Below, piece after piece: positions 1-64,000 of a stretch of 64,000 nt of DNA. The first letter of the stretch is position 1, and the number at the start of each line of letters is the position of its first letter. Source of the stretch: Bdellovibrio sp. SKB1291214. Lineage in GTDB: Bacteria; Bdellovibrionota; Bdellovibrionia; Bdellovibrionales; Bdellovibrionaceae. Under the pieces are notes generated by a model, which had not been told where the DNA came from, did no database searches, and saw only the letters and a list, made by a program, of their open reading frames with translations. Position numbers and translations under genes: made by a program. The DNA is taken from positions 1,612,001 through 1,676,000 of the forward strand of contig NZ_CP106855.1 of NCBI RefSeq assembly GCF_002209355.2, written 5' to 3'.

Positions 1-1041
1 AGTTTGTGGAGCTTCTTCTTTAGTCGTCGTGTTCAATTGCTTAATAGCTTTTGAAACGAAATTCCATTCAGCGTGAACTTTTGTGTAGATTGCGTAGTTA
101 GAGCAATCGTCGATACCATCTTTACCAGTACCGCGGCTTGTAACACCCCAAAGGTATTCAGTACCGTTTACGTTGATGAACGCTGGACCACCAGAATCAC
201 CGTGGCAAGCACCTTTACCTTGAGATTGATCCAAAGCAACTTCAGTTTCACCGTACGGTTGGATCACTGATACATCCGTTTTCTTCAAGATGTTTTCGTT
301 TTCTTGAGTCAAGATGTAGCAAGTTTTCTTATCGTATGTGCAACCGATTTGGCCACTAGCGATAGCAGCATCAAGATCAGGATATTTTGCTGGATCAACT
401 TGTTCTTTTTTAACGTTCGTCAAACCGTAACCAGCCAAAGTAACATTCGCACCGTTTTTAAGGATTGTTTCGTCAGTAAGAACATTTGCGATTTGGTAGT
501 CAGCAGGAATTTTGCTTGCAAGCTTAAGAACCGCTAGGTCGTAGTTATCTGCGCCTTGATCACGGTCAGTAAGCTCTACGCCGTCACCATTCGGGTTACC
601 AGATTTTTTAAGCTTTTCAATTGTTTCGCGAAGACGCTTGTCGCCTTCACCGTATTGAGGGTGAACAACAACGCCGGAAACAGCAACGATTTGAGATTTT
701 TGCATTTTGTTCAGGTCCGTTGCGAAGACAACGTACATTGCAGCTTTTTTGTATTCAGCACCTGGTACACAGTGAGCTGCCGTCAAGATTGTGTTTTCAC
801 TGACGATAGAGCCCGTGCAAAGGAACTGACCTTGCTGCCCATCTTGCGTAAGAACGTTAACTACGATTGATACAGTCGACTTTCTGATGATGTCGTTTTG
901 ATCAACAGCCACACCACCAATAATGCCAGAGGAATTACCAGAAGCAGTTACAGAAGCGGATTGCTTATTAGGAGTACAAGCTGCGATCGTCGCCAGCGCA
1001 CCCAATGACAAAGCTAACTTAAGAGACTTGATTGTTTTCAT
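1..1041 (-). CDS. Trypsin-like serine protease lipoprotein (S1A), C-terminus cut by window edge
   Basis: Reading down from ATG at 1041 (preceded by a GGAGGGG ribosome site) gives 347 codons with no stop before the window edge. The N-terminus is a lipoprotein signal (SLGALATIAAC, lipid Cys22). An IIGG motif near residue 40 resembles the activation cleavage site of trypsin zymogens. The catalytic triad is visible: His90 in LTAAHC, Asp168 in NYDLAVLKL, and Ser in ACHGDSGGPA. The fold is therefore chymotrypsin-like S1, and the signal predicts attachment to a membrane on the periplasmic side or export. Secreted S1 proteases are abundant in predatory bacteria, so a role in prey protein digestion is plausible but inferred. 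Further residues follow GGP, ending in a charged Thr/Glu-rich stretch at the edge. Confidence 0.9.
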   Translation of the reverse strand, partial: MKTIKSLKLALSLGALATIAACTPNKQSASVTASGNSSGIIGGVAVDQNDIIRKSTVSIVVNVLTQDGQQGQFLCTGSIVSENTILTAAHCVPGAEYKKAAMYVVFATDLNKMQKSQIVAVSGVVVHPQYGEGDKRLRETIEKLKKSGNPNGDGVELTDRDQGADNYDLAVLKLASKIPADYQIANVLTDETILKNGANVTLAGYGLTNVKKEQVDPAKYPDLDAAIASGQIGCTYDKKTCYILTQENENILKKTDVSVIQPYGETEVALDQSQGKGACHGDSGGPAFINVNGTEYLWGVTSRGTGKDGIDDCSNYAIYTKVHAEWNFVSKAIKQLNTTTKEEAPQT

Positions 1042-1151
1042 GGAAAACCCCTCCAATGGCGCTCTTTAAACACCCAATTTGGAACCAGGGCAATATAAAA
1101 AATTCGATGATATCTATAAGATTACGTTATGGTAAAAGTGACAGAGTCTGA

Positions 1152-1185
1152 AATAAAAAAGAGGCCCCGATTCCGAGGCCTCTTT
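1152..1185 (-). terminator. Intrinsic terminator of the rpsF-DUF2232-rplI operon
   Basis: A 9-bp perfect stem (AAAGAGGCC at 1158-1166 with GGCCTCTTT at 1177-1185) is followed on the minus strand by a run of Ts (the A-run at 1155-1160). It lies 27 bases past the rplI stop. It also lies just upstream of the start of the protease gene on the same strand, so it separates the two transcription units. Confidence 0.85.
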
Positions 1186-1211
1186 CATAATTGTGCGTAC
1201 TATAGGGTAAA

Positions 1212-1658
1212 TTATGCGCGCTCAACTGCGATTTGGATCTTAGCTTCCAAACCTTCAGTGTAACGTACAACCGCTTTGTGTTGACCCAATACTTTGATTG
1301 GCTCTTCCAAGTGGATGTCGCGGCGGTCGATAGAGTGACCCATTTTTTGAAGCTCTTTAGAGATGTCTGTAGTTGTTACAGTACCGAAAAGCTTATCAGA
1401 GTCAGCACCAGCTTGAAGCTTGAACGTAACAGTTGTGCCGTTGATTTTGTTCAAGATTTCTTGGCGTTCTGCCAATGCTTTTTTCTTTTTAGTTTCAGCA
1501 ACGCGTTTCAAGTGTTCATATTCTTTTACGCGTTTTTCTGTAGCTTCAGCAGCCAATTTGCGTGGGAACAAGAAGTTTCTTGCGAAACCTTCAGAAACGT
1601 TCACCAATTCACCAACACGGCCTACATCTTTAACGTCTTTTTGAAGAATAACTTTCAT
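1212..1658 (-). CDS. rplI: 50S ribosomal protein bL9
   Basis: 148 residues, the normal length of bL9. The N-terminal RNA-binding domain begins MKVILQKDVKDVGRVGELV and contains the family signature (GFARNFLFPRKLA). It is followed by the long charged connecting helix (Lys/Glu-rich, residues about 45-75) and the C-terminal domain. The protein binds 23S rRNA at the base of the L1 stalk. It is the last gene of a minus-strand operon rpsF - DUF2232 protein - rplI, with an intrinsic terminator directly downstream. The start ATG has a GGAG-type ribosome site (ctccat on the plus strand at about 1664). Confidence 0.97.
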   Translation of the reverse strand: MKVILQKDVKDVGRVGELVNVSEGFARNFLFPRKLAAEATEKRVKEYEHLKRVAETKKKKALAERQEILNKINGTTVTFKLQAGADSDKLFGTVTTTDISKELQKMGHSIDRRDIHLEEPIKVLGQHKAVVRYTEGLEAKIQIAVERA

Positions 1659-1673
1659 GTGATCTCCATAACT

Positions 1674-1692
1674 ACTTCGACAACGTCGAAGT
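1674..1692. repeat. Dispersed hairpin repeat, copy 1 (ACTTCGAC-AAC-GTCGAAGT)
   Basis: An 8-bp perfect inverted repeat with a 3-base loop sits between the DUF2232 gene and rplI. The flanks (AACT before, GTA after on the plus strand) match a second copy at 18992-19010. The arms there differ by a paired T/C and A/G exchange that keeps the stem. Neither strand shows a T-run right after it, so it is not a standard intrinsic terminator. Confidence 0.55.
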
Positions 1693-1703
1693 GTATTTTA
1701 GTA

Positions 1704-2591
1704 TTAGCTAGCTTTAGGAGCCGTCATCTTACGAATACGACTTCTGAAATCCAGCCAGTAATCGATCAAACCAACGATACTTAAAATAAGCACCAACTGG
1801 CCGACCAAGATTATGTACACCAAAACTCGAGTGACCGTACCGGCACGAATCGAATTTAGGAATACCTCCAACACTGCTAACCCCTGAAAGAAATAGAGAA
1901 CGAGTGCTACGTTCACAATATTTACTGCGAGGATCGCAATGGCCTTACCGCCAAAACTCACCATTGTTAGAAGGAAGGCTGTCATCGCTACCCAAATGAA
2001 AACATCAGGCACACGATATTCTAACAACTTGAGCTGAGAGGCAATTTTCTCGCGGGGCAAATTGAGCCACGAAAAAACCCTTCTCTCAAATATTAATCCC
2101 ACACCAAGTGCTAAAATCAGAGTGATAGCAATGGCTGATGGAATTTGCTGCATCAAAACTGAAGCGTCCAATTTAACTGCGGGATTCATTTTTTGAACCT
2201 GCTCAGTAAACTGTTCGACCAGCTTTTGAACTTCAGCGTACGTGTTAATCCCGTTTACTTTGAATGCTCCATACAGAGAGATGCTTGCAGCACCTGTCCC
2301 AAGCAGCACGCTTAGAATACCGGATAGCCACCACCCAAGTCCTTTTTGCTCAAGTTCATTGTAAGCCCCTAAAGTCATCCAAACGGAGCCAATAAACATC
2401 GCTAAAGGTTGAGCGTTGAGGAGCCACGCAGCCCCTGTTACTAACAGTCCAAGAATCCAAAAGGCCCATGGACCGTAAGCCTGACGGAGCACACGAAGAA
2501 GGGGAGCGCCAAATACCACTGTCATCATCGACAACAAAATCGAGAGAGATGAAACTGTGATGAATTTCTGTGGAGACGCGGACTTCTTCAT
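1704..2591 (-). CDS. DUF2232-like polytopic membrane protein (YybS type)
   Basis: A 295-residue very hydrophobic protein with about eight predicted membrane segments. Length, segment pattern and position beside rplI/rpsF match the DUF2232/YybS family, which commonly sits in this ribosomal operon and has no settled function. A hydrophilic, periplasm-like loop (about residues 110-150, with EQFTEQVQKMNPAV) precedes the last segments. It starts 20 bases after the rpsF stop and ends 46 bases before rplI, so it is almost certainly co-transcribed with them. No catalytic motif is visible. The family assignment rests on topology and context rather than on a clear motif. Confidence 0.7.
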   Translation of the reverse strand: MKKSASPQKFITVSSLSILLSMMTVVFGAPLLRVLRQAYGPWAFWILGLLVTGAAWLLNAQPLAMFIGSVWMTLGAYNELEQKGLGWWLSGILSVLLGTGAASISLYGAFKVNGINTYAEVQKLVEQFTEQVQKMNPAVKLDASVLMQQIPSAIAITLILALGVGLIFERRVFSWLNLPREKIASQLKLLEYRVPDVFIWVAMTAFLLTMVSFGGKAIAILAVNIVNVALVLYFFQGLAVLEVFLNSIRAGTVTRVLVYIILVGQLVLILSIVGLIDYWLDFRSRIRKMTAPKAS

Positions 2592-2610
2592 GGCTTACGC
2601 CCTTTATAAA

Positions 2611-3054
2611 TTACTCGCCACGCTCAGCGCGGTCTGCTTTAGCAGCAGCAAACGCAGCTTTGCGAGCTTGGATCTTAGCTTCGCGCTCTTTTTCACGAGC
2701 AGCAGATTCAGAAAGACCTTTTTTGAAGCCTTCCATGAACTTAGCCAAAGAAACACGCTCATCAAGACGAGTGTGCATGAAGCGAAGTACTTTGTCGTTG
2801 ATACGCATAGTACGTTCCAACTCAGCGATAGCTTGTGTGTCAGCTTCGAATGTAGAGTGGAAGTATGTCGCTTTTTTCAACTTGCCGATTGGAGTCGCCA
2901 AGTTACGTTTGCCCCAAGTTTCCAAAGAGTTGATAGAACCTTTGAAAGACTCGATAGTTGCTTTGTTCTTCTTGAAAAGATCTTTTTGATCTTCAAGAGT
3001 TGCATCTGGGTGCATAAGAACAACAACCTCGTAAGGTGCAGTGTTTTTTTCCAT
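2611..3054 (-). CDS. rpsF: 30S ribosomal protein bS6
   Basis: 147 residues with the bS6 ferredoxin-like core: YEVVVLMHPDA at the N-terminus, WGKRNLATPIGKLKKATYF in the middle, and a conserved R-x-D-K-V-L-R-F segment. The C-terminal extension of about 30 residues is rich in Ala, Lys and Glu, longer than in E. coli. bS6 assembles with bS18 onto the 16S platform. It is the first gene of the operon. Its usual partner rpsR is not present between it and rplI. The ribosome site (AAAGGA) lies inside a hairpin resembling the S6:S18 autoregulatory leader (see 3060-3105). Confidence 0.97.
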   Translation of the reverse strand: MEKNTAPYEVVVLMHPDATLEDQKDLFKKNKATIESFKGSINSLETWGKRNLATPIGKLKKATYFHSTFEADTQAIAELERTMRINDKVLRFMHTRLDERVSLAKFMEGFKKGLSESAAREKEREAKIQARKAAFAAAKADRAERGE

Positions 3055-3059
3055 GTATA

Positions 3060-3105
3060 ATCCTTTCGGTTAAAGCCCCCACCATACAGGGGTGGGAACA
3101 AGGAT
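3060..3105 (-). promoter_or_regulatory. Candidate S6:S18-binding leader of rpsF
   Basis: On the rpsF transcript, AUCCUU (3105-3100) can pair with AAGGAU (3065-3060), which includes the ribosome-binding site. GUU (3099-3097) pairs with AAC (3071-3069) after a small bulge, giving a sequence AACCGAA on the 3' side that carries a CCG. An inner hairpin, CCCACC/GGUGGG, closes the structure. The known S6:S18 autoregulatory leaders have a bulged CCG beside rpsF and mimic the 16S rRNA site. The fit here is by eye, and the exact pairing of the bulge (CCG or CGA) is ambiguous. Confidence 0.55.
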
Positions 3106-3199
3106 GACTTTTAAAATGTTTAACGGGTTTAGCACGCCTTAAGTTTGAGCACAAGGAATAGTCCTTTGATTCGTCTGAATCCAGTCCTATCATACCTAA

Positions 3200-3889
3200 A
3201 TGGTCACTTTTATTGAGGTTCTGAACGGTGTAAATGAGGGATCCCGACATCAACTGACGGACGGGATGACTATGGGCAGAGCCAATGCCGACATCATAGT
3301 TAAAGACCCGAAGGTTTCCAGCAAGCATGCCCAGGTCGCATTAGATGGCAAGGGGCAGCTGGTTTTATTGGATTTGGATTCTTCGAATGGGTTGTACATA
3401 TCAGGTCGCCGTGTAAAGAAAGTCGCCTTAATTCCAGGGGTTATCTTTGAGATCGGTCGTACCCAGTTTCAGGTTTTATCCGTTGAAGAGGAAAAGGCGA
3501 GCAGTTTCGAACGTCTTCTGACCTGGCGCAACATTGTCAGCACCACAATCTCTCAGCTGCAAATACAAAACTCAGAACCGCCGGTTGAACTGCAAAGATT
3601 CTCTCCCGCGCTTCGATTGACCTTTATTCGTGGAATTCAGGCAGATGAGGAAATTATTTTAGGGTACGGCCCAAGAACCGCGGGTGCAGACTCGCTGGAT
3701 ATCGAATTGCTGGATGTGGACGCGCCCCGAGACGCGTTTCAATTAATTGCTGGCCCCGGCCAGGTGCAGTTAAAAGTTTTGGCTACAGGCCGGGTCAGTC
3801 TTAATAATAAAAAGGTGTCTGCCGAAATGCTTCAGGATGGTGATATGATTTCCATCGGAAGCACTCAAATCAAAGTCACATACTTGTAG
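3200..3889 (+). CDS. Protein with two FHA domains, second degenerate
   Basis: 229 residues, no signal peptide or membrane segment. Residues about 20-95 form a clear forkhead-associated domain: GMTMGRAN strand, SSKHA phosphopeptide-binding loop, and LLDLDSSNGLYISGRRV with the conserved SSNG. FHA domains bind phosphothreonine peptides, so it probably reads Ser/Thr kinase signals. Residues about 130-228 repeat the beta-sandwich pattern and end in a GDMISIGSTQIKV strand typical of FHA C-termini. The second copy lacks the S-x-x-H and N signatures, so it may only be structural. It is divergent from rpsF and 15 bases upstream of a hydrolase gene on the same strand. No strong ribosome site precedes the ATG, so the start is less certain. 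Confidence 0.85.
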   Translation: MVTFIEVLNGVNEGSRHQLTDGMTMGRANADIIVKDPKVSSKHAQVALDGKGQLVLLDLDSSNGLYISGRRVKKVALIPGVIFEIGRTQFQVLSVEEEKASSFERLLTWRNIVSTTISQLQIQNSEPPVELQRFSPALRLTFIRGIQADEEIILGYGPRTAGADSLDIELLDVDAPRDAFQLIAGPGQVQLKVLATGRVSLNNKKVSAEMLQDGDMISIGSTQIKVTYL

Positions 3890-3904
3890 GAATTAGAAGG
3901 TCTC

Positions 3905-4786
3905 ATGGAAACGACGCCAAAAAGCATCGGTACATTTGAAAGCTATGATGGCACTTCCATCTATTACGAAACTCACGGACAAGGTGAGCCGTTAGTTTTA
4001 ATTTACGGAATCGCATGTCCAATCAATCACTGGCACTATCAAATCGAATATTTTTCGCGCAATTATCAAGTGATTGCTTTTGATTTACGCGGTCACCACA
4101 AAAGCACTCCGATTGCGGACATGAGTCAGCTGACCTTAGAAGCTCTTTGCAAAGACATCGCAGGCTTGCTTGAGCACTTAAATATTAAAAGCGCTCACTT
4201 CGCGGGTCACAGTTTTGGCGCTCCCATTTTATTGAATCTATATTCAATGCATCCGGAAATTATTCGCTCGATGACTTTTATTAACGGATTTGCTCGCAAT
4301 CCTATTAAGGGGATGTTTGGCTTAGAAGTTATTGAACCTTTTTTCTATTTCGTGAAAGGGCAGTACGAAAATCAGCCTGACTTGTGGAATACTCTGTGGA
4401 AAGTGGCGATTGATAATCCTTTGGCGATGTACGCTGCCGCTTTAGCGGGGGGATTTAATTTACGGGTCACTCATTTCAAAGACATTGAAGTGTATTGCCG
4501 GGGCGTTGCCCGTATGAACCTTAAGGTATTTATTGCCTTTTTTGAAGAGCTAATGAAATTTGATGGCGAGCCGATCTTAGAAAAAATCGAAGTTCCGGTG
4601 CTTGTTATCTCTGGAGAAAAAGACGCCGTCACTCCGATTCGATTTCAGTATCATTTAAAAGAAAAAATTAAAAACTCGGAGTTCGTTTTGGTGCCATATG
4701 GCTCTCACTGTACTCAATTAGACTTCCCAGATTATACAAATCTTAAAATCGAAAAGTTTTTACAGCAGGGTGTGCGCGAAGACTAA
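3905..4786 (+). CDS. Alpha/beta-fold hydrolase
   Basis: 293 residues with all parts of the alpha/beta hydrolase fold. The HGQGEP oxyanion-side turn comes first, then a nucleophile elbow GHSFG with Ser103, an acid Asp240 in VISGEKDAVTP and a base His268 in YGSHCTQ. There is no signal peptide, so it is likely cytoplasmic. The substrate cannot be read from sequence; relatives include esterases, lipases and haloalkane dehalogenase-like enzymes. The start has an AGAAGG ribosome site. It probably shares a transcript with the FHA gene. Its stop codon overlaps the stop of the convergent gene by two bases (gene ends overlap 4783-4786) inside a perfect palindrome. Confidence 0.88.
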   Translation: METTPKSIGTFESYDGTSIYYETHGQGEPLVLIYGIACPINHWHYQIEYFSRNYQVIAFDLRGHHKSTPIADMSQLTLEALCKDIAGLLEHLNIKSAHFAGHSFGAPILLNLYSMHPEIIRSMTFINGFARNPIKGMFGLEVIEPFFYFVKGQYENQPDLWNTLWKVAIDNPLAMYAAALAGGFNLRVTHFKDIEVYCRGVARMNLKVFIAFFEELMKFDGEPILEKIEVPVLVISGEKDAVTPIRFQYHLKEKIKNSEFVLVPYGSHCTQLDFPDYTNLKIEKFLQQGVRED

Positions 4787-4797
4787 ATGTCTTCGCG
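4775..4797. terminator. Hairpin spanning two convergent stop codons
   Basis: A 9-bp perfect inverted repeat (CGCGAAGAC and GTCTTCGCG) with loop TAAAT covers the stop codons of both the hydrolase (plus) and the DUF4383-like gene (minus). It probably separates or stabilises both 3' ends. There is no T-run on either side, so it is not a canonical intrinsic terminator. Confidence 0.5.
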
Positions 4798-5343
4798 ACG
4801 GATCCTGCGAAACTTGATCAAGGCTCCACCAATTAATGCTGCTGCGATAACCAAATGGATAACGTGGTCCCTGGATCCTAATTCCAGTTTGTCGGGCGAA
4901 ATCATCCACAAAGAATCGTCTCGAACCAAGTGTCCCACGTTCGGCATTCCGGGTGTACCTACGATAAATCCTAATACGCCAAGAACTGCATAAAAGGATC
5001 CGAAAATGAGCGAACACTTCTTAGCTCGCTGTTCATTTTTAAATCCAAACCACGCCAAAAGAATGCCACTAATAAGATGAATCAGATTGTGAGAGTGTGA
5101 AAGGTGCATGCCCAACAAGTTATCGACAACGAAACCAATAAAACCGACAACAACAAGAGCGGTACCAACGAACACGCTAGTCTCTTGCGCGTATGTTTTA
5201 CGTTCCAAAACTCCTTGAAGCTGGCCTTTTTTTATGGTCTCGCTTTGAATATCGAATTCTTCTCTAAGTTTTCCTCGAAGAGTTGTCGGTGCATCCTTTT
5301 TATAGCGGGGATTCGATCTATTGCGCTCCAATTCGGGTTGCAT
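4783..5343 (-). CDS. Small four-helix membrane protein, DUF4383-like
   Basis: 186 residues from ATG 5343, which has a GGAGG ribosome site 6 bases upstream. An upstream in-frame ATG at 5421 lies in the terminator of the next gene and is rejected. The first 60 residues are charged and cytoplasmic (MQPELERNRSN...). Four hydrophobic segments follow, with SHSHNLIHLISG between the first two, a pattern resembling DUF4383 membrane proteins. The histidine-rich turn and the C-terminal HVIHLVI are notable. Function unknown. It converges on the hydrolase gene with overlapping stops. Confidence 0.65.
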   Translation of the reverse strand: MQPELERNRSNPRYKKDAPTTLRGKLREEFDIQSETIKKGQLQGVLERKTYAQETSVFVGTALVVVGFIGFVVDNLLGMHLSHSHNLIHLISGILLAWFGFKNEQRAKKCSLIFGSFYAVLGVLGFIVGTPGMPNVGHLVRDDSLWMISPDKLELGSRDHVIHLVIAAALIGGALIKFRRIRREDI

Positions 5344-5412
5344 AAAACCTCCAGATATTTGCATTATCCGAACTCTATAAGCGAAAGGGCAGTGCGGCAG
5401 CATTCGACTGAT

Positions 5413-5451
5413 TAAAAACAAAAAGCCACCTCGATAGACGAGATGGCTTTT
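5413..5451 (-). terminator. Intrinsic terminator upstream of the DUF4383-like gene, after the subtilase
   Basis: A 13-bp stem with one mismatch (AAAAGCCACCTCG at 5421-5433, CGAGATGGCTTTT at 5439-5451) and loop ATAGA. On the minus strand it ends in a T-rich tract (A-run at 5413-5424). It lies 26 bases after the subtilase stop. Confidence 0.85.
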
Positions 5452-5476
5452 GCCGTTTCAAAGATTTGTTTCCAGA

Positions 5477-6956
5477 CTAACGGAAAGCAATTTTTGTGAT
5501 GTCGAAACCGTAACGGTTTACTGAATCATCTGAAGTGAAAACGATTTTTGCAGAGTCACCTTCAATGATGCTTGAGAAAGTATCATCAGCCTTACCAGAG
5601 ATCGTTTGAACCAGTTTTCCAGTTGAATCGTAGATTTCAACTTTGTCGTAATCGCGTTCAGTGTCGAATTTCGCAAAATAGATTGCGATTTGTTTTGCAC
5701 CTGGAGCGCGCACTTCAAATGTTTGATTTGATTTGCTTGCATACGGATGAGCTGTAGATGCGCTAGCTGGAACTGTTTGCCAATTAACGGGATCATTCAC
5801 ATCTGGAGGAGCAATCGTGTTTGTCAAAGCTGCATAAGCATTAGCAACACCCATCGTGCGAACTTTACCGCGCAAGCCCGGGATTGGTACTGCAGTTGCC
5901 ATGATACGTTCTTTGATTTGTTGACCTGTTAATCCTGGCTCGTTAGCCGCCAATAGGCCTGCGATACCAGAAACATGAGGAGTCGCCATTGAGGTACCAG
6001 ACCAAGAATCGTAACCACCATTTTTAATGGAAGAGTAGATGTTTACGCCAGGAGCACCCACGTGAACTTTAGATTTACCGTAGTTCGAGAATGAAGCCAA
6101 GCGGCCACTATCATCGATCGCTGCGACAGAAAGTACGTTTGGAATATCGTACGTCGCTGGATAAGTTGGGTTTGCGTCGTTATCGTTGGATTCATTTCCC
6201 GCTGCTGCCACGAAAAGCACGCCTGCATCGTTAGCTCTTTGAATTGCTTGCTTCAAAGTTTCAGAGTAGCCACCGCCACCCCAAGAGTTAGAAAGGATTT
6301 TCGCACCCATTTTAACCGCATAGTCGATACCTTTAAGAGCACCCTCAAGAGAACCAGAACCGTCAGCAGACAAGAATTTTACACCCATCAAGCGAACATT
6401 CCAGTTAACACCCACGATACCTTTACCATCATCACCTTTAGCACCGATAGTACCAGAACAATGAGAACCGTGGCCATGGTCATCAATTGGATTCCCAGTT
6501 GGCTTTTCAGCTTTAACAAAGTTTGCGCCGTAAATATCGTCAACGATACCGTTATTGTCATCGTCTACGCCCGGTTGACCATTAAGCTCAGCCTCATTGG
6601 TCCACAAATTGTCTTTAAGGTCTGGATGATTATAGTCAATACCAGTATCTGGGAGTTTTGTTGATGCGATAGATATAGTTTGGCTCAACGATGTCTACTA
6701 ATGGATTTTGAGAGAGCGTTTTTACTACGCTGTCAGCTAGTTCGAACATGGGTCTTTTAATAACCACAATGTTCATGCTTGGAATTGTTTCTTTAACGTA
6801 GGCACCTAGTTGTTGACTCAAAACCTGTGTCGATTGAATCGCGTATTGATTTTTCAATTGAACGATATATTCACCAGGCACAGCTTCAGGTTTAGCAGCG
6901 AAAGCGCTAGCAGAAACGAACAAACCGAGCACGGCTCTTCCAATAAGCCCTCTCAT
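5477..6956 (-). pseudogene. Subtilisin-like serine protease (S8) broken by internal deletion and frameshift
   Basis: From ATG 6956 (GGAGGG ribosome site) the first frame encodes a signal peptide (cleavage after SAFA) and an inhibitor-I9-type propeptide ending VEPNYIYRINKTP, then hits a stop at about 6636. A second frame, shifted by +1, resumes at once with LPDTGIDYNHPDL, the catalytic-Asp motif. It continues through DHGHGSHCSGTIGA (His), NSWGGGG, VAAAGNES and SGTSMATPHVSG (Ser) to a beta-rich C-terminal domain of about 110 residues resembling CUB/P-type tails. In intact relatives some 35-45 residues, including the strand just before DTG, lie between propeptide and Asp motif; these are absent here. 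The gene is therefore both frameshifted and deleted near 6650. The second frame is intact for about 400 codons, which suggests a recent event, an assembly error, or expression as fragments. Confidence 0.8.
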
Positions 6957-7078
6957 AATCCCTCCTTCAAAGGTGATTTTGTCAGAGGAAAGTCTCGGCA
7001 AAAATTGCCTAGCAGTCCTCCAGTTCCAAAATGGTACCAATCTGAAAGTCAGGATTTTATTTGTTTTTGGAGTCGGGG

Positions 7079-7119
7079 AAAAACCTAGACCATAGACTAG
7101 CGTCTAGCCAGTCTTAGGT
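7079..7119 (-). terminator. Terminator overlapping the 3' end of the small gene at 7104
   Basis: An outer stem (ACCTAGAC 7083-7090 with GTCTTAGGT 7111-7119, one bulge) encloses a perfect inner hairpin (TAGAC-TAGC-GTCTA, 7093-7106). Five Ts follow on the minus strand. Confidence 0.6.
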
Positions 7120-7349
7120 CGTGTTGGGCGCGTTGACTTCTCGTCTGCGAATCCAAAGCTCATTTGCTCTGGAAACTTAAACTGAACAATTTTTTCCGGA
7201 TGTTGAGCCATTTCGCGATTCTCCGAAGGAGTCGTGACGTTTACCCCTTCAGACACTTTGATTAAATGCTTGATTAAAGCTTCTTTCACACTGTCTGGTG
7301 CATTTTTGTTGAAGCCTAGTTCTGCCATAAGTTGATCAATCTTCTTCAT
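7104..7349 (-). CDS. Small hypothetical protein
   Basis: 81 residues from ATG 7349 (AAGGA ribosome site, 8 bases away). An upstream ATG at 7409 would add 20 residues but has no such site. The N-terminus (MKKIDQLMAELGFNKNAPDSVKEALIKHLIKV) looks like two short amphipathic helices. The C-terminal half is polar and ends in a basic Arg/Thr/Pro stretch. There is no signal peptide, membrane segment or recognised motif. Its own terminator overlaps the 3' end, which supports it being an expressed single-gene unit. It could be a small regulator, but nothing in the sequence proves that. Confidence 0.55.
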   Translation of the reverse strand: MKKIDQLMAELGFNKNAPDSVKEALIKHLIKVSEGVNVTTPSENREMAQHPEKIVQFKFPEQMSFGFADEKSTRPTRPKTG

Positions 7350-7481
7350 AAGCCCAATCCTTGGTCTAGTTTTCGGAAGTTTGATGTTCGAGCTTGAGGG
7401 AAAAATCACAGATGGAGGTCTAGGATGCGTCTCTGTTGGGAATGACCGATGATGCGGAATTTAAAGGTTAAAAGAATATAT

Positions 7482-7513
7482 AAAAAAAGGGGTTCATATG
7501 ACTGAACCCCTTT
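7482..7513 (-). terminator. Intrinsic terminator of the sdhCAB operon
   Basis: An 11-bp perfect stem (AAAGGGGTTCA 7486-7496, TGAACCCCTTT 7503-7513) with a 6-base loop. Seven Ts follow on the minus strand. It is 38 bases past the sdhB stop. Confidence 0.92.
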
Positions 7514-7550
7514 GAATCACTTAATTTTTTATGAACTGCAGCTTGTTAGC

Positions 7551-8339
7551 TTAGCCTGCGCCGCCGTCTTTATGCTTCGGTCTCTGAGTTAAAACAGCCC
7601 CTAAGAACTGACGATTCATTCGAGAGATATTGGTAAGTTGGATTTCTTTAGGACAAGCCGCCTCACAAGCACCCGTCGTTGTGCACGCACCGAAGCCTTC
7701 AGAATCCATTGCAGCAACCATACGCAAAGCACGTTCGTCTTTTTCCACTGCGCCTTGAGGAAGCAAAGCCAAGTGAGAAATTTTTGCTGAAGTGAAAAGC
7801 GCTGCAGAAGCGTTTTTACAAGCTGCTACACATGCCCCGCAGCCGATACAAGTTGCAGAACTCATTGCTTCGTCGGCATCTGCTTTAGGAATCAAGATCG
7901 CATTCGCGTCCTGTGGATTTCCCGTATTTTGAGAGATATATCCACCAGAAGAGATAATGCGGTCTAATGCAGAACGATCAACCATCAAGTCTTTAATAAC
8001 TGGGAACGAATTTGCTCTGAACGGCTCAATAGTTAAAGTTTCACCGTCGTTATAATTACGCATGTGAAGTTGGCAAACCGTTGTTGCTTTCAACTTACCG
8101 TGTGCTTCACCGTCGATTACGAAACCACAAGTACCACAAATACCTTCGCGGCAGTCATGGTCGAATGCGATTGGTTCTTCGCCTTTGGCAACGATCTCTT
8201 CGTTCACAGCATCTAGCATCTCTAGAAAAGAGGCGTGCTCAGAAACATTCTTAGCTTGGTATTCAACGAAGGAGCCCTGATCTTTAGACCCTTTTTGTCT
8301 CCATACTTTCAACGTCAGATTGATATGTTTTCCACTCAT
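7551..8339 (-). CDS. sdhB: Succinate dehydrogenase/fumarate reductase iron-sulfur subunit
   Basis: 262 residues. It carries electrons between the flavin subunit and the quinone site of complex II at the inner membrane. The [2Fe-2S] ligands lie in [10 protein letters not shown] with a further Cys in TTVCQLH. The [4Fe-4S] and [3Fe-4S] clusters are in [13 protein letters not shown] and [17 protein letters not shown]. The extended spacing and the single five-helix SdhC gene upstream fit the B-type enzyme found in Bdellovibrio, Bacteroidota and epsilon/delta groups. It is the last gene of sdhC-sdhA-sdhB, 10 bases after sdhA, and is followed by a strong terminator. It may work in either direction; sequence alone does not separate succinate oxidation from fumarate reduction. 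Confidence 0.95.
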
Positions 8340-8349
8340 ATTAAGCCTC

Positions 8350-10266
8350 TTATTTATAGCTACGAGTTGCTAGGTGAACGTTTTCAAAAGTCAGCTCTTC
8401 TTTGTGGCGCACAGATGTTTTCATGTTACCTGTGTATTCCCACGCAGCTACGTGACAGAAATTAGCGTCGTCACGTTTTGCTTCACCGTTATCTTGGTGT
8501 TCTTCACGGAAGTGACCGCCGCATGATTCCTCACGCTCCAAAGCGTCACGACACATCAACTCACCAAGCTCCAAGAAGTCAGCGACACGGCCGGCTTTTT
8601 CAAGCTCCACGTTTAAGTAGTTTGGATCGCCAGGGATACGTACGTTTTGCCAGAACTCTTCACGTACTCTTGGAATCTCTTCAAGTGCTTTTTTCAAGCC
8701 GGCAGCATTACGACCCATACCGCAGTTTTCCCACATAATGTTACCTAGCTCTTTATGGAAGCTATCAACCGTGCGGTTACCTTTGATATTTACTAGTGTG
8801 CTGATCTCTTTTTTAACGCCCTCGACCGCCGCTTTGAACGCATCGTCGTTTGTCGTTACTTTATTAAGTTTCGTCCCGCCCAAATAGTTACCGATTGAGT
8901 ATGGAACTACAAAGTAACCATCTGCCAAACCTTGCATCAATGCAGATGCACCCAAACGATTCGCACCGTGGTCAGAGAAGTTTGCTTCACCAGCGACGAA
9001 ACATCCAGGGATGGTTGATTGAAGGTTATAGTCAACCCACAAGCCGCCCATCGTATAGTGTGGAGCAGGGTAGATCATCATTGGACGTTTATAAGGATTT
9101 TCGCCCGTGATCTTATCGTACATTTCAAACAAGTTACCATAGCGCTCAGCGATTTTCTCTTCGCCCAGGCGCTTGATAGAATCAGCAAAATCCAGGTAAA
9201 CAGCTTTACCAGATTCATTGACACCACGGCCTTCGTCACAAGCGTATTTCGCCTGACGAGAAGCTACGTCACGAGGAGCCAAGTTACCGAATGAAGGGTA
9301 TACACGCTCCAAGTAGTAGTCGCGTTCATTTTCAGGGATATCGTTTGGATGACGTTTATCACCAACTGCTTTTGGAACCCATACACGACCGTCGTTACGA
9401 AGAGATTCAGACATCAACGTCAATTTTGACTGATTTTCACCATGAACAGGAATGCAGGTAGGGTGAATTTGTGTATAGCAAGGATTTGCAAAGTAAGCGC
9501 CACGTTTGTGAGCTTTCCAAGCTGCCGTTACTGCGCAGTTCATCGCATTCGTAGAAAGGAAGAACACGTTTGAGTAACCACCGGATGCAATGATAACTGC
9601 ATCAGCTTCGTGGGCCTCGATCTCACCTGTCAGCAAGTTACGAACGATGATGCCACGTGCTTTTCCATCGATAACAACAAGATCAAGCATTTCACGACGA
9701 TAGCGAAGCTCAACAGTCCCAGCGTCAACTTGTCTCATCATTTGCGAGTACGCACCCAACAAAAGCTGCTGACCCGTTTGACCGCGGGCATAGAATGTAC
9801 GGGAAACTTGCGCACCACCGAAAGAACGATTTGCTAAAGTGCCGCCGTATTCACGAGCGAAAGGAACACCTTGAGAAACCATTTGGTCGATGATGTTTGC
9901 AGACACTTCAGCCAAACGATAAACGTTGGCTTCACGAGCACGGAAATCTCCGCCCTTAACTGTGTCATAGAAAAGACGGTAAGTAGAGTCACCATCGTTT
10001 TGATAGTTTTTAGCGGCGTTGATACCACCTTGAGCGGCCACAGAGTGGGCACGGCGAGGGGATTCATGCACACAGAATGCTTTTACTTTGTAACCAAGCT
10101 CACCCAAAGAAGCAGCTGCAGAAGCACCAGCAAGACCAGTACCCACAACGATCACTGAATGTTTTCTTTTATTAGCAGGGTTTACAAGTTTGTTTTCAAA
10201 CTTGGCTTTTTCCCATTTGTCTTCAATCGCACCACTTGGAATTTTGCTATCTAAAATGTTAGCCAT
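8350..10266 (-). CDS. sdhA: Succinate dehydrogenase/fumarate reductase flavoprotein subunit
   Basis: 638 residues from ATG 10266, chosen because AAGGAG lies 7 bases upstream; the longer reading from 10344 would run into sdhC. The dinucleotide fold is [32 protein letters not shown] holds the histidine that binds FAD covalently. The dicarboxylate site includes [24 protein letters not shown] and [19 protein letters not shown]. It oxidises succinate or reduces fumarate on the cytoplasmic face and passes electrons to SdhB. The length and the N-terminal extension of about 35 residues before the Rossmann strand match B-type enzymes. It sits between sdhC and sdhB at about 10-base spacing. Confidence 0.96.
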
Positions 10267-10276
10267 GACGTGCTCC

Positions 10277-10933
10277 TTAGCGCATGAGGAAAAGGTAAAG
10301 AGGTTGAGAGATGAAACCAAGAGCCACGACAATGCCGTAACCAATGCTTAGCTTCGTCCAAAGATTGCGGTAAGTCCCTTCCATTAAACCCAGTGATTGG
10401 AACGTAGATCCCACACCATGTTTCAAGTGGAAACCCAAAAGAATTAATGCAACGACATACCAAGCTACATAGCCCGGCTGTTGGAATACTTCTTCCATCA
10501 ATTTTGCAAGGTCACGCATTGGCACACCATCAACATTCGTTTCATAGTGCTGACCGTATTTGAAGGTGATCAAGTGAAGAATAACGAAAACCAAGATCAA
10601 AGATCCTTGGATTGCCATTGTTCTTGAAGCCAAAGTCACGCGCTTTGCACCTTTAGCTGCAACTGCGTATTTTTGACCTTTTGCTTCGCGATTGTTTATT
10701 GTAAGTGAAATCGCCATGTAAACGTGTGTGATCAAAGCCAACACTAAAACAAGTTCAGCGATATAGATTAGCTTGCCGCTTGTGATTGCGTGTCCATAGG
10801 CATTGTAAGCGTCGTGGCTTACGAAAATGAGCATGTTACCGGCCATATGAGTCAGCACGAAGCCCGCCCAAATAAGACCAGTGATTCCCATTACGTATTT
10901 TTTCCCGACAGTTGTTCCGAGAAATGAAAACAT
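10277..10933 (-). CDS. sdhC: Succinate dehydrogenase cytochrome b subunit (B-type, five helices)
   Basis: 218 residues with five hydrophobic helices. Histidines that could bind two b hemes lie in [33 protein letters not shown] and [11 protein letters not shown]. This is the single large anchor protein of B-type complex II, which binds quinone and two hemes and anchors SdhAB in the inner membrane. The first gene of the operon, it is divergent from etfB across 182 bases. Two overlapping inverted repeats (11013-11040) lie in that gap and might be operators. No sdhD gene is present, as expected for this type. Confidence 0.93.
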
Positions 10934-11012
10934 GGTTAGAAACCCCTTGTGATATAGCTTTATATTCTCATTAAGTTTTTAATTAACTTACTCCTCGGGG
11001 GTTTGATTTGTC

Positions 11013-11040
11013 CATGACCCCTGTCATGTTTCGCAACATG
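11013..11040. promoter_or_regulatory. Two overlapping 16-base inverted repeats between sdhC and etfB
   Basis: CATGAC-CCCT-GTCATG (11013-11028) and CATGTT-TCGC-AACATG (11025-11040) share the middle CATG. They are the only strong symmetric elements in the 10934-11115 divergent promoter gap. They could be adjacent protein-binding half-sites or mutually exclusive RNA hairpins. A weak promoter-like pair TTGCCT-16-TAGAAC (11062-11089) lies between them and etfB. Confidence 0.4.
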
Positions 11041-11115
11041 TTAGACTTTGAGGATTTAGTTTTGCCTCTGAAATCATCTGCGATAGAACTGGTCCTCTAA
11101 AAACGGGGTAAAAAT

Positions 11116-11889
11116 ATGAAGATTTTCGTGTGCATCAAACAGGTGCCAGACACTGAAACTAAAATTAAAATCTCTCCCGACCAAACCGGTATCGATACGG
11201 CGGGGATTAAATGGGTCATGAACCCTTACGACGAATACGCTGTCGAGGAAGCAAACAAGCTTCGCGATGCCAATCCAGGCTCTCAAGTGTGGGTTTTGAG
11301 TGCGGGTCCTAAAGCACGTGTCGTAGAATCTTTGCGTACGGCGCTTGCCATGGGTGCTGACGAAGCCATCGTTATTAACGGCGAAGGTCTAGATAACTTC
11401 TCAACTGCAAAAGCCCTTGCCGAAGTGATTAAAGCCGAAGGCGGAATGAAAATCATTTTCACCGGCAAGCTTGCAATCGACGACAATGCATCTTCCGTTA
11501 GCCAAATGATGGCTGAATTCTTGAACATTCCTCACACAACTGTGGTTTCTAAGTTTGCCTTCAATGGCGAAAACGTAACTGTTGAGCGTGACGTTGAGGG
11601 TGGTGCGAAAGAAGTTGTGCAAATGATGACACCAGCAGTGGTTGGCGCCAACAAAGGCTTAAACATGCCTCGTTACGCTTCTTTGCCGGGTATTATGAAG
11701 GCGAAAAAGAAAGTGATCAAAGAAATCGAATTCGCTTCTTTGAACATTCCTGCGACTGACATCAAAGTAAAATACTCTGGTATGACTCTTCCGGCGGAAA
11801 AACCAGCAGTTAAAATGCTTTCTGGCGACTCTTCTGCACAAGCAGCAGAGCTAGTTAAACTTCTTCGCGACGAAGCGAAGGTTCTGTAG
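11116..11889 (+). CDS. etfB: Electron transfer flavoprotein beta subunit
   Basis: 257 residues, standard length. It begins MKIFVCIKQVPDTETKIKI, the hallmark N-terminus, and contains NPYDEYAVEEA and ALAMGADEAIVI. The signature VVGANKGLNMPRYASLPGIMKAKKK near residue 190 forms the AMP/dimer region. Together with EtfA it carries electrons from acyl-CoA and other dehydrogenases to the quinone pool via ETF:quinone oxidoreductase, in the cytoplasm. It is followed 9 bases later by etfA, forming an operon with a downstream acyltransferase gene. In a predator this fits oxidation of prey-derived fatty and amino acids (inference). Confidence 0.96.
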   Translation: MKIFVCIKQVPDTETKIKISPDQTGIDTAGIKWVMNPYDEYAVEEANKLRDANPGSQVWVLSAGPKARVVESLRTALAMGADEAIVINGEGLDNFSTAKALAEVIKAEGGMKIIFTGKLAIDDNASSVSQMMAEFLNIPHTTVVSKFAFNGENVTVERDVEGGAKEVVQMMTPAVVGANKGLNMPRYASLPGIMKAKKKVIKEIEFASLNIPATDIKVKYSGMTLPAEKPAVKMLSGDSSAQAAELVKLLRDEAKVL

Positions 11890-11898
11890 GAGTTGGCA

Positions 11899-12867
11899 AT
11901 GGGAAAAGTATTAGTATTTGCTGAACAAACAAACGGTAAACTTAAACGCAGCTCCATCGAGCTTTTGCAAGCAGCCGCGAAATCTGGCAACACAGTTGTT
12001 GCTGTGACTTTCGGCTCTCACGCTGGTGATGTAACTGCAGCTATCGGTCACAACGGTGCTTCCGAAGTTCACGTAGTCAAAGATGCTTCTTTGGATTCTT
12101 ACAATCCAGAATCATACACTGCAAACATGGTTGCGATCGTAAACAAAGTTCAACCTTCGATCATCTTGTCTTCAGCTTCTTCAACAGGTAAGGATTTGTT
12201 CCCACGTGTTGCTGCTCGCTTGAACACGGGTGTTGCTTCTGATTGCACTCAGTTGACTATTAACGGTGACAACGTAACTGCAGTTAAACCAATGTACTCG
12301 GGTAAAGCATTTGCGACAGTTAACTTTGAAAATAGCCCGATCAAAATCGTATTGATGCGTGCAAATCAACTTCCAGTTGAAGCTGCTGACACATCAAAAA
12401 CAGCAAACGTTGTTGAAAACACAAACTCTGCAACGGATTTGAAAACTTTGATCAAAGAAATCGTTAAGGGGGCTTCTGAAAAACTAGATTTGACTGAAGC
12501 AAACATTATCGTTTCTGGTGGCCGTGGTTTGAAAGAAGCTGCAAACTTTAAAGTCTTGAATGATCTTGCTGACGTATTGGGTGCCACAGTCGGTGCAACT
12601 CGTGCGGTAGTGGATGCTGGTTGGGTAGGACACGGTATGCAAGTGGGTCAAACTGGTAAAACAGTGGCTCCTTCTTTGTACATCGCTGTGGGTATTTCCG
12701 GCGCAATTCAACATTTGGCAGGTATGGGTTCATCTAAAGTTATCGTTGCAATCAACAGCGATGCGAACGCTCCTATCTTCCAAAAAGCCACTTACGGTAT
12801 CGTAGGTGACGCTCTTGAAATCGTTCCGAAATTGACTGAAGAGTTCAAAAAGGCTCTTCACCACTAA
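11899..12867 (+). CDS. etfA: Electron transfer flavoprotein alpha subunit
   Basis: 322 residues starting at ATG 11899. AGGAG overlaps the etfB stop, 6 bases before the ATG, so an upstream TTG at 11893 is not needed. The N-terminal domain (KVLVFAEQTNGKLKRSS) supports the heterodimer. The C-terminal FAD domain has the family signature VSGGRGLKEAANF, then GATRAVVDAGWVGHGMQVGQTGKTVAPSLYIAVGISGAIQH with the conserved R, S/T and H contacts of FAD. It is the partner of EtfB. Confidence 0.96.
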   Translation: MGKVLVFAEQTNGKLKRSSIELLQAAAKSGNTVVAVTFGSHAGDVTAAIGHNGASEVHVVKDASLDSYNPESYTANMVAIVNKVQPSIILSSASSTGKDLFPRVAARLNTGVASDCTQLTINGDNVTAVKPMYSGKAFATVNFENSPIKIVLMRANQLPVEAADTSKTANVVENTNSATDLKTLIKEIVKGASEKLDLTEANIIVSGGRGLKEAANFKVLNDLADVLGATVGATRAVVDAGWVGHGMQVGQTGKTVAPSLYIAVGISGAIQHLAGMGSSKVIVAINSDANAPIFQKATYGIVGDALEIVPKLTEEFKKALHH

Positions 12868-12869
12868 TC

Positions 12870-13523
12870 GTGTTTAGGAAATACATACTTCCTATTATCG
12901 TTTTTGTATTTTACCGAACCCTCTCATGGACATGGAGGGTTCGGCTCTTTGAGCCCGAGTCACTCAAGCAATCTCTGCAAAATAAAAATCCAGTTGTTCT
13001 TGCTCACTGGCACGGTGATGAGCTCGCACTTCTTTCAATCGTTAAACGCTATCGGATCGCCACAATTGCATCGCAATCCAAAGACGGAGAATTGATGGCA
13101 ACTGTGCTGAAGTGGATGGGTGCAAAAACCAGCCGCGGATCATCTTCGCGGGGAAGTGTGCAAGCCCTAAAAGGTCTTTTGCGTTTAGTAAAAGACGGGG
13201 GAAATTGCAGCTTTGCAGTTGATGGTCCTAAAGGTCCGTTACACAAAGTGAAGCCAGGTGTGTTCGAACTATCGCGCATGGTTCATGGGCCGATTTATGC
13301 GGCGGGTGTGCATGTGGACCGCGCAATTTATTTCCCCAAATCATGGAATAAAACTTTCCTGCCAAAACCGTTCGCTAAAGTAACAATTGTGTGGAGTGAG
13401 AGTCTTCCTCCAGTCACAAAGGATCAGGATCCTAGAAACCCAGACCTTGCTCTAGAGTTGGAGTCCGTTTTGCACCGTACTCGTCAGCAAGCTGTTAATT
13501 TCATTGCGGATAATAATACCTAG
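12870..13523 (+). CDS. DUF374-type lysophospholipid acyltransferase family protein
   Basis: 217 residues starting at GTG 12870, two bases after the etfA stop. No clear ribosome site is visible, so translation is probably coupled. A single N-terminal hydrophobic segment (ILPIIVFVFYRTL) is followed by VVLAHWHGDELALL, an H-x4-D/E-like acyltransferase box. IASQSKDGELMATVLKWMG, TSRGSSSRGSVQALKGL and FAVDGPKGPLHKVKPGVFELS are the conserved blocks of DUF374. The family is related to lipid A/lysophospholipid acyltransferases; exact substrate unknown. It probably modifies envelope lipid at the inner membrane. Co-transcription with etfBA is likely from spacing. Confidence 0.82.
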   Translation: MFRKYILPIIVFVFYRTLSWTWRVRLFEPESLKQSLQNKNPVVLAHWHGDELALLSIVKRYRIATIASQSKDGELMATVLKWMGAKTSRGSSSRGSVQALKGLLRLVKDGGNCSFAVDGPKGPLHKVKPGVFELSRMVHGPIYAAGVHVDRAIYFPKSWNKTFLPKPFAKVTIVWSESLPPVTKDQDPRNPDLALELESVLHRTRQQAVNFIADNNT

Positions 13524-13576
13524 TGCTAGCGTTTTAACATAGTTTGCATTCAACTTTTTAAAGGGACTTTTAAAGT

Positions 13577-14386
13577 ATGAAATTAGTTATCAGCATCTTG
13601 ATGCTCATCGCGGCACCGGCGTTCGCGCAAAAATCTTCTGAAGTGTTGGCTCAGGTGGGTAAAAGAACGATTACGCTTGATGAATTCAATAAGAAATTCA
13701 ACGACATCAAATCAAAAACAACAAATCCTCCAACAAAAGAATTGTTCCTAGAGGACATGGTTCGCTATGAAGTCGGACTTCAAGAGGCTGAAAAGCGCAA
13801 TTTGGAAAAAGACCCAATCGTTCAGGAGCAACTTCGCCAAGCTATGTACAAAGCCCTTCTTGAAAAAGAGCTGGGTCCCCAAGTTCAAAAAATCACAATT
13901 TCTGACAAAGATATGAAGGAATGGTACGCAAACAATCCTGAAATCCGCACTAGCAACATTTTGATTGAGTTTAAACAAGGTGCTACTGCCGCTCAAATCA
14001 GCGAAGCTAGAAAACGCGCTGAAGAAATTCTTTCTGAAGTTAAGAAGTCAAAACGTCCGTTTGAGGAACTTGTTAAGCTGTACTCTGACGATGCGATTTC
14101 TAAGCAAGCTGGTGGTGACATCGGCTGGCAATCTCGTGTTACAATCGTTCCTGCATACTATGAGGCGGCAGCTTCCATGAAGGTCGGTGAAGTAAAGGGG
14201 CTCATCGAATCTCCATATGGCTTCCACATCATTAAAGTGACTGGCCGTCGCAGCTTTGAAAACGCAGACAAGCGCCAAATCAGAGCCGCCGTTTACGACG
14301 AAAAAAGAAAAGTTATCTTTAATAACTACTTTGAGAAGTTGAAAAAATCATACTCTATCAAAGAAAATAAAAACCTTATCAAATAA
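13577..14386 (+). CDS. Periplasmic parvulin-type peptidyl-prolyl isomerase
   Basis: 269 residues with a signal peptide (MKLVISILMLIAAPAFA). An N-terminal helical chaperone region (residues about 20-120; VGKRTITLDEFNKKF, LFLEDMVRYEVGLQEAEKR) precedes one rotamase domain at about 128-235. That domain contains TSNILIEFK, FEELVKLYSDDAISKQAGGDIGW and IESPYGFHIIKV, the PpiC signature. It likely helps outer-membrane or secreted proteins fold. It is the first of three consecutive parvulin-domain genes. A strong hairpin terminator follows 25 bases after its stop, inside the next gene. Confidence 0.92.
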   Translation: MKLVISILMLIAAPAFAQKSSEVLAQVGKRTITLDEFNKKFNDIKSKTTNPPTKELFLEDMVRYEVGLQEAEKRNLEKDPIVQEQLRQAMYKALLEKELGPQVQKITISDKDMKEWYANNPEIRTSNILIEFKQGATAAQISEARKRAEEILSEVKKSKRPFEELVKLYSDDAISKQAGGDIGWQSRVTIVPAYYEAAASMKVGEVKGLIESPYGFHIIKVTGRRSFENADKRQIRAAVYDEKRKVIFNNYFEKLKKSYSIKENKNLIK

Positions 14387-14398
14387 GGAACTAAACAG

Positions 14399-15367
14399 AT
14401 GAAATTCCTAAAGAGCCCCGCCAAAACGGGGCTTTTTATTTTAACAAGCATGTTGTTGGCGGGATGTCCTTCCAAATATCAAAAACTTTCTAAACAGCCC
14501 GTTGAGAAGGTGAATGAGCACGTATTGACAGCGAAAGAGTTCGCAAATCAACTGGCTCGAAAACTTAAGAACTTTGATGCTCTGGCAGCCAAGGACCCCA
14601 ACAACGTTCAAAGAATTAAAGAAGAAATTCTTCGCGATTTTTTGGTGAAGAGTCTGACGCTGGATTGGGCGCGAGCTCAAAGTATTGTAGTGGCTGAAAA
14701 CACTCTGGATAAAGAAGTGGATAAGTTGCGAGCCAACTATCCCGACGACCTTTCTTTCCGCCGCGCTCTTGCACAAGAAAATCTTTCTTTCGCTGAATGG
14801 CGGGAAGAACTTCGCTTTAGCTTGATCGAACGTGAGGTATTTAAAAAAATTAACGAGAAAGCTAAGCCAATCTCTGAAGACGAAATTAAACGCTATTACG
14901 ATGACCATAAGGACATGTTTAAACGTAAGGAGCGCATTTATATTCGTCAGATCGTCGTCGATGAGGAAGCCAAGGCTGACGCAATCAAGACCGATTTAAA
15001 AACCAAAGATTTTGCAGAGCTTGCCAAGAAATTCTCGATCACCCCGGAAGCAAAACAGGGTGGAGTAATTGGTTGGATCGAAAAAGGGACTGTCGATTAT
15101 TTCGATAAGCTCTTCGTAAACTCTGTCGGGACGCAAATGATCAAAAGTCCCTTCGGCATCCATCTGATTCGTGTGGAAAAAAAGGCTCCAGCTTCTACTT
15201 TAGGGCTCGAAGAGGTACGTCCACAGATTACGCGCGCGCTTAAAGCTCAACGCGAGCAGGCAGAATACGTGGCGTGGCTTGATGCTCAGCTCAGAAGTAG
15301 TAAAGTCCTAAAGGACTACGAGTTGATGAATTCCATCAGCGTAGATACCCGAGGGAATAATGATTAG
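14399..15367 (+). CDS. Parvulin-type peptidyl-prolyl isomerase lipoprotein
   Basis: 322 residues. The signal peptide carries a lipobox LLAGC with lipid Cys23. A SurA/PrsA-like helical region (about 35-170; VNEHVLTAKEFANQLARKL) is followed by a rotamase domain at about 175-275 (IYIRQIVVDEE, FAELAKKFSITPEAKQGGVIGW, IKSPFGIHLIRVEKK). It is therefore a membrane-anchored periplasmic chaperone resembling PrsA. The codons for residues 5-14 of the signal peptide form an intrinsic-terminator sequence (14411-14441), so read-through may control expression. Its stop overlaps the next start by 8 bases. Confidence 0.9.
   Translation: MKFLKSPAKTGLFILTSMLLAGCPSKYQKLSKQPVEKVNEHVLTAKEFANQLARKLKNFDALAAKDPNNVQRIKEEILRDFLVKSLTLDWARAQSIVVAENTLDKEVDKLRANYPDDLSFRRALAQENLSFAEWREELRFSLIEREVFKKINEKAKPISEDEIKRYYDDHKDMFKRKERIYIRQIVVDEEAKADAIKTDLKTKDFAELAKKFSITPEAKQGGVIGWIEKGTVDYFDKLFVNSVGTQMIKSPFGIHLIRVEKKAPASTLGLEEVRPQITRALKAQREQAEYVAWLDAQLRSSKVLKDYELMNSISVDTRGNND
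14411..14441 (+). terminator. Intrinsic terminator embedded in the signal-peptide codons
   Basis: AGCCCCG (14414-14420), loop CCAAAA, CGGGGCT (14427-14433), with A/T and G/U extensions of the stem and a TTTTTATTTT tail. It reads on the plus strand and would end the transcript of the upstream isomerase gene. It starts 12 bases after the ATG of the next gene. Confidence 0.8.
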
Positions 15368-16304
15368 TTTGCTTGTTTCTTTATTTTTAGCAGTGCCGGT
15401 AAAAGCGGAAGTGGTTGAAAAAACCTTGGCCGTTGTAAACAACGAAATCATCTTAGAATCTGATCTTAAGGAATTGCAGAACAGAATTTCCAAACCGGGA
15501 ATGATCGATGATGCTTTGTTGGATGGTAAATCAGCGGACTCTCTAAAAAAAGATCGCAAAGCGCAAATGGATTACTTGATCAACGAAAAGATCATTTCAT
15601 CTGAGATCAAGCGTTTGAATTTATCAGTCACAAATGATCGTGTGGAAAACGAATTCAAAGACATGGCAAAAAGAAATAACGTTGCTGAGTCTGAGTTAAT
15701 TAGCGTTCTTAAAGGTCAAGGCATCAATATTGCTGAATACAAAACCTTCCTAAAAGAAAAAATCGAAAAGCAAAACTTGATGGATACAGAGATCATTTCA
15801 AAACTTCGTATTTCGGACGAAGACGCCTTGAATGAATACTTGAAATCAAACCCAAACAATAAACCTGCGATCGATGAATTCTCTGTTTCTCATATTTTCT
15901 TTAACCCGAAAAAGGGCGGATCTGAAGCGGCCTATAAACGTGCGGAAACTGCTCTTTCAAAGCTTCGCTCTGGCGAAAATTTTGAGAACCTGGCTCAACA
16001 ATTCAGTGAAGATCCTAACTTCTCTGCGGGTGGTGCGTTGGGTAGCTTTAAATCCGGTGAGTTCTTACCGGAGATCGAAGAAGCAATCGGCAACTTAAAG
16101 GTTGGAGAGACAACTGGAATTGTGAAATCTCGCTTAGGATTTCACATCGTTAAACTTACGACTAAAAAACTTACGCCAGATCCAAAGTTTGAAAAGCAAA
16201 AAGACAGAATCAAAGCGCAGCTTATGGAAGCAAGCTTTAAACGTCAGCTCCGCCTGTGGTTGCAAAACAAACGCGACGATTCCTTTGTAAGAATCAATGA
16301 GTAA
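15360..16304 (+). CDS. surA: SurA-like periplasmic chaperone/peptidyl-prolyl isomerase
   Basis: 314 residues. Signal peptide MISLLVSLFLAVPVKA, then VVEKTLAVVNNEIILESDLKEL, which matches the SurA N-terminal start. Helical core residues about 20-165. One rotamase domain at about 170-275 (FSVSHIFFNPKKGGS, FENLAQQFSEDPNFSAGGALG, VKSRLGFHIVKLTTKK). E. coli SurA has two rotamase domains; this has one and is shorter. It overlaps the upstream isomerase gene (ATGATTAG) and pdxA downstream (8 bases), so the three are co-translated. The surA-pdxA order is also found in E. coli, which supports the name. Its role is outer-membrane protein delivery. Confidence 0.85.
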   Translation: MISLLVSLFLAVPVKAEVVEKTLAVVNNEIILESDLKELQNRISKPGMIDDALLDGKSADSLKKDRKAQMDYLINEKIISSEIKRLNLSVTNDRVENEFKDMAKRNNVAESELISVLKGQGINIAEYKTFLKEKIEKQNLMDTEIISKLRISDEDALNEYLKSNPNNKPAIDEFSVSHIFFNPKKGGSEAAYKRAETALSKLRSGENFENLAQQFSEDPNFSAGGALGSFKSGEFLPEIEEAIGNLKVGETTGIVKSRLGFHIVKLTTKKLTPDPKFEKQKDRIKAQLMEASFKRQLRLWLQNKRDDSFVRINE

Positions 16305-17253
16305 CAAACGAATTGCACTCACCACGGGCGATGATGATGGGATTGGCTTTGAAGTAACTGCCAAAGCCCTTCATAAGCTTGGCCCGCAAAAGGGAGTGCA
16401 ATTTTTCTTGTGGAGGAACGACAATGCCTCTGCAAAGTATCTGAAGCTAATCGATCAAAAGTTTAAACGTATCGTCGTCGACGACCTCGAGGAAGCCCTT
16501 AAGGTTGAAGGCAATTACTTGGTTGATATTTGCTCTGATCAATCACCTGCTCATTGGGTGGAAGCCACTGCTAAAGCTTGTATGAAAAAGCAGTTAGACG
16601 GCATGGCAACAGCTCCACTCTCCAAAACTTTGATCAAAGACGCTGGTTTGAAAGATCTTGGTCACACCGATATTTTAAAACGTCTTTCGAAAACAAAAAC
16701 CGTCCATATGGGATTCGCCGGTAGCGAATTTAACGTGGTTTTAGCGACGGGACACCTTGCGATTTCCCAGGTCTCGAAGCACATTAGCTTTAGCACTATT
16801 GCCGAGGCTCTGTTGAATGCAGATCTTTTGCGCAAATCTTTGCCTACCTCTAAACGTTCAAAGCCTATTGGTGTTTTAGGTTTAAACCCTCACTCGGGTG
16901 AACAGGGGATGATTGGTGGCGAAGAGTTAATGGTGTTTCCAAACCTTGCTGCCTTTGCTAAAGAAAAGAAAATTCCTTACGAGGGACCCCTTGTTCCGGA
17001 TGCTGCTTTCTTTAAAGAAAACTGGAAAAAATATTCCGTTTACTTATGTCTTTATCATGACCAAGGTTTAATTCCATTTAAGATGATACACGGACAAGAT
17101 AGCGGGGTTCACATCAGCCTCGGAATTCCGTTCGTTCGCACGAGTGTCGATCACGGAACGGCCAAAGATATTTTTGGTAAAAATAAAGCCAATCCCAACT
17201 CTATGATTGATGCTATTCGCTGGTCTATTAATTTGACTCGACAGCAAGCCTAG
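16297..17253 (+). CDS. pdxA: 4-hydroxythreonine-4-phosphate dehydrogenase, divergent
   Basis: 318 residues, slightly short for PdxA (about 330). It oxidises 4-phosphohydroxy-threonine in the DXP-dependent pyridoxal phosphate pathway. Conserved metal and substrate motifs are present: GLKDLGHTDIL, VLATGHLAISQV, LGLNPHSGEQGMIGGEE, LYHDQGLIPFKMI and RTSVDHGTAKDI. The N-terminal motif, usually T-x-GDPAGIGPE, reads TTGDDDGIGFE here. The middle is also more divergent than usual. Translation is coupled to surA by an 8-base overlap. Confidence 0.88.
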   Translation: MSNKRIALTTGDDDGIGFEVTAKALHKLGPQKGVQFFLWRNDNASAKYLKLIDQKFKRIVVDDLEEALKVEGNYLVDICSDQSPAHWVEATAKACMKKQLDGMATAPLSKTLIKDAGLKDLGHTDILKRLSKTKTVHMGFAGSEFNVVLATGHLAISQVSKHISFSTIAEALLNADLLRKSLPTSKRSKPIGVLGLNPHSGEQGMIGGEELMVFPNLAAFAKEKKIPYEGPLVPDAAFFKENWKKYSVYLCLYHDQGLIPFKMIHGQDSGVHISLGIPFVRTSVDHGTAKDIFGKNKANPNSMIDAIRWSINLTRQQA

Positions 17254-17302
17254 TTAGGATTAATTCTAATTGTTTCCAATACCTAGTTGAAGTGAGGTTT
17301 CT

Positions 17303-18670
17303 ATGTATCAACCGGTAATTTTCAGAGAATACGACATTCGCGGCGTTTATAACGGTCAGTTTGACGACAATTTCGCTTATCTTTTGGCGCGCGCTTTCGT
17401 TGTTCACATGAAGAACGTTAAAAATATTTCTAATCCAACACTGACTATCGGCCACGATGCTCGTGTAAGCTCTCCAGCGATCGTTAAGAGCATGGAAAAA
17501 GGTTTTGTCGATTCAGGTGCTAAGGTTATTCACTTGGGCCTTGTAACGAGCCCTGTGTGTTATTTCTCGACATTCACCATGAAAGTGGACGGCGCAGTTC
17601 AAGTCACTGGTTCACACAATCCTCCAGAGTTCAATGGTTTCAAAATCTCCTTGGGTAAAACGACAATCTTTGGCGAGGAAATTCAGGAACTTCGTAAGAT
17701 CATCGAAAAAGGTGAATACATCGATGGCAAAGGTTCTGTGGAATCTTTCGATATCCGCCCAAGCTACTACGAGCACTACAAAAAAGAGTTTGGCCAAATG
17801 AAAAACGTTAAAGTCGTTTTGGATTGTGGTAATGGCGCTGGTGGTTCAGTGGTTCGCGGTCTATACGAAGCCTGCGGCTTGACTCCGACAATTTTGTTCG
17901 AAGAACCAGATGGTGCATTCCCGAATCACCATCCAGATCCAACGGTTGAAAAAAATCTGGTAGCTCTGGCTGCCCAGGTTAAAAAAGAAGGTGCCGTCTG
18001 TGGTATCGGCTTTGACGGTGATGCAGATCGTATCGGTGTTGTTGATCACACGGGTCGCATGGTTTACGGTGACGAACTGATGACTATCGTATCCCGCGCC
18101 ATTCTTGAAACTAACAAGGGTGCTAAAATCGTGGGTGATGTGAAGTGTTCGGATCGCTTGTATCACGACATCGCAAAACACGGTGGACAACCTATCATGT
18201 GGAAAACAGGTCACTCTTTGATTAAAGAAAAAATCAAAGTTGAAAAAGCACCATTCGGCGGAGAGATGTCTGGTCACATCTTCTTTGCAGATCGCAACTT
18301 TGGTTACGACGATGCTCCATATGCAGGTCTTCGCTTGGTAGAAATCCTGGCAAAAACAGGAAAAAATATTCCTGAATTACTTGCAGGACTTCCGCCCGCA
18401 TTTAACACGCCGGAAATTCGCATCGACACGACTGAAGAGAAAAAAGTTTTGATCGTCGAAAAAATGAAAGAAGCTTTCAAGGGCGGCCCGGATGCTGACT
18501 ACAAAGTAGACTTAACTGACGGCATCCGCTTAAGCTTCGAAGACGGTTGGGCATTATGCCGCTCTTCAAACACACAACCAGTCTTGGTTGTACGTTATGA
18601 AGCGACAACAGCCGAAGGCATGAAACGCATCCAAGACCGCGTGGAAGCCGTGGTAAATAAGTACCTATAA
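17303..18670 (+). CDS. Phosphomannomutase/phosphoglucomutase
   Basis: 455 residues, the length of AlgC/ManB-type alpha-D-phosphohexomutases. Four domains: the catalytic phosphoserine loop VTGSHNPPEFNG (Ser104), the Mg loop GFDGDADRIG (Asp238, 240, 242), the sugar-specificity loop GGEMSGHIFF, and the phosphate-binding RSSNTQPVLVVRYEA at the C-terminus. FREYDIRG at the N-terminus is also typical. GEMSGH is the loop seen in enzymes that accept both mannose and glucose phosphates. It supplies sugar phosphates for lipopolysaccharide or other glycans. It has its own leader (49 bases after pdxA) and a strong terminator downstream at 18752. Confidence 0.93.
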   Translation: MYQPVIFREYDIRGVYNGQFDDNFAYLLARAFVVHMKNVKNISNPTLTIGHDARVSSPAIVKSMEKGFVDSGAKVIHLGLVTSPVCYFSTFTMKVDGAVQVTGSHNPPEFNGFKISLGKTTIFGEEIQELRKIIEKGEYIDGKGSVESFDIRPSYYEHYKKEFGQMKNVKVVLDCGNGAGGSVVRGLYEACGLTPTILFEEPDGAFPNHHPDPTVEKNLVALAAQVKKEGAVCGIGFDGDADRIGVVDHTGRMVYGDELMTIVSRAILETNKGAKIVGDVKCSDRLYHDIAKHGGQPIMWKTGHSLIKEKIKVEKAPFGGEMSGHIFFADRNFGYDDAPYAGLRLVEILAKTGKNIPELLAGLPPAFNTPEIRIDTTEEKKVLIVEKMKEAFKGGPDADYKVDLTDGIRLSFEDGWALCRSSNTQPVLVVRYEATTAEGMKRIQDRVEAVVNKYL

Positions 18671-18811
18671 AAGGTACGGCCTTACTTTGTCCTTCAACTG
18701 CGGACGTCCGCACACCCGCAGCGGGTGTAGAAATTACGAAAATTAAATCGAGGGCTGGTGGAAACACCGGCCTTTTTTTATTTTCGATAAAGAAAGTAAG
18801 GCCGTACTTTT
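18669..18811. repeat. Inverted-repeat element flanking the phosphohexomutase terminator
   Basis: The left arm AAAAGGTACGGCCTTACTTT (18669-18688) and the reverse complement at 18793-18811 match except for one extra G. A third related copy, in the same orientation as the right arm, lies at 18881-18900. It matches 18673-18692 at 16 of 20 positions, the four differences falling together in the middle. This suggests a mobile or extragenic palindromic repeat rather than a simple terminator. Confidence 0.55.
18752..18785 (+). terminator. Intrinsic terminator after the phosphohexomutase gene
   Basis: An 8-bp stem GGCTGGTG/CACCGGCC (one G-U pair) capped by a GAAA tetraloop, followed by TTTTTTTATTTT. 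It lies 82 bases after the stop codon. Confidence 0.9.
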
Positions 18812-18912
18812 GAGCATTTTCGTATTGTTCTATGTAGATTTTTAGGCGGCAGGGTAGGGCGCATTCGCTGGAGATACAGTGGACAAAGTGTGTCCGTACC
18901 AAATTACCAAAT

Positions 18913-18942
18913 AAAAAAGGCCGGGATAAACCCAGCCTTTTT
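18913..18942. terminator. Bidirectional intrinsic terminator between convergent operons
   Basis: AAAAAAGGC-c-GGG, loop ATAAA, CCC-a-GCCTTTTT. It has A-runs and T-runs on both sides, so it can act on transcripts from either direction. For the minus strand it terminates the gyrBA...atpE unit. Confidence 0.85.
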
Positions 18943-18991
18943 AAAATCATTTCTGATCTTTTTAGTTCTACAGCCTGAGCTGCGACCAACT

Positions 18992-19010
18992 ACTCCGACA
19001 GAGTCGGAGT
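18992..19010. repeat. Dispersed hairpin repeat, copy 2 (ACTCCGAC-AGA-GTCGGAGT)
   Basis: A perfect 8-bp stem located 10 bases past the atpE stop (minus strand). The flanks AACT and GTA match copy 1 at 1674-1692. The one arm difference is compensated in the other arm. There is no T-run right after it. It may shape the 3' end of the atpE message. Confidence 0.55.
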
Positions 19011-19019
19011 GTAAGCAAA

Positions 19020-19328
19020 CTAAGAAAGTTTCAAAGCGATGATCAACGCGTAGATAACTAGAGACTCGATAAGAGCTAGACCCAAGATCATTGGGATCAA
19101 AAGCTTACCAGAAGCCGCTGGGTTACGAGCGATACCATCAAGTGCTGTAGCAGCAGTTTTACCTTGAGCCATAGCGCCACCGAATACCGCTACTGCGATA
19201 GTCAATGCAGCTGCCAAAGCAACCAAGCCTTTGTCAGAAGTTGTAGTAGTAGCTGTTGCTACTGCTTCTTGTGCGAATGCTGGAGCTGCTGCGAACATTG
19301 CTACTAGAGCAACCATCAATTTTTTCAT
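19020..19328 (-). CDS. atpE: ATP synthase Fo subunit c with N-terminal signal-like extension
   Basis: 102 residues from ATG 19328 (AAAGGAG ribosome site 7 bases upstream); an upstream start at 19382 lacks one. The first 20 residues form a signal-peptide-like sequence (MKKLMVALVAMFAAAPAFA). They are followed by a Thr/Ala-rich linker and the two-helix hairpin with the loop ARNPAASGK. The ion-binding carboxylate is Glu88 in ALIESLVIYAL. Gln55 in MAQGKTAA and Ser89 and Tyr93 also fall at positions used by sodium-binding c subunits, but the Thr of that motif is Leu90. The rotor ring is in the inner membrane. It is the last gene of the atpZ-atpI-atpB-atpE group. Confidence 0.95.
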   Translation of the reverse strand: MKKLMVALVAMFAAAPAFAQEAVATATTTTSDKGLVALAAALTIAVAVFGGAMAQGKTAATALDGIARNPAASGKLLIPMILGLALIESLVIYALIIALKLS

Positions 19329-19365
19329 GTGTGTCTCCTTTAGAGAACGGTTAAATATTTGCCTT

Positions 19366-20070
19366 TTAGTGGTCGTGTGCAATCGCGAATGCTACGTAAA
19401 CCATTGAAAGCAAAGTAAATACAAAAGCCTGAACAAAGCATACGAACAATCCCATTACATAGAATGGAATTGGTACACCAATTGGTACTAGATCCAAGAA
19501 TACAGATAGTACCGTGTGGTCACCCATCATTACGTTCGCAAGACGAAGACCTAATGAGAATGGACGAACCAAGTGGGAAACGATTTCGATAACAAACATC
19601 AATGGAGCCAAGAAAAGAACCGGACCCATGAAGTGTTTAAGATAAGCGATTGGACCGTTTTCTTTCACACCTTGGAAGTTATAGAATAAGAACATCAAGA
19701 TACCGAAACCGAATGTCGTATTGATGTTTTCAGTCGCAGGAGTCATGCCTGGGATCATACCAACCAAGTTGTTGAATACGATAAAGAAGAATACTGAAGT
19801 AAAGAACGGAACATAGTGTTTGCCGTGTTCACCGATAACCATGTCGGCAAGTCCCGACATCATTTCAGTGAGCATCTCCATGATTCCACGAAGAGAGAAT
19901 TTATCTGCAGGAAGAACTGCAACGTCACCTTTACCCAAAGATGCACGAGCCATTAAACCGATACCGATAGTCGCCACAGTAACGATCGCAAGAGTCGCGA
20001 TGTGATAATACTCAACGCCAACTGCAGGGATAAGCTGTGTCCAGTTAAACGGGTGGTGTTCTGCCGCCAT
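19366..20070 (-). CDS. atpB: ATP synthase Fo subunit a
   Basis: 234 residues with five to six membrane helices. The essential stator arginine is in PFSLGLRLANVMMGDHTV, and the C-terminal helix holds the conserved Q (FVQAFVFTLLSMVYV). It forms the ion channel half-sites next to the c ring. A sequence FNNLVGMIPGMTP matches the conserved loop before helix four. It overlaps atpI by 26 bases and precedes atpE by 37. Confidence 0.95.
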   Translation of the reverse strand: MAAEHHPFNWTQLIPAVGVEYYHIATLAIVTVATIGIGLMARASLGKGDVAVLPADKFSLRGIMEMLTEMMSGLADMVIGEHGKHYVPFFTSVFFFIVFNNLVGMIPGMTPATENINTTFGFGILMFLFYNFQGVKENGPIAYLKHFMGPVLFLAPLMFVIEIVSHLVRPFSLGLRLANVMMGDHTVLSVFLDLVPIGVPIPFYVMGLFVCFVQAFVFTLLSMVYVAFAIAHDH

Positions 20071-20416
20071 TTTCTAATTCCTCTCTCAAAGCTTCACTGA
20101 TCGCATAATAGATTGCAGAAACAATAAAGCTAGCAACACCGAGTGCAAACGCAATTGATGAAAACCAATCGAGTTTCACAAGAGTGTAGATAATGATGCC
20201 TAAAATCGCGTACTTAAATACAATGAGGGAGATGCCTAGGGCAACCAGTTTTTTCCGAAAGACGAGCCCGAACCCCAGGCCCATCATGGAAAAGCTAATT
20301 AATATAGTTAGGGAGCCCCAAAGATAAGAGTTTGCTTGATTAGGTGCAGCAAAAAACAGGGCGGCGAGGTAGCCAACGGCCGCAACTAGAAGCTGAGAAA
20401 TCAAAACTCTTTTCAT
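20045..20416 (-). CDS. atpI: AtpI-like ATP synthase accessory protein
   Basis: 123 residues with four hydrophobic helices, between atpZ and atpB. It resembles the ATP synthase I chain family, which is not part of the enzyme but helps c-ring assembly or ion supply in some bacteria. The C-terminus is polar and overlaps the atpB start by 26 bases, so translation is coupled. Identification rests on size, topology and position, since the family has little sequence conservation. Confidence 0.75.
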   Translation of the reverse strand: MKRVLISQLLVAAVGYLAALFFAAPNQANSYLWGSLTILISFSMMGLGFGLVFRKKLVALGISLIVFKYAILGIIIYTLVKLDWFSSIAFALGVASFIVSAIYYAISEALREELENGGRTPPV

Positions 20417-20641
20417 TTATGGTTTCTTATTCGCGTTTTCTTTTTCTTCTTGGGCATCCATGCGCTTTAAAAGCCAAATCACACGGACGAGCCAGCCCAC
20501 CAAGGCCGCCAAACTCAAACCAACAAAGGCCATGCCTTTAGTTTGATACTTACTATCCAGAAGTTCACCCAAGTAGAAACACCCGATGATCAACCCGACA
20601 AGTTCGAAGCCTATGGATGCAAAAATTATATACTTTCTCAT
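20417..20641 (-). CDS. atpZ: AtpZ-like small membrane protein
   Basis: 74 residues with two membrane helices. The first carries GFELVGLIIGCFYLGELLDSKY, matching the AtpZ/AtpI-related family (F0F1-ATPase accessory, proposed Mg/Ca transporter partner of AtpI). The second is followed by a basic tail. Its start overlaps the stop of the upstream TPR gene (TAATG) and its stop abuts atpI, so the Fo genes are tied to the gyrase transcript. Confidence 0.78.
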   Translation of the reverse strand: MRKYIIFASIGFELVGLIIGCFYLGELLDSKYQTKGMAFVGLSLAALVGWLVRVIWLLKRMDAQEEKENANKKP

Positions 20642-21438
20642 TACTTCCTAAAGCCTTTCGCACCAGGCGCATTTTTCATGCGCTCTTGAAGACGTTTAAT
20701 ACGAAGTTCGATGTATTCTGGGGGACTGTATTTATCGCGATAACCCTCAAGCACCTTGATCGCTTCTTTGAAGTTATCATTTTCCTCGTAACAAACGGCC
20801 AGTGTTAATCCGACGTTTTCTTGAACAGAGCGCTGAGGATATTTTTCGATAAGACCTTTAAAAATATCGATCGCTTTCACATACTCTTTTTTTGCAACCA
20901 GGATATTTCCTTTCAACATCAAAGCTTGAAAGCGAACATTGTCATCGGATTTTAAGCGAAGCATGGAATCAATCTCTGATTCCGCCTGAAAGAAATTGTT
21001 CATGTAGTAATGTGCGCGCGCCACACTCATTTGGTACTGGGAGGCCTCTAAATCTGTATGAGGCATCTGTTGAAGCTTGCTAAACTCAACAATCGAGGCC
21101 TGATAATTTTGAAGATTATTAAAATAAATCTCCGCAATTTGCTTTTGCGAAGTCAGGCGCTCCTTCTCGTCACTCGAATGAAGCACGATGAATCGATGGT
21201 ATCCAATTGTGCGCTCATAGTCTTTCAATTCGAAGAAAGCAACGCGAGCAGCTTCTCGAGCAGCATCAAGGGGATACTCTGATTTATTATTTCTTAAGAT
21301 GACTCGGTCAAAATAATCCAGGGCAACTTTGTAGTTACCCTGGGATACATTTTTTTCCGCGGTTTTATAATCCCCCTGTTCCTGACTGGAACAAGCGGCG
21401 AGGAGTAGGAATATTACAGCCAGTACTCCTCTGATCAT
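20641..21438 (-). CDS. TPR-repeat lipoprotein
   Basis: 265 residues. A lipoprotein signal (VIFLLLAAC, Cys16) is followed by about five to six tetratricopeptide-like helical pairs, e.g. SQGNYKVALDYFDRVI, YFNNLQNYQASIVEFSKL, VAKKEYVKAIDIFKGLIEKYP and EENDNFKEAIKVLEGYRDKY. It resembles BamD/CpoB-type envelope lipoproteins, but the BamD-specific region is not obvious, so no symbol is given. TPR lipoproteins act as scaffolds for envelope complexes. It starts 2 bases after the gyrA stop, an unusual position for an envelope gene. Confidence 0.85.
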   Translation of the reverse strand: MIRGVLAVIFLLLAACSSQEQGDYKTAEKNVSQGNYKVALDYFDRVILRNNKSEYPLDAAREAARVAFFELKDYERTIGYHRFIVLHSSDEKERLTSQKQIAEIYFNNLQNYQASIVEFSKLQQMPHTDLEASQYQMSVARAHYYMNNFFQAESEIDSMLRLKSDDNVRFQALMLKGNILVAKKEYVKAIDIFKGLIEKYPQRSVQENVGLTLAVCYEENDNFKEAIKVLEGYRDKYSPPEYIELRIKRLQERMKNAPGAKGFRK

Positions 21439-21439
21439 A

Positions 21440-23929
21440 CTAGTGAGTCACACCTTCAGGTGCAGTTGGAGCAGATGCTGTTTCGTCAGAGTGATCATCC
21501 TCTACCACCGCCAAACCAGTTACCGTCTCTTCTTTTTCGTCGATGTTAATCAAACGAACACCTTGTGTATTGCGGCCAAGAACTGAGATGTCCGTCATTT
21601 TCATGCGGATAACTTGTCCTTTGTCCGTCGAAAGAATCAATTCGTGTTTTTCAGAAACCTTTTTCGTACCAACAACGTTACCAACTTTGTCAGTCGTTTT
21701 CTGAGTGATGATACCAACACCACCACGAGATTGAACGCGGTATTCGCCCACTTCAGAACGTTTACCGTAACCTTTCGAAGTCACCATTAAGATCGTGTCT
21801 GGAGTGTTCTTTTCAAGAACTTCCATCGCAACAACAACGTCATCTTTAGCTAATGTGATAGCTTTCACGCCGCGAGCTGTACGACCCATTCCACGCACGT
21901 CGTTTTCGTTGAAGCGAATCGACATACCTTCTTTAGTCGCGATGAAGATGTCTGATTGACCATCAGAAATTTTCACGTCGATGATCGCATCATCAAGATC
22001 CGTTGTAAGGGCGATAACACCCGCAGTTCTTGGGTTCGCGAAAGAATCCATAGAGGTTTTCTTAATCACACCTTTTTCAGTTAGCATGACTGCAAATTTA
22101 TTTTCATCAAACTCATTCACCGGCAAGATCGCGCGAACGCTTTCACCTGAAGCAAGTTGGACCACGTTTGCTAATGACTTCCCTTTCGAAGTACGGCTGC
22201 CAAGCGGAAGTTTATGAACCTTCACCCAGTACACTTTACCTTTGTCAGTGAAGACAAGAAGCATCGTTTTAGTCGAAGCAGAGAATAGATCTGTTACGTA
22301 GTCTTCCTCTTTTGTTTCCATGCCTTTCAAGCCTTTACCACCGCGTTTTTGAACACGGTATTCGGCCGTTGGCATACGCTTAATAAGTCCTGTGTTTGTG
22401 ACAGTCACAACCATGTCTTCGTCAGCGATCAAATCTTCATCTTCGATATCGTCTAGGCTGCCTTGCAGTTGAGTACGGCGAGGATCAGCATAACGTTTTT
22501 TCATATCTTCAAGCTCACCAACGATGATCTTGTAGATTTCACGAACGTCAGCCAAAACGAACTTCAACCAGTCGATTTGTTTTTGTAACTCTGCAAGTTC
22601 TTCGATGATTTTATCACGCTCTAAACCTGTCAAACGTTGCAAACGCATTTCCAGGATTGCAATGGCCTGGCGTTCAGAAAATTCGAATTTAGACATCAAG
22701 GCTTCACGAGCGGCGTGAGCTTCCTTAGAAGCACGGATCGTCTTGATAACTTCTTCGATATGATCAAGGGCTTTTTTCAAACCTTCCAAGATGTGCGCGC
22801 GCTCTTGGGCTTTCTTAAGTTCGAAGATACAACGTTTCGTAACAACGTCACGACGGTGATCAACGAACGCCTCAAGCATGCCTTTAAGGTCAAAAGTAAC
22901 AGGTTGGTTTTTCGCATCAAGCGCAAGCATGATGATACCAACAGAAACTTGCATCTGAGTGAATTTGTACAGGCGATTCAAGATAACGGAAGCGTTTTCG
23001 CCACGTTTTAGATTGATCACGATACGCATACCTTCACGAGAAGATTCATCGCGGATATCAGAGATACCTTCGATGGCTTTATCACGAACTAGGTCCGCGA
23101 TGCTTTCGATCAGTTTTGCTTTATTAACTTGGTACGGAATTTCTGTGATGATGATATCTTCACGGTCTTTGTTCGGAGTAATTTCCGCAACAGCTTTAAG
23201 TGAAATGATACCGCGGCCTTTTTTATAAGCCTGCAAGATACCTTCACGACCGGCGATCACACCTGCAGAAGGGAAGTCAGGTCCCTTGATGTGAACCATC
23301 AAGTCTTCAAGTTGACACTGAGGATTGTTGATCAAATGGATTGTACCATCAATCACTTCACCCAAGTTGTGTGGCGGAATATTTGTCGCCATACCAACCG
23401 CGATACCCGAAGAACCATTCACCAAAAGATTTGGGAATTTCGCTGGCAACACCAACGGGATTTGCAAAGAGTCATCATAGTTCGGACCAAAAGAAACAGT
23501 TTCTTTTTCCAAATCATTTAGAAGCTCTTCAGCCATCGGTGTCATACGGATTTCCGTATAACGCATGGCTGCTGCGCTGTCGCCGTCGATAGAACCAAAG
23601 TTACCCTGACCATCTTCAAGCGGGTAGCGAAGAGAGAAATCCTGGGCCATACGAACCATTGTTTCGTAAACAGCCGAGTCACCATGCGGATGGTATTTAC
23701 CGATAACGTCACCCACCACACGGGCAGATTTCAAATACGGTCTGTTATGACGGTTGTTCATTTCACTTTGTGCGAAAAGAACGCGACGATGTACGGGTTT
23801 CAAACCATCGCGTACGTCTGGAAGTGCACGCCCCACGATGACTGACATCGAATATTGAAGGTATGCTCCGCGCATTTCCTTACTGATATCGACAACCGTG
23901 ACGCCTTTTTCTTGATTACTATTTTCCAT
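21440..23929 (-). CDS. gyrA: DNA gyrase subunit A
   Basis: 829 residues. The catalytic Tyr124 lies in [12 protein letters not shown]. The quinolone-resistance region reads [15 protein letters not shown], with Ser85 kept and Glu89 where E. coli has Asp87. The breakage-reunion domain is followed by six-bladed C-terminal beta-pinwheel repeats with the GyrA box QKRGGKG. The last 20 residues are acidic and Ala/Pro-rich. It makes and reseals the double-strand break to introduce negative supercoils. It lies 23 bases after gyrB. Confidence 0.98.
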
Positions 23930-23952
23930 ATTCTATCACCAATACCTAAAAA

Positions 23953-26391
<2,439 letters not shown>

Positions 26392-26408
26392 TCATTGCTT
26401 TGCATACC

Positions 26409-26425
26409 ACTCGACGCTGTCGAGT
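26409..26425. repeat. Small hairpin between recF and gyrB
   Basis: ACTCGAC-GCT-GTCGAGT, a perfect 7-bp stem. It resembles the dispersed hairpins at 1674 and 18992 in the core (ACTnCGAC...GTCGnAGT) but is one pair shorter and its flanks differ, so its membership is uncertain. No T-run follows. Confidence 0.4.
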
Positions 26426-26469
26426 AAGTCGCGTTCATACATTCATCGCAGTTTTAAAAACTGAAACGA

Positions 26470-27594
26470 CTAATCAAGAATTTGGCCATCCTTGATGCGC
26501 ACAACGGAAAGCTGATCGAGGCTGAAAGAGTCGGGCAATGTGAAGTCTGTGGTCGTAACAAAAATTTGAGTGTTGATCTCGTGTAAGAACGTAATCAGCG
26601 CATCTCTTTTGGTTTTATCGAGCTCAGATAAGACATCGTCTAACATCAGCACAGGATAGGTTCCGTGAGCCTTCCTATGATACACAATTTGAGCCATTTT
26701 GAAAGAAAGAATGATCGCTCTTTGCTGCCCTTGGCTACAAAAAAATCTCGAGTCTTTTCCACCATATAGGAACACGATGTCGTGCTTGTGCGGCCCCACC
26801 AAACTGGTTCCAGATGAGAGCTCCGCATCATGCAATTCTCCAAGACGTTTTTCGAGAGCCATTTGGACTTGTTCACGAGTGAAACTCACAGCATTCTCGT
26901 CGGAAACCAAGTATTCCACCGAGATATCCACAGCAGAATTGCCAGAAATGTATTGCATGGCATTATTAAACTCTTTCGCTAAACCAGCGAGAGCTGTAAT
27001 GCGTGCGTGAGTTAAATCCGTCGCTAAACGCACAAATTGGGGGTGTAGGGACTCGAGAAGGTTCTGAGTAAGGCCACGATCAGCCTCACCCTCAACAAAG
27101 TTCTTAAGCATCTTGTTGCGAGTTTTCAGGGCTTTACGGTAATCGGCGATCAAATCCGTGTTTTTACGATCAAAGGTCACTAGTAAATCATCGACCAGTT
27201 CGCGGCGGTGATCGGCACCTTCTTTGATCGCTGCCAAACTCTCGGGACTAAACACAACACTCGCGAAAATTTTGCGAACATCCGCGGAGGTCACACGTTT
27301 TTCATTTAACGTTAAAACCTTGCGACTTTTGGTTAATCCCAATTTCAATTTGTAGTGAAGATCTTTTTGAGTAATCAAAGCTTGAATAAGCGATTCTTGA
27401 TTATTCGAATTTATCATTGTGGAGTTGTCAGAGTAGCGGAATGAGTCGCCTTGAGAAATCATGTACATCGCTTCAAGGAGATTTGTTTTCCCCTGACCGT
27501 TGTCTCCGACAAAGACATTCACGCGAGGGGAAAACTTTAACACTACGTCTCGGTAGTTACGAAAATTAACAAGACGTAGACGTTCAAAAATCAT
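26470..27594 (-). CDS. recF: DNA replication and repair protein RecF
   Basis: 374 residues starting at ATG 27594, which shares one base with the dnaN stop (TAATG). The SMC-like ATPase has Walker A GDNGQGKTNLLEA near residue 30, the signature near SRFFCSQGQQRAIILSFK and Walker B PVLMLDDVLSELD. It starts MIFERLRLVNFRNYRDV, the classical RecF N-terminus. It loads RecA at gaps with RecOR. An upstream ATG at 27621 is rejected because it lies within dnaN. Confidence 0.97.
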   Translation of the reverse strand: MIFERLRLVNFRNYRDVVLKFSPRVNVFVGDNGQGKTNLLEAMYMISQGDSFRYSDNSTMINSNNQESLIQALITQKDLHYKLKLGLTKSRKVLTLNEKRVTSADVRKIFASVVFSPESLAAIKEGADHRRELVDDLLVTFDRKNTDLIADYRKALKTRNKMLKNFVEGEADRGLTQNLLESLHPQFVRLATDLTHARITALAGLAKEFNNAMQYISGNSAVDISVEYLVSDENAVSFTREQVQMALEKRLGELHDAELSSGTSLVGPHKHDIVFLYGGKDSRFFCSQGQQRAIILSFKMAQIVYHRKAHGTYPVLMLDDVLSELDKTKRDALITFLHEINTQIFVTTTDFTLPDSFSLDQLSVVRIKDGQILD

Positions 27595-28700
27595 TAGATT
27601 CTCATAGGCATAACAACGCAAGTGTAAGAAGCGTCGTTATGAGGTCTCATCAAACCAGGTGACAAGTGATCGTTCAATTCGAAATCGATCTTGTCATGAT
27701 TCATGCTCGTCAAAATATCAGTGATGTATTTAGCGTTGAAACCAATTTTGATATCGCCACCAGCGTATTCAACTTCGATTTCTTCTTTCGCGTCACCCAG
27801 CTCTGGATTGTTCGAAGAAATTTCCATACGACCGTTAGAAAGATTCAACAACACTGCTTTAGATTTTTGATTCGCCAAAAGAGAAACGCGTTTTAGTGAA
27901 GTAAGGAAAGCTTCCTTGTTGATCATCACTTTTTGAGTCAGCTTTTGTGGAATAAACTGTTGATAATTCGGGTACTTTCCTTCGATCAAACGAATCATCA
28001 AGATAGTTGATGAATGTTTCAATACGAATTGGGAGCCTTCCACAGCTATTTCCACAGAGCCATCGATACCTTCAAGAATTTTTTTAATTTCGTGAAGACC
28101 TTTACGTGGAATGATCACACCTTGAGTTGCGGAAACTTTTACATCTGAAGAAGTTTTGCTAACCAAGCTCATACGGTGACCATCAGTCGCAACCATTTTG
28201 AAACCGGCTTGTGGATTCAATTCAAAAAATACACCGTTCAAGTGGTAACGAGTTTCATCGTTTGATACTGAGTAAATAGTTTTATCAATCATCTCTTTCA
28301 AAACTTGTGCATCAATTTTGATGAAAGCTTGAGAGTTGTAAGTAGGGAAGATCGGATATTCTTCAGCAGAGATACCAACGATCTTGGATGTGTATTTCCC
28401 TTGTTTGATCTCTAACCAGTTATTTTCTTTTTTGATTAAAGTGATTGGACCTTCAGAAAGTTCTTTAGCAATTTCGAAAAGACTTTTTGCTGATACAGCA
28501 ACTTTACCTGGTTGATGAACTTGCGCTTTGATTTGGTCTGTTAGGCTTACTTCCAAATCTGTGGCGAATACTTTCAACAAGTTTTGATCTGCTTCAAGAA
28601 GTACATTGATGAGAATGGGCATTGTGTTGCGCTTCTCTACGATGTTTTGTGTTTTACCGATAAGGCTTAACAGATCTCTTTTATCAATTTCGATCTTCAT
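27594..28700 (-). CDS. dnaN: DNA polymerase III sliding clamp (beta)
   Basis: 368 residues with three similar clamp domains. Typical motifs: KRNTMPILINVLLEA, FPTYNSQAFI, VATDGHRMSLV, and the C-terminal PGLMRPHNDASYTCVVMPMRI, which ends with the conserved MPMR(I/L). It encircles DNA and tethers the polymerase. It starts 235 bases from the end of dnaA across oriC and overlaps recF by one base. Confidence 0.98.
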   Translation of the reverse strand: MKIEIDKRDLLSLIGKTQNIVEKRNTMPILINVLLEADQNLLKVFATDLEVSLTDQIKAQVHQPGKVAVSAKSLFEIAKELSEGPITLIKKENNWLEIKQGKYTSKIVGISAEEYPIFPTYNSQAFIKIDAQVLKEMIDKTIYSVSNDETRYHLNGVFFELNPQAGFKMVATDGHRMSLVSKTSSDVKVSATQGVIIPRKGLHEIKKILEGIDGSVEIAVEGSQFVLKHSSTILMIRLIEGKYPNYQQFIPQKLTQKVMINKEAFLTSLKRVSLLANQKSKAVLLNLSNGRMEISSNNPELGDAKEEIEVEYAGGDIKIGFNAKYITDILTSMNHDKIDFELNDHLSPGLMRPHNDASYTCVVMPMRI

Positions 28701-28961
28701 AACTAATTCCTCTTAAAACACCCTTCTTATTATCTATTACTATTAATATAAATAACTAGTAGTAGTAGTAGGGGCGTGGAAAACCTAACAAATCCTGTAA
28801 GTGCGTGTAAACACTAAAAAACAGTTGTGGATAAAGCCTCTGCACAACTTAACGTGAAAGTTGCGAATTTTGGGGGTAACTCAGATCCACATTTCTTCCC
28901 CCAGATCCTTCCACAACTCTTTCCACAGTCCACATTCACACTCCTGTGATATTGTGGATTC
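28701..28961. other. Chromosomal replication origin oriC
   Basis: The dnaA-dnaN gap has an AT-rich block (28725-28756) joined to five TAG triplets (28757-28771), a GC cluster GGGGCG (28771-28776), and a weak box GTGGAAAAC. A perfect DnaA box TGTGGATAA is at 28826-28834. Boxes with 7 of 9 matches are at 28883-28891, 28919-28927 and 28953-28961; the last two positions reach or lie in the 3' end of dnaA. The arrangement AT-rich, TAG trios, GC cluster, DnaA box is that of the basal unwinding system described in B. subtilis. From memory, oriC of B. bacteriovorus has been placed in the same gap. Confidence 0.88.
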
Positions 28962-30357
28962 GTTGTTCTAAATCCTCGATATCTTTCGCGATATCTTGAT
29001 CCGTTGCCTGTAGAGATTTCACTCGATCCAGTGCGTTCATCACAGTGGTGTGATCTTTTCCGCCGAAAGCTTTACCGATATCCACCAAAGATTTATCCAA
29101 AAACTTCTTAATCAAATACATCGAGATTTGACGTGGAACGACAATTGGCTTGGCGCGTGTAGAGGATTTTAGGTCCAAAACACGTACTTTAAAGTGATCA
29201 GCAGTCATCTTCATAATCTCTTCAACAGAGATAGTAGATTGAGTTTCGTGGTGAGAAAGGATGCGCTTCACAAGCTCACCATCAATCGGCAAACCTTGAA
29301 GCTCAGAGAACATTTTAACCTTCTTAAGGTTACCTTCTAGCTCTCTGATAGAGCGTTTAGAGATGCGTGCGATATGATGAACAACATCTTCAGGTAAACG
29401 CATGTTAAACTTTTCAGCTTTATATCTAAGGATAGCGATACGAGTTTCCAAATCCGGCATTGTGATATCTGCGATCAAACCCCGTTCAAGACGGGTGCGA
29501 CTGCGATCTTCAAGTCCGTGGATATCCTTGGGCATACGATCACTTGCAAGAATAACCTGCTTACGCGTGTCGATGAAGCTATTCACTGTGTGGAAAAACT
29601 CCTCTTGAACAGCCTCACCACGCGCGATGAATTGCACGTCGTCGACCAATAGGATGTCTGAATTCTCGCGGTATTTTTGGCGGAACTTATCCATTTCATG
29701 GCGGCGAATCGCAGAGATACACTCATTCATAAAGCGCTCAGCTGATAAGTATGTAATTCTAAGATGCGGGAATTGCTCGCGAATATGGTTTCCTGCCGCA
29801 TGTAATAGATGCGTTTTACCCATCCCAACCGGTCCATATATATAGAGAGGGTTGTAATCGTCAGCACCCGGGTTTCTGGCTACGTTGAAACAAGCCGCAT
29901 GTGCAAATTCGGAGTTTTTACCCACGACGAAGGTCGAAAAAGTAAGATCAACGTTTAAAGTGTCGCTGGACCTAGGTTGAGTAGTCTGAGTAGCCTGAGC
30001 ACGAGAAAGCTGGGCCTGAAGAACTTCCGATCCTTGATTGTGGATAGGAGTCTCCTCCACAGTGGTCATAGTTTCTATGTGAGTATTCACTTTGGCGCCC
30101 GTAACATTAAACTCAACTTCGAATGGACGCTGATAAGTATCTGAAATTTCAGTATAAATCTTATCCTGAAGGTTTTCGATCACGAAGTACTGGTGAAGGG
30201 CGTTGGGTACTCCGAGTATCAATTTGGGACGCTCAAAAGAGCCTCCAGTACTGATATACTCGATAGGGTCAAGCCACGTATCTAATAACTTATTGTTATC
30301 ATTACGACTTTTCATTTTTGTTTTAATTAATGTCCAGAACGAAGCGTTTAACTCCAT
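28936..30357 (-). CDS. dnaA: Chromosomal replication initiator DnaA
   Basis: 473 residues from ATG 30357, chosen for the GGGGAAGG ribosome site; a start at 30393 lies further upstream without one. Domain I (1-85) has LDTWLDPIEYIS. Domain II is a Gln/Thr-rich linker (about 95-135). Domain III is AAA+ with Walker A GPVGMGKTH (Lys181) and Walker B DILLVDDVQFIARG. Domain IV has the DNA-binding signature GKAFGGKDHTTVMNALDRV. It opens oriC and the adjacent AT-rich block. It is divergent from rpmH. Confidence 0.98.
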   Translation of the reverse strand: MELNASFWTLIKTKMKSRNDNNKLLDTWLDPIEYISTGGSFERPKLILGVPNALHQYFVIENLQDKIYTEISDTYQRPFEVEFNVTGAKVNTHIETMTTVEETPIHNQGSEVLQAQLSRAQATQTTQPRSSDTLNVDLTFSTFVVGKNSEFAHAACFNVARNPGADDYNPLYIYGPVGMGKTHLLHAAGNHIREQFPHLRITYLSAERFMNECISAIRRHEMDKFRQKYRENSDILLVDDVQFIARGEAVQEEFFHTVNSFIDTRKQVILASDRMPKDIHGLEDRSRTRLERGLIADITMPDLETRIAILRYKAEKFNMRLPEDVVHHIARISKRSIRELEGNLKKVKMFSELQGLPIDGELVKRILSHHETQSTISVEEIMKMTADHFKVRVLDLKSSTRAKPIVVPRQISMYLIKKFLDKSLVDIGKAFGGKDHTTVMNALDRVKSLQATDQDIAKDIEDLEQRIHNITGV

Positions 30358-30503
30358 AGACCTTCCCCTCAAAATGCAGAGTAGCCTTAACAAGGGGAGC
30401 TGAAGTTTTCAACAGTTGACCTTGATTACGCAATGTGATTAATTAGTGCCCCACGTATCTAGTTGATTACAGCTTTGTGGAATCGTATATGTAGCCGCCG
30501 ATC

Positions 30504-30532
30504 TTAAAGTTGGCGTATTTGACGTCTATTAG
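30504..30532 (+). promoter_or_regulatory. Candidate promoter of rpmH-rnpA
   Basis: TTAAAG, 17 bases, TATTAG, about 40 bases before the rpmH start. The match to the sigma-70 consensus is only moderate. The whole dnaA-rpmH gap (30358-30572) also contains short repeats of TTGATTAC and one DnaA-box-like TTTGTGGAA at about 30474, but no gene. Confidence 0.3.
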
Positions 30533-30572
30533 CGTCGTAAATTTCTCGGTAGAGAGTAGTTCAGGAGAACAT

Positions 30573-30722
30573 ATGAAACGTACATACCAACCATCAAACA
30601 AACGTCGTAAAACATCTCACGGTTTCCGCGCAAGAATGGCTACTAAAGCTGGTCAAGACGTTCTTAACCGCCGTCGCGCTAAAGGTAGAAAACGTTTGAC
30701 GGTTTCTACAGGTGGAAAATAG
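30573..30722 (+). CDS. rpmH: 50S ribosomal protein bL34
   Basis: 49 residues: [18 protein letters not shown], ending [11 protein letters not shown], an almost invariant bL34 sequence. The start at 30573 has a CAGGAGAACAT ribosome site; a longer reading from 30510 is rejected. It is basic and binds 23S rRNA. Its 3' end overlaps rnpA by 11 bases. The rpmH-rnpA-yidD-yidC order next to dnaA is highly conserved in bacteria. Confidence 0.97.
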
Positions 30723-31071
30723 TTCTCCGCTAGGAATTAAGCGCAGCTCTGAGTTTCTCTTTCTTAAACAATCTGGCAAAAGAAACTGGCCTACTAAATG
30801 GTTACTTCTGAATTATCAGAAGAACAATGTGGGTCAGTTGCGTTTTGGCGTAACCGCAAGTCGAAAAGTCGGGCCTGCAGTTGTGCGAAATAAGCTTAAG
30901 CGTTGGAGTCGAGAATACTTTCGAGCATTGCTTAAAACGGATAACTCCCTTGAAGCCGACATTAATATCATCTTCAAACCCATGGATTCCACTTTCTATA
31001 AAGGCCTCCCACACGAGGAATTTGTCAAAGCTATGGACCGCGGGATTGGCTCACTTCGAAAAAATCTTTAA
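30712..31071 (+). CDS. rnpA: Ribonuclease P protein component
   Basis: 119 residues starting at GTG 30712 inside the end of rpmH. It has the RNR-type motif [15 protein letters not shown] and the [17 protein letters not shown] block, which together bind the RNase P RNA. It begins [17 protein letters not shown], with the conserved F-x-x-x-x-x-G. It assists the ribozyme that matures tRNA 5' ends. The start has no separate ribosome site, so it is probably made by coupling to rpmH. Confidence 0.93.
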
Positions 31072-31315
31072 AGCACTGCTTTGGTTTTTCGTCGCTGCTT
31101 ATAGATCTATTGGAACTACTCATTTGGGTGGTTCCTGTCGCTTCGAACCTAGTTGTTCGGCCTATGCTCTAGAAGCTATCCAAAAACACAAATCGCATAC
31201 AGCAGTTTGGTTAATCACAAAACGAATTTGTAAATGTCGACCGGGTGGTCCTTGCGGATATGATCCGGTCCCAGATTCAGGGGGAATTCTCCATGGCTCA
31301 GCAACAAAACAATAA
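31046..31315 (+). CDS. yidD: Membrane protein insertion efficiency factor YidD
   Basis: 89 residues read from a TTG at 31046 (start uncertain). The frame is open upstream to 30881, but that part lies in rnpA and does not look like YidD. The core is classical: YRSIGTTHLGGSCRFEPSCSAYALEAI, KRICKCRPGGPCGYDPVP. It has a short amphipathic N-terminal helix and three conserved Cys. It aids YidC-dependent membrane insertion. It overlaps rnpA by 26 bases and yidC by 23, giving a chain of four overlapping genes. Confidence 0.85.
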   Translation: MAHFEKIFKALLWFFVAAYRSIGTTHLGGSCRFEPSCSAYALEAIQKHKSHTAVWLITKRICKCRPGGPCGYDPVPDSGGILHGSATKQ

Positions 31316-32933
31316 TAATCCCGGCTTTTTCGATCCTAAGACCTTGATCGCCGTAGCCGCTGTCGCGATAGTTTATTTTGGTTGGCAGACGTATCTCGGT
31401 AAAAAGTATCCTGACTATAACAAACCAAAACCTGCACAAACTCAGACTGCGGATACGGCAGCAACTCCTGGTGCAACGACAGCTACCACTTCTTCTTCAG
31501 GTAGCACTATTGAATCAAAATCTGAAACAGTTGCACCGATTCAAGAACAAGCCTTCTCTTTTTCTAACGACAAAGTTTCCTTTAAAATCACGAATCACGG
31601 GATGGGTCTTCATAACTACACTGTGAATAACTACGATGATAAAAAAGGTGAGAAAATCAAACTTGGCGGTACAGATAACGACGGTTTGTATTCTATGCGT
31701 ATGGCTGGTGCGGATAAAGCACTTGTTTTCAACCTTACTGAAAAAGCACCTGGTTCTTATGTAGGTGTTGCTCAAGTGGGCGAAATGACGGTGACTCGTG
31801 AAATGAACTTCGATGCTGAGAAGTCTTCTTTCACAAACACGATTTCTATTACAAAGCCTTCGGATGAAATCAAAAAGGGTTTCTCAATTTTAATTCCTGA
31901 AGCGATTCATGAAAAAGGCTCTCAGTCATTCTTTATGCCTTCTTATGATCACCAAGATTTCTTTGTAAGTCATGCTGATGACAAACACGAAACTGTCAAC
32001 TTTAGTAACTCTAAAGAGAATGTTTCTAAAGACTTCACGAATACTCAATTGATCTCTGTAAGCTCACAATATTTTGCAGCAGCTTTGATGGATAAGTCCG
32101 AGATCATGCCGGAAGTTAAAGTTACTTCAAACGTGGAAAAGAAAACAGCTTTGGCAGAATTGGTTTACAAACCAGTTCAGTTGAAAGACTCAATGAAGTT
32201 TGAATCATTGTTTTATGCTGGTCCTAAATCAATCGACGCTTTGAAAGCGGTTGATCCGGAGCTTGCTCATATCATCGATTTCGGTTTCTTTGGTTTCATC
32301 GCTCGTCCATTGTTGTACGTGATGAAAGCTTTCCATTCTATGGTTGGCAACTGGGGTTTCGCGATCATCCTTCTGACTTTGGCGGTCCGTTTTGTTGTTC
32401 TTCCTTTCAACATCATGTCTGCGAAATCAATGAAGGCGATGCAAAAGGTTCAACCAATTATCGCAGGTCTTCGCGAGAAATATAAAGACGATGCGATGAG
32501 ATTGAATACGGAGATGATGGCTGTGATGAAACAGCACGGTGCAAACCCCATGTCAGGTTGCTTGCCGATGCTTCTTCAGATTCCAATCTTCTTTGCCTTG
32601 TACCGCGTGATTGGTTCGTCGATTGAGCTTTACAATTCTCCGTTCATCCTTTGGATCACGGATTTGTCAGCTCATGATAAGTTCTATGTATTGCCAGTTT
32701 CTATGGCGATCTTTATGTACATCCAGCAAAAGATCACTCCATCAACGATGGATCCTACACAAGCTAAAATTATGCAGTTTATGCCATTGGTTTTCTCGAT
32801 CTTCATGTTGCAGCTACCAGCAGGTCTGACTCTTTATATGGTTGTCAGCACGTTGTTCGGTATCATCCAACAGTATTTGATCATGAGAGATCCAACTGCC
32901 ACACCGGCTGTTAAAGCGGTTAAGGCGAAATAG
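31293..32933 (+). CDS. yidC: Membrane protein insertase YidC
   Basis: 546 residues from ATG 31293 (AGGGGG ribosome site 8 bases upstream), located inside the 3' end of yidD. An N-terminal membrane anchor (TLIAVAAVAIVYFGWQTYL) is followed by a Gln/Thr/Ser/Lys-rich linker and a large periplasmic beta domain (about 95-350). Then come five conserved helices with GNWGFAIILLTLAVRFVVLPF, whose Arg is the groove residue, and GCLPMLLQIPIFFALYRV. It inserts small membrane proteins such as AtpE and AtpF, whose genes lie in this window. A gammaproteobacterial-type long form. Confidence 0.97.
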   Translation: MAQQQNNNNPGFFDPKTLIAVAAVAIVYFGWQTYLGKKYPDYNKPKPAQTQTADTAATPGATTATTSSSGSTIESKSETVAPIQEQAFSFSNDKVSFKITNHGMGLHNYTVNNYDDKKGEKIKLGGTDNDGLYSMRMAGADKALVFNLTEKAPGSYVGVAQVGEMTVTREMNFDAEKSSFTNTISITKPSDEIKKGFSILIPEAIHEKGSQSFFMPSYDHQDFFVSHADDKHETVNFSNSKENVSKDFTNTQLISVSSQYFAAALMDKSEIMPEVKVTSNVEKKTALAELVYKPVQLKDSMKFESLFYAGPKSIDALKAVDPELAHIIDFGFFGFIARPLLYVMKAFHSMVGNWGFAIILLTLAVRFVVLPFNIMSAKSMKAMQKVQPIIAGLREKYKDDAMRLNTEMMAVMKQHGANPMSGCLPMLLQIPIFFALYRVIGSSIELYNSPFILWITDLSAHDKFYVLPVSMAIFMYIQQKITPSTMDPTQAKIMQFMPLVFSIFMLQLPAGLTLYMVVSTLFGIIQQYLIMRDPTATPAVKAVKAK

Positions 32934-32968
32934 TTACTTAGATTTTTTATTTTTACCTGGGAGGTAAA

Positions 32969-33532
32969 ATGGGTTTTTTTAGTAAGCTTTTCGGGGGAAA
33001 AAGCAAGAGTGCAAACAGCGAAGTTGAATCTTTGGTGCAAGCAACTCTAGAGGGTATCATCGAAAAAGCTCAGTTCGATCTTTCTTTTGAAATCACTTCT
33101 TCAAAAGAAGATGACGGTGGAGCTGTTCTTTCAGTTCAATTCTCCGGTGGGGACGAGGAATTGTTGAAAGATAAAAAAGGACAGATGTTGGATGCTTTCC
33201 AATTGTTCTTGAAACGCGTGGTTCAACACAATTTCCCTGAAGATAAAACAAACATCACAGTTGATTGCGGTGGATACCGTGATGAAACTGAAAGCGCACT
33301 TATCGAGCGCGCTGAAAACTTGAAAGCAATCTGCATCGAGCAGGGTAAGTCTGTGTACTACAGAGCTCTTCCGCCGAAAGATCGCAAAGTCGTTCACCAG
33401 TACTTGGCTAAAGATCCTCGTATCAAAAGCCGTTCTCTAGGTGATGGTTTGTACAAAAAAATCAAAATTTATCCAGCTAAAGGTGGCAATTCAGCGCAAA
33501 ACAACAACGCTGAAGAAGCTCACCACGAGTAA
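32969..33532 (+). CDS. khpB: KH-R3H RNA-binding protein (Jag/KhpB family)
   Basis: 187 residues. The first 14 residues (MGFFSKLFGGKSKS) form a basic amphipathic patch in place of the usual Jag-N domain. A KH-like domain (about 20-100; ISFEIT, GQMLDAFQLFLKRVV) is followed by an R3H domain with DRKVVHQYL (the R-x3-H motif) and KSRSLGDGLYKKIKIYP. The C-terminal tail is Asn/Ala/His-rich. KhpB binds RNA and affects cell division or envelope gene expression in other bacteria. It lies 35 bases after yidC, the conserved position. Confidence 0.87.
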   Translation: MGFFSKLFGGKSKSANSEVESLVQATLEGIIEKAQFDLSFEITSSKEDDGGAVLSVQFSGGDEELLKDKKGQMLDAFQLFLKRVVQHNFPEDKTNITVDCGGYRDETESALIERAENLKAICIEQGKSVYYRALPPKDRKVVHQYLAKDPRIKSRSLGDGLYKKIKIYPAKGGNSAQNNNAEEAHHE

Positions 33533-33548
33533 TAGTAAGTAGGGTCGT

Positions 33549-34973
33549 ATGATTCGCGGAGATCGTGACAAGGATACAATATGCGCGGTCTCCACTCCTC
33601 ACGGGGTGGGCGGTATTTCCGTCATTAGAATTAGCGGCCCTCGTACTTTTGAAATCGTATCCCAACTTTGCAAATTCTTGCCTGCACATCCTGAGTCTCA
33701 TAAGGTCTATTTCGGAAATCTGAAAGACGGCACGAGGGAGATTGACGAAGTTCTGGTAACTTACTTCCAAAATGGTCGTTCCTTCACAGGTGAAGAAGTG
33801 ATCGAGATTTCCTGCCACGGAAGTCCTTTAATCTGCCAAAATATCTTGAATTCTTTGGTGCAACTGGGTGCTCGTCCTGCGGATCGCGGCGAATTCACAT
33901 ATCGCGCATTCATGAATGGCAAATTGGATTTGGTTCAAGCGGAATCAGTTTTGGCCTTGATCGAATCCCAGTCTCAGCAAGCTGCTAAATTAGCTCTTCG
34001 CCAATTAAAAGGTCAGCTTTCAAATAAGCTTGAAGAAGTTGAAGACGATATGACTTGGATTTTGGCTCACGCTGAAGCCAGCATTGATTTTTCTACGGAA
34101 GGTATCGATGTCGTCGATAATTCTGTGGTTCAAGTTCGTCTGAAAAAAATCGAAGCGACTTTGAAGGACCTTGTTGGAACTTTCAAAGTGGGACGCCTTT
34201 TAAAGGATGGTTTCCGCGTGGTTCTAACGGGACTTCCAAACGTTGGTAAATCAAGTCTCTTAAATCTTTTCCTTGAAGACGAACGCGCAATCGTAACTGA
34301 TATTCCTGGTACGACTCGTGATGTGATTCATGGGGATACTTCTTACGACGGTGTTAAGTTCACTTTCGTGGATACGGCAGGCCTTCGTGATGAAGCGACG
34401 GACTTGGTGGAGCGTATCGGTATTCAAAAAAGCTATGAAGCTCAAAATGAATCCGATGTGGTCTTCTTTGTTTTTGATATCGAAAAGGGTATGGGTGCTG
34501 AAGAGGCACAGATTTTAGAGTCCTTAGACCCTCAAAAAACATTCATTTTAGCTAATAAAATCGATCGAATTGGTGGGTCTAAACCCTTAGATTTGGTCGA
34601 AAAAGCCATCAAAAACAGTAAATTTTTCCAGAAAATAGCGGATCCCCAGGCTTTCTTCACAAGAAGGGTGTTCTTTGTCAGTGCTCTTGATAAAAAGGTG
34701 CGTTCGAGTGTCCTTCAAGAGCTTGTCCAAGAGTTCGCGGATTTGCAGGTGGAAAATACCGTTCTTATTTCCAATGCCCGTCACTATGAAAACTTGGTTC
34801 GTGCTTTAGAGAATACTCAAAGGTCACAAACCTTGGTGGATCAGGGGATGGGTTCTGAATTCTTGGCTTTGGAGCTTAAAGAATCTCTCATCGCGATTCA
34901 CGAAACTTTAGGTAAGCGGTTCGATGATCAAATCATGGATCGAGTATTTAAAGAGTTTTGTATCGGGAAGTAG
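33549..34973 (+). CDS. mnmE: tRNA modification GTPase MnmE
   Basis: 474 residues. The N-terminal folate-binding domain starts DTICAVSTPHGVGGISVIRISGP. A helical domain carries an inserted GTPase with G1 GLPNVGKSSLLN, G2/G3 DIPGTTRD and DTAGLR, and G4 NKID. The C-terminus ends FCIGK, the invariant CxGK used in the catalysis of wobble uridine modification. It partners with MnmG to make cmnm5U34 in tRNAs. It starts with a weak GTAAGTAGGG ribosome site; mnmG follows 3 bases later. Confidence 0.97.
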   Translation: MIRGDRDKDTICAVSTPHGVGGISVIRISGPRTFEIVSQLCKFLPAHPESHKVYFGNLKDGTREIDEVLVTYFQNGRSFTGEEVIEISCHGSPLICQNILNSLVQLGARPADRGEFTYRAFMNGKLDLVQAESVLALIESQSQQAAKLALRQLKGQLSNKLEEVEDDMTWILAHAEASIDFSTEGIDVVDNSVVQVRLKKIEATLKDLVGTFKVGRLLKDGFRVVLTGLPNVGKSSLLNLFLEDERAIVTDIPGTTRDVIHGDTSYDGVKFTFVDTAGLRDEATDLVERIGIQKSYEAQNESDVVFFVFDIEKGMGAEEAQILESLDPQKTFILANKIDRIGGSKPLDLVEKAIKNSKFFQKIADPQAFFTRRVFFVSALDKKVRSSVLQELVQEFADLQVENTVLISNARHYENLVRALENTQRSQTLVDQGMGSEFLALELKESLIAIHETLGKRFDDQIMDRVFKEFCIGK

Positions 34974-34976
34974 CAT

Positions 34977-36872
34977 ATGACTAATAAAAAATTTGATGTG
35001 ATCGTAGTTGGTGCGGGACATGCTGGTATCGAGGCATGTTTGGCGTCTGCTCGTTTAGGTCTGCAAACTTTGATGGTCACTACTAATGTTGATCGCATCG
35101 GGTACATGAGCTGCAATCCTTCTATCGGTGGACTTGCAAAAGGCCATATGGTTCGTGAACTTGATGTGCTTGGCGGCCAAATGGGCATCGCTGCCGACGA
35201 AACAACAATTCAATATAAGCGTCTTAACTCCTCGAAAGGTCCCGCAGTTCGCGGAACTCGTGTTCAAAACGACAAGCATTTGTATGCGGCTTTTCAAAAA
35301 AATGCTCTTTTCACGCAACCAAATTTGCAAGTGCTTCAGGGCGAAGTAAAACGCCTGATTTTGGATAAAGACATCGCCATGGGCGTGGTTCTTGATGATG
35401 GTTCTGAGATTTTTGCGAAAGCGACAATCATCACAACGGGAACTTTCATGAACGGAGTTATGCATACGGGTCTGCGCCAAGAGGCGGGTGGACGCGTGGG
35501 TGATAAACCTTCGATCGGTTTGTCTGATCAATTGGCACAATTCGGTTTTGAAGTTAAGCGTTTGAAAACGGGTACTCCAGCTCGCTTGCTTAAAGATTCT
35601 ATTGATTGGGCGAAAACAGTTCCTCATACCGGCGATGAAAAGATTTATCCGTTCAGCTTTAAATCTTCGACTCAGCTAAAGCTTCCACAAATTCTTTGCT
35701 ACCTAACTCGTACGACAGAAGAAACTCACGATATTATTCGTGCGAATCTTGATAAGTCGCCGATGTATTGTGGGTTGATCGAAGGTATCGGTCCTCGTTA
35801 CTGTCCATCGATCGAAGATAAAGTGACTCGTTTCCATGAAAGAGGCAGCCACCAAACATTCCTTGAACCAGAAGGTCTTTCTACAGATCTGATTTACTTG
35901 CAGGGTATTTCCACAAGTTTGCCAGAAGAAGTTCAGGATCAATTTTTAAAAACAATCCCGGGGCTTGAGAACGTAAAAGTCGCTCGCTACGGATATGCGG
36001 TTGAGTATGACTATATTGAACCGACACAAATCTGGCATCGCTTGGAAACAAGAACGATTCGCCAATTATTTTTGGCAGGACAAATCAACGGAACTTCTGG
36101 TTATGAAGAAGCTGCCGCACAAGGTTTCATCGCTGGCGTGAATGCCGCGAACAGCATTTTAGGTCGCGATGAATTTATCTTAGGTCGCGATGAAGCCTAC
36201 ATGGGCGTCTTGGTTGATGACCTTGTGACAAAGGGAACTCGTGAACCCTATCGCATGTTCACTTCTCGCGCCGAACACAGATTGGTTTTGAGAGAAGACA
36301 ATACTATCGATAGGTTGGCGCATTGGGCCCAAAAGTTGGGTATTGTGTCCGAGCAGTCTTTGGAGATGGTTGCCGTTCTTCGTGAAAAACGTAAAGCACT
36401 ACACGATAGAATGCGTGAAACTAAGGTTTACAACACCAAAGAGACACAAGAAATTCTTGCTACTATTCCAACATCAGCTATGACAAAGTCTTTAACTATC
36501 GAGGAGTTGCTGCGTCGCCCTGAGCTTACTAGTTCACACCTTGAACTCCTGAATTTTGAATTGGATTCTGATCCTAATGTGGTTGAACCAGTTGAAATTG
36601 AAGTGAAGTACTCTGGATACGTTCGTCGTCAGATGGACTTAATCGAACAATCAAAAAGACTCGAAGAATTGGTGCTTCCGGATTCAATTTCGTACTCAGA
36701 AATCCGCGGGCTCTCTAATGAGGAGAAGGACAAGCTGCAACGCGTTAGACCCCGTACCTTAGGTCAAGCACAGCGTATTAGTGGTGTGAATCCATCTGCG
36801 ATTCAAGCTATAATGATTCATCTAAAAGGTCACAAAAAGATCAAGGAGATGAATCTGGATGAGCAACATTGA
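34977..36872 (+). CDS. mnmG: tRNA uridine 5-carboxymethylaminomethyl modification enzyme MnmG
   Basis: 631 residues. The FAD fold is DVIVVGAGHAGIEACLASARLG. Signatures CNPSIGGLAKGHMVRE, GRVGDKPSIGLSDQL, and AAAQGFIAGVNAAN are intact, as is the MFTSRAEHRLVLREDN block. The C-terminal helical domain ends with SGVNPSAIQAIMIHLK. It works with MnmE on tRNA U34. A 15-base perfect tandem repeat (36159-36173 and 36180-36194) encodes ILGRDE twice within the conserved loop. It overlaps rsmG by 14 bases. Confidence 0.97.
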   Translation: MTNKKFDVIVVGAGHAGIEACLASARLGLQTLMVTTNVDRIGYMSCNPSIGGLAKGHMVRELDVLGGQMGIAADETTIQYKRLNSSKGPAVRGTRVQNDKHLYAAFQKNALFTQPNLQVLQGEVKRLILDKDIAMGVVLDDGSEIFAKATIITTGTFMNGVMHTGLRQEAGGRVGDKPSIGLSDQLAQFGFEVKRLKTGTPARLLKDSIDWAKTVPHTGDEKIYPFSFKSSTQLKLPQILCYLTRTTEETHDIIRANLDKSPMYCGLIEGIGPRYCPSIEDKVTRFHERGSHQTFLEPEGLSTDLIYLQGISTSLPEEVQDQFLKTIPGLENVKVARYGYAVEYDYIEPTQIWHRLETRTIRQLFLAGQINGTSGYEEAAAQGFIAGVNAANSILGRDEFILGRDEAYMGVLVDDLVTKGTREPYRMFTSRAEHRLVLREDNTIDRLAHWAQKLGIVSEQSLEMVAVLREKRKALHDRMRETKVYNTKETQEILATIPTSAMTKSLTIEELLRRPELTSSHLELLNFELDSDPNVVEPVEIEVKYSGYVRRQMDLIEQSKRLEELVLPDSISYSEIRGLSNEEKDKLQRVRPRTLGQAQRISGVNPSAIQAIMIHLKGHKKIKEMNLDEQH

Positions 36873-37530
36873 CGGCGGCTCTGAAGCTCCACCGCAAATA
36901 TTTTGGCGGATCGACGAATGGTTCCCCGATTTAAGTCCTGAGGTCAGAACAAGACTTAAGGCCTATCATGACGAGCTATTGAAATTTAATCGTACATTAA
37001 GCCTGATTTCTGCAAAGTCTGTTTTCGTAGCGGATGCACTCCATTTTGCAGACTCTATTAATGCGACCAAAGCGATTGTTAAGGCAAACCCCGGAATGGA
37101 CAAGGTTTATGACTTTGGCAGCGGAAACGGTTTCCCCGGGATCGTCTTCGGTATTATGAATCCTAGCATTCAAGTTGTATTAGTCGACACGGACGTTAAG
37201 AAGTGTGAGTTCTTAAGTCATGCAGTTAATGCTTTAAATCTTAAGAATATTTCAGTTGAAAACAAAAACATCGAGGCATTGCCGGCCGATTCTGTAAAGT
37301 GGGCTATTTGTCGTGGCTTTGGAAATATCTCAAAGGCGATTTTAATGGCTCGAAAAACCGTCGTAAAAGGTGGATCCATGTATCACCTAAAGGGCGAAGA
37401 GTGGGGGATTGAAGTGGGAGAAATCCCAACACAGCTTTGTTCCATCTGGGCGCCATCATTGGTGGGGGAATATAAGCTTCCCGTTGGCGCTGTTAAATAC
37501 GGTGTTGTTCGTACAGAAAAGATCTCATAA
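36859..37530 (+). CDS. rsmG: 16S rRNA (guanine527-N7)-methyltransferase
   Basis: 223 residues. It has a class I methyltransferase core with VYDFGSGNGFPGIVFGI as the SAM loop, then VVLVDTDVKKCEFLSHAV and the acidic post-strand residues. The N-terminal helices (LSPEVRTRLKAYHDELLKFNRTLSLIS) match RsmG. It methylates G527 of 16S rRNA near the streptomycin site. Its start overlaps mnmG by 14 bases. Its 3' end is followed by a parS site 22 bases after the stop. Confidence 0.95.
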   Translation: MSNIDGGSEAPPQIFWRIDEWFPDLSPEVRTRLKAYHDELLKFNRTLSLISAKSVFVADALHFADSINATKAIVKANPGMDKVYDFGSGNGFPGIVFGIMNPSIQVVLVDTDVKKCEFLSHAVNALNLKNISVENKNIEALPADSVKWAICRGFGNISKAILMARKTVVKGGSMYHLKGEEWGIEVGEIPTQLCSIWAPSLVGEYKLPVGAVKYGVVRTEKIS

Positions 37531-37556
37531 GTGCTGATTTTATGAAGAAATGAAGA

Positions 37557-37572
37557 TGTTCCACGTGGAACA
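37557..37572. other. parS site 1
   Basis: TGTTCCACGTGGAACA, a perfect 16-base palindrome matching the ParB target consensus. It lies in a larger 26-base perfect palindrome (37552-37577) that ends on the first base of the lipoprotein stop codon, so it could also act as a hairpin in the transcript. Identical to site 2. Confidence 0.93.
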
Positions 37573-37576
37573 TCTT

Positions 37577-38119
37577 CTAATGACCGCCGCCTTCGGCTTT
37601 TTCTCCGCCACCGTGCCCTTCGGCACCACCTTCACCGCCTCCAGCTTTTCCGATTCCAGTATCAAATGAAACTCCCGCATCTTTCATGCGTTGTTTGACG
37701 TCCCATGATCTTTTGGCGTTTCTAAGCTTTTCCTCGGCTAGATAGGAGGAGTATTCCTTAGGATCGGGCCATTCTTCCTTCTTGGCGTATGCCTTTTTGT
37801 ATGACGATTGAGCGGTTTTTAATCTTTGTTCCACTTTGAGCTTTAAATATTCTAATTCTTGCTCCAGTCGAGTGATATTCGCCTGAGATTCATAAAGTCT
37901 CTTTTGTGCGTATTTGATTTGCCCTGTTTGGGGAACAACTGCTTCCATGTCCTTCTGAAAGCCCTCAAGTTTCTTTTTTTCAGCTTCTAGTGCAGCGGTT
38001 GCGGCGCCAACCTTTGTTTGAAGGTCAGAATAAATAGGATCTTTAAGCTCGGGATTTGGATCCGGCTTACTGCAGGCTGCGAACGTAAAAATAATGAGTA
38101 TTGCGGCGATTATTCTCAT
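37577..38119 (-). CDS. Coiled-coil lipoprotein with Gly/His-rich tail, bracketed by parS
   Basis: 180 residues. Lipoprotein signal IIFTFAAC with Cys16. Residues about 35-130 form a long charged coiled coil (EAEKKKLEGFQKDMEAV, ITRLEQELEYLKLKVEQRL). The last 22 residues are Gly/Glu/His-rich (GGGEGGAEGHGGGEKAEGGGH), which might bind metal. Function unknown. It is read against the direction of all neighbours from 30.5 to 46 kb, and parS sites lie 5 bases past its stop and about 10 bases upstream of its start. The start has no good ribosome site, because parS occupies that position. ParB binding could repress it. Confidence 0.8.
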   Translation of the reverse strand: MRIIAAILIIFTFAACSKPDPNPELKDPIYSDLQTKVGAATAALEAEKKKLEGFQKDMEAVVPQTGQIKYAQKRLYESQANITRLEQELEYLKLKVEQRLKTAQSSYKKAYAKKEEWPDPKEYSSYLAEEKLRNAKRSWDVKQRMKDAGVSFDTGIGKAGGGEGGAEGHGGGEKAEGGGH

Positions 38120-38128
38120 AAATAGAGT

Positions 38129-38144
38129 TGTTCCACGTGGAACA
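38129..38144. other. parS site 2
   Basis: TGTTCCACGTGGAACA, identical to site 1, 557 bases away. It sits 9 to 24 bases upstream of the lipoprotein ATG and about 100 bases before parA, so it overlaps the region where lipoprotein promoter or ribosome contacts would lie. Confidence 0.93.
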
Positions 38145-38247
38145 TCGGCAAAAACGCAGAAAAACCTAAGGCGAGGCGCGAAAAACTAGTCTTTATTCTT
38201 GCACACACATGTAAAAAGTACGAACTTTGAGTTATCAGGAGGGCGAG

Positions 38248-39078
38248 ATGGCTAAAACTATCTGTATAGCTAACCAAAAGGGCGGAGTAGGCAAAACGAC
38301 GACGTCTGTGAATCTTTCTTCAGCGTTGGCTACTCTAGGCAAGCGCGTATTGTTGATCGATATGGATCCGCAGGGGAACGCTTCAAGCGGTTTGGGTATC
38401 AAACGCTACGATACGCAAGATGCTAACTCATACCATGTACTCATCGGTGAAAAAACGCTGACGGAGGCTACTCACCCGACTTCAAATCCCAACTTAAAAA
38501 TATGCACTGCTAATCCAGATCTAGTGGGCGCTGAAATTGAGCTTGTAGACATGCCGCATCGTGAGTACCGCTTGAAGCAGGCAGTATCCATCGTGGCTGA
38601 TCAATACGATTTCGTCATCGTTGATTGTCCACCGTCTTTGGGTTTGATTACTCTGAATGCTCTGAACTCTGCAGATAGCTTTCTTGTGCCTCTTCAATGT
38701 GAATACTATGCATTGGAAGGTTTGAGTCAGTTGCTGAACACGGCGGGACTTATTAAGAAGAGCTTGAATCCTTCACTGCATATTGAAGGTATTGTTCTTA
38801 CGATGTTTGATGTGCGCAATAACTTGAGCCATCAGGTTGTAACACAAATCAAAGAACACTTTGGTGACAAAGTATTTAACGCAATTATTCCAAGAAACGT
38901 GCGACTCAGCGAAGCGCCGAGCCATGGTCAATCCATCCTTGAGTACGACAGCAAATCAATCGGTTCCGTTCGCTATCTAGAATTGGCCCACGAAGTGATC
39001 GCAAGATCTCTTCCAAAGCCAGCTGAAGCGAGCCAGGTTGCAAACACGAATGCCTTAGAAGGGGAAGTAAATGTCTGA
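38248..39078 (+). CDS. parA: Chromosome partitioning ATPase ParA
   Basis: 276 residues from ATG 38248 (AGGAGGG ribosome site); an upstream ATG at 38227 precedes that site. Deviant Walker A KGGVGKTTTSVNLSSALA (Lys11 and Lys16), Walker A' VLLIDMDPQGN, Walker B FVIVDCPPSLG. It lacks an N-terminal helix-turn-helix, so it is of the chromosomal Soj type. Its ATP cycle moves ParB-parS complexes. Its end overlaps parB by 8 bases. Confidence 0.97.
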   Translation: MAKTICIANQKGGVGKTTTSVNLSSALATLGKRVLLIDMDPQGNASSGLGIKRYDTQDANSYHVLIGEKTLTEATHPTSNPNLKICTANPDLVGAEIELVDMPHREYRLKQAVSIVADQYDFVIVDCPPSLGLITLNALNSADSFLVPLQCEYYALEGLSQLLNTAGLIKKSLNPSLHIEGIVLTMFDVRNNLSHQVVTQIKEHFGDKVFNAIIPRNVRLSEAPSHGQSILEYDSKSIGSVRYLELAHEVIARSLPKPAEASQVANTNALEGEVNV

Positions 39079-40102
39079 TACTGCTGTAGAATCCTCGAAC
39101 AAGAAAAGAGGCTTGGGTCGCGGCCTAGGTTCTCTTTTGGGTGGACCTGCTAATAACGATTTAATGAATGCGCCTGCGGCATCAGCCCCTCCCGTAAAAG
39201 CTGCGCCAGCAAATTCAACAACCACTTCACCTGCAGCAACTGCTGCTGGTGCTCCTTCCGTAAATGTTGCTGCAACTGTTGCCCCTCCCGTGGATCCAGA
39301 AAGCAAAATTTGGAAGGTGGCTATTGATAAGTTGTCTCCGGGCAAATATCAGCCACGTACAACGTTTGAAAAAGAACCGCTTCAAGAGCTGGCTCAATCT
39401 ATTAAAGAGAACGGAATTCTTCAGCCAATCGTAGCTCGCAGAACCACTTCGGGGAAACTTGAAATCGTGGCGGGTGAGCGCCGCTGGAGAGCTTCGCAGC
39501 TTGCTGGGTTACATGAAGTCCCAGTGATTCTGAAATCTTACGATGACAAACAAGCACTTGAGTTAGCTATCGTTGAGAATATTCAACGTGAAGATTTGAA
39601 CCCTATTGAAGAAGCAGAAGGCTATTCTCGTCTGATCACAGAGTTTAAATTATCTCAGCAACAAGTCGCTGAAAAAGTAGGTCGTGACCGCGCGACGGTA
39701 GCGAATGCTGTTCGTTTGTTGGCACTTCCAAATGAAGTTAAAGACATGATTTCCGCAAATGATCTTTCTGTAGGTCATGCAAAAGTACTTCTTTCTTTGC
39801 CAGAGCCTAAAAAACAAATCGAAATGGCGAAAAAGGTCGTGAATGACAAAATCGCAGTTCGTAAATTGGAAAAAATGGTTCAAGCTATCGTTAAGGGAAC
39901 AGCTGATGAATTGGAAGTTCCAACTTTCGATTCGAATGTGACTCAACGGTTGATCAATGGATTAAGTGATGAGCTTCAGAAGATCATGGGCACGAAGGTG
40001 AACATTGATTATTCCGGCGCCAAAGGTAAAATCAGCATTCACTTCTATTCCGATGATGAATTAACTAATTTAGTAGATAGGCTTAAAGAAGGATGGCAGT
40101 AA
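39071..40102 (+). CDS. parB: Chromosome partitioning CTPase/DNA-binding protein ParB
   Basis: 343 residues. N-terminal basic region KKRGLGRGLGSLLGG, typical of the ParA-activating segment. It is followed by an Ala/Pro/Thr-rich linker (about 30-75), longer than in B. subtilis. The CTP-binding ParB/Srx domain has LAQSIKENGILQPIV and VAGERRWRASQLAGL, ENIQREDLNPIEEA. A helix-turn-helix (LSQQQVAEKVGRDRATVANAVRLL) recognises parS. The C-terminal dimer domain ends at 40102. It loads at the two parS sites upstream. It overlaps the bactofilin start by 10 bases. Confidence 0.97.
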   Translation: MSDTAVESSNKKRGLGRGLGSLLGGPANNDLMNAPAASAPPVKAAPANSTTTSPAATAAGAPSVNVAATVAPPVDPESKIWKVAIDKLSPGKYQPRTTFEKEPLQELAQSIKENGILQPIVARRTTSGKLEIVAGERRWRASQLAGLHEVPVILKSYDDKQALELAIVENIQREDLNPIEEAEGYSRLITEFKLSQQQVAEKVGRDRATVANAVRLLALPNEVKDMISANDLSVGHAKVLLSLPEPKKQIEMAKKVVNDKIAVRKLEKMVQAIVKGTADELEVPTFDSNVTQRLINGLSDELQKIMGTKVNIDYSGAKGKISIHFYSDDELTNLVDRLKEGWQ

Positions 40103-40458
40103 GTATCCCACAAACTTTCCAAGAAGATGTACTTTCAGGTCATGTGACGGCAATCCTTGATCAGGGGACACATTTCGAAGGAAAGCTCAGCTTTGAAGGA
40201 ACCGTACAAATTGGCGGTGATTTTAAAGGGGAAATCTTTACTAAAGATACCATCGTTATCAATGAGGGCGCCACAGTGGCCGCCCAAGTTGAAGCCGATA
40301 CAATCATTATCAGCGGCCGAGTAGAGGGAAATCTCTTCGCTCGCCGCCGAGTTATTATGCACCCGCCCGCAATTTTTAAAGGCACCGTGACATCACCAAG
40401 TTTACGCATCGATGAGGGCGTTGTATTTGAGGGTGCGTCCTATATGCCTAAGTCTTAG
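40093..40458 (+). CDS. Bactofilin
   Basis: 121 residues. The central part is a right-handed beta-helix (DUF583/bactofilin) with regular repeats of G-x-(I/V) type: LSFEGTVQIGGDFKGEIF, IVINEGATVAAQVEADTIIISGRVEGNLFAR. Short polar ends match the family's disordered tails. Bactofilins form non-polar filaments that organise envelope or chromosome components. In Myxococcus, bactofilins anchor the ParABS machinery via PadC. Here the gene overlaps parB by 10 bases, so a role in positioning ParABS is an inference with good context. Confidence 0.92.
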   Translation: MAVSIPQTFQEDVLSGHVTAILDQGTHFEGKLSFEGTVQIGGDFKGEIFTKDTIVINEGATVAAQVEADTIIISGRVEGNLFARRRVIMHPPAIFKGTVTSPSLRIDEGVVFEGASYMPKS

Positions 40459-40507
40459 GCAGCATAATCTCATTAGCGGAGCCTAATTTCTCATTAGGAA
40501 TATGTCC

Positions 40508-40537
40508 TTGACCGTTTCTGGTATGAAATGCTACTCC
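40508..40537 (+). promoter_or_regulatory. Candidate promoter of the F1 ATP synthase operon
   Basis: TTGACC, 18 bases, TACTCC with an upstream TG (extended -10 form), 35 bases before the first ATP synthase gene. A 6-bp hairpin CCTAAT-TTCTC-ATTAGG lies just before it (40483-40499). The -10 match is weak. Confidence 0.35.
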
Positions 40538-40571
40538 CGAGGTTCAAAAAAACAATAGGGATTTCAACAAA

Positions 40572-41006
40572 ATGGATATTTTTGGACAATTAGGCATCAA
40601 CACAACTGCCGGCATCCAATTCGTGTTCTTCGCGATTGCTTTGTTATTCTTAACAAAATTCGTTTTCACTCCATACGCCCATGCTCTTGAAGAGCGTCAA
40701 AATAAAACTAAGGGTGGTGAAGATTTAGCAGCAGAGTACCAAGCTAAGTCTGTGGAACTTCAATCAGAATACGAATCGAAAATTCGTGCTTTGAACCTTG
40801 AAATCAAAAACATCGTTGATGCTTCCAAGTCAGAGGCAAATAAACAATACGAAACAGCAGTTGCTAAGTCTCGCTCTGAGGCTGAACAACTTGTTTCTTC
40901 CAATAGAACAAAAATCGTTGCGGCAGTAGAGACAGCTTCAAAAGAATTGAAGTCTCAAACTCAAGCTGTTGCTCTTGCAATCACATCCAAATTGTTGGGC
41001 AAATAA
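40572..41006 (+). CDS. atpF': ATP synthase Fo subunit b'
   Basis: 144 residues: one N-terminal membrane helix (IQFVFFAIALLFLTKFVFTPY) and a long charged coiled coil to the end. Length and the paired gene next door identify it as the b' stator half. Both b and b' are found in photosynthetic bacteria and some other lineages. Unlike the next gene it has no signal peptide. First gene of the plus-strand ATP synthase operon. Confidence 0.9.
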   Translation: MDIFGQLGINTTAGIQFVFFAIALLFLTKFVFTPYAHALEERQNKTKGGEDLAAEYQAKSVELQSEYESKIRALNLEIKNIVDASKSEANKQYETAVAKSRSEAEQLVSSNRTKIVAAVETASKELKSQTQAVALAITSKLLGK

Positions 41007-41020
41007 GAGAGAAGAATATA

Positions 41021-41590
41021 ATGAAAGTTCTTGTAAACCTTCTTATCATCCTGGCGCCTGCGATCGTTTTTGCTTCTGCAGCTGAACACGGTGGAGATCA
41101 CCACGCTGTTGAAGTACCAAAAGCAGTTATCTATCAGGCGATCAACGTTATCATCCTAGTAATCGGTTTGATCTACTTCACTAAAGATGCAGTTGTATCT
41201 TTCTTCGGTGGCAGAAAAGCAGCTTACCTAGAGGCAGCTCAAAAATCTGCATTCGCTCGCGAACAAGCAGAGCGTGAATTCGTAGATATTAAAAACAAAC
41301 TTGCAAACCTGGACAGCACTCGCCAAGAGCAATTGGCAAAAGCACAGGCTCACGCAAATGATTTGAAAAACCAAATCATCGAAGAAGCCAACCAAGTTTC
41401 TAAACGTATCAAAGACGAAGCAGAATTGACTGCTAAACTTGAAACTCAACGCGCTCAAAAAGAGTTGCGCCATCAGTTGCTAAACGACTCTGTTGAGGCT
41501 GCTCGCATCGTATTGACTAAAGATATCGGTGCTAATGACCAACAGAAATTGCAAAACGAATTCATCAATCACATCGAGGTTAGTCGATGA
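41021..41590 (+). CDS. atpF: ATP synthase Fo subunit b with signal-like N-terminus
   Basis: 189 residues. A signal-peptide-like N-terminus (MKVLVNLLIILAPAIVFASA) and a short His-rich segment (AEHGGDHHAVEV) are followed by the membrane helix AINVIILVIGLIYF and a long coiled coil. It forms the outer stalk with b' and delta. The extra N-terminus would place the start of the mature protein in the periplasm, giving N-out topology. Its stop overlaps atpH by 4 bases. Confidence 0.92.
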   Translation: MKVLVNLLIILAPAIVFASAAEHGGDHHAVEVPKAVIYQAINVIILVIGLIYFTKDAVVSFFGGRKAAYLEAAQKSAFAREQAEREFVDIKNKLANLDSTRQEQLAKAQAHANDLKNQIIEEANQVSKRIKDEAELTAKLETQRAQKELRHQLLNDSVEAARIVLTKDIGANDQQKLQNEFINHIEVSR

Positions 41591-42135
41591 AAATTAACGA
41601 AGTTTCTAGAAGATACGCGAAAGCCCTTCTTGCAGTAGCTAAGCAAAAAAATGCTCACGCTAAAGTATTTGCTGATTTGCAAGCAGTCGCAGACGCGTTC
41701 CAAAAAGATGCGGCTATCTCTGCATACTTTGAAAATCCAATGATCACTGCTGCTCAAAAAACTGCTGCTGTTAAAGCTGCACTTGAGGGCAAAGGAACAT
41801 CTGAAGAAGTGTTGAACACAATCGTGTTGATGGCTGAGAAAGGCCGCATCCAACATCTTCCAGAGGTTGCATTGGCATTCCGTGATTACACTGACATTGA
41901 GGAAGGTGTGACTCGTGGAACTGTTCGTTCAGCACAACCGTTGTCTGCTGACGCACAAAAAGAGCTTGAGTCTAAAGTGAGCAAAACGCTTGGTAAAAAA
42001 ATCGTTCTTACTTATCAACAAGATCCGAAACTTTTGGGTGGCGCTGTAGCCCAAGTAGGCGGTTGGACTTTTGACGACAGCATCGAAACACATCTTAAAA
42101 AATTAAATGAAGAATTAAACAGGAGAGCCAACTAA
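41587..42135 (+). CDS. atpH: ATP synthase F1 subunit delta
   Basis: 182 residues, normal length. N-terminal helical bundle begins [17 protein letters not shown], the conserved start. The C-terminal part has the delta signature [25 protein letters not shown]. It caps the alpha-beta head and holds the stator. Its start overlaps atpF (ATGA) and atpA follows 2 bases later. Confidence 0.95.
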
Positions 42136-42137
42136 CA

Positions 42138-43661
42138 ATGGAAACACAAATCCGTGCTGACGAGATCAGTCGCGTTCTCAAAGAGCAAATCAATCAATAC
42201 AACAAAAAGATTGAAGTAAGTGAAACAGGTAGCGTTCTTTCAGTAGGGGACGGGGTTGCTCGTATCTACGGTCTTGAAAACGCAATGGCTGGTGAACTAG
42301 TAGAGTTCCCGGGCGAAGTATTCGGTATGGTATTGAACCTTGAAGAAGGTCACGTTGGTGCCGTATTGTTCGGTGAAGATCGTCACATCAAAGAAGGCGA
42401 CACTGTTAAAAGAACTAAAAAAATCGTTTCTGTTCCAGTTGGTGAAGCACTTCTAGGTCGCGTTGTAGACGCTCTAGGAAACGCAATCGATGGCCGTGGC
42501 GCTATCAACACACCTCACTCTCGTATCGTTGAAACTAAGGCTCCTGGTATCGTTTACCGTCACCCAGTTGAAGAACCTCTTCAAACTGGTATCAAAGCTA
42601 TCGACGCCTTGGTACCAATCGGTCGTGGTCAACGTGAGTTGATCATCGGTGACCGTCAAACTGGTAAAACGACTATCGCGGTTGACACTATCATCAACCA
42701 AAAAGGTCAAAACGTTCAGTGCTTCTACGTAGCTATCGGTCAAAAACAATCGACTGTTGCTCTTGTGGTTGAAAAATTGCGTGCAGCTGGTGCTCTTGAG
42801 TACACGACTGTTATCGCGGCAAATGCATCTGACCCAGCTCCGCTACAATATTTGGCTGCTTACTCTGGTACAGCAATGGCTGAATACTTCCGTGATACTG
42901 GCAGACATGCTTTGATCGTTTACGATGACTTGACGAAACAAGCTCAAGCTTACCGTCAATTGTCTCTTCTTCTTCGTCGTCCTCCAGGACGTGAAGCTTA
43001 CCCAGGCGACGTGTTCTATTGCCATAGCCGTCTTCTTGAGCGTGCTTCTAAATTGTCTGCAGATAAAGGCGGCGGTTCTTTGACTGCATTGCCAATCATC
43101 GAGACACAAGCGGGCGATATCTCTGCATACATCCCGACAAACGTTATCTCTATCACTGACGGTCAGATCTTCCTTGAATCAGATCTATTCTACAAAGGTG
43201 TGCGTCCAGCTATCTCTGTGGGTAAATCAGTTTCTCGCGTAGGTGGTGCGGCACAGATTAAGGCGATGAAACAAGTTGCGGGTTCTTTGAAACTTGAACT
43301 TGCTCAATTCCGCTCTATGGAAGCATTCGCGGCGTTCGCATCTGACTTGGATAAAGCGTCTCAACAACAGTTGGCGCGTGGTCGTCGTTTGATCGAAGTA
43401 TTGAAACAACCACAATACTCTCCAGTAAAAGTTGAAGAACAAATCATCATGATCTTCGCTGCTGGTAATGCGTTTGTTGACCAATACCCAGAGGCAGACG
43501 TTAAGAGATACGAAAAAGAAGTTGTTGAGTTCTTGAAAAACAAGCACTCAGACATCATCAAAACTATCTCTGAGAAGAAAGCTATCTCAGACGACACGAA
43601 AAAAGCGTTGTTGTCAGCTCTTGAAGAGTTCAAAGCTATCTTCCAACCTTCTAACAAGTAA
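42138..43661 (+). CDS. atpA: ATP synthase F1 subunit alpha
   Basis: 507 residues. Walker [14 protein letters not shown], the arginine finger region [19 protein letters not shown] and [20 protein letters not shown] are intact. It forms the regulatory nucleotide sites of the F1 hexamer. Confidence 0.98.
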
Positions 43662-43673
43662 TTTGGTGCTTAA

Positions 43674-44561
43674 ATGGCAAGCTTGAAGGATATCCGGGCT
43701 CAGATTGAGTCCACTAAAAACACCCAGCAGATCACGAAAGCTATGAAGCTCGTGTCTGCTGCAAAGTTGAGAAAGGCGCAGAATAACATCGTTAATATGC
43801 GTCCTTATGCTCTGACTTTGCGTAAGGTGATTGCGGATATCGCTGTGACTAATAAAGTTACGCACCCGTTGATGGAGAAGAAAGAACAAGTAAAGAATGT
43901 TTTGCTTGTTGTTATCACTTCTGATCGCGGTCTTTGCGGCGCTTTCAACAGCAATATCAACAAATTCACTGAGGCGTACTATAACAATAATAAAGCCAAT
44001 CTTGAAAAGATTGATTTCCTTTTCGTCGGTCGTCGTGGTCATGACTACTTCGCAAGACGTGGAATTAAGCCGGTTGATTACATCACGAAGCTTGATAAGG
44101 ACATCTCTTACGAGTTGGCTTCTAAAGTTGCGAATCGCGTGATGAATGACTACCTTGAAGGCGCTTACGATGAAGTTCGTATCGTGCACAACGAGTTCCA
44201 ATCTGCGATTTCTCAAGTTGTTGTTGCTGAAACTCTTTTGCCAATTGATCTTGGCTTGACGACTTTCAACACAGAAGCTGAGGCTGCATCGAACTTTGCT
44301 GTCGACATGATCTTCGAACCGGCTCCGGAGCAAATCATTAAAGAGTTGCTTGAAAAGCATTTCGACCTTCAGGTTTACAGATGTATGTCTGAGTCTGTTG
44401 CGGGTGAACATGGTGCTCGTATGAGCGCGATGGAAAACGCAACAAACAATGCGAAAGAGATGATCAACAAACTCACTCTGACGTACAACAAATTGAGACA
44501 AGAAAAAATCACTACAGAATTGATCGAAATCGTATCGGGCGCGGAAGCGCTTAAAGGATAG
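43674..44561 (+). CDS. atpG: ATP synthase F1 subunit gamma
   Basis: 295 residues. The coiled-coil ends are conserved: SLKDIRAQIESTKNTQQITKAMKLVSAAKL at the N-terminus and MENATNNAKEMINKLTLTYNKLRQ at the C-terminus, with the ITSDRGLCGAFNSNI motif. It is the rotating shaft. A long open frame on the opposite strand (43614-44579) is a shadow. Confidence 0.97.
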   Translation: MASLKDIRAQIESTKNTQQITKAMKLVSAAKLRKAQNNIVNMRPYALTLRKVIADIAVTNKVTHPLMEKKEQVKNVLLVVITSDRGLCGAFNSNINKFTEAYYNNNKANLEKIDFLFVGRRGHDYFARRGIKPVDYITKLDKDISYELASKVANRVMNDYLEGAYDEVRIVHNEFQSAISQVVVAETLLPIDLGLTTFNTEAEAASNFAVDMIFEPAPEQIIKELLEKHFDLQVYRCMSESVAGEHGARMSAMENATNNAKEMINKLTLTYNKLRQEKITTELIEIVSGAEALKG

Positions 44562-44569
44562 GGAGCTGA

Positions 44570-45979
<1,410 letters not shown>

Positions 45980-46002
45980 TCCGAAAGGATTTCGTCTTCA
46001 TG

Positions 46003-46023
46003 AAGCGGCCTGAGGGGTCGCTT
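46003..46023 (+). promoter_or_regulatory. Intercistronic hairpin between atpD and atpC
   Basis: AAGCGGCC-TGAGG-GGTCGCTT, 8 pairs with one G-U. No T-run follows, so it is not an intrinsic terminator. It may slow or process the message and reduce epsilon output. The atpC ribosome site AAAAGG starts 4 bases later. Confidence 0.4.
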
Positions 46024-46039
46024 TAAGAAAAGGTGATTT

Positions 46040-46459
46040 ATGTTTAAACTGACAATCGTGACTCCAGAGCGTCGTCTTTTAGTAAACCAAGAGGTTGAAG
46101 AAGTAACTGTGCCTGGTTTTAAAGGAGAACTTAATATTCTTCCTGGTCACGCGCCTCTGATCACTACGCTAGGAATTGGTGTGATGAAATGGAGACTTAA
46201 GGGTCAAGAAAAGCAAAACCAAGCTGTTATCAGCTGGGGTTATTGCCAAGTATCCCCTGAAGGCGTGAATGTTCTTGCGAACATCGCTGACTTGCCAGAA
46301 GAAATCGATCTTGTTGCAACTAAAGAGTACCTTGCTAAATCTGAGAAACACGTCCTTGACGAAGTTATCACAGACGCAGATTGGACTGAGTTCCAAAAAG
46401 AGTGGACTCGCGCAAGAGCGAAAATCGAAGTTGCTGAAAACTCAGCAGCTAAGAAGTAG
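46040..46459 (+). CDS. atpC: ATP synthase F1 subunit epsilon
   Basis: 139 residues. N-terminal beta-sandwich with FKLTIVTPERRLLVNQEVEEVTVPGFKGELNILPGHAPLIT, the standard signature, and a C-terminal helical hairpin that can inhibit the rotor. Ends the operon; terminator at 46517-46550. Confidence 0.96.
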   Translation: MFKLTIVTPERRLLVNQEVEEVTVPGFKGELNILPGHAPLITTLGIGVMKWRLKGQEKQNQAVISWGYCQVSPEGVNVLANIADLPEEIDLVATKEYLAKSEKHVLDEVITDADWTEFQKEWTRARAKIEVAENSAAKK

Positions 46460-46516
46460 TAGTTAGGAATAAATTCGCTTATCGCGAATTTAAACCAAAA
46501 TAGATCGAATGTTCAG

Positions 46517-46550
46517 AAGGCTCAGGTTCACACTTGAGCCTTTTTTATTT
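46517..46550 (+). terminator. Intrinsic terminator of the ATP synthase operon
   Basis: AAGGCTCA and TGAGCCTT arms (46517-46524, 46535-46542) with a 10-base loop, followed by TTTTTTATTT. A second perfect hairpin AAATTCGC-TTATC-GCGAATTT (46471-46491) lies upstream and may protect the 3' end. Confidence 0.88.
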
Positions 46551-46575
46551 CCAACACTCGTGCGATACTCCGCCA

Positions 46576-47676
46576 ATGACCCGAGAATTTCGCAAAGATA
46601 TCCGGGGCAGAGGCGCCAGCAGTAATATTCCGAATCGTTTCGATTCTCTCCATTTCGAAGCCGAGCCACAGGATTTTGACAATTATCTTGAAGAGGAAAA
46701 ACCTCGTTTGCAGACGCAAGTTCTGAAGGATTCGTCGCGCGCGGTTTTGACTAAGAACGATAGTCCAGACATCGGATTCACGTATTCTGTAAATCCTTAT
46801 CGTGGATGTGAGCATGGGTGTATCTATTGCTATGCTCGTCCAACGCACGAGTATTTAGGGATGTCTGCAGGATTAGATTTCGAATCAAAGATCATGGTGA
46901 AGGAAAACGCACCTGAATTGCTTGAAGAAGCTTTGATGAAAAAGTCCTGGGAACCACAAGTTATTGTCATGAGTGGTGTCACCGACTGTTATCAGCCGTT
47001 AGAGCGCGAATACAAACTGACTCGTGGTTGCTTGGAAGTTTTAAATAAATTTAAAAACCCCGGAGCAATCATTACGAAGAATCATCTGGTCACTCGAGAT
47101 ATCGATATTCTGCAAGAAATGGCTCAGTACAAAGGGATTGTTGTCACAATTTCGATCACATCACTAGATACAGAGTTGATTGCATCCTTGGAACCCCGCA
47201 CATCCAGACCTGCGGCGCGTTTGCGAGCGATTGAGGAATTGGCAAAAGCGGGAATTCCTGTTGGAGTGAATGTGGCTCCAATGATTCTTGGTCTTACGGA
47301 TCACGAGATGCCTGCGATACTAAAGGCTGCAGCAGATGCTGGAGCGACATCTGCTGGATACACGATGCTTCGACTTCCGCATGCCGTGGCTCCATTATTC
47401 GAAGAGTGGTTGGACGTTCATCGCCCTTTGAGAAAAAACAAAGTGATCGAGGCTGTTAAGGATGTTCGCGATGGAAAGATGTACAAATCTGACTTTGGAA
47501 ATCGAATGACGGGCACAGGTCCTAGAGCAGAACAACTGGCGCAAGTTTTTGAAGTGTACTCGCGAAAGTATAAACTAAATGCGAAGAACTGGAGTTTATC
47601 TGCGGCCCATTTTAAAAGACCGCCGACAGCGGCAGAGATCGCGGCACAAGCACAATTGAGTTTTGATTTAGAGTAA
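46576..47676 (+). CDS. PA0069/SplB-like radical SAM protein
   Basis: 366 residues from ATG 46576; an upstream ATG at 46534 is inside the terminator. Residues 1-25 (REFRKDIRGRGASSNIPNRF) match the N-terminal stretch of the PA0069/Rv2578c family. The SAM cluster is C78-x3-C82-x2-C85 in YRGCEHGCIYCYARP. The TIM-barrel continues with VIVMSGVTDCYQPLERE, TKNHLVTRD and GVNVAPMILGLTDHEM. The reaction is unknown; relatives include spore photoproduct lyase, so DNA repair is a guess. Its stop is 17 bases before the helicase gene, suggesting one transcript. Confidence 0.88.
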   Translation: MTREFRKDIRGRGASSNIPNRFDSLHFEAEPQDFDNYLEEEKPRLQTQVLKDSSRAVLTKNDSPDIGFTYSVNPYRGCEHGCIYCYARPTHEYLGMSAGLDFESKIMVKENAPELLEEALMKKSWEPQVIVMSGVTDCYQPLEREYKLTRGCLEVLNKFKNPGAIITKNHLVTRDIDILQEMAQYKGIVVTISITSLDTELIASLEPRTSRPAARLRAIEELAKAGIPVGVNVAPMILGLTDHEMPAILKAAADAGATSAGYTMLRLPHAVAPLFEEWLDVHRPLRKNKVIEAVKDVRDGKMYKSDFGNRMTGTGPRAEQLAQVFEVYSRKYKLNAKNWSLSAAHFKRPPTAAEIAAQAQLSFDLE

Positions 47677-47693
47677 TATTAACAAGAGAGATC

Positions 47694-50111
47694 ATGGCTA
47701 AAAGGAACTTACGCAAAATTCAAATAGATCTGCGCCAGTTCGCTTTGCCCTGTCCTCGCGTGGGTAGTATCGAAGCGCACTCGGGTTATGGCCAAACTCC
47801 AAAGCTTGGGCAAGAGATTCACCAAAACATTCAACGCAAAAGAATTCGTGAAGTTCCGGGTTATGTGGCCGAGAAAAAACTTTCAATTGAATTTGAGCGC
47901 GAACAGTATCTGTTCGTCATTTCAGGGCGTGCCGACGGTGTCATCGAGGGATCTCAGTTTCAAGTTGAAGAAATTAAATCCGCGTTTGATGTTGAGGGGC
48001 TAGAACATAAGCTGACTGTTGATGATAACCATCCCTATGTGTGGCAGCTTCGTACCTACGGATACATTCTCTATAAACAAACGGGTGAAGTTCCAGATTT
48101 AAAGATGCTTTTGGTTTCCTCGCGAAACTTTAAGCAAAGTGAGATTTATTTTGAGCTGGATATTGAAGCGTATGAGGCCTGGTTAGCGCTCCGTTTGGCG
48201 GAGTTAGTTGAAGAAACCAAGATTCGTGAAAAGCTTTTCAAAAAAAGAGTGGTATCTTCCGAGGAGCTACAGTTTCCGTTTAGCTCTCCGCGCCCAGGCC
48301 AAGTTGAGCTGATAGAAAACATTCAAGTCGGATTCGTCGAAGAAAAATCAATGGTCATTCAGGCACCCACGGGGCTTGGTAAAACCATTGGGGTATTATA
48401 TCCATCCTTGAAGGATTCTTTGGCGCGTGGACAAAAGGTAATCTATGTAACGCCTAAGAACTCTCAGCACCAAGTTGCTGAGGAGGCGGTCGAAAGACTG
48501 CAGGATCAAGGTGCTTCAATCAGACCCCTGACAATCACGGCAAAAAGTAAAATGTGCTTTAAGGCTGAACCTTTATGCAATCCCCAGTATTGTGAGTTTG
48601 CGAAGGACTATTATAAGAAGATCGCGGAAAATGATCTGATAAACAAAGTGTCGAAACTTCGTTCATTAAGTCAAAAAAAGTTGCAAGAGCTAGGTGAACA
48701 ATACCAAGTGTGCCCGTTTGAACTTTCCCTTGAGGCGATTGAGCGGGCAGACGTGGTGATAGCTGACTATAACTATGTTTTCTCTACCAGAAGCCTTTTA
48801 GGACGTTTAGAGCTGCCCCTAATGGAGCCGAACCAAAAAGCAAACTTGGTGATCGATGAAGCCCATAATTTGCCCGCGAGGGCGCAAGATTATTTCTCGC
48901 CAGCGATTTCAACACGCGATTTACAAAACATCATTCCTTCTCTGGGAAAAATAAACATCCGTTTTCAAAAACGTGCACAGTTGTTATGTGAAGAAGCAAT
49001 CGAGCTTATTGAGTCCTATCATGGCGAATCCAGAACCATTCAAATCAATTTTGAACCTGTGTTTGAGCTTGAGTCGCGCATGCGAGAATTCTTGTCAGAA
49101 TACTTAGAAGCAGATATCGAAATTCAAACCCAAGATGGCGTTTTAAAGCTGGTCAATCTATGGAGCGACTTTGCACAAGCTTCCGAGTTGCAAGGACCTG
49201 AGTTCTTTCAAACATACCAAAAAAACAGACTCTATGGAGAGATCAATCAGACTCTGAAACTTACGTGCTGTGACGCTTCGGTTCACCTAAATGAAGTTTA
49301 TAAGTCATTCAAAAATGTGGTGGCATTCTCTGCGACACTAAAGCCATTTAGTTATTCGATGAAACTTTTGGGCTTTTATGAGTTGACGACAAAGTGCCTT
49401 GAGTTCGTTTCACCGTTTCCGAAAGAGCATAGAAAAATTCTTTTAATTCCACAGATTTCAACGAAATATAAGGATCGTCCTGCGAATGCTCCTAAAATTG
49501 CTCAGGCAATGGAGAGGATCATGGCGGTAAAACCAGGCAATTACATTGCTTTATTCCCGAGCTTTGAATTCATGAAAGATGTTGAAGGATATCTGAGAGA
49601 CAGTACCTATCAGCGTTTAGTGCAACAACGTGAAATGAAAGCGGATCGGGTGGATGACTTTCTTTCATTTATGAAGAGTGCAGACAAGCCAACACTGCTG
49701 TTGGCTGTTCAAGGTGGAATTTTCTCGGAGGGAGTGGACTTTCCGGGTGATATGTTAATTGGTGCCTTTGTTATTGGACCGGCGCTACCGAATTTTGATT
49801 TCGAGCGCGAGCAAATTCGTGAGTATTATGAGCGCTCCTATGATAAAGCCCAGGCATTTAATTATACTTACGTTTACCCCGCTATGGCGAAAACAATTCA
49901 GTCTGCGGGGCGAGTCATTCGTTCTGAGAATGACAAGGGCATTATCGTCTTGATGGACTCCCGATTTTTAGAGACAACATACGCCGAAACTATGCCCCAG
50001 GGTTGGTTTCAGCAGGGTGCGCAGGAGTTGGTTTCAGGGAAAATTATTTCTGACGTGACTGACTTTTGGAATAGTATCCAGGCACCCATGGAAAGCGAAG
50101 TCGAAGCGTGA
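47694..50111 (+). CDS. PD-(D/E)XK nuclease fused to XPD/DinG-type iron-sulfur helicase
   Basis: 805 residues. Residues about 30-160 match a Cas4/AddB-type PD-(D/E)XK nuclease: His43 in GQEIHQ, Asp81 in GRADGV, Glu93-x-Lys95 in VEEIKSA, and Gln118 and Tyr122 in VWQLRTYGYIL. Residues about 200-790 form a superfamily 2 helicase: Walker A APTGLGKT (Lys230), four cysteines for an iron-sulfur cluster (Cys288, 295, 300, 340), DEAH at 388-391, and QSAGRVIRSENDKG (motif VI). It probably unwinds 5' to 3' like XPD/DinG, with a nuclease active on the same substrate. The next gene overlaps by 4 bases (GTGA), so the two proteins are made together. Confidence 0.9.
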   Translation: MAKRNLRKIQIDLRQFALPCPRVGSIEAHSGYGQTPKLGQEIHQNIQRKRIREVPGYVAEKKLSIEFEREQYLFVISGRADGVIEGSQFQVEEIKSAFDVEGLEHKLTVDDNHPYVWQLRTYGYILYKQTGEVPDLKMLLVSSRNFKQSEIYFELDIEAYEAWLALRLAELVEETKIREKLFKKRVVSSEELQFPFSSPRPGQVELIENIQVGFVEEKSMVIQAPTGLGKTIGVLYPSLKDSLARGQKVIYVTPKNSQHQVAEEAVERLQDQGASIRPLTITAKSKMCFKAEPLCNPQYCEFAKDYYKKIAENDLINKVSKLRSLSQKKLQELGEQYQVCPFELSLEAIERADVVIADYNYVFSTRSLLGRLELPLMEPNQKANLVIDEAHNLPARAQDYFSPAISTRDLQNIIPSLGKINIRFQKRAQLLCEEAIELIESYHGESRTIQINFEPVFELESRMREFLSEYLEADIEIQTQDGVLKLVNLWSDFAQASELQGPEFFQTYQKNRLYGEINQTLKLTCCDASVHLNEVYKSFKNVVAFSATLKPFSYSMKLLGFYELTTKCLEFVSPFPKEHRKILLIPQISTKYKDRPANAPKIAQAMERIMAVKPGNYIALFPSFEFMKDVEGYLRDSTYQRLVQQREMKADRVDDFLSFMKSADKPTLLLAVQGGIFSEGVDFPGDMLIGAFVIGPALPNFDFEREQIREYYERSYDKAQAFNYTYVYPAMAKTIQSAGRVIRSENDKGIIVLMDSRFLETTYAETMPQGWFQQGAQELVSGKIISDVTDFWNSIQAPMESEVEA

Positions 50112-51655
50112 AGCTAACAGAAATGCCATTATTCTTTTTTGATCTACAGACCACAGGGGCGAAGCCTGAAAGTGGTGCTGCTATTCTGGAGATGGCATGG
50201 ACTTCATCCACAGGATGCACAGAAGCAAGTTTAATTAAACTTCCGAATGAAGAAAAAATTCCATATCGCATACAAATGATCACGGGAATTTTTAATGACG
50301 ACATGATTGCTGCAAATGCAGCAGACGCTGTTTTCCGATCTCTCGAGGAAAAATTCGCGAATCACCGCTGTGTGATTCATTTTGCGCAATTTGAAAAACC
50401 CTTTCTGGCACACCAATACTCGCAGTGGCAAAAAGAGTTTCCTTTTGAAATCCTTTGCACGCATGAAATCGCAAAGAGACTTTTCCCGAATCTACCCACG
50501 CGTGGTATTAAGGGTCTGGCCGGATACTTCGGTTATCCTTCGCAGGATTTAAAACGGGCTGCTCAACAGACAGCGGCGACAAAGGCCATCTGGGAAGGCT
50601 TAATAGCCGAACTATTTAAACAGGGAATAGAGACCTGGGATCAGCTTCAAGAGTGGCTGCAAGTTACACCTAAAGCTAAAAAAACGAAATACGAATACCC
50701 CCTTGAAAAAGAAAAACGCCTTAAATTGCCAGATCAACCAGGTGTTTATCGTATGATTAGTAAATGGGATGAGATCCTCTATGTGGGTAAGGCGACATCG
50801 TTAAAAGACCGTGTGAACAGTTATTTCCGTGGGCAAAAGAATCGTGACTCACGCAAGCTAGAGATGCTGACTCAGGTTTATGATCTTCGAGTTACGGTGT
50901 GTGGCAGTCCTTTAGAGGCGGCATTGCTTGAAACAGACGAGATAAAAAAGTGGGACCCAAGATATAACATTTCTTTAAAAGCCGGACACCGCAGCGTCGT
51001 TTTTTTCAATCACGAGATGACCGATATCGATTACGAACAGAGTGCAGAGTTTCCTTTAGGACCGTTCTCAAGCAGTTTGGTATTCGATTCCATTCGCAAT
51101 TTACGTGAATGTTTGGTGGCGGGTAAATTTCATGATAATATTTTTTACGAGCCCATCGACGCCTCTTTAGTCGAAGAAGGTTTTAAAGTTTTCTGTGAAA
51201 GAAATGAACTTGTCGCTGAGACCTTTAAATCTGTTCGAAATATGCTGGCATTGGGATTATGGTGGAATCGCCAATACGACCTTTTGGATGAGGAAGCGTC
51301 CGAGGGCGGAGACGAAGTGGAAGAAGCCAATGATGACGTCACCGCTACAGATATTGCTGACAAAATCGAACGACACATCATGCGTGCGGGCCGTACATAC
51401 TTACGGGCTAAAGAACTCACCAAAATTTTAAATGCTGATATTTCTTATTTGCCTGCAGACGCAGACATTGAAAACCGTTACCAGCTTAAAGTTCGTGGTG
51501 GAAATATCAACAACGAAGCTGATGAGAAACGAATTCCAAAGGTATCACTTTGGAAGGGGCTTACAATTGATACTTACGATCGCATGAGTGTTCTGTTGAT
51601 GGAACTTGGAAAAGTGCGCACACAAGACGGGCACGTAGAAATTCAATTCCGTTAG
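50108..51655 (+). CDS. Degenerate DnaQ-like exonuclease domain fused to GIY-YIG nuclease
   Basis: 515 residues starting at GTG 50108. Residues 1-170 have a DEDD exonuclease fold, but motif I is FFDLQTTG (Gln14 where Glu is catalytic), motif II is HFAQFEKPFL (Glu96 for Asp) and motif III is KRAAQQTAAT (Lys149 for His, Gln154 for Asp). Only Asp12 of the catalytic set survives. Residues 205-290 are an intact GIY-YIG nuclease of UvrC/Cho type: GVY at 212-214, YVG at 225-227, Arg235, Glu275, Asn287. The last 200 residues contain an acidic stretch but no known motif. Fusions of DnaQ-like and UvrC-like domains occur in other bacteria and are linked to DNA repair. Confidence 0.85.
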   Translation: MKLTEMPLFFFDLQTTGAKPESGAAILEMAWTSSTGCTEASLIKLPNEEKIPYRIQMITGIFNDDMIAANAADAVFRSLEEKFANHRCVIHFAQFEKPFLAHQYSQWQKEFPFEILCTHEIAKRLFPNLPTRGIKGLAGYFGYPSQDLKRAAQQTAATKAIWEGLIAELFKQGIETWDQLQEWLQVTPKAKKTKYEYPLEKEKRLKLPDQPGVYRMISKWDEILYVGKATSLKDRVNSYFRGQKNRDSRKLEMLTQVYDLRVTVCGSPLEAALLETDEIKKWDPRYNISLKAGHRSVVFFNHEMTDIDYEQSAEFPLGPFSSSLVFDSIRNLRECLVAGKFHDNIFYEPIDASLVEEGFKVFCERNELVAETFKSVRNMLALGLWWNRQYDLLDEEASEGGDEVEEANDDVTATDIADKIERHIMRAGRTYLRAKELTKILNADISYLPADADIENRYQLKVRGGNINNEADEKRIPKVSLWKGLTIDTYDRMSVLLMELGKVRTQDGHVEIQFR

Positions 51656-51657
51656 GA

Positions 51658-53334
51658 TTACTCTGTGAAAGCAAAGTTTTCGGAATTTGAACCCAGTATT
51701 TCTAGAAAGTGTTCGGCGACCTTTTTACCAGAGTCTTTGTGGTTAAAGTAAAGTTGTAAAAGTTTTCGATAGCCGGCTTCCTTAGGCACTAATCCGGGCG
51801 ATCCCAAATTCACAACCACGGCACTTTTTTTAATATCGGCTGGAAGCATTGTTAAAAGTCGGGCCGTTTTAGGTCCCGTGACAGCCATCAGTACAATTTC
51901 ACAGCGAGAGTTCTTTTTAAAAACCGTAACATCTGTCACTCGAGAATTGCTGAAAAGAACTTTCGTTAAGACGTGTTCTTGAGAAGCACCTTTAAAGCTT
52001 TCTAAAAATTCTTTGGAGGGTGAAAGCGCGCAGACTGTGCCGTTGGCATTTGCGGGAGTTCGCACATTTGCCCGGGCCTCTGGTAAAGATTTAGCAATCA
52101 AGTTTGTTTTAATATTCTCTGTAAGGACCTTGTCCTCAAGCTCTACGTAATCGTCAGAGCTTAAAGTTCCGCCTGCCATCACCATGGAAGGAAGATTTGG
52201 ATCGCGGCGATAAATATTTGCAAAGGCTTTCGTGACGAGGATGCGGTGTAGTTTTTGATTCAGGGAATCTATGGTGAAATGACCAGTTTCTACGGCTTTT
52301 CTAACGGTCTTCATGGCACGTTCCTGATCGGCCATCGACCAAGTCATCATGACTATATCCGCTCCCGCTTGCAAAGCCTTTAAAGCGGCAAGATCGGTGC
52401 GCAATACTTCTTTTGATCCCTTCATCTGCAAATCGTCAGTAACTACCAGGCCTTTATATTTCAAATCATTGCGCAATAGATCTGTGGATATCTTTGAGGA
52501 AAAACTCGCAGGGACTTTCTTAGGATCAAGAGATGGATAGATGGAATGAGAAAGCATGACGGCAACGTTGGTACCAAGTGACGAATAGCCCTCAAAGGGG
52601 ACGAGATCTTTCTTTTTAAGATCACTTTCTGAGGCGATGTTATTTACAATTGTGCTGTGAGGATCGGCTTTGATGTTACCCGTGCCAGGAAAGTGTTTCG
52701 CTGTAGGAATTACTTTAGATCGCAACAATCCTTTGGCGTAAGCGGTTCCAATTTCTTTGACTAAATTTGGATCAGAGCCAAAGGATCGAACACCAATGAA
52801 ACTTGTAGAGTAGGGATCTGCAATATCCAGTACTGGTGCAAGATTCATGTTGAATCCCACTTCGCGCAAAAACAAACCAGTTTGATAACCCATTTCTTCA
52901 GAAAGTTCGGCAGACTGGGTTTGCCCGATGGCTAAGGCATTTGGCGGACTTGGTTGAATGGGCAACCTGGATACGGCGCCGCCTTCTTGGTCAATAGCTA
53001 TCAAAGGAGGAAGCTTTGTTGCTTGATAAGAAATTTTATAAAGATCTTCGTTTAACTTTTTAACTTGCTCCAGCGATTGAATATTTCGTTTAAACAGAAG
53101 AAAAGATCCCGGTTTATATGTTTGAATAAACTTTTCGAGTTCTTTGTTAGACTTTGTGTATGGAAATCCTACGATAAATAACTGACCGACTTTTTCATTG
53201 AGAGACATTTGGGAGATTTTGATGTCGATGACTTCATCGAGAGATTTGCCCTGGGCTAGAACAAGGGCGGGAAATGCAAAAGACAAGAGAGTAATGCTCA
53301 AAATTCTTAGAATTTCCCTGATATAATTGTTCAT
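51658..53334 (-). CDS. Exported NagZ-like beta-N-acetylhexosaminidase (GH3)
   Basis: 558 residues. Signal peptide ILSITLLSFAFPALVLA. GH3 TIM-barrel (about 35-375): AIDQEGGAVSRL, KHFPGTGNIKADPHSTI with the Asp224/His226 dyad, and VVTDDLQMKG with the nucleophile Asp at 300 or 301. A C-terminal domain of about 150 residues resembles the second domain of two-domain GH3 enzymes. E. coli NagZ is cytoplasmic and about 340 residues, so this is a longer, exported form. Cleaving peptidoglycan N-acetylglucosamine of self or prey is likely (inference). Ends 2 bases from the convergent nuclease gene. Confidence 0.88.
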   Translation of the reverse strand: MNNYIREILRILSITLLSFAFPALVLAQGKSLDEVIDIKISQMSLNEKVGQLFIVGFPYTKSNKELEKFIQTYKPGSFLLFKRNIQSLEQVKKLNEDLYKISYQATKLPPLIAIDQEGGAVSRLPIQPSPPNALAIGQTQSAELSEEMGYQTGLFLREVGFNMNLAPVLDIADPYSTSFIGVRSFGSDPNLVKEIGTAYAKGLLRSKVIPTAKHFPGTGNIKADPHSTIVNNIASESDLKKKDLVPFEGYSSLGTNVAVMLSHSIYPSLDPKKVPASFSSKISTDLLRNDLKYKGLVVTDDLQMKGSKEVLRTDLAALKALQAGADIVMMTWSMADQERAMKTVRKAVETGHFTIDSLNQKLHRILVTKAFANIYRRDPNLPSMVMAGGTLSSDDYVELEDKVLTENIKTNLIAKSLPEARANVRTPANANGTVCALSPSKEFLESFKGASQEHVLTKVLFSNSRVTDVTVFKKNSRCEIVLMAVTGPKTARLLTMLPADIKKSAVVVNLGSPGLVPKEAGYRKLLQLYFNHKDSGKKVAEHFLEILGSNSENFAFTE

Positions 53335-53391
53335 ATAGATCTTAGAATATCATTCGTGAAGTGCGGGAATAGACAAGATTTGAGTAACAGC

Positions 53392-54186
53392 ATGAAATTG
53401 CACCTTAGTCCTATAATCCATCTAAATGCACTGGTGTCACTGGTGCTGTTGATCATGACATCTGTGTCTATGGCTGCCACACCGTCTTTGGAGATAGAAG
53501 GAAACCCAGAAGAGCAGGGTCTGGTCGAGACTTACTATGATCCCCAATCGCTTGTGGAACTTCATGTACGTCAGGACAATCTTGCGGATTATAAAACCCG
53601 ACGGGAAACTCACGGCGTGTACTTTGGGATCAATTATGAAAACTATATCCCTGTTAGTTTTGTTTCAGCCAACGACGGAAAGACATACAATGAGCTTTTC
53701 AATGGAGATTCGATCTCTATCTTGAGTTTGCTTATAGATTATAAATTTAATTTCGTTCTGGGATCCATCGCATTGGGTGGATCGGCGGGGATGGGTAGCA
53801 TTTCTGATAATCGCAGCGGTGATACGCGTACTTTGGAAGTTACAAAATACATGGGGACCCTAAAATACACGATAGATAATTTAATGAAGGAACCCTATGT
53901 GGCTCCTTATGTTGGATTCTCGATGTATCAAATGGAACTTAACGATAAATCAACAACAAGCTCTATCAGTGAATCAACCCCGACAAGCTATGCTTACACA
54001 TTGGGACTATTGCTTCAGTTAGACTGGCTTGATAATGATACGGCAAAATCTGCGACCTTCAATTATGGCTTAGAAAATACGTTTCTGGATGTGTTCATGA
54101 GTCAGTATTTATCATCTGGCGGTGATGCCGATGCCAACATGGAGACCGATCCAATTTGGGGTGTCGGTCTTCGCATGGAATTTTAA
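53392..54186 (+). CDS. Probable outer-membrane beta-barrel protein
   Basis: 264 residues from ATG 53392 (weak ribosome site); an upstream GTG at 53356 lacks support. Signal peptide ends near MTSVSMA. The rest has alternating hydrophobic/polar strands with short turns (GVYFGINYENYIPVSF, SLLIDYKFNFVLGSIALGGSAG, APYVGFSMYQMEL) and a terminal Phe (GVGLRMEF), features of outer-membrane barrels. About eight to ten strands are suggested. The family is not recognised. Divergent from the NagZ-like gene and convergent with mfd (4-base overlap). Confidence 0.7.
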   Translation: MKLHLSPIIHLNALVSLVLLIMTSVSMAATPSLEIEGNPEEQGLVETYYDPQSLVELHVRQDNLADYKTRRETHGVYFGINYENYIPVSFVSANDGKTYNELFNGDSISILSLLIDYKFNFVLGSIALGGSAGMGSISDNRSGDTRTLEVTKYMGTLKYTIDNLMKEPYVAPYVGFSMYQMELNDKSTTSSISESTPTSYAYTLGLLLQLDWLDNDTAKSATFNYGLENTFLDVFMSQYLSSGGDADANMETDPIWGVGLRMEF

Positions 54187-57100
54187 ATCATATTTAAAAG
54201 CTTTTCCATTTCCTGATGGACAGCGGACCACGAAATAGTTGCCATCTTGATGTTAAGGCGATTATCTGGCGTGATGGAATACTTTTTGGATTCCTTCATC
54301 GCCAGCTGAATTACACGTGCGGGCTCAAGCTTGGTTTTTTCTGTGAACACCAATGAGATTGAAGTAACACCTGCACTGATATCGCGAACACCTAATTCTT
54401 TACATTGACGTCGAATTAACATCAAACCCATCAAATTGACTGTTTGGTCAGGAATTGGACCGAACTGATCGCGCAACTCCTCCTCGATCCGATCAAGATC
54501 ATCGCTCGAAGTAATTTCTGCGAGTGCTTTATAGTAACCCAAACGAATGCGGATATCTTTAATGTAAGCATCAGGAATAAGTGCTGGGATCTTAAGATTG
54601 ATTTCTGGATCCAGATCCATATCCTCGACTTTTTCGCCCTTAGCTTCCGCCAAGGCCTCGTTTAATAGATCCATGTACAATTCATAGCCGACAGAATTGA
54701 CGTGGCCTGACTGCTCCTCGCCCAAAATATTTCCTGAACCCCGAAGCTCTAAGTCATATTGAGCAATCTTAATACCACTACCTAGAGCTGTATTTTCTTG
54801 AATGATCTTTAAGCGCTCTTGCTGTTCTTTATCGAGCTTGCGATTCTTTGGCATCATCAAATAGCAGTAAGCGCGCGTTTTTGAGCGACCTACGCGACCC
54901 CGCAGCTGATACAGCTGTGATAAACCAAACATATGAGCGGAATCAATGAACATTGTATTTGCCCGTGGAACGTCCATTCCGGACTCCACGATCGCAGTAC
55001 AAATTAATACATCAATTTCGTGATGAAAAAACGACAACATCGCTTTTTCAAGTTCGTGCTCTTCCATTTGCCCGTGTGCAACTTTAATACGTGCCTCGGG
55101 AACAATGCTGCGGATTTCATCTGCAAGTCCATAGATAGATTCGATACGATTGTGAATGAAGTAAACCTGACCACCGCGAGAAATTTCAGCGGTGATGGCT
55201 TTGCGAATAGTTTCTTGATCAAATTTGGTCACGAAAGTACGTGTGGGCAGTCTATCGACAGGCGCCGTGTTGATTAAACTTAAATCGCGAATACCAACCA
55301 AAGCCATATTCAGCGTTCTTGGTATTGGTGTTGCCGACAAGGTCAGGGTGTCGACGCTGTTTTTAAGCTTTTTCATCTTTTCTTTGTGAGTGACGCCGAA
55401 CTTTTGCTCTTCATCGATAATCAAAAGACCTAGATCCTTGAATCCTATCGAACTTCCTAAAAGTTTATGTGTGCCGACGATGATATCGACTTTCCCATCT
55501 TTAATATCTTGAACCGTTTTCTTGCTTTCCGACGGAGTGACAAAACGATTCAACACTCGAATGTCAACGGGCCAACCCTCAAAACGCTTTTTGAATGTTT
55601 CAAAGTGCTGGAAGGTTAAGACCGTGGTTGGTGCAAGAATCGCAACCTGGCGACGAGCTTGAACAGCAAAAAATGCTGCGCGCATCGCGACCTCAGTTTT
55701 TCCAAAACCGACATCTCCACAAACCAGTCGATCCATTGGCTTCGTTGATTTTAAATCAGATAAGATATCGCCAATAGCCCGCAACTGATCATTGGTTTCC
55801 TCGTAGGGGAAGCCATTTTCGAAAAGTTGAATTTCGTTTTCACGGAACTCAAATGGAGGTCGGTACATCTCCGCACGTTTTGCATACAAAGCCAAAAGAT
55901 CTGCAGCGATATCGCGAACATGAGATTTAACTTTAGCTTTCGTTTTTTCCCAAGCGGTTCCACCGAGTTTATCAAGGACCGTGGTTGCACCAGCACCAGA
56001 AAATTTTTGGAGCTGGCCAATGCGGTAGACGGGCAGATAAAGTTTGTCCTTGTCTTTAAATCCGACCTGGATGAACTCGGATTCAACCCCGCCGATGGCC
56101 ATTATTTTTAATCCGTCGTAGACACCAATGCCGTGTTTAACGTGAACGACGAGGTCGCCGGGCTTCAAATCTCCAAAGGCTAAACGCTTGGCCTGTTTTT
56201 GAAAATCTTGCGCTGCTGAAGACTCCCGGCTGCGCATTTTTTTGCCAAAGAAATCTTCATCACGCAGAAATATCACGCGCTCTTCATCAAAGCGCAAGCT
56301 GTCTGGCAGATAGCGACTGACTATGTGAATGAGGTGTTTATCGCTTTCTTGTTCTTGGAGCCATGAATCCCACTTGTATTCATCCTGGCCACAGCGAACT
56401 GCTTTTAGTTCGAGTTTTTCAAAGATCAAAGACAGACGATCAATATGTGATTGATTCTTGGTGCTGACGAAAATTCTGTAGCCGTCGTCTCTCCACTTAT
56501 GAAGCTTGTTGGTTGCAGCTTGTAACCACAACTCAGACCCTACGGGATTTGTGCTGGATAAATTTGAAAAGTCTTGAGTCAATGAAGTGCGATATTCAAC
56601 ATGCGAGTCCGCAGACCCCTCATCATTTGCATCATCTAAGTATTCTAATGTTGAAAAATAAATTTGGCGGCTGTTCTGAGGATAAGCAATCTGCTCAAAG
56701 CCTTGGAACAGTAAATCCATCTCGGGGCGAATCACGTGGGACTCGCTAGTATTGTAATCAGCTTTTAGTTCCGCCATGAAGTCATCGGCGTTACGTGAGA
56801 TTTCAACAGGATCTAAGAACCAAACATTCACGGCACCTGGAAAGTGATCGATTGGGCTTGCAGGCTCGCCATAAAAATAGGGTAGTAAAAATTCAATACC
56901 CGGAAACGAATTTTTAAGAACCAAAGAGCGAAGCATTTCGTCAGCCTCGGCTTTGTCGACGGGGCGACCATCGATGTGCGCACGAACTCTTTGTAAAAGT
57001 CTTTCGTGAGTTTCATCACGGAACAAAACTTCACGAGCAGGAGTTAAAAGAAAGGATTTGATTTCATCGGCGCTGCGCTGATCATCCACATTAAAGTGCC

Positions 57101-57713
57101 GAAGAGTTTCGATTTGATCACCAAACAAATCCAGGCGAACTGGCATGTCTTCAGTGGGTGGGAAGATATCAACGATTCCTCCCCTCAAAGCATATTGTCC
57201 CTTGTCCTCAACCATCGGCGCAGAAACGTATCCAAGGGAATTCAAATATTCGGCAATGTCTTCTGGCAACTCCTCGCCAGCTGACAAAGTTCGCGAGGTT
57301 TCTTTTAGAATTTTGACTGGAATTGTTTTCTGAATCAGCGCGTCAGGTGAGGCAATGAATATTTCGCCAGCCTTTGCACCCTGTGCTTTTGCAAGAAAAC
57401 GCACGCGATCAGCAGCTGATCTCGTGTTTGGATAAAGACCGGAATAAGCAGAAACATCAAACGCCGGCAAAATCGTGCTCTGACGAAGTGGGTCAAAGAA
57501 CATCAAAAGCTGCTGAAGTTTCAATGCTTCTTGCTGACTGCCAACTACAACTACGTGCGGCAAGCCGTTGATTTTTTTAGAGTATGTTTGTGACAAAAAG
57601 AAAGCAAGCGCGAGCGGAGAGGAAGCTCCACTCACTTGAATTTTACCGCGGGTTGTTTCGAAGGCGCGATCTAGTATCGATTCGAGCCTTGTATGAGTCA
57701 TTTCGGCTTTCAT
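54183..57713 (-). CDS. mfd: Transcription-repair coupling factor Mfd
   Basis: 1176 residues. N-terminal UvrB-like module (about 1-350), then a CarD-like RNA polymerase interaction domain (GDLVVHVKHGIGVYDGLK). The RecG-like translocase has Walker A GDVGFGKTEVAMRAAF, DEEQKFGV, TLSATPIPRTLNMAL, and QLRGRVGRSKTRAYCYL. The C-terminal D7 ends near the stop. It removes RNA polymerase stalled at lesions and recruits UvrA. It is transcribed alone, on the minus strand, divergent from the nuo genes. Confidence 0.97.
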   Translation of the reverse strand: MKAEMTHTRLESILDRAFETTRGKIQVSGASSPLALAFFLSQTYSKKINGLPHVVVVGSQQEALKLQQLLMFFDPLRQSTILPAFDVSAYSGLYPNTRSAADRVRFLAKAQGAKAGEIFIASPDALIQKTIPVKILKETSRTLSAGEELPEDIAEYLNSLGYVSAPMVEDKGQYALRGGIVDIFPPTEDMPVRLDLFGDQIETLRHFNVDDQRSADEIKSFLLTPAREVLFRDETHERLLQRVRAHIDGRPVDKAEADEMLRSLVLKNSFPGIEFLLPYFYGEPASPIDHFPGAVNVWFLDPVEISRNADDFMAELKADYNTSESHVIRPEMDLLFQGFEQIAYPQNSRQIYFSTLEYLDDANDEGSADSHVEYRTSLTQDFSNLSSTNPVGSELWLQAATNKLHKWRDDGYRIFVSTKNQSHIDRLSLIFEKLELKAVRCGQDEYKWDSWLQEQESDKHLIHIVSRYLPDSLRFDEERVIFLRDEDFFGKKMRSRESSAAQDFQKQAKRLAFGDLKPGDLVVHVKHGIGVYDGLKIMAIGGVESEFIQVGFKDKDKLYLPVYRIGQLQKFSGAGATTVLDKLGGTAWEKTKAKVKSHVRDIAADLLALYAKRAEMYRPPFEFRENEIQLFENGFPYEETNDQLRAIGDILSDLKSTKPMDRLVCGDVGFGKTEVAMRAAFFAVQARRQVAILAPTTVLTFQHFETFKKRFEGWPVDIRVLNRFVTPSESKKTVQDIKDGKVDIIVGTHKLLGSSIGFKDLGLLIIDEEQKFGVTHKEKMKKLKNSVDTLTLSATPIPRTLNMALVGIRDLSLINTAPVDRLPTRTFVTKFDQETIRKAITAEISRGGQVYFIHNRIESIYGLADEIRSIVPEARIKVAHGQMEEHELEKAMLSFFHHEIDVLICTAIVESGMDVPRANTMFIDSAHMFGLSQLYQLRGRVGRSKTRAYCYLMMPKNRKLDKEQQERLKIIQENTALGSGIKIAQYDLELRGSGNILGEEQSGHVNSVGYELYMDLLNEALAEAKGEKVEDMDLDPEINLKIPALIPDAYIKDIRIRLGYYKALAEITSSDDLDRIEEELRDQFGPIPDQTVNLMGLMLIRRQCKELGVRDISAGVTSISLVFTEKTKLEPARVIQLAMKESKKYSITPDNRLNIKMATISWSAVHQEMEKLLNMI

Positions 57714-57763
57714 TTTGTGCGCTCATGTTGCCATGGTTATCGCCTTGTTTCCATTCATATTTC

Positions 57764-57806
57764 TTGGATTTCAGAGGCACCACATATATAACTAATTGAA
57801 ATCCAA
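57764..57806 (+). promoter_or_regulatory. Candidate nuo promoter within a 10-bp inverted repeat
   Basis: TTGGAT (57764-57769), 17 bases, TATAAC (57787-57792), about 40 bases before the nuoA start. The -35 lies in the left arm of a perfect inverted repeat TTGGATTTCA (57764-57773) / TGAAATCCAA (57797-57806), whose right arm falls near the expected +1. This fits either a repressor operator or a hairpin at the 5' end. Confidence 0.5.
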
Positions 57807-57832
57807 ATAATAACGACAACTTTGGAGGGTTT

Positions 57833-58201
57833 GTGGCACTCGGTGGAATCATTTTCATCGTAATTTTTATTGCGCTATTTGGCAGTTTTCTGGTCTGGCT
57901 TTCAATTAAGACAGGTGGAAAAGTCCATTATCATCCGGTTAAGTACGAGCCCTACGAGTGTGGTCTCCCTTCGCTAGATAAAAAAGATACGAAAGTTTCT
58001 GTGAAGTTTTATCTCACAGCAATTCTCTTCATTCTTTTCGATATCGAAATCATCTTTATGTACCCATGGGCGACGTCCTTCCGTGATTTCATCGCTTCTG
58101 GCCAGGGTGCATTTGTATTCGGATCAATGATCTTCTTCTTGGCCGTCTTCATTTTCGGTTTGTTCTGGGAAGTTAAATCAAAAGCATTGGAATGGGATTA
58201 A
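57833..58201 (+). CDS. nuoA: NADH-quinone oxidoreductase subunit A
   Basis: 122 residues starting at GTG 57833 (GGAGGG ribosome site). Three helices; the signature KYEPYECGLPSL and the second helix region FILFDIEIIFMYPWA are conserved. It is a small membrane-arm subunit that lines the quinone cavity with NuoH and NuoJ. nuoH follows 3 bases later. Confidence 0.96.
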   Translation: MALGGIIFIVIFIALFGSFLVWLSIKTGGKVHYHPVKYEPYECGLPSLDKKDTKVSVKFYLTAILFILFDIEIIFMYPWATSFRDFIASGQGAFVFGSMIFFLAVFIFGLFWEVKSKALEWD

Positions 58202-58204
58202 TCA

Positions 58205-59362
58205 ATGGGAATGGGTAAAGATTCATTCGAAATTATCGTCAACGGGCTTAAGCTCGTTGTTATCTTTTTGATGATGGTTCAACTCGTGCCGATCCTTGTA
58301 TGGGTTGAGCGTCGTGGTTCTGCTTTCATTCAAAACCGTCTTGGTCCAAATCGTGTCGGTCCTTTGGGATTGATGCAGTTATTGGCCGATGCCGTGAAGT
58401 TCTTGACGAAAGAAGCTTTCGTTCCTTCAACAGCAAAACCATTGTTGTACTATGCAGCTCCGGTATTTGCGTTGATTCCGGGTGCGGTTGCGTTTTCGGC
58501 GATTCCAATGTCGACACCAATCTCGGTAGGGACATTCGAATTGTTCGGTCAAACGTGGGGTCCATACACATTCTTGGTTCAAGGTTATGATATCGGTGTT
58601 GGTATCGTATTCATCTTGGGTGTTTCTTCTCTAGCGGCCTACACGATGTTGATGGCGGGTTGGGGTTCAGGAAATAAGTACTCTTTGATGGGTGCGCTTC
58701 GCGCTTCTGCACAAACGATTTCTTACGAGTTGGCCCTGGGCCTTTCTATCGTAGGAGTAATCATGATGTACGGAACTTTCCACTTGAGCGATATGACTTT
58801 GGCGCAACAAGGTCACTTGCACTTCCAGTTCATGGGTTACACGATTTCTTCTCAGTGGCTTCCAAACTGGGGTATTTTCTATCAACCATTGGGCGCCTTG
58901 TTGTTCTTCACTTCAACATTCGCAGAATCTAACCGTCTTCCATTTGACTTGGCAGAGGGTGAGTCAGAGCTAGTTGCTGGTTTCCACACCGAGTACGGTG
59001 GTTTCAAATTCAACATGTTCTTTATCGGTGAGTACGGCCACATGATGATCGCTTCTGGTTTAATGGCGATCTTCTTCTTTGGTGGTTATGGAATTCCTTG
59101 GGTAACTGTTGAACAGATTCGTGAATGGGCCATGACTGTGACTTCAAATGCAAACTGGGCATCAGCTTTGGTTGCGTTAATTCACTTCCTGGTTTTCAAC
59201 GTGAAATTCTTCTTGTTCTTGTGGTTATTCATCTGGGTTCGCTGGACATTGCCTCGTTTCCGCTACGATCAATTGATGGATCTTGGTTGGAAAACGATGC
59301 TTCCATGGGCTTTGGCTAACACGATCATCACGGCTTTCGTGATTTACGTAGCATCTTTGTAA
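58205..59362 (+). CDS. nuoH: NADH-quinone oxidoreductase subunit H
   Basis: 385 residues, somewhat longer than most NuoH. It has the quinone-site segments WVERRGSAFIQNRLGPNRVGP and FAESNRLPFDLAEGESELVAGFHTEYGG. Eight or nine helices. It carries the start of the proton path next to the quinone. It lies between nuoA and nuoJ; in E. coli the intervening genes are nuoBCDEFG, which are absent here. Confidence 0.96.
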   Translation: MGMGKDSFEIIVNGLKLVVIFLMMVQLVPILVWVERRGSAFIQNRLGPNRVGPLGLMQLLADAVKFLTKEAFVPSTAKPLLYYAAPVFALIPGAVAFSAIPMSTPISVGTFELFGQTWGPYTFLVQGYDIGVGIVFILGVSSLAAYTMLMAGWGSGNKYSLMGALRASAQTISYELALGLSIVGVIMMYGTFHLSDMTLAQQGHLHFQFMGYTISSQWLPNWGIFYQPLGALLFFTSTFAESNRLPFDLAEGESELVAGFHTEYGGFKFNMFFIGEYGHMMIASGLMAIFFFGGYGIPWVTVEQIREWAMTVTSNANWASALVALIHFLVFNVKFFLFLWLFIWVRWTLPRFRYDQLMDLGWKTMLPWALANTIITAFVIYVASL

Positions 59363-59372
59363 GGAGCTAAAA

Positions 59373-59909
59373 GTGACAGCAGACGCTTTTCTTTTTTGGT
59401 TTTTAGCGATCGTAACGTTGGGCTCGGGCCTGATGGTAATCCTTTTGAAAAATCCGATCTATTCGGCATTAAGCCTTGCTATGACAATGGTGGGGATGTC
59501 CGCTCTATTCGTGACATTGAACGCTTACTTTATCGCGGGTGTTCAGTTGATCGTATACGCCGGCGCCGTAATGGTTCTTTTCACGATGGTCATCATGCTT
59601 TTCGACCTGAAACAAGACATCTCCGCGTTCACGCGCGGTAAGTTTTCAGGCATTTTGAAGATCATGTCGGTAGGTCTTTTGGCAGGAATGGTTATTGCGT
59701 CTATCGCGATGACAGTCAGCCAACTTCCGGCGAAAACGACAGACAATCCAGTTCTGGTTGGGACAGGCATGGAGACGACAAAAGCTCTGGGCCAGATCTT
59801 GTTCACGAAATATATTTTTGGTTTTGAAGCTCTTGGCGTTCTTCTTTTGGTGATCGCTGTGGGCGCAGTTGCTCTTTCTCGTAGTAAAGGTGGAACACAT
59901 GAGCATTGA
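59373..59909 (+). CDS. nuoJ: NADH-quinone oxidoreductase subunit J
   Basis: 178 residues, GTG start. Five helices, with the conserved QLIVYAGAVMVLFTMVIML. It sits in the membrane arm between NuoA/H and NuoK. It overlaps nuoK by 11 bases. nuoI, usually between nuoH and nuoJ, is missing. Confidence 0.94.
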   Translation: MTADAFLFWFLAIVTLGSGLMVILLKNPIYSALSLAMTMVGMSALFVTLNAYFIAGVQLIVYAGAVMVLFTMVIMLFDLKQDISAFTRGKFSGILKIMSVGLLAGMVIASIAMTVSQLPAKTTDNPVLVGTGMETTKALGQILFTKYIFGFEALGVLLLVIAVGAVALSRSKGGTHEH

Positions 59910-60222
59910 TTTCATCAATAACATCGGACTTACTCACTACCTTGTCCTAGCAGCGATTCTTTTCGTTATGGGTATGACGGGAGTCCTTCTTCGTCGTAAC
60001 GTGATCGTTCTATTGATGTCTATCGAGTTGATGTTGAACTCTGTGAACTTAACGTTCATCGCATTCAGCAAATACTTGGGTCATCTTGAGGGTCACATCA
60101 TGGTGTTTTTCGTAATGACAATTGCAGCGGCGGAAGCAGCTGTGGGTCTTGCGTTGGCCGTATCGATCTTTAAACGCTTTAACGAAGTGAACATTCGCTT
60201 CTTCGAGCACTTGAAAGGATAG
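59899..60222 (+). CDS. nuoK: NADH-quinone oxidoreductase subunit K
   Basis: 107 residues from ATG 59899; an earlier frame start at 59869 lies in nuoJ. Three helices with the buried Glu residues in LLMSIELMLNSVNLTFIAF and TIAAAEAAVGLALAVSIFKR. It is the small antiporter-like subunit. Confidence 0.95.
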   Translation: MSIDFINNIGLTHYLVLAAILFVMGMTGVLLRRNVIVLLMSIELMLNSVNLTFIAFSKYLGHLEGHIMVFFVMTIAAAEAAVGLALAVSIFKRFNEVNIRFFEHLKG

Positions 60223-60227
60223 GCCTG

Positions 60228-62159
60228 ATGAACCACTCAGTATTAATGGCCATTGTTATCCTAAGTCCGTTGGTGGGTTTTCTAATCAACGGTTTCCGTT
60301 ATAAAAAACACTCCGCAAATGTGGCGGGCGTGATTGCGACTCTTGCGGTTGCGATCTCTTTCATCTCTGCGATTCTTTTGGTAACTGACCTTGTTGGTAT
60401 GGCTGCTGAATCTCGTCGTATCGCTGTTTCGTTCTTTGAATGGATGGCGGTCGATAAATTTAAAGTGAACGCGGGCTTTGTAGTCGATCAAATCAGCGCG
60501 ATCATGATCCTTGTGATCACGGGTGTTGGTACTTTGATCCACTTGTTCTCGATCGGGTACATGCACCACGATAAGGGTGCTGCAAAATACTTCGCATACT
60601 TGAATCTGTTCATCTTTAACATGTTGTTGCTAGTTTTAGGTGACAGCTTGCTTGTGATGTTCGTTGGTTGGGAAGGTGTGGGTCTTTGCTCGTACTTGCT
60701 AATCGGTTTCTGGTTCACAGATGCAGACAAAGCTGCAGCAGGTATGAAAGCCTTTATCACAAACCGTGTTGGTGATGCCGCTTTCTTGCTTGGTATGTTC
60801 ATCTTGTTCATGACTTTTGGAACTTTGAACTTCCACGAATTAAATGCTCTGGCTCCAACGACGGCGGAAGCTTCTTGGATGGGTGCTGTGACTTTGGGTA
60901 CTTTGTTCTTGTTCATCGGTGCCACGGGTAAATCTGCACAAATTCCATTGTACGTTTGGCTTCCAGACGCGATGGCCGGTCCAACTCCAGTATCAGCGTT
61001 GATCCATGCGGCGACGATGGTAACTGCCGGTGTTTACATGATCGTCCGTTTGAATCCGTTGTTCATCATGGCCCCAAACACAATGATGGTGATTGCGATT
61101 ATCGGTGCAGCAACTGCGGTTCTTGCAGCAACTATCGGTATGACTCAATGGGATATTAAGAAAGTACTAGCGTACTCGACTGTATCTCAACTTGGTTACA
61201 TGTTCCTGGCTTGTGGTGTGGGTGCTTTCGGCGCAGCAATGTTCCACTTAATGACTCACGCATTCTTTAAAGCTTTGATGTTCTTGGGCTCTGGTTCGGT
61301 GATCCATGCCATGCACGAGGAACAAGACATACGGAAGATGGGTGGACTTAAAAAGTACCTTCCGATCACGCATGCGACGTTCTTCTTGGGTTGGTTGGCG
61401 ATTATCGGTATGCCACCATTTGCGGGTTTCTTCTCTAAAGATGAAATCTTGGCTTATGCATTCTTCTCACCAATGGGGTCTCCGATCTTGTGGGCAGCGG
61501 GTGCTTTGGGTGCAACTTTGACAGCGTTCTATATGACTCGTTTGATGGCTCTGACTTTCTGGGGCAAATCACGCGTTCCTTCGCATGTTCATCCGCATGA
61601 ATCTCCGGCTTTGATGACGATCCCATTGATCGTTCTTGCAGTGTTGTCTGTGATCGGTGGTTGGATTGGTATCCCTCACGTTATCGGCGAGCATTTGGGT
61701 CACATCCCTAATGTTTGGGAGCACTGGTTGGATCCTTTGATTACTAAAATCCCGAACTTGGGCCACTTTGAAGCTTCCACTGAATGGATGTTGATGGGTT
61801 GCTCTGTAGGTTTGGCGATCATCTCTGCGACAGTTGCTTATCAGTTCTATGTGAAGTCTCCAGAGACTCCTAAGAAAATCGCTGAAAGCATCAAGCCAGT
61901 TTATAACTTGGTTTATAACAAATATTTCGTTGATGAAGCGTACTTCGGCGGAATCATTAATCCTTTGGTAAACGTAAGTAAGTCCATTTGGTACTATGTT
62001 GATGTGAATTTCATCGACAAGTGCACATACTGGGCAGGGGATTTGGTTCGCGGAATGGGCTCTTTGGGCCGCTCTCTTCAGACCGGAAATATGCAGCAGT
62101 ACGCGATGTACATCGGTATCGGTGTCGTCGTTGTCCTTTCATACGTGATCATGGGGTAA
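60228..62159 (+). CDS. nuoL: NADH-quinone oxidoreductase subunit L
   Basis: 643 residues with about 16 helices. Antiporter-like core: VMFVGWEGVGLCSYLLIGFW (key Glu), GKSAQIPLYVWLPDAMAGPTPVSALIHAATMV (key Lys/His), and a lateral amphipathic helix near the C-terminus. It is the distal proton-pumping subunit. Confidence 0.96.
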   Translation: MNHSVLMAIVILSPLVGFLINGFRYKKHSANVAGVIATLAVAISFISAILLVTDLVGMAAESRRIAVSFFEWMAVDKFKVNAGFVVDQISAIMILVITGVGTLIHLFSIGYMHHDKGAAKYFAYLNLFIFNMLLLVLGDSLLVMFVGWEGVGLCSYLLIGFWFTDADKAAAGMKAFITNRVGDAAFLLGMFILFMTFGTLNFHELNALAPTTAEASWMGAVTLGTLFLFIGATGKSAQIPLYVWLPDAMAGPTPVSALIHAATMVTAGVYMIVRLNPLFIMAPNTMMVIAIIGAATAVLAATIGMTQWDIKKVLAYSTVSQLGYMFLACGVGAFGAAMFHLMTHAFFKALMFLGSGSVIHAMHEEQDIRKMGGLKKYLPITHATFFLGWLAIIGMPPFAGFFSKDEILAYAFFSPMGSPILWAAGALGATLTAFYMTRLMALTFWGKSRVPSHVHPHESPALMTIPLIVLAVLSVIGGWIGIPHVIGEHLGHIPNVWEHWLDPLITKIPNLGHFEASTEWMLMGCSVGLAIISATVAYQFYVKSPETPKKIAESIKPVYNLVYNKYFVDEAYFGGIINPLVNVSKSIWYYVDVNFIDKCTYWAGDLVRGMGSLGRSLQTGNMQQYAMYIGIGVVVVLSYVIMG

Positions 62160-62162
62160 GAT

Positions 62163-63755
62163 ATGATCCTGAGTACAATTGTTTTTCTACCTCTATTGTT
62201 TGCTTTGATCATCGCAGTTTGGCCAAATGCTAAGACTCTTCGTCCTTTGGCATTGGGCTTTGCGATCATCGAATTCATCGTTTCTTTGGCCATGCTTCAA
62301 CAATTCGATACGGCAACAGCGAACCTGCAAATGGTTGAGCGCTATATGTGGATCGAACGTTTTGGGATCAGTTACTTCTTTGGTATCGACGGTATCTCGT
62401 TGTGGTTGGTTCTTCTGACGACGTTCTTGACTCCGATCATTATCCTGGCGAGTTGGACTTCGATCAGCGAAAGAATCAAAGGTTTCCACGTTTGCATGTT
62501 CATCTTGCAAACAGCGATGCTTGGTACGTTCTTGGCGATGGATGCGATTTTCTTCTATGTATTCTGGGAATTGGCACTTATTCCGATGTATTTCATGGTC
62601 GGTATCTGGGGTGGTTCACGCAGAATTTACGCAACAGTTAAGTTGTTCATTTATACATTCGCCGGCTCAGTGATGATGCTTGTTGCGATGATTTATATGA
62701 TGTACCTAACTCAAGAAACGACAGGTCAAATGAGCGCAAGCTTGCTTGATTTCTATAAATTGAAAATCCCATTTGTGGGTGGAACTTTCTTTAGCCTTCA
62801 AACTTTGTTGTTCTTTGCGTTTGCTTTGGCATTCGCGATCAAAGTTCCGGCATTTCCAGTTCATACTTGGTTACCCGATGCCCACGTTGAAGCCCCAACT
62901 CCTGGCTCAGTTATTCTTGCCGGTGTTATGCTGAAGATGGGTACTTACGGTTTCATGCGCTGGGTGATTCCTTTGTTCCCAGAGGCTTCTGAATACTGGG
63001 CTTGGTTGTTCATGCTTATCGGTACTGTGGGTATCATCTACGGCGCCTTGGTAGCGATGATCCAACCTGACGTTAAGAAACTTGTCGCGTACTCTTCCGT
63101 TTCTCACATGGGTTATATCTTACTGGGTCTGTTTGCATTTAATGCTTACGGTATGACAGGTGGCTTGTATCAGATGTTGAATCACGGTGTTTCTACAGGG
63201 GCACTCTTCATCTTGATCGGTATGATCTATGAAAGAACGCATTCTCGTGAAATTTCTAAGTACGGTGGCTTAGCTGGTGTTCTTCCGTTGTTCACAATCT
63301 TCTTCTTTATCATCACGCTTTCTTCGATTGCGGTTCCGATGACGAACGGGTTCGTGGGCGAATTCTTTATCCTAATGGGTACCTTCCAAGCTCAACCTGT
63401 ATTTGCATACTTTGCAGTTACGGGTGTTGTACTTGGTGCGGTTTACATGCTGTGGATGTTTAAACGTGTGTTCTTTGGTGAGCAAGGTGAGTTGGTTAAA
63501 GACGAACATCACCCACTTCATGATTTGAACCTTCGCGAGATCGTAGTGATGTTACCTCTGGTTTTGATGGTGTTCTGGATGGGCTTGTTCCCGAATAATT
63601 TCCTGAGCTATTCAAAAGCAAGTATCGATCACTTGGTACAACACAAAAATAGTTACAATTTGACTATCAATGAACCTGGTGCGACTGCGACGGCAACAAC
63701 GGCAGCTCCAACGGCTGCGGAAACGACGACAGCTGAAGCACAAGGAGATAAATAA
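62163..63755 (+). CDS. nuoM: NADH-quinone oxidoreductase subunit M
   Basis: 530 residues with about 14 helices. Conserved YVFWELALIPMYFMVGIWGG (key Glu), AFAIKVPAFPVHTWLPDAHVEAPTPGSVILAGVMLKMGTYG. The last 25 residues are an Ala/Thr-rich tail unusual for NuoM. Its stop overlaps nuoN (TAATG). Confidence 0.96.
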   Translation: MILSTIVFLPLLFALIIAVWPNAKTLRPLALGFAIIEFIVSLAMLQQFDTATANLQMVERYMWIERFGISYFFGIDGISLWLVLLTTFLTPIIILASWTSISERIKGFHVCMFILQTAMLGTFLAMDAIFFYVFWELALIPMYFMVGIWGGSRRIYATVKLFIYTFAGSVMMLVAMIYMMYLTQETTGQMSASLLDFYKLKIPFVGGTFFSLQTLLFFAFALAFAIKVPAFPVHTWLPDAHVEAPTPGSVILAGVMLKMGTYGFMRWVIPLFPEASEYWAWLFMLIGTVGIIYGALVAMIQPDVKKLVAYSSVSHMGYILLGLFAFNAYGMTGGLYQMLNHGVSTGALFILIGMIYERTHSREISKYGGLAGVLPLFTIFFFIITLSSIAVPMTNGFVGEFFILMGTFQAQPVFAYFAVTGVVLGAVYMLWMFKRVFFGEQGELVKDEHHPLHDLNLREIVVMLPLVLMVFWMGLFPNNFLSYSKASIDHLVQHKNSYNLTINEPGATATATTAAPTAAETTTAEAQGDK

Positions 63756-64000
63756 TGAATATGAATATTGGTCTTAGCGACATTCTTCTTGTTTCACCAA
63801 TGATCGCGTTGTTCCTAGCCAGCCTTGTGCCGATCACGGCCAAAGTTTTGCGTGGCAACCGCGAGCAAAATCCGATCATCACTCTTTGCCAAGCTTTAAT
63901 TGGTATCGTGATCGCTGTTGGTCTATTAGTCGTTTTCGGGGGCGCGGGTAAAACTGCGTTTAATAACGGCTTGATCTTTGACGGCGTGACTCAGTGGATG
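63755..64000 (+). CDS. nuoN: NADH-quinone oxidoreductase subunit N, 3' end outside window
   Basis: 82 codons from ATG 63755, overlapping the nuoM stop by one base, open to the window edge. The first residues are MNMNIGLSDILLVSPMIALFL, and the next two hydrophobic segments fit the NuoN N-terminus. Identification rests on position after nuoM and the membrane pattern, since the catalytic helices lie outside. Confidence 0.85.
   Translation, partial: MNMNIGLSDILLVSPMIALFLASLVPITAKVLRGNREQNPIITLCQALIGIVIAVGLLVVFGGAGKTAFNNGLIFDGVTQWM

What the first reader, a model, noticed from the sequence alone, without database searches (positions are those of the whole stretch)
47694..51655. Overlapping gene pair: nuclease-helicase fusion plus pseudo-exonuclease/GIY-YIG fusion
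The first protein joins a Cas4/AddB-like PD-(D/E)XK nuclease (Asp81, Glu93, Lys95 intact) to an XPD/DinG-type iron-sulfur helicase. The second joins a DnaQ-like domain that has lost four of five catalytic residues to an intact UvrC/Cho-type GIY-YIG nuclease. The genes share GTGA and are probably made in equal amounts. A radical SAM gene is 17 bases upstream. The pair brings two nucleases and a helicase together with a substrate-binding relic. A novel excision, recombination or prey-DNA processing complex is possible, though each part has known relatives.
Basis: partly seen in the sequence, partly recalled or inferred. Interest (0 to 1): 0.72.

Follow-up and report, generated by a model that had tools for sequence, protein, structure and literature searches.

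The report
Paired repair helicase-nuclease and nuclease partner
Two overlapping bacterial genes make a DNA-unwinding and cutting enzyme and a second DNA-cutting protein whose front half is a switched-off enzyme; the two travel together across distant bacteria, and on plasmids they sit among DNA-damage repair genes, so they probably form a DNA repair machine that has not been described before.

Summary
P1 (47694-50111) is an N-terminal PD-(D/E)XK nuclease fused to an Fe-S XPD/DinG helicase; this architecture is already named "EndoDinG", with B. bacteriovorus as type (PMC11981726). P2 (50108-51655) is a DEDDh-fold domain with four of five catalytic residues changed, plus an intact UvrC/Cho-type GIY-YIG nuclease. 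New here: the pair is a conserved two-gene module. P2 homologues occur in Bdellovibrionota, Melainabacteria (Cyanobacteriota), Legionella, Fibrobacterota and scattered MAGs. P1 lies beside 44 of 57 of them, in three gene orders. P2-bearing genomes nearly always carry P1: 21/21 in Bdellovibrionota, 5/5 in Legionellaceae, 22/23 in Obscuribacterales. The changed residues are fixed rather than decaying: D12, Q14 and E96 are invariant in 53 P2 proteins. Three Legionella plasmids, two typed conjugative, carry the pair beside dinB, umuDC, SRAP, Ku, LigD or UdgX genes. Best reading: a damage-repair helicase-nuclease with a dedicated GIY-YIG partner, the pseudo-exonuclease serving as docking or DNA-end-binding module. 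Physical interaction is untested: a linked AlphaFold model (pTM 0.67) did not place the partners. Prey-DNA processing and a role for the radical SAM gene are not supported. New variant of a known kind; interest 0.62.

The parts
47694..50111 (+). P1, EndoDinG-type protein: N-terminal PD-(D/E)XK nuclease (about residues 1-190; H43, E60, D81, E93, K95) fused to an Fe-S XPD/DinG SF2 helicase (about 195-790)
50108..51655 (+). P2, pseudo-DEDDh plus GIY-YIG protein, GTG start, overlapping P1 by GTGA
50108..50677 (+). pseudo-DEDDh domain of P2 (about residues 1-190): D12 kept, Q14 and E96 replace catalytic E and D, K149 replaces H, Q154 (H in most relatives) replaces D
50708..50986 (+). GIY-YIG nuclease domain of P2 (about residues 201-293), UvrC/Cho type, catalytic residues intact
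51335..51652 (+). C-terminal domain of P2 (about residues 410-515), conserved in the family, no detectable similarity to the UvrC C-terminal part
46576..47676 (+). PA0069-family radical SAM gene upstream; adjacent only in part of the genus, so not a core part of the module

Best explanation
The two genes encode a dedicated two-component DNA-damage repair machine. P1 is an EndoDinG: an Fe-S helicase, 5'-3' by family, that opens damaged or stalled DNA and carries its own PD-(D/E)XK nuclease. P2 brings a second nuclease of the kind that makes the 3' incision in excision repair (UvrC N-terminal half, Cho). P2's DEDDh-fold domain no longer has the residues of a two-metal exonuclease; it most likely serves as a docking module for P1 and/or a clamp on a single-strand 3' end. 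Together they would cut on either side of an opened lesion, for example to unhook a crosslink or excise a blocked stretch, and repair or translesion polymerases would fill the gap. Shown: sequence architecture, intact or altered active-site residues, co-inheritance, linkage in several gene orders, and the repair-gene context on Legionella plasmids. Inferred: physical interaction, the division of labour between the two nucleases, and the substrate.
For: (1) Linkage: P1 lies beside P2 in 44 of 57 P2 loci from several phyla. P1-P2 order occurs in 37, with genes overlapping in 28 of these; P2-P1 in 6 (L099, L104, L105, L106, L118, L127); opposite strands in one, L100. (2) Co-occurrence: all 21 P2 genomes of 192 Bdellovibrionota have P1; 5 of 5 in 93 Legionellaceae; 22 of 23 in 53 Obscuribacterales. 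Fisher p is 5e-17, 2e-8 and 7e-10, uncorrected for relatedness. Of 13 genomes where P2 is not beside P1, 6 have a clear P1 elsewhere and one a divergent P1-like match. (3) P1 and P2 distances correlate at r = 0.82 over 54 pairs, 0 of 2000 permutations as high. (4) D12, Q14 and E96 are invariant in 53 P2 proteins, and mean entropy of the old active site is 0.38 against 2.07 bits for the domain. (5) Three Legionella plasmids carry the pair with dinB, umuC/umuD, SRAP peptidase, Ku, LigD or UdgX. A dinB fragment also adjoins P2 in an Oligoflexia MAG, L099. (6) The closest folds to the pseudo-exonuclease include the exonuclease domain that is covalently fused to a DinG helicase in S. aureus; that enzyme acts in crosslink repair (PMC12345164).
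Against: A natural in-frame P1-TAG-P2 locus (L094) folded as one chain gave pTM 0.67 with a disordered junction, about what two independently placed bodies would give (my estimate). P1 occurs without P2 in about half of the Bdellovibrionota that have P1 (20 of 41), so P1 does not need P2. A few divergent P2 genomes show no P1 (G192, G201, G202, G204), though several are draft MAGs. The repair-gene context comes mainly from one genus; no third neighbour is conserved elsewhere. No LexA-type box stands before the pair: the scan of a motif recalled from memory found 18 sites against 22 expected. Nearly all family data are computational.
Confidence: 0.55

Rival explanations
1. P1 and P2 are a conserved operon acting in the same general pathway but not as a complex: P1 resolves stalled forks or R-loops, and P2 is a Cho-like accessory nuclease that still works with UvrAB.
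For: P2 residues 200-395 align with the UvrC N-terminal half, Cho-type enzymes take part in nucleotide excision repair (PMC1564403), and P1 is often alone.
Against: P2 almost never occurs without P1 in three separately sampled groups, although UvrC is nearly universal. The P2 C-terminal domain shows no similarity to the UvrC C-terminal part, and the C4 cysteine region is not conserved.
Confidence: 0.25
2. An anti-phage or anti-plasmid defence pair: a helicase-nuclease plus a nuclease effector, in the style of Hna, Gabija or type IV DinG.
For: Helicase plus nuclease is a common defence layout, P1 matches PADLOC typeIV_DinG models, and the distribution in Legionellaceae is patchy.
Against: No conserved defence neighbours and no CRISPR-like array in the window. 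Hna has its nuclease at the C-terminus and lacks Fe-S (PMC13381803), unlike P1. The plasmid neighbours are repair genes.
Confidence: 0.1
3. The pseudo-DEDDh domain keeps a nuclease or metal-dependent activity with an unusual site (D12, E96 and mostly H at position 154).
For: D12 and E96 are invariant and position 154 is H in 47 of 53.
Against: The window protein and its closest relatives have Q at 154, E14 is replaced by Q in all, and the catalytic H149 is replaced by K, N or R in most. Together this departs from every canonical two-metal DEDDh site.
Confidence: 0.1

Closest known systems
EndoDinG subgroup of DinG-like helicases (type: B. bacteriovorus HD100; PMC11981726)
   Same: P1 has the same architecture, nuclease residues and four-cysteine Fe-S domain, and comes from a Bdellovibrio-like genome
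   Different: The EndoDinG section of the 2025 review mentions no partner gene; the conserved partner P2 is what this report adds
ExoDinG (S. aureus and B. subtilis DinG; PMC12345164, PMC12525004)
   Same: A DEDDh-fold domain works with a DinG helicase; in Foldseek the S. aureus protein is the top match to the P2 model
   Different: There the exonuclease is active and fused to the helicase; here the DEDDh fold is altered and carried on a separate protein with a GIY-YIG nuclease
Cho+Exo and Cho-like+Exo proteins (Mycobacterium type, NCBIfam PRK07883; PMC1564403)
   Same: P2 has the same N-terminal DEDDh fold plus GIY-YIG order
   Different: P2 scores far below the family cut-offs, has four of five catalytic residues changed, lacks the conserved C4 region, and is tied to P1
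Archaeal XPB-Bax1 helicase-nuclease (PMC7293015)
   Same: A helicase working with a dedicated nuclease in excision repair
   Different: Different helicase family and different nucleases; functional analogy only
Hna anti-phage helicase-nuclease (PMC13381803)
   Same: SF2 DinG-like helicase plus PD-(D/E)XK nuclease
   Different: Nuclease at the C-terminus, no Fe-S cluster, single-gene system

Membership tests
EndoDinG (P1) | N-terminal PD-(D/E)XK domain with conserved H, E, D, E, K | tested here: met
   H43, E60, D81, K95 in 43 of 43; E93 in 42 of 43
EndoDinG (P1) | Four-cysteine Fe-S domain and SF2 helicase motifs | tested here: met
   C288, C295, C300, C340, K230, D388, E389, H391 invariant; Pfam matches
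EndoDinG (P1) | Endonuclease activity | not testable with these tools
   Reported as unpublished for the HD100 protein (PMC11981726)
Cho+Exo / PRK07883 (P2) | DEDDh fold followed by UvrC/Cho-type GIY-YIG | tested here: met
Cho+Exo / PRK07883 (P2) | Score above the curated NCBIfam cut-off | tested here: not met
   Best 163.7 bits against a cut-off of 495
Cho+Exo / PRK07883 (P2) | Catalytic DEDDh residues intact | tested here: not met
   Four of five changed; Q14 and E96 invariant in 53
Cho+Exo / PRK07883 (P2) | C4 cysteine region after GIY-YIG | tested here: not met
   No column after the GIY-YIG domain has Cys in more than 20 of 53 rows
UvrC (P2) | UvrC C-terminal half (UvrB-binding, endonuclease and HhH domains) | tested here: not met
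   P2 410-515 does not align with the UvrC-type set, hhalign E 0.36; P2 ends at 515 aa
Hna defence protein (P1) | C-terminal PD-(D/E)XK nuclease and no Fe-S cluster | tested here: not met
   P1 nuclease is N-terminal and the four cysteines are present; Hna description from PMC13381803
CasDinG, type IV CRISPR (P1) | CRISPR array or cas genes nearby | tested here: not met
   No CRISPR-like array in the 64 kb window and no conserved third neighbour
Repair complex of P1 with P2 | Physical interaction | tested here: inconclusive
   Linked model pTM 0.67, junction pLDDT about 40

The most novel reading that the evidence does not exclude
P1 and P2 form a bacterial dual-incision excision machine independent of UvrAB: an XPD-class helicase that opens the lesion, with two different nucleases cutting on its two sides and an inactive exonuclease fold as scaffold. 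This would be a convergent counterpart of the eukaryotic XPD plus two nucleases, spread between phyla and on conjugative plasmids.
Probability: 0.2. Interest if true: 0.85.

Novelty: new variant of a known kind. Interest (0 to 1): 0.62.

Why it matters
EndoDinG proteins were described in 2025 with no known partner or pathway. A partner that is co-inherited across phyla, and that sits with translesion polymerases and end-joining genes on plasmids, gives them a testable role. It also offers a clear case of a nuclease fold fixed in a changed, probably non-catalytic state and kept under strong selection. If the two act together, it would be an excision or unhooking route in bacteria outside UvrABC.

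Tried and rejected
Radical SAM gene as a third part: adjacent only in some genus members and in one other Bdellovibrio MAG, L063. Mfd linkage: not found in the flanks of relatives. SOS control: LexA-type sites no more frequent than chance. Promoter scan not informative. Prey-specific role: the pair occurs in Legionella and Obscuribacterales. Defence island: no support. Complex model: MAFFT misaligned a first mixed alignment, corrected in A6; the model did not place the partners with confidence. The P2 C-terminal domain was not searched by fold on its own, so its fold is untested. Whether 9kqh has a paper is unknown; none was found in the library. No earlier report of the P1-P2 pair was found in ten literature searches of an open-access library, which does not exclude one elsewhere. 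Co-evolution analysis was not attempted, as about 54 pairs are too few.

Full report
Observation. The window holds two overlapping genes at the stated coordinates. P1 (47694-50111, 805 aa) and P2 (50108-51655, 515 aa, GTG start) share GTGA. The genome is a single 3.68 Mb contig, and the window also holds an ATP synthase operon upstream and Mfd downstream on the other strand. P1 carries an SF2 Fe-S helicase and matches PDB 9kqh_A over its full length, nuclease part included (1e-84). P2 carries a DEDDh-type fold and a GIY-YIG domain. In P2, D12 is kept but E14, D96, H149 and D154 are changed to Q, E, K and Q; the GIY-YIG residues are intact.

What P1 is. Cheng 2025 (PMC11981726) defines EndoDinG as DinG-like helicases with an N-terminal PD-(D/E)XK domain and names B. 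bacteriovorus HD100 as the representative, with endonuclease activity reported as unpublished. P1 meets the sequence features: H43, E60, D81 and K95 and the four cysteines are invariant in 43 proteins, and E93 is kept in 42. P1 alone is therefore not new.

What P2 is. The N-terminal DEDDh plus GIY-YIG layout is known as Cho+Exo (PMC1564403) and NCBIfam PRK07883, but P2 scores 163.7 bits against a cut-off of 495. Residues 200-395 align with the UvrC N-terminal half (hhalign E 9e-45, driven mainly by the GIY-YIG domain); 410-515 do not align with UvrC. The AlphaFold model of P2 is confident (pLDDT 92.6, pTM 0.87). Its first 190 residues match PolC exonuclease (Z 20) and S. aureus DinG exonuclease (Z 18). 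Homologues of a different subfamily in the same phylum (L024-L032, about 430-450 aa) keep all five DEDDh residues, so the changed state marks the P1-linked family.

The changed site is fixed. Across 53 full-length P2 proteins of several phyla, D12, Q14 and E96 are invariant, position 154 is H in 47, and the mean entropy of eight positions around the old active site is 0.38 bits against 2.07 for the domain. This is what a retained binding or docking site would show, and not what decay would show.

The pair is a module. In 192 Bdellovibrionota genomes, P2 is in 21 and P1 in 41; every P2 genome has P1. A scan of 84,980 species genomes gave 57 P2 family loci in Bdellovibrionota, Melainabacteria and other Cyanobacteriota, Legionella, Fibrobacterota, and single MAGs labelled Fermentibacterota, Acidobacteria, Myxococcota and Geobacteraceae. 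P1 is beside P2 in 44 of the 57. The order is P1-P2 in 37, P2-P1 in 6, and on opposite strands in one (start codons chosen automatically). Some of these loci are the same genomes as in the phylum survey. Of 13 genomes where P2 is apart from P1, six have a clear P1 elsewhere, one has a divergent P1-like match, and the rest have weak or no match. In Legionellaceae the same 5 of 93 genomes hold both genes. In Obscuribacterales 22 of 23 P2 genomes hold P1. P1 and P2 distance matrices correlate at 0.82. In a P1 tree the paired state covers the deep branches and the solo cases are few and clustered, though several deep branches are long and weakly placed.

Context. No third gene is conserved with the pair outside clade-level synteny. 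On three Legionella plasmids, two of them typed conjugative, the pair lies next to genes annotated as DNA polymerase IV, a Y-family polymerase, UmuD, SOS response-associated peptidase, Ku, DNA ligase D or UdgX. Two draft Legionella contigs, L102 and L103, share dinB, with umuC and umuD also present in L102. In an Oligoflexia MAG, L099, a dinB fragment stands just upstream of P2, and P1 there is an internally deleted remnant. The context argues for damage repair or tolerance, not for defence or predation.

Mechanism. S. aureus ExoDinG, a DinG with an active DEDDh domain in cis, was proposed to repair crosslinks by unwinding 5'-3' while its exonuclease removes the damaged strand (PMC12345164). 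Cho makes the 3' incision in excision repair (PMC1564403). By analogy, P1 would open the lesion and cut with its PD-(D/E)XK domain, while P2, held to P1 or to a 3' end by its pseudo-DEDDh domain, would cut with the GIY-YIG domain. Interaction, polarity and substrate are inference. A linked model of P1 with the first part of P2, read through the single TAG between in-frame genes in L094, gave pTM 0.67 and a disordered junction; it supports neither a complex nor its absence.

Verdict. A real, conserved, apparently undescribed partnership between a known helicase-nuclease class and an altered Cho+Exo-like protein. New variant of a known kind, moderately high interest, function unproven.

Noticed in passing
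L158, L159, L160 (Legionella plasmids): Plasmid-borne repair islands combine the pair with dinB, umuDC, SRAP peptidase and, variably, Ku, LigD and UdgX.
   Followed up: partly
L099:2858-5781: Oligoflexia MAG with a dinB N-terminal fragment, an intact P2 and an internally deleted P1 remnant: a decaying copy of the island.
   Followed up: partly
L024-L032: A separate DEDDh plus GIY-YIG family of about 430-450 aa in the phylum, with all catalytic residues intact and no P1 homologue in the short flanks held.
   Followed up: partly
G298 (Legionellaceae genome): Besides the intact pair, two further partial P1 copies at other places.
   Followed up: no
L117:7962-8891: A P2 homologue without P1 stands next to a gene that looks like an SbcD-type phosphoesterase, judged by eye only.
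   Followed up: no
window 54183-57713: Mfd lies 2.5 kb downstream on the opposite strand; not found in the flanks of related loci.
   Followed up: yes
window 46576-47676: PA0069-family radical SAM protein of unknown function directly upstream; adjacent only in part of the genus.
   Followed up: partly
Listeria and Enterococcus records: P1-like proteins at about 30% identity in Bacillota, including prophage-labelled records; the one region read (L161) shows no gene annotated as GIY-YIG nearby.
   Followed up: partly
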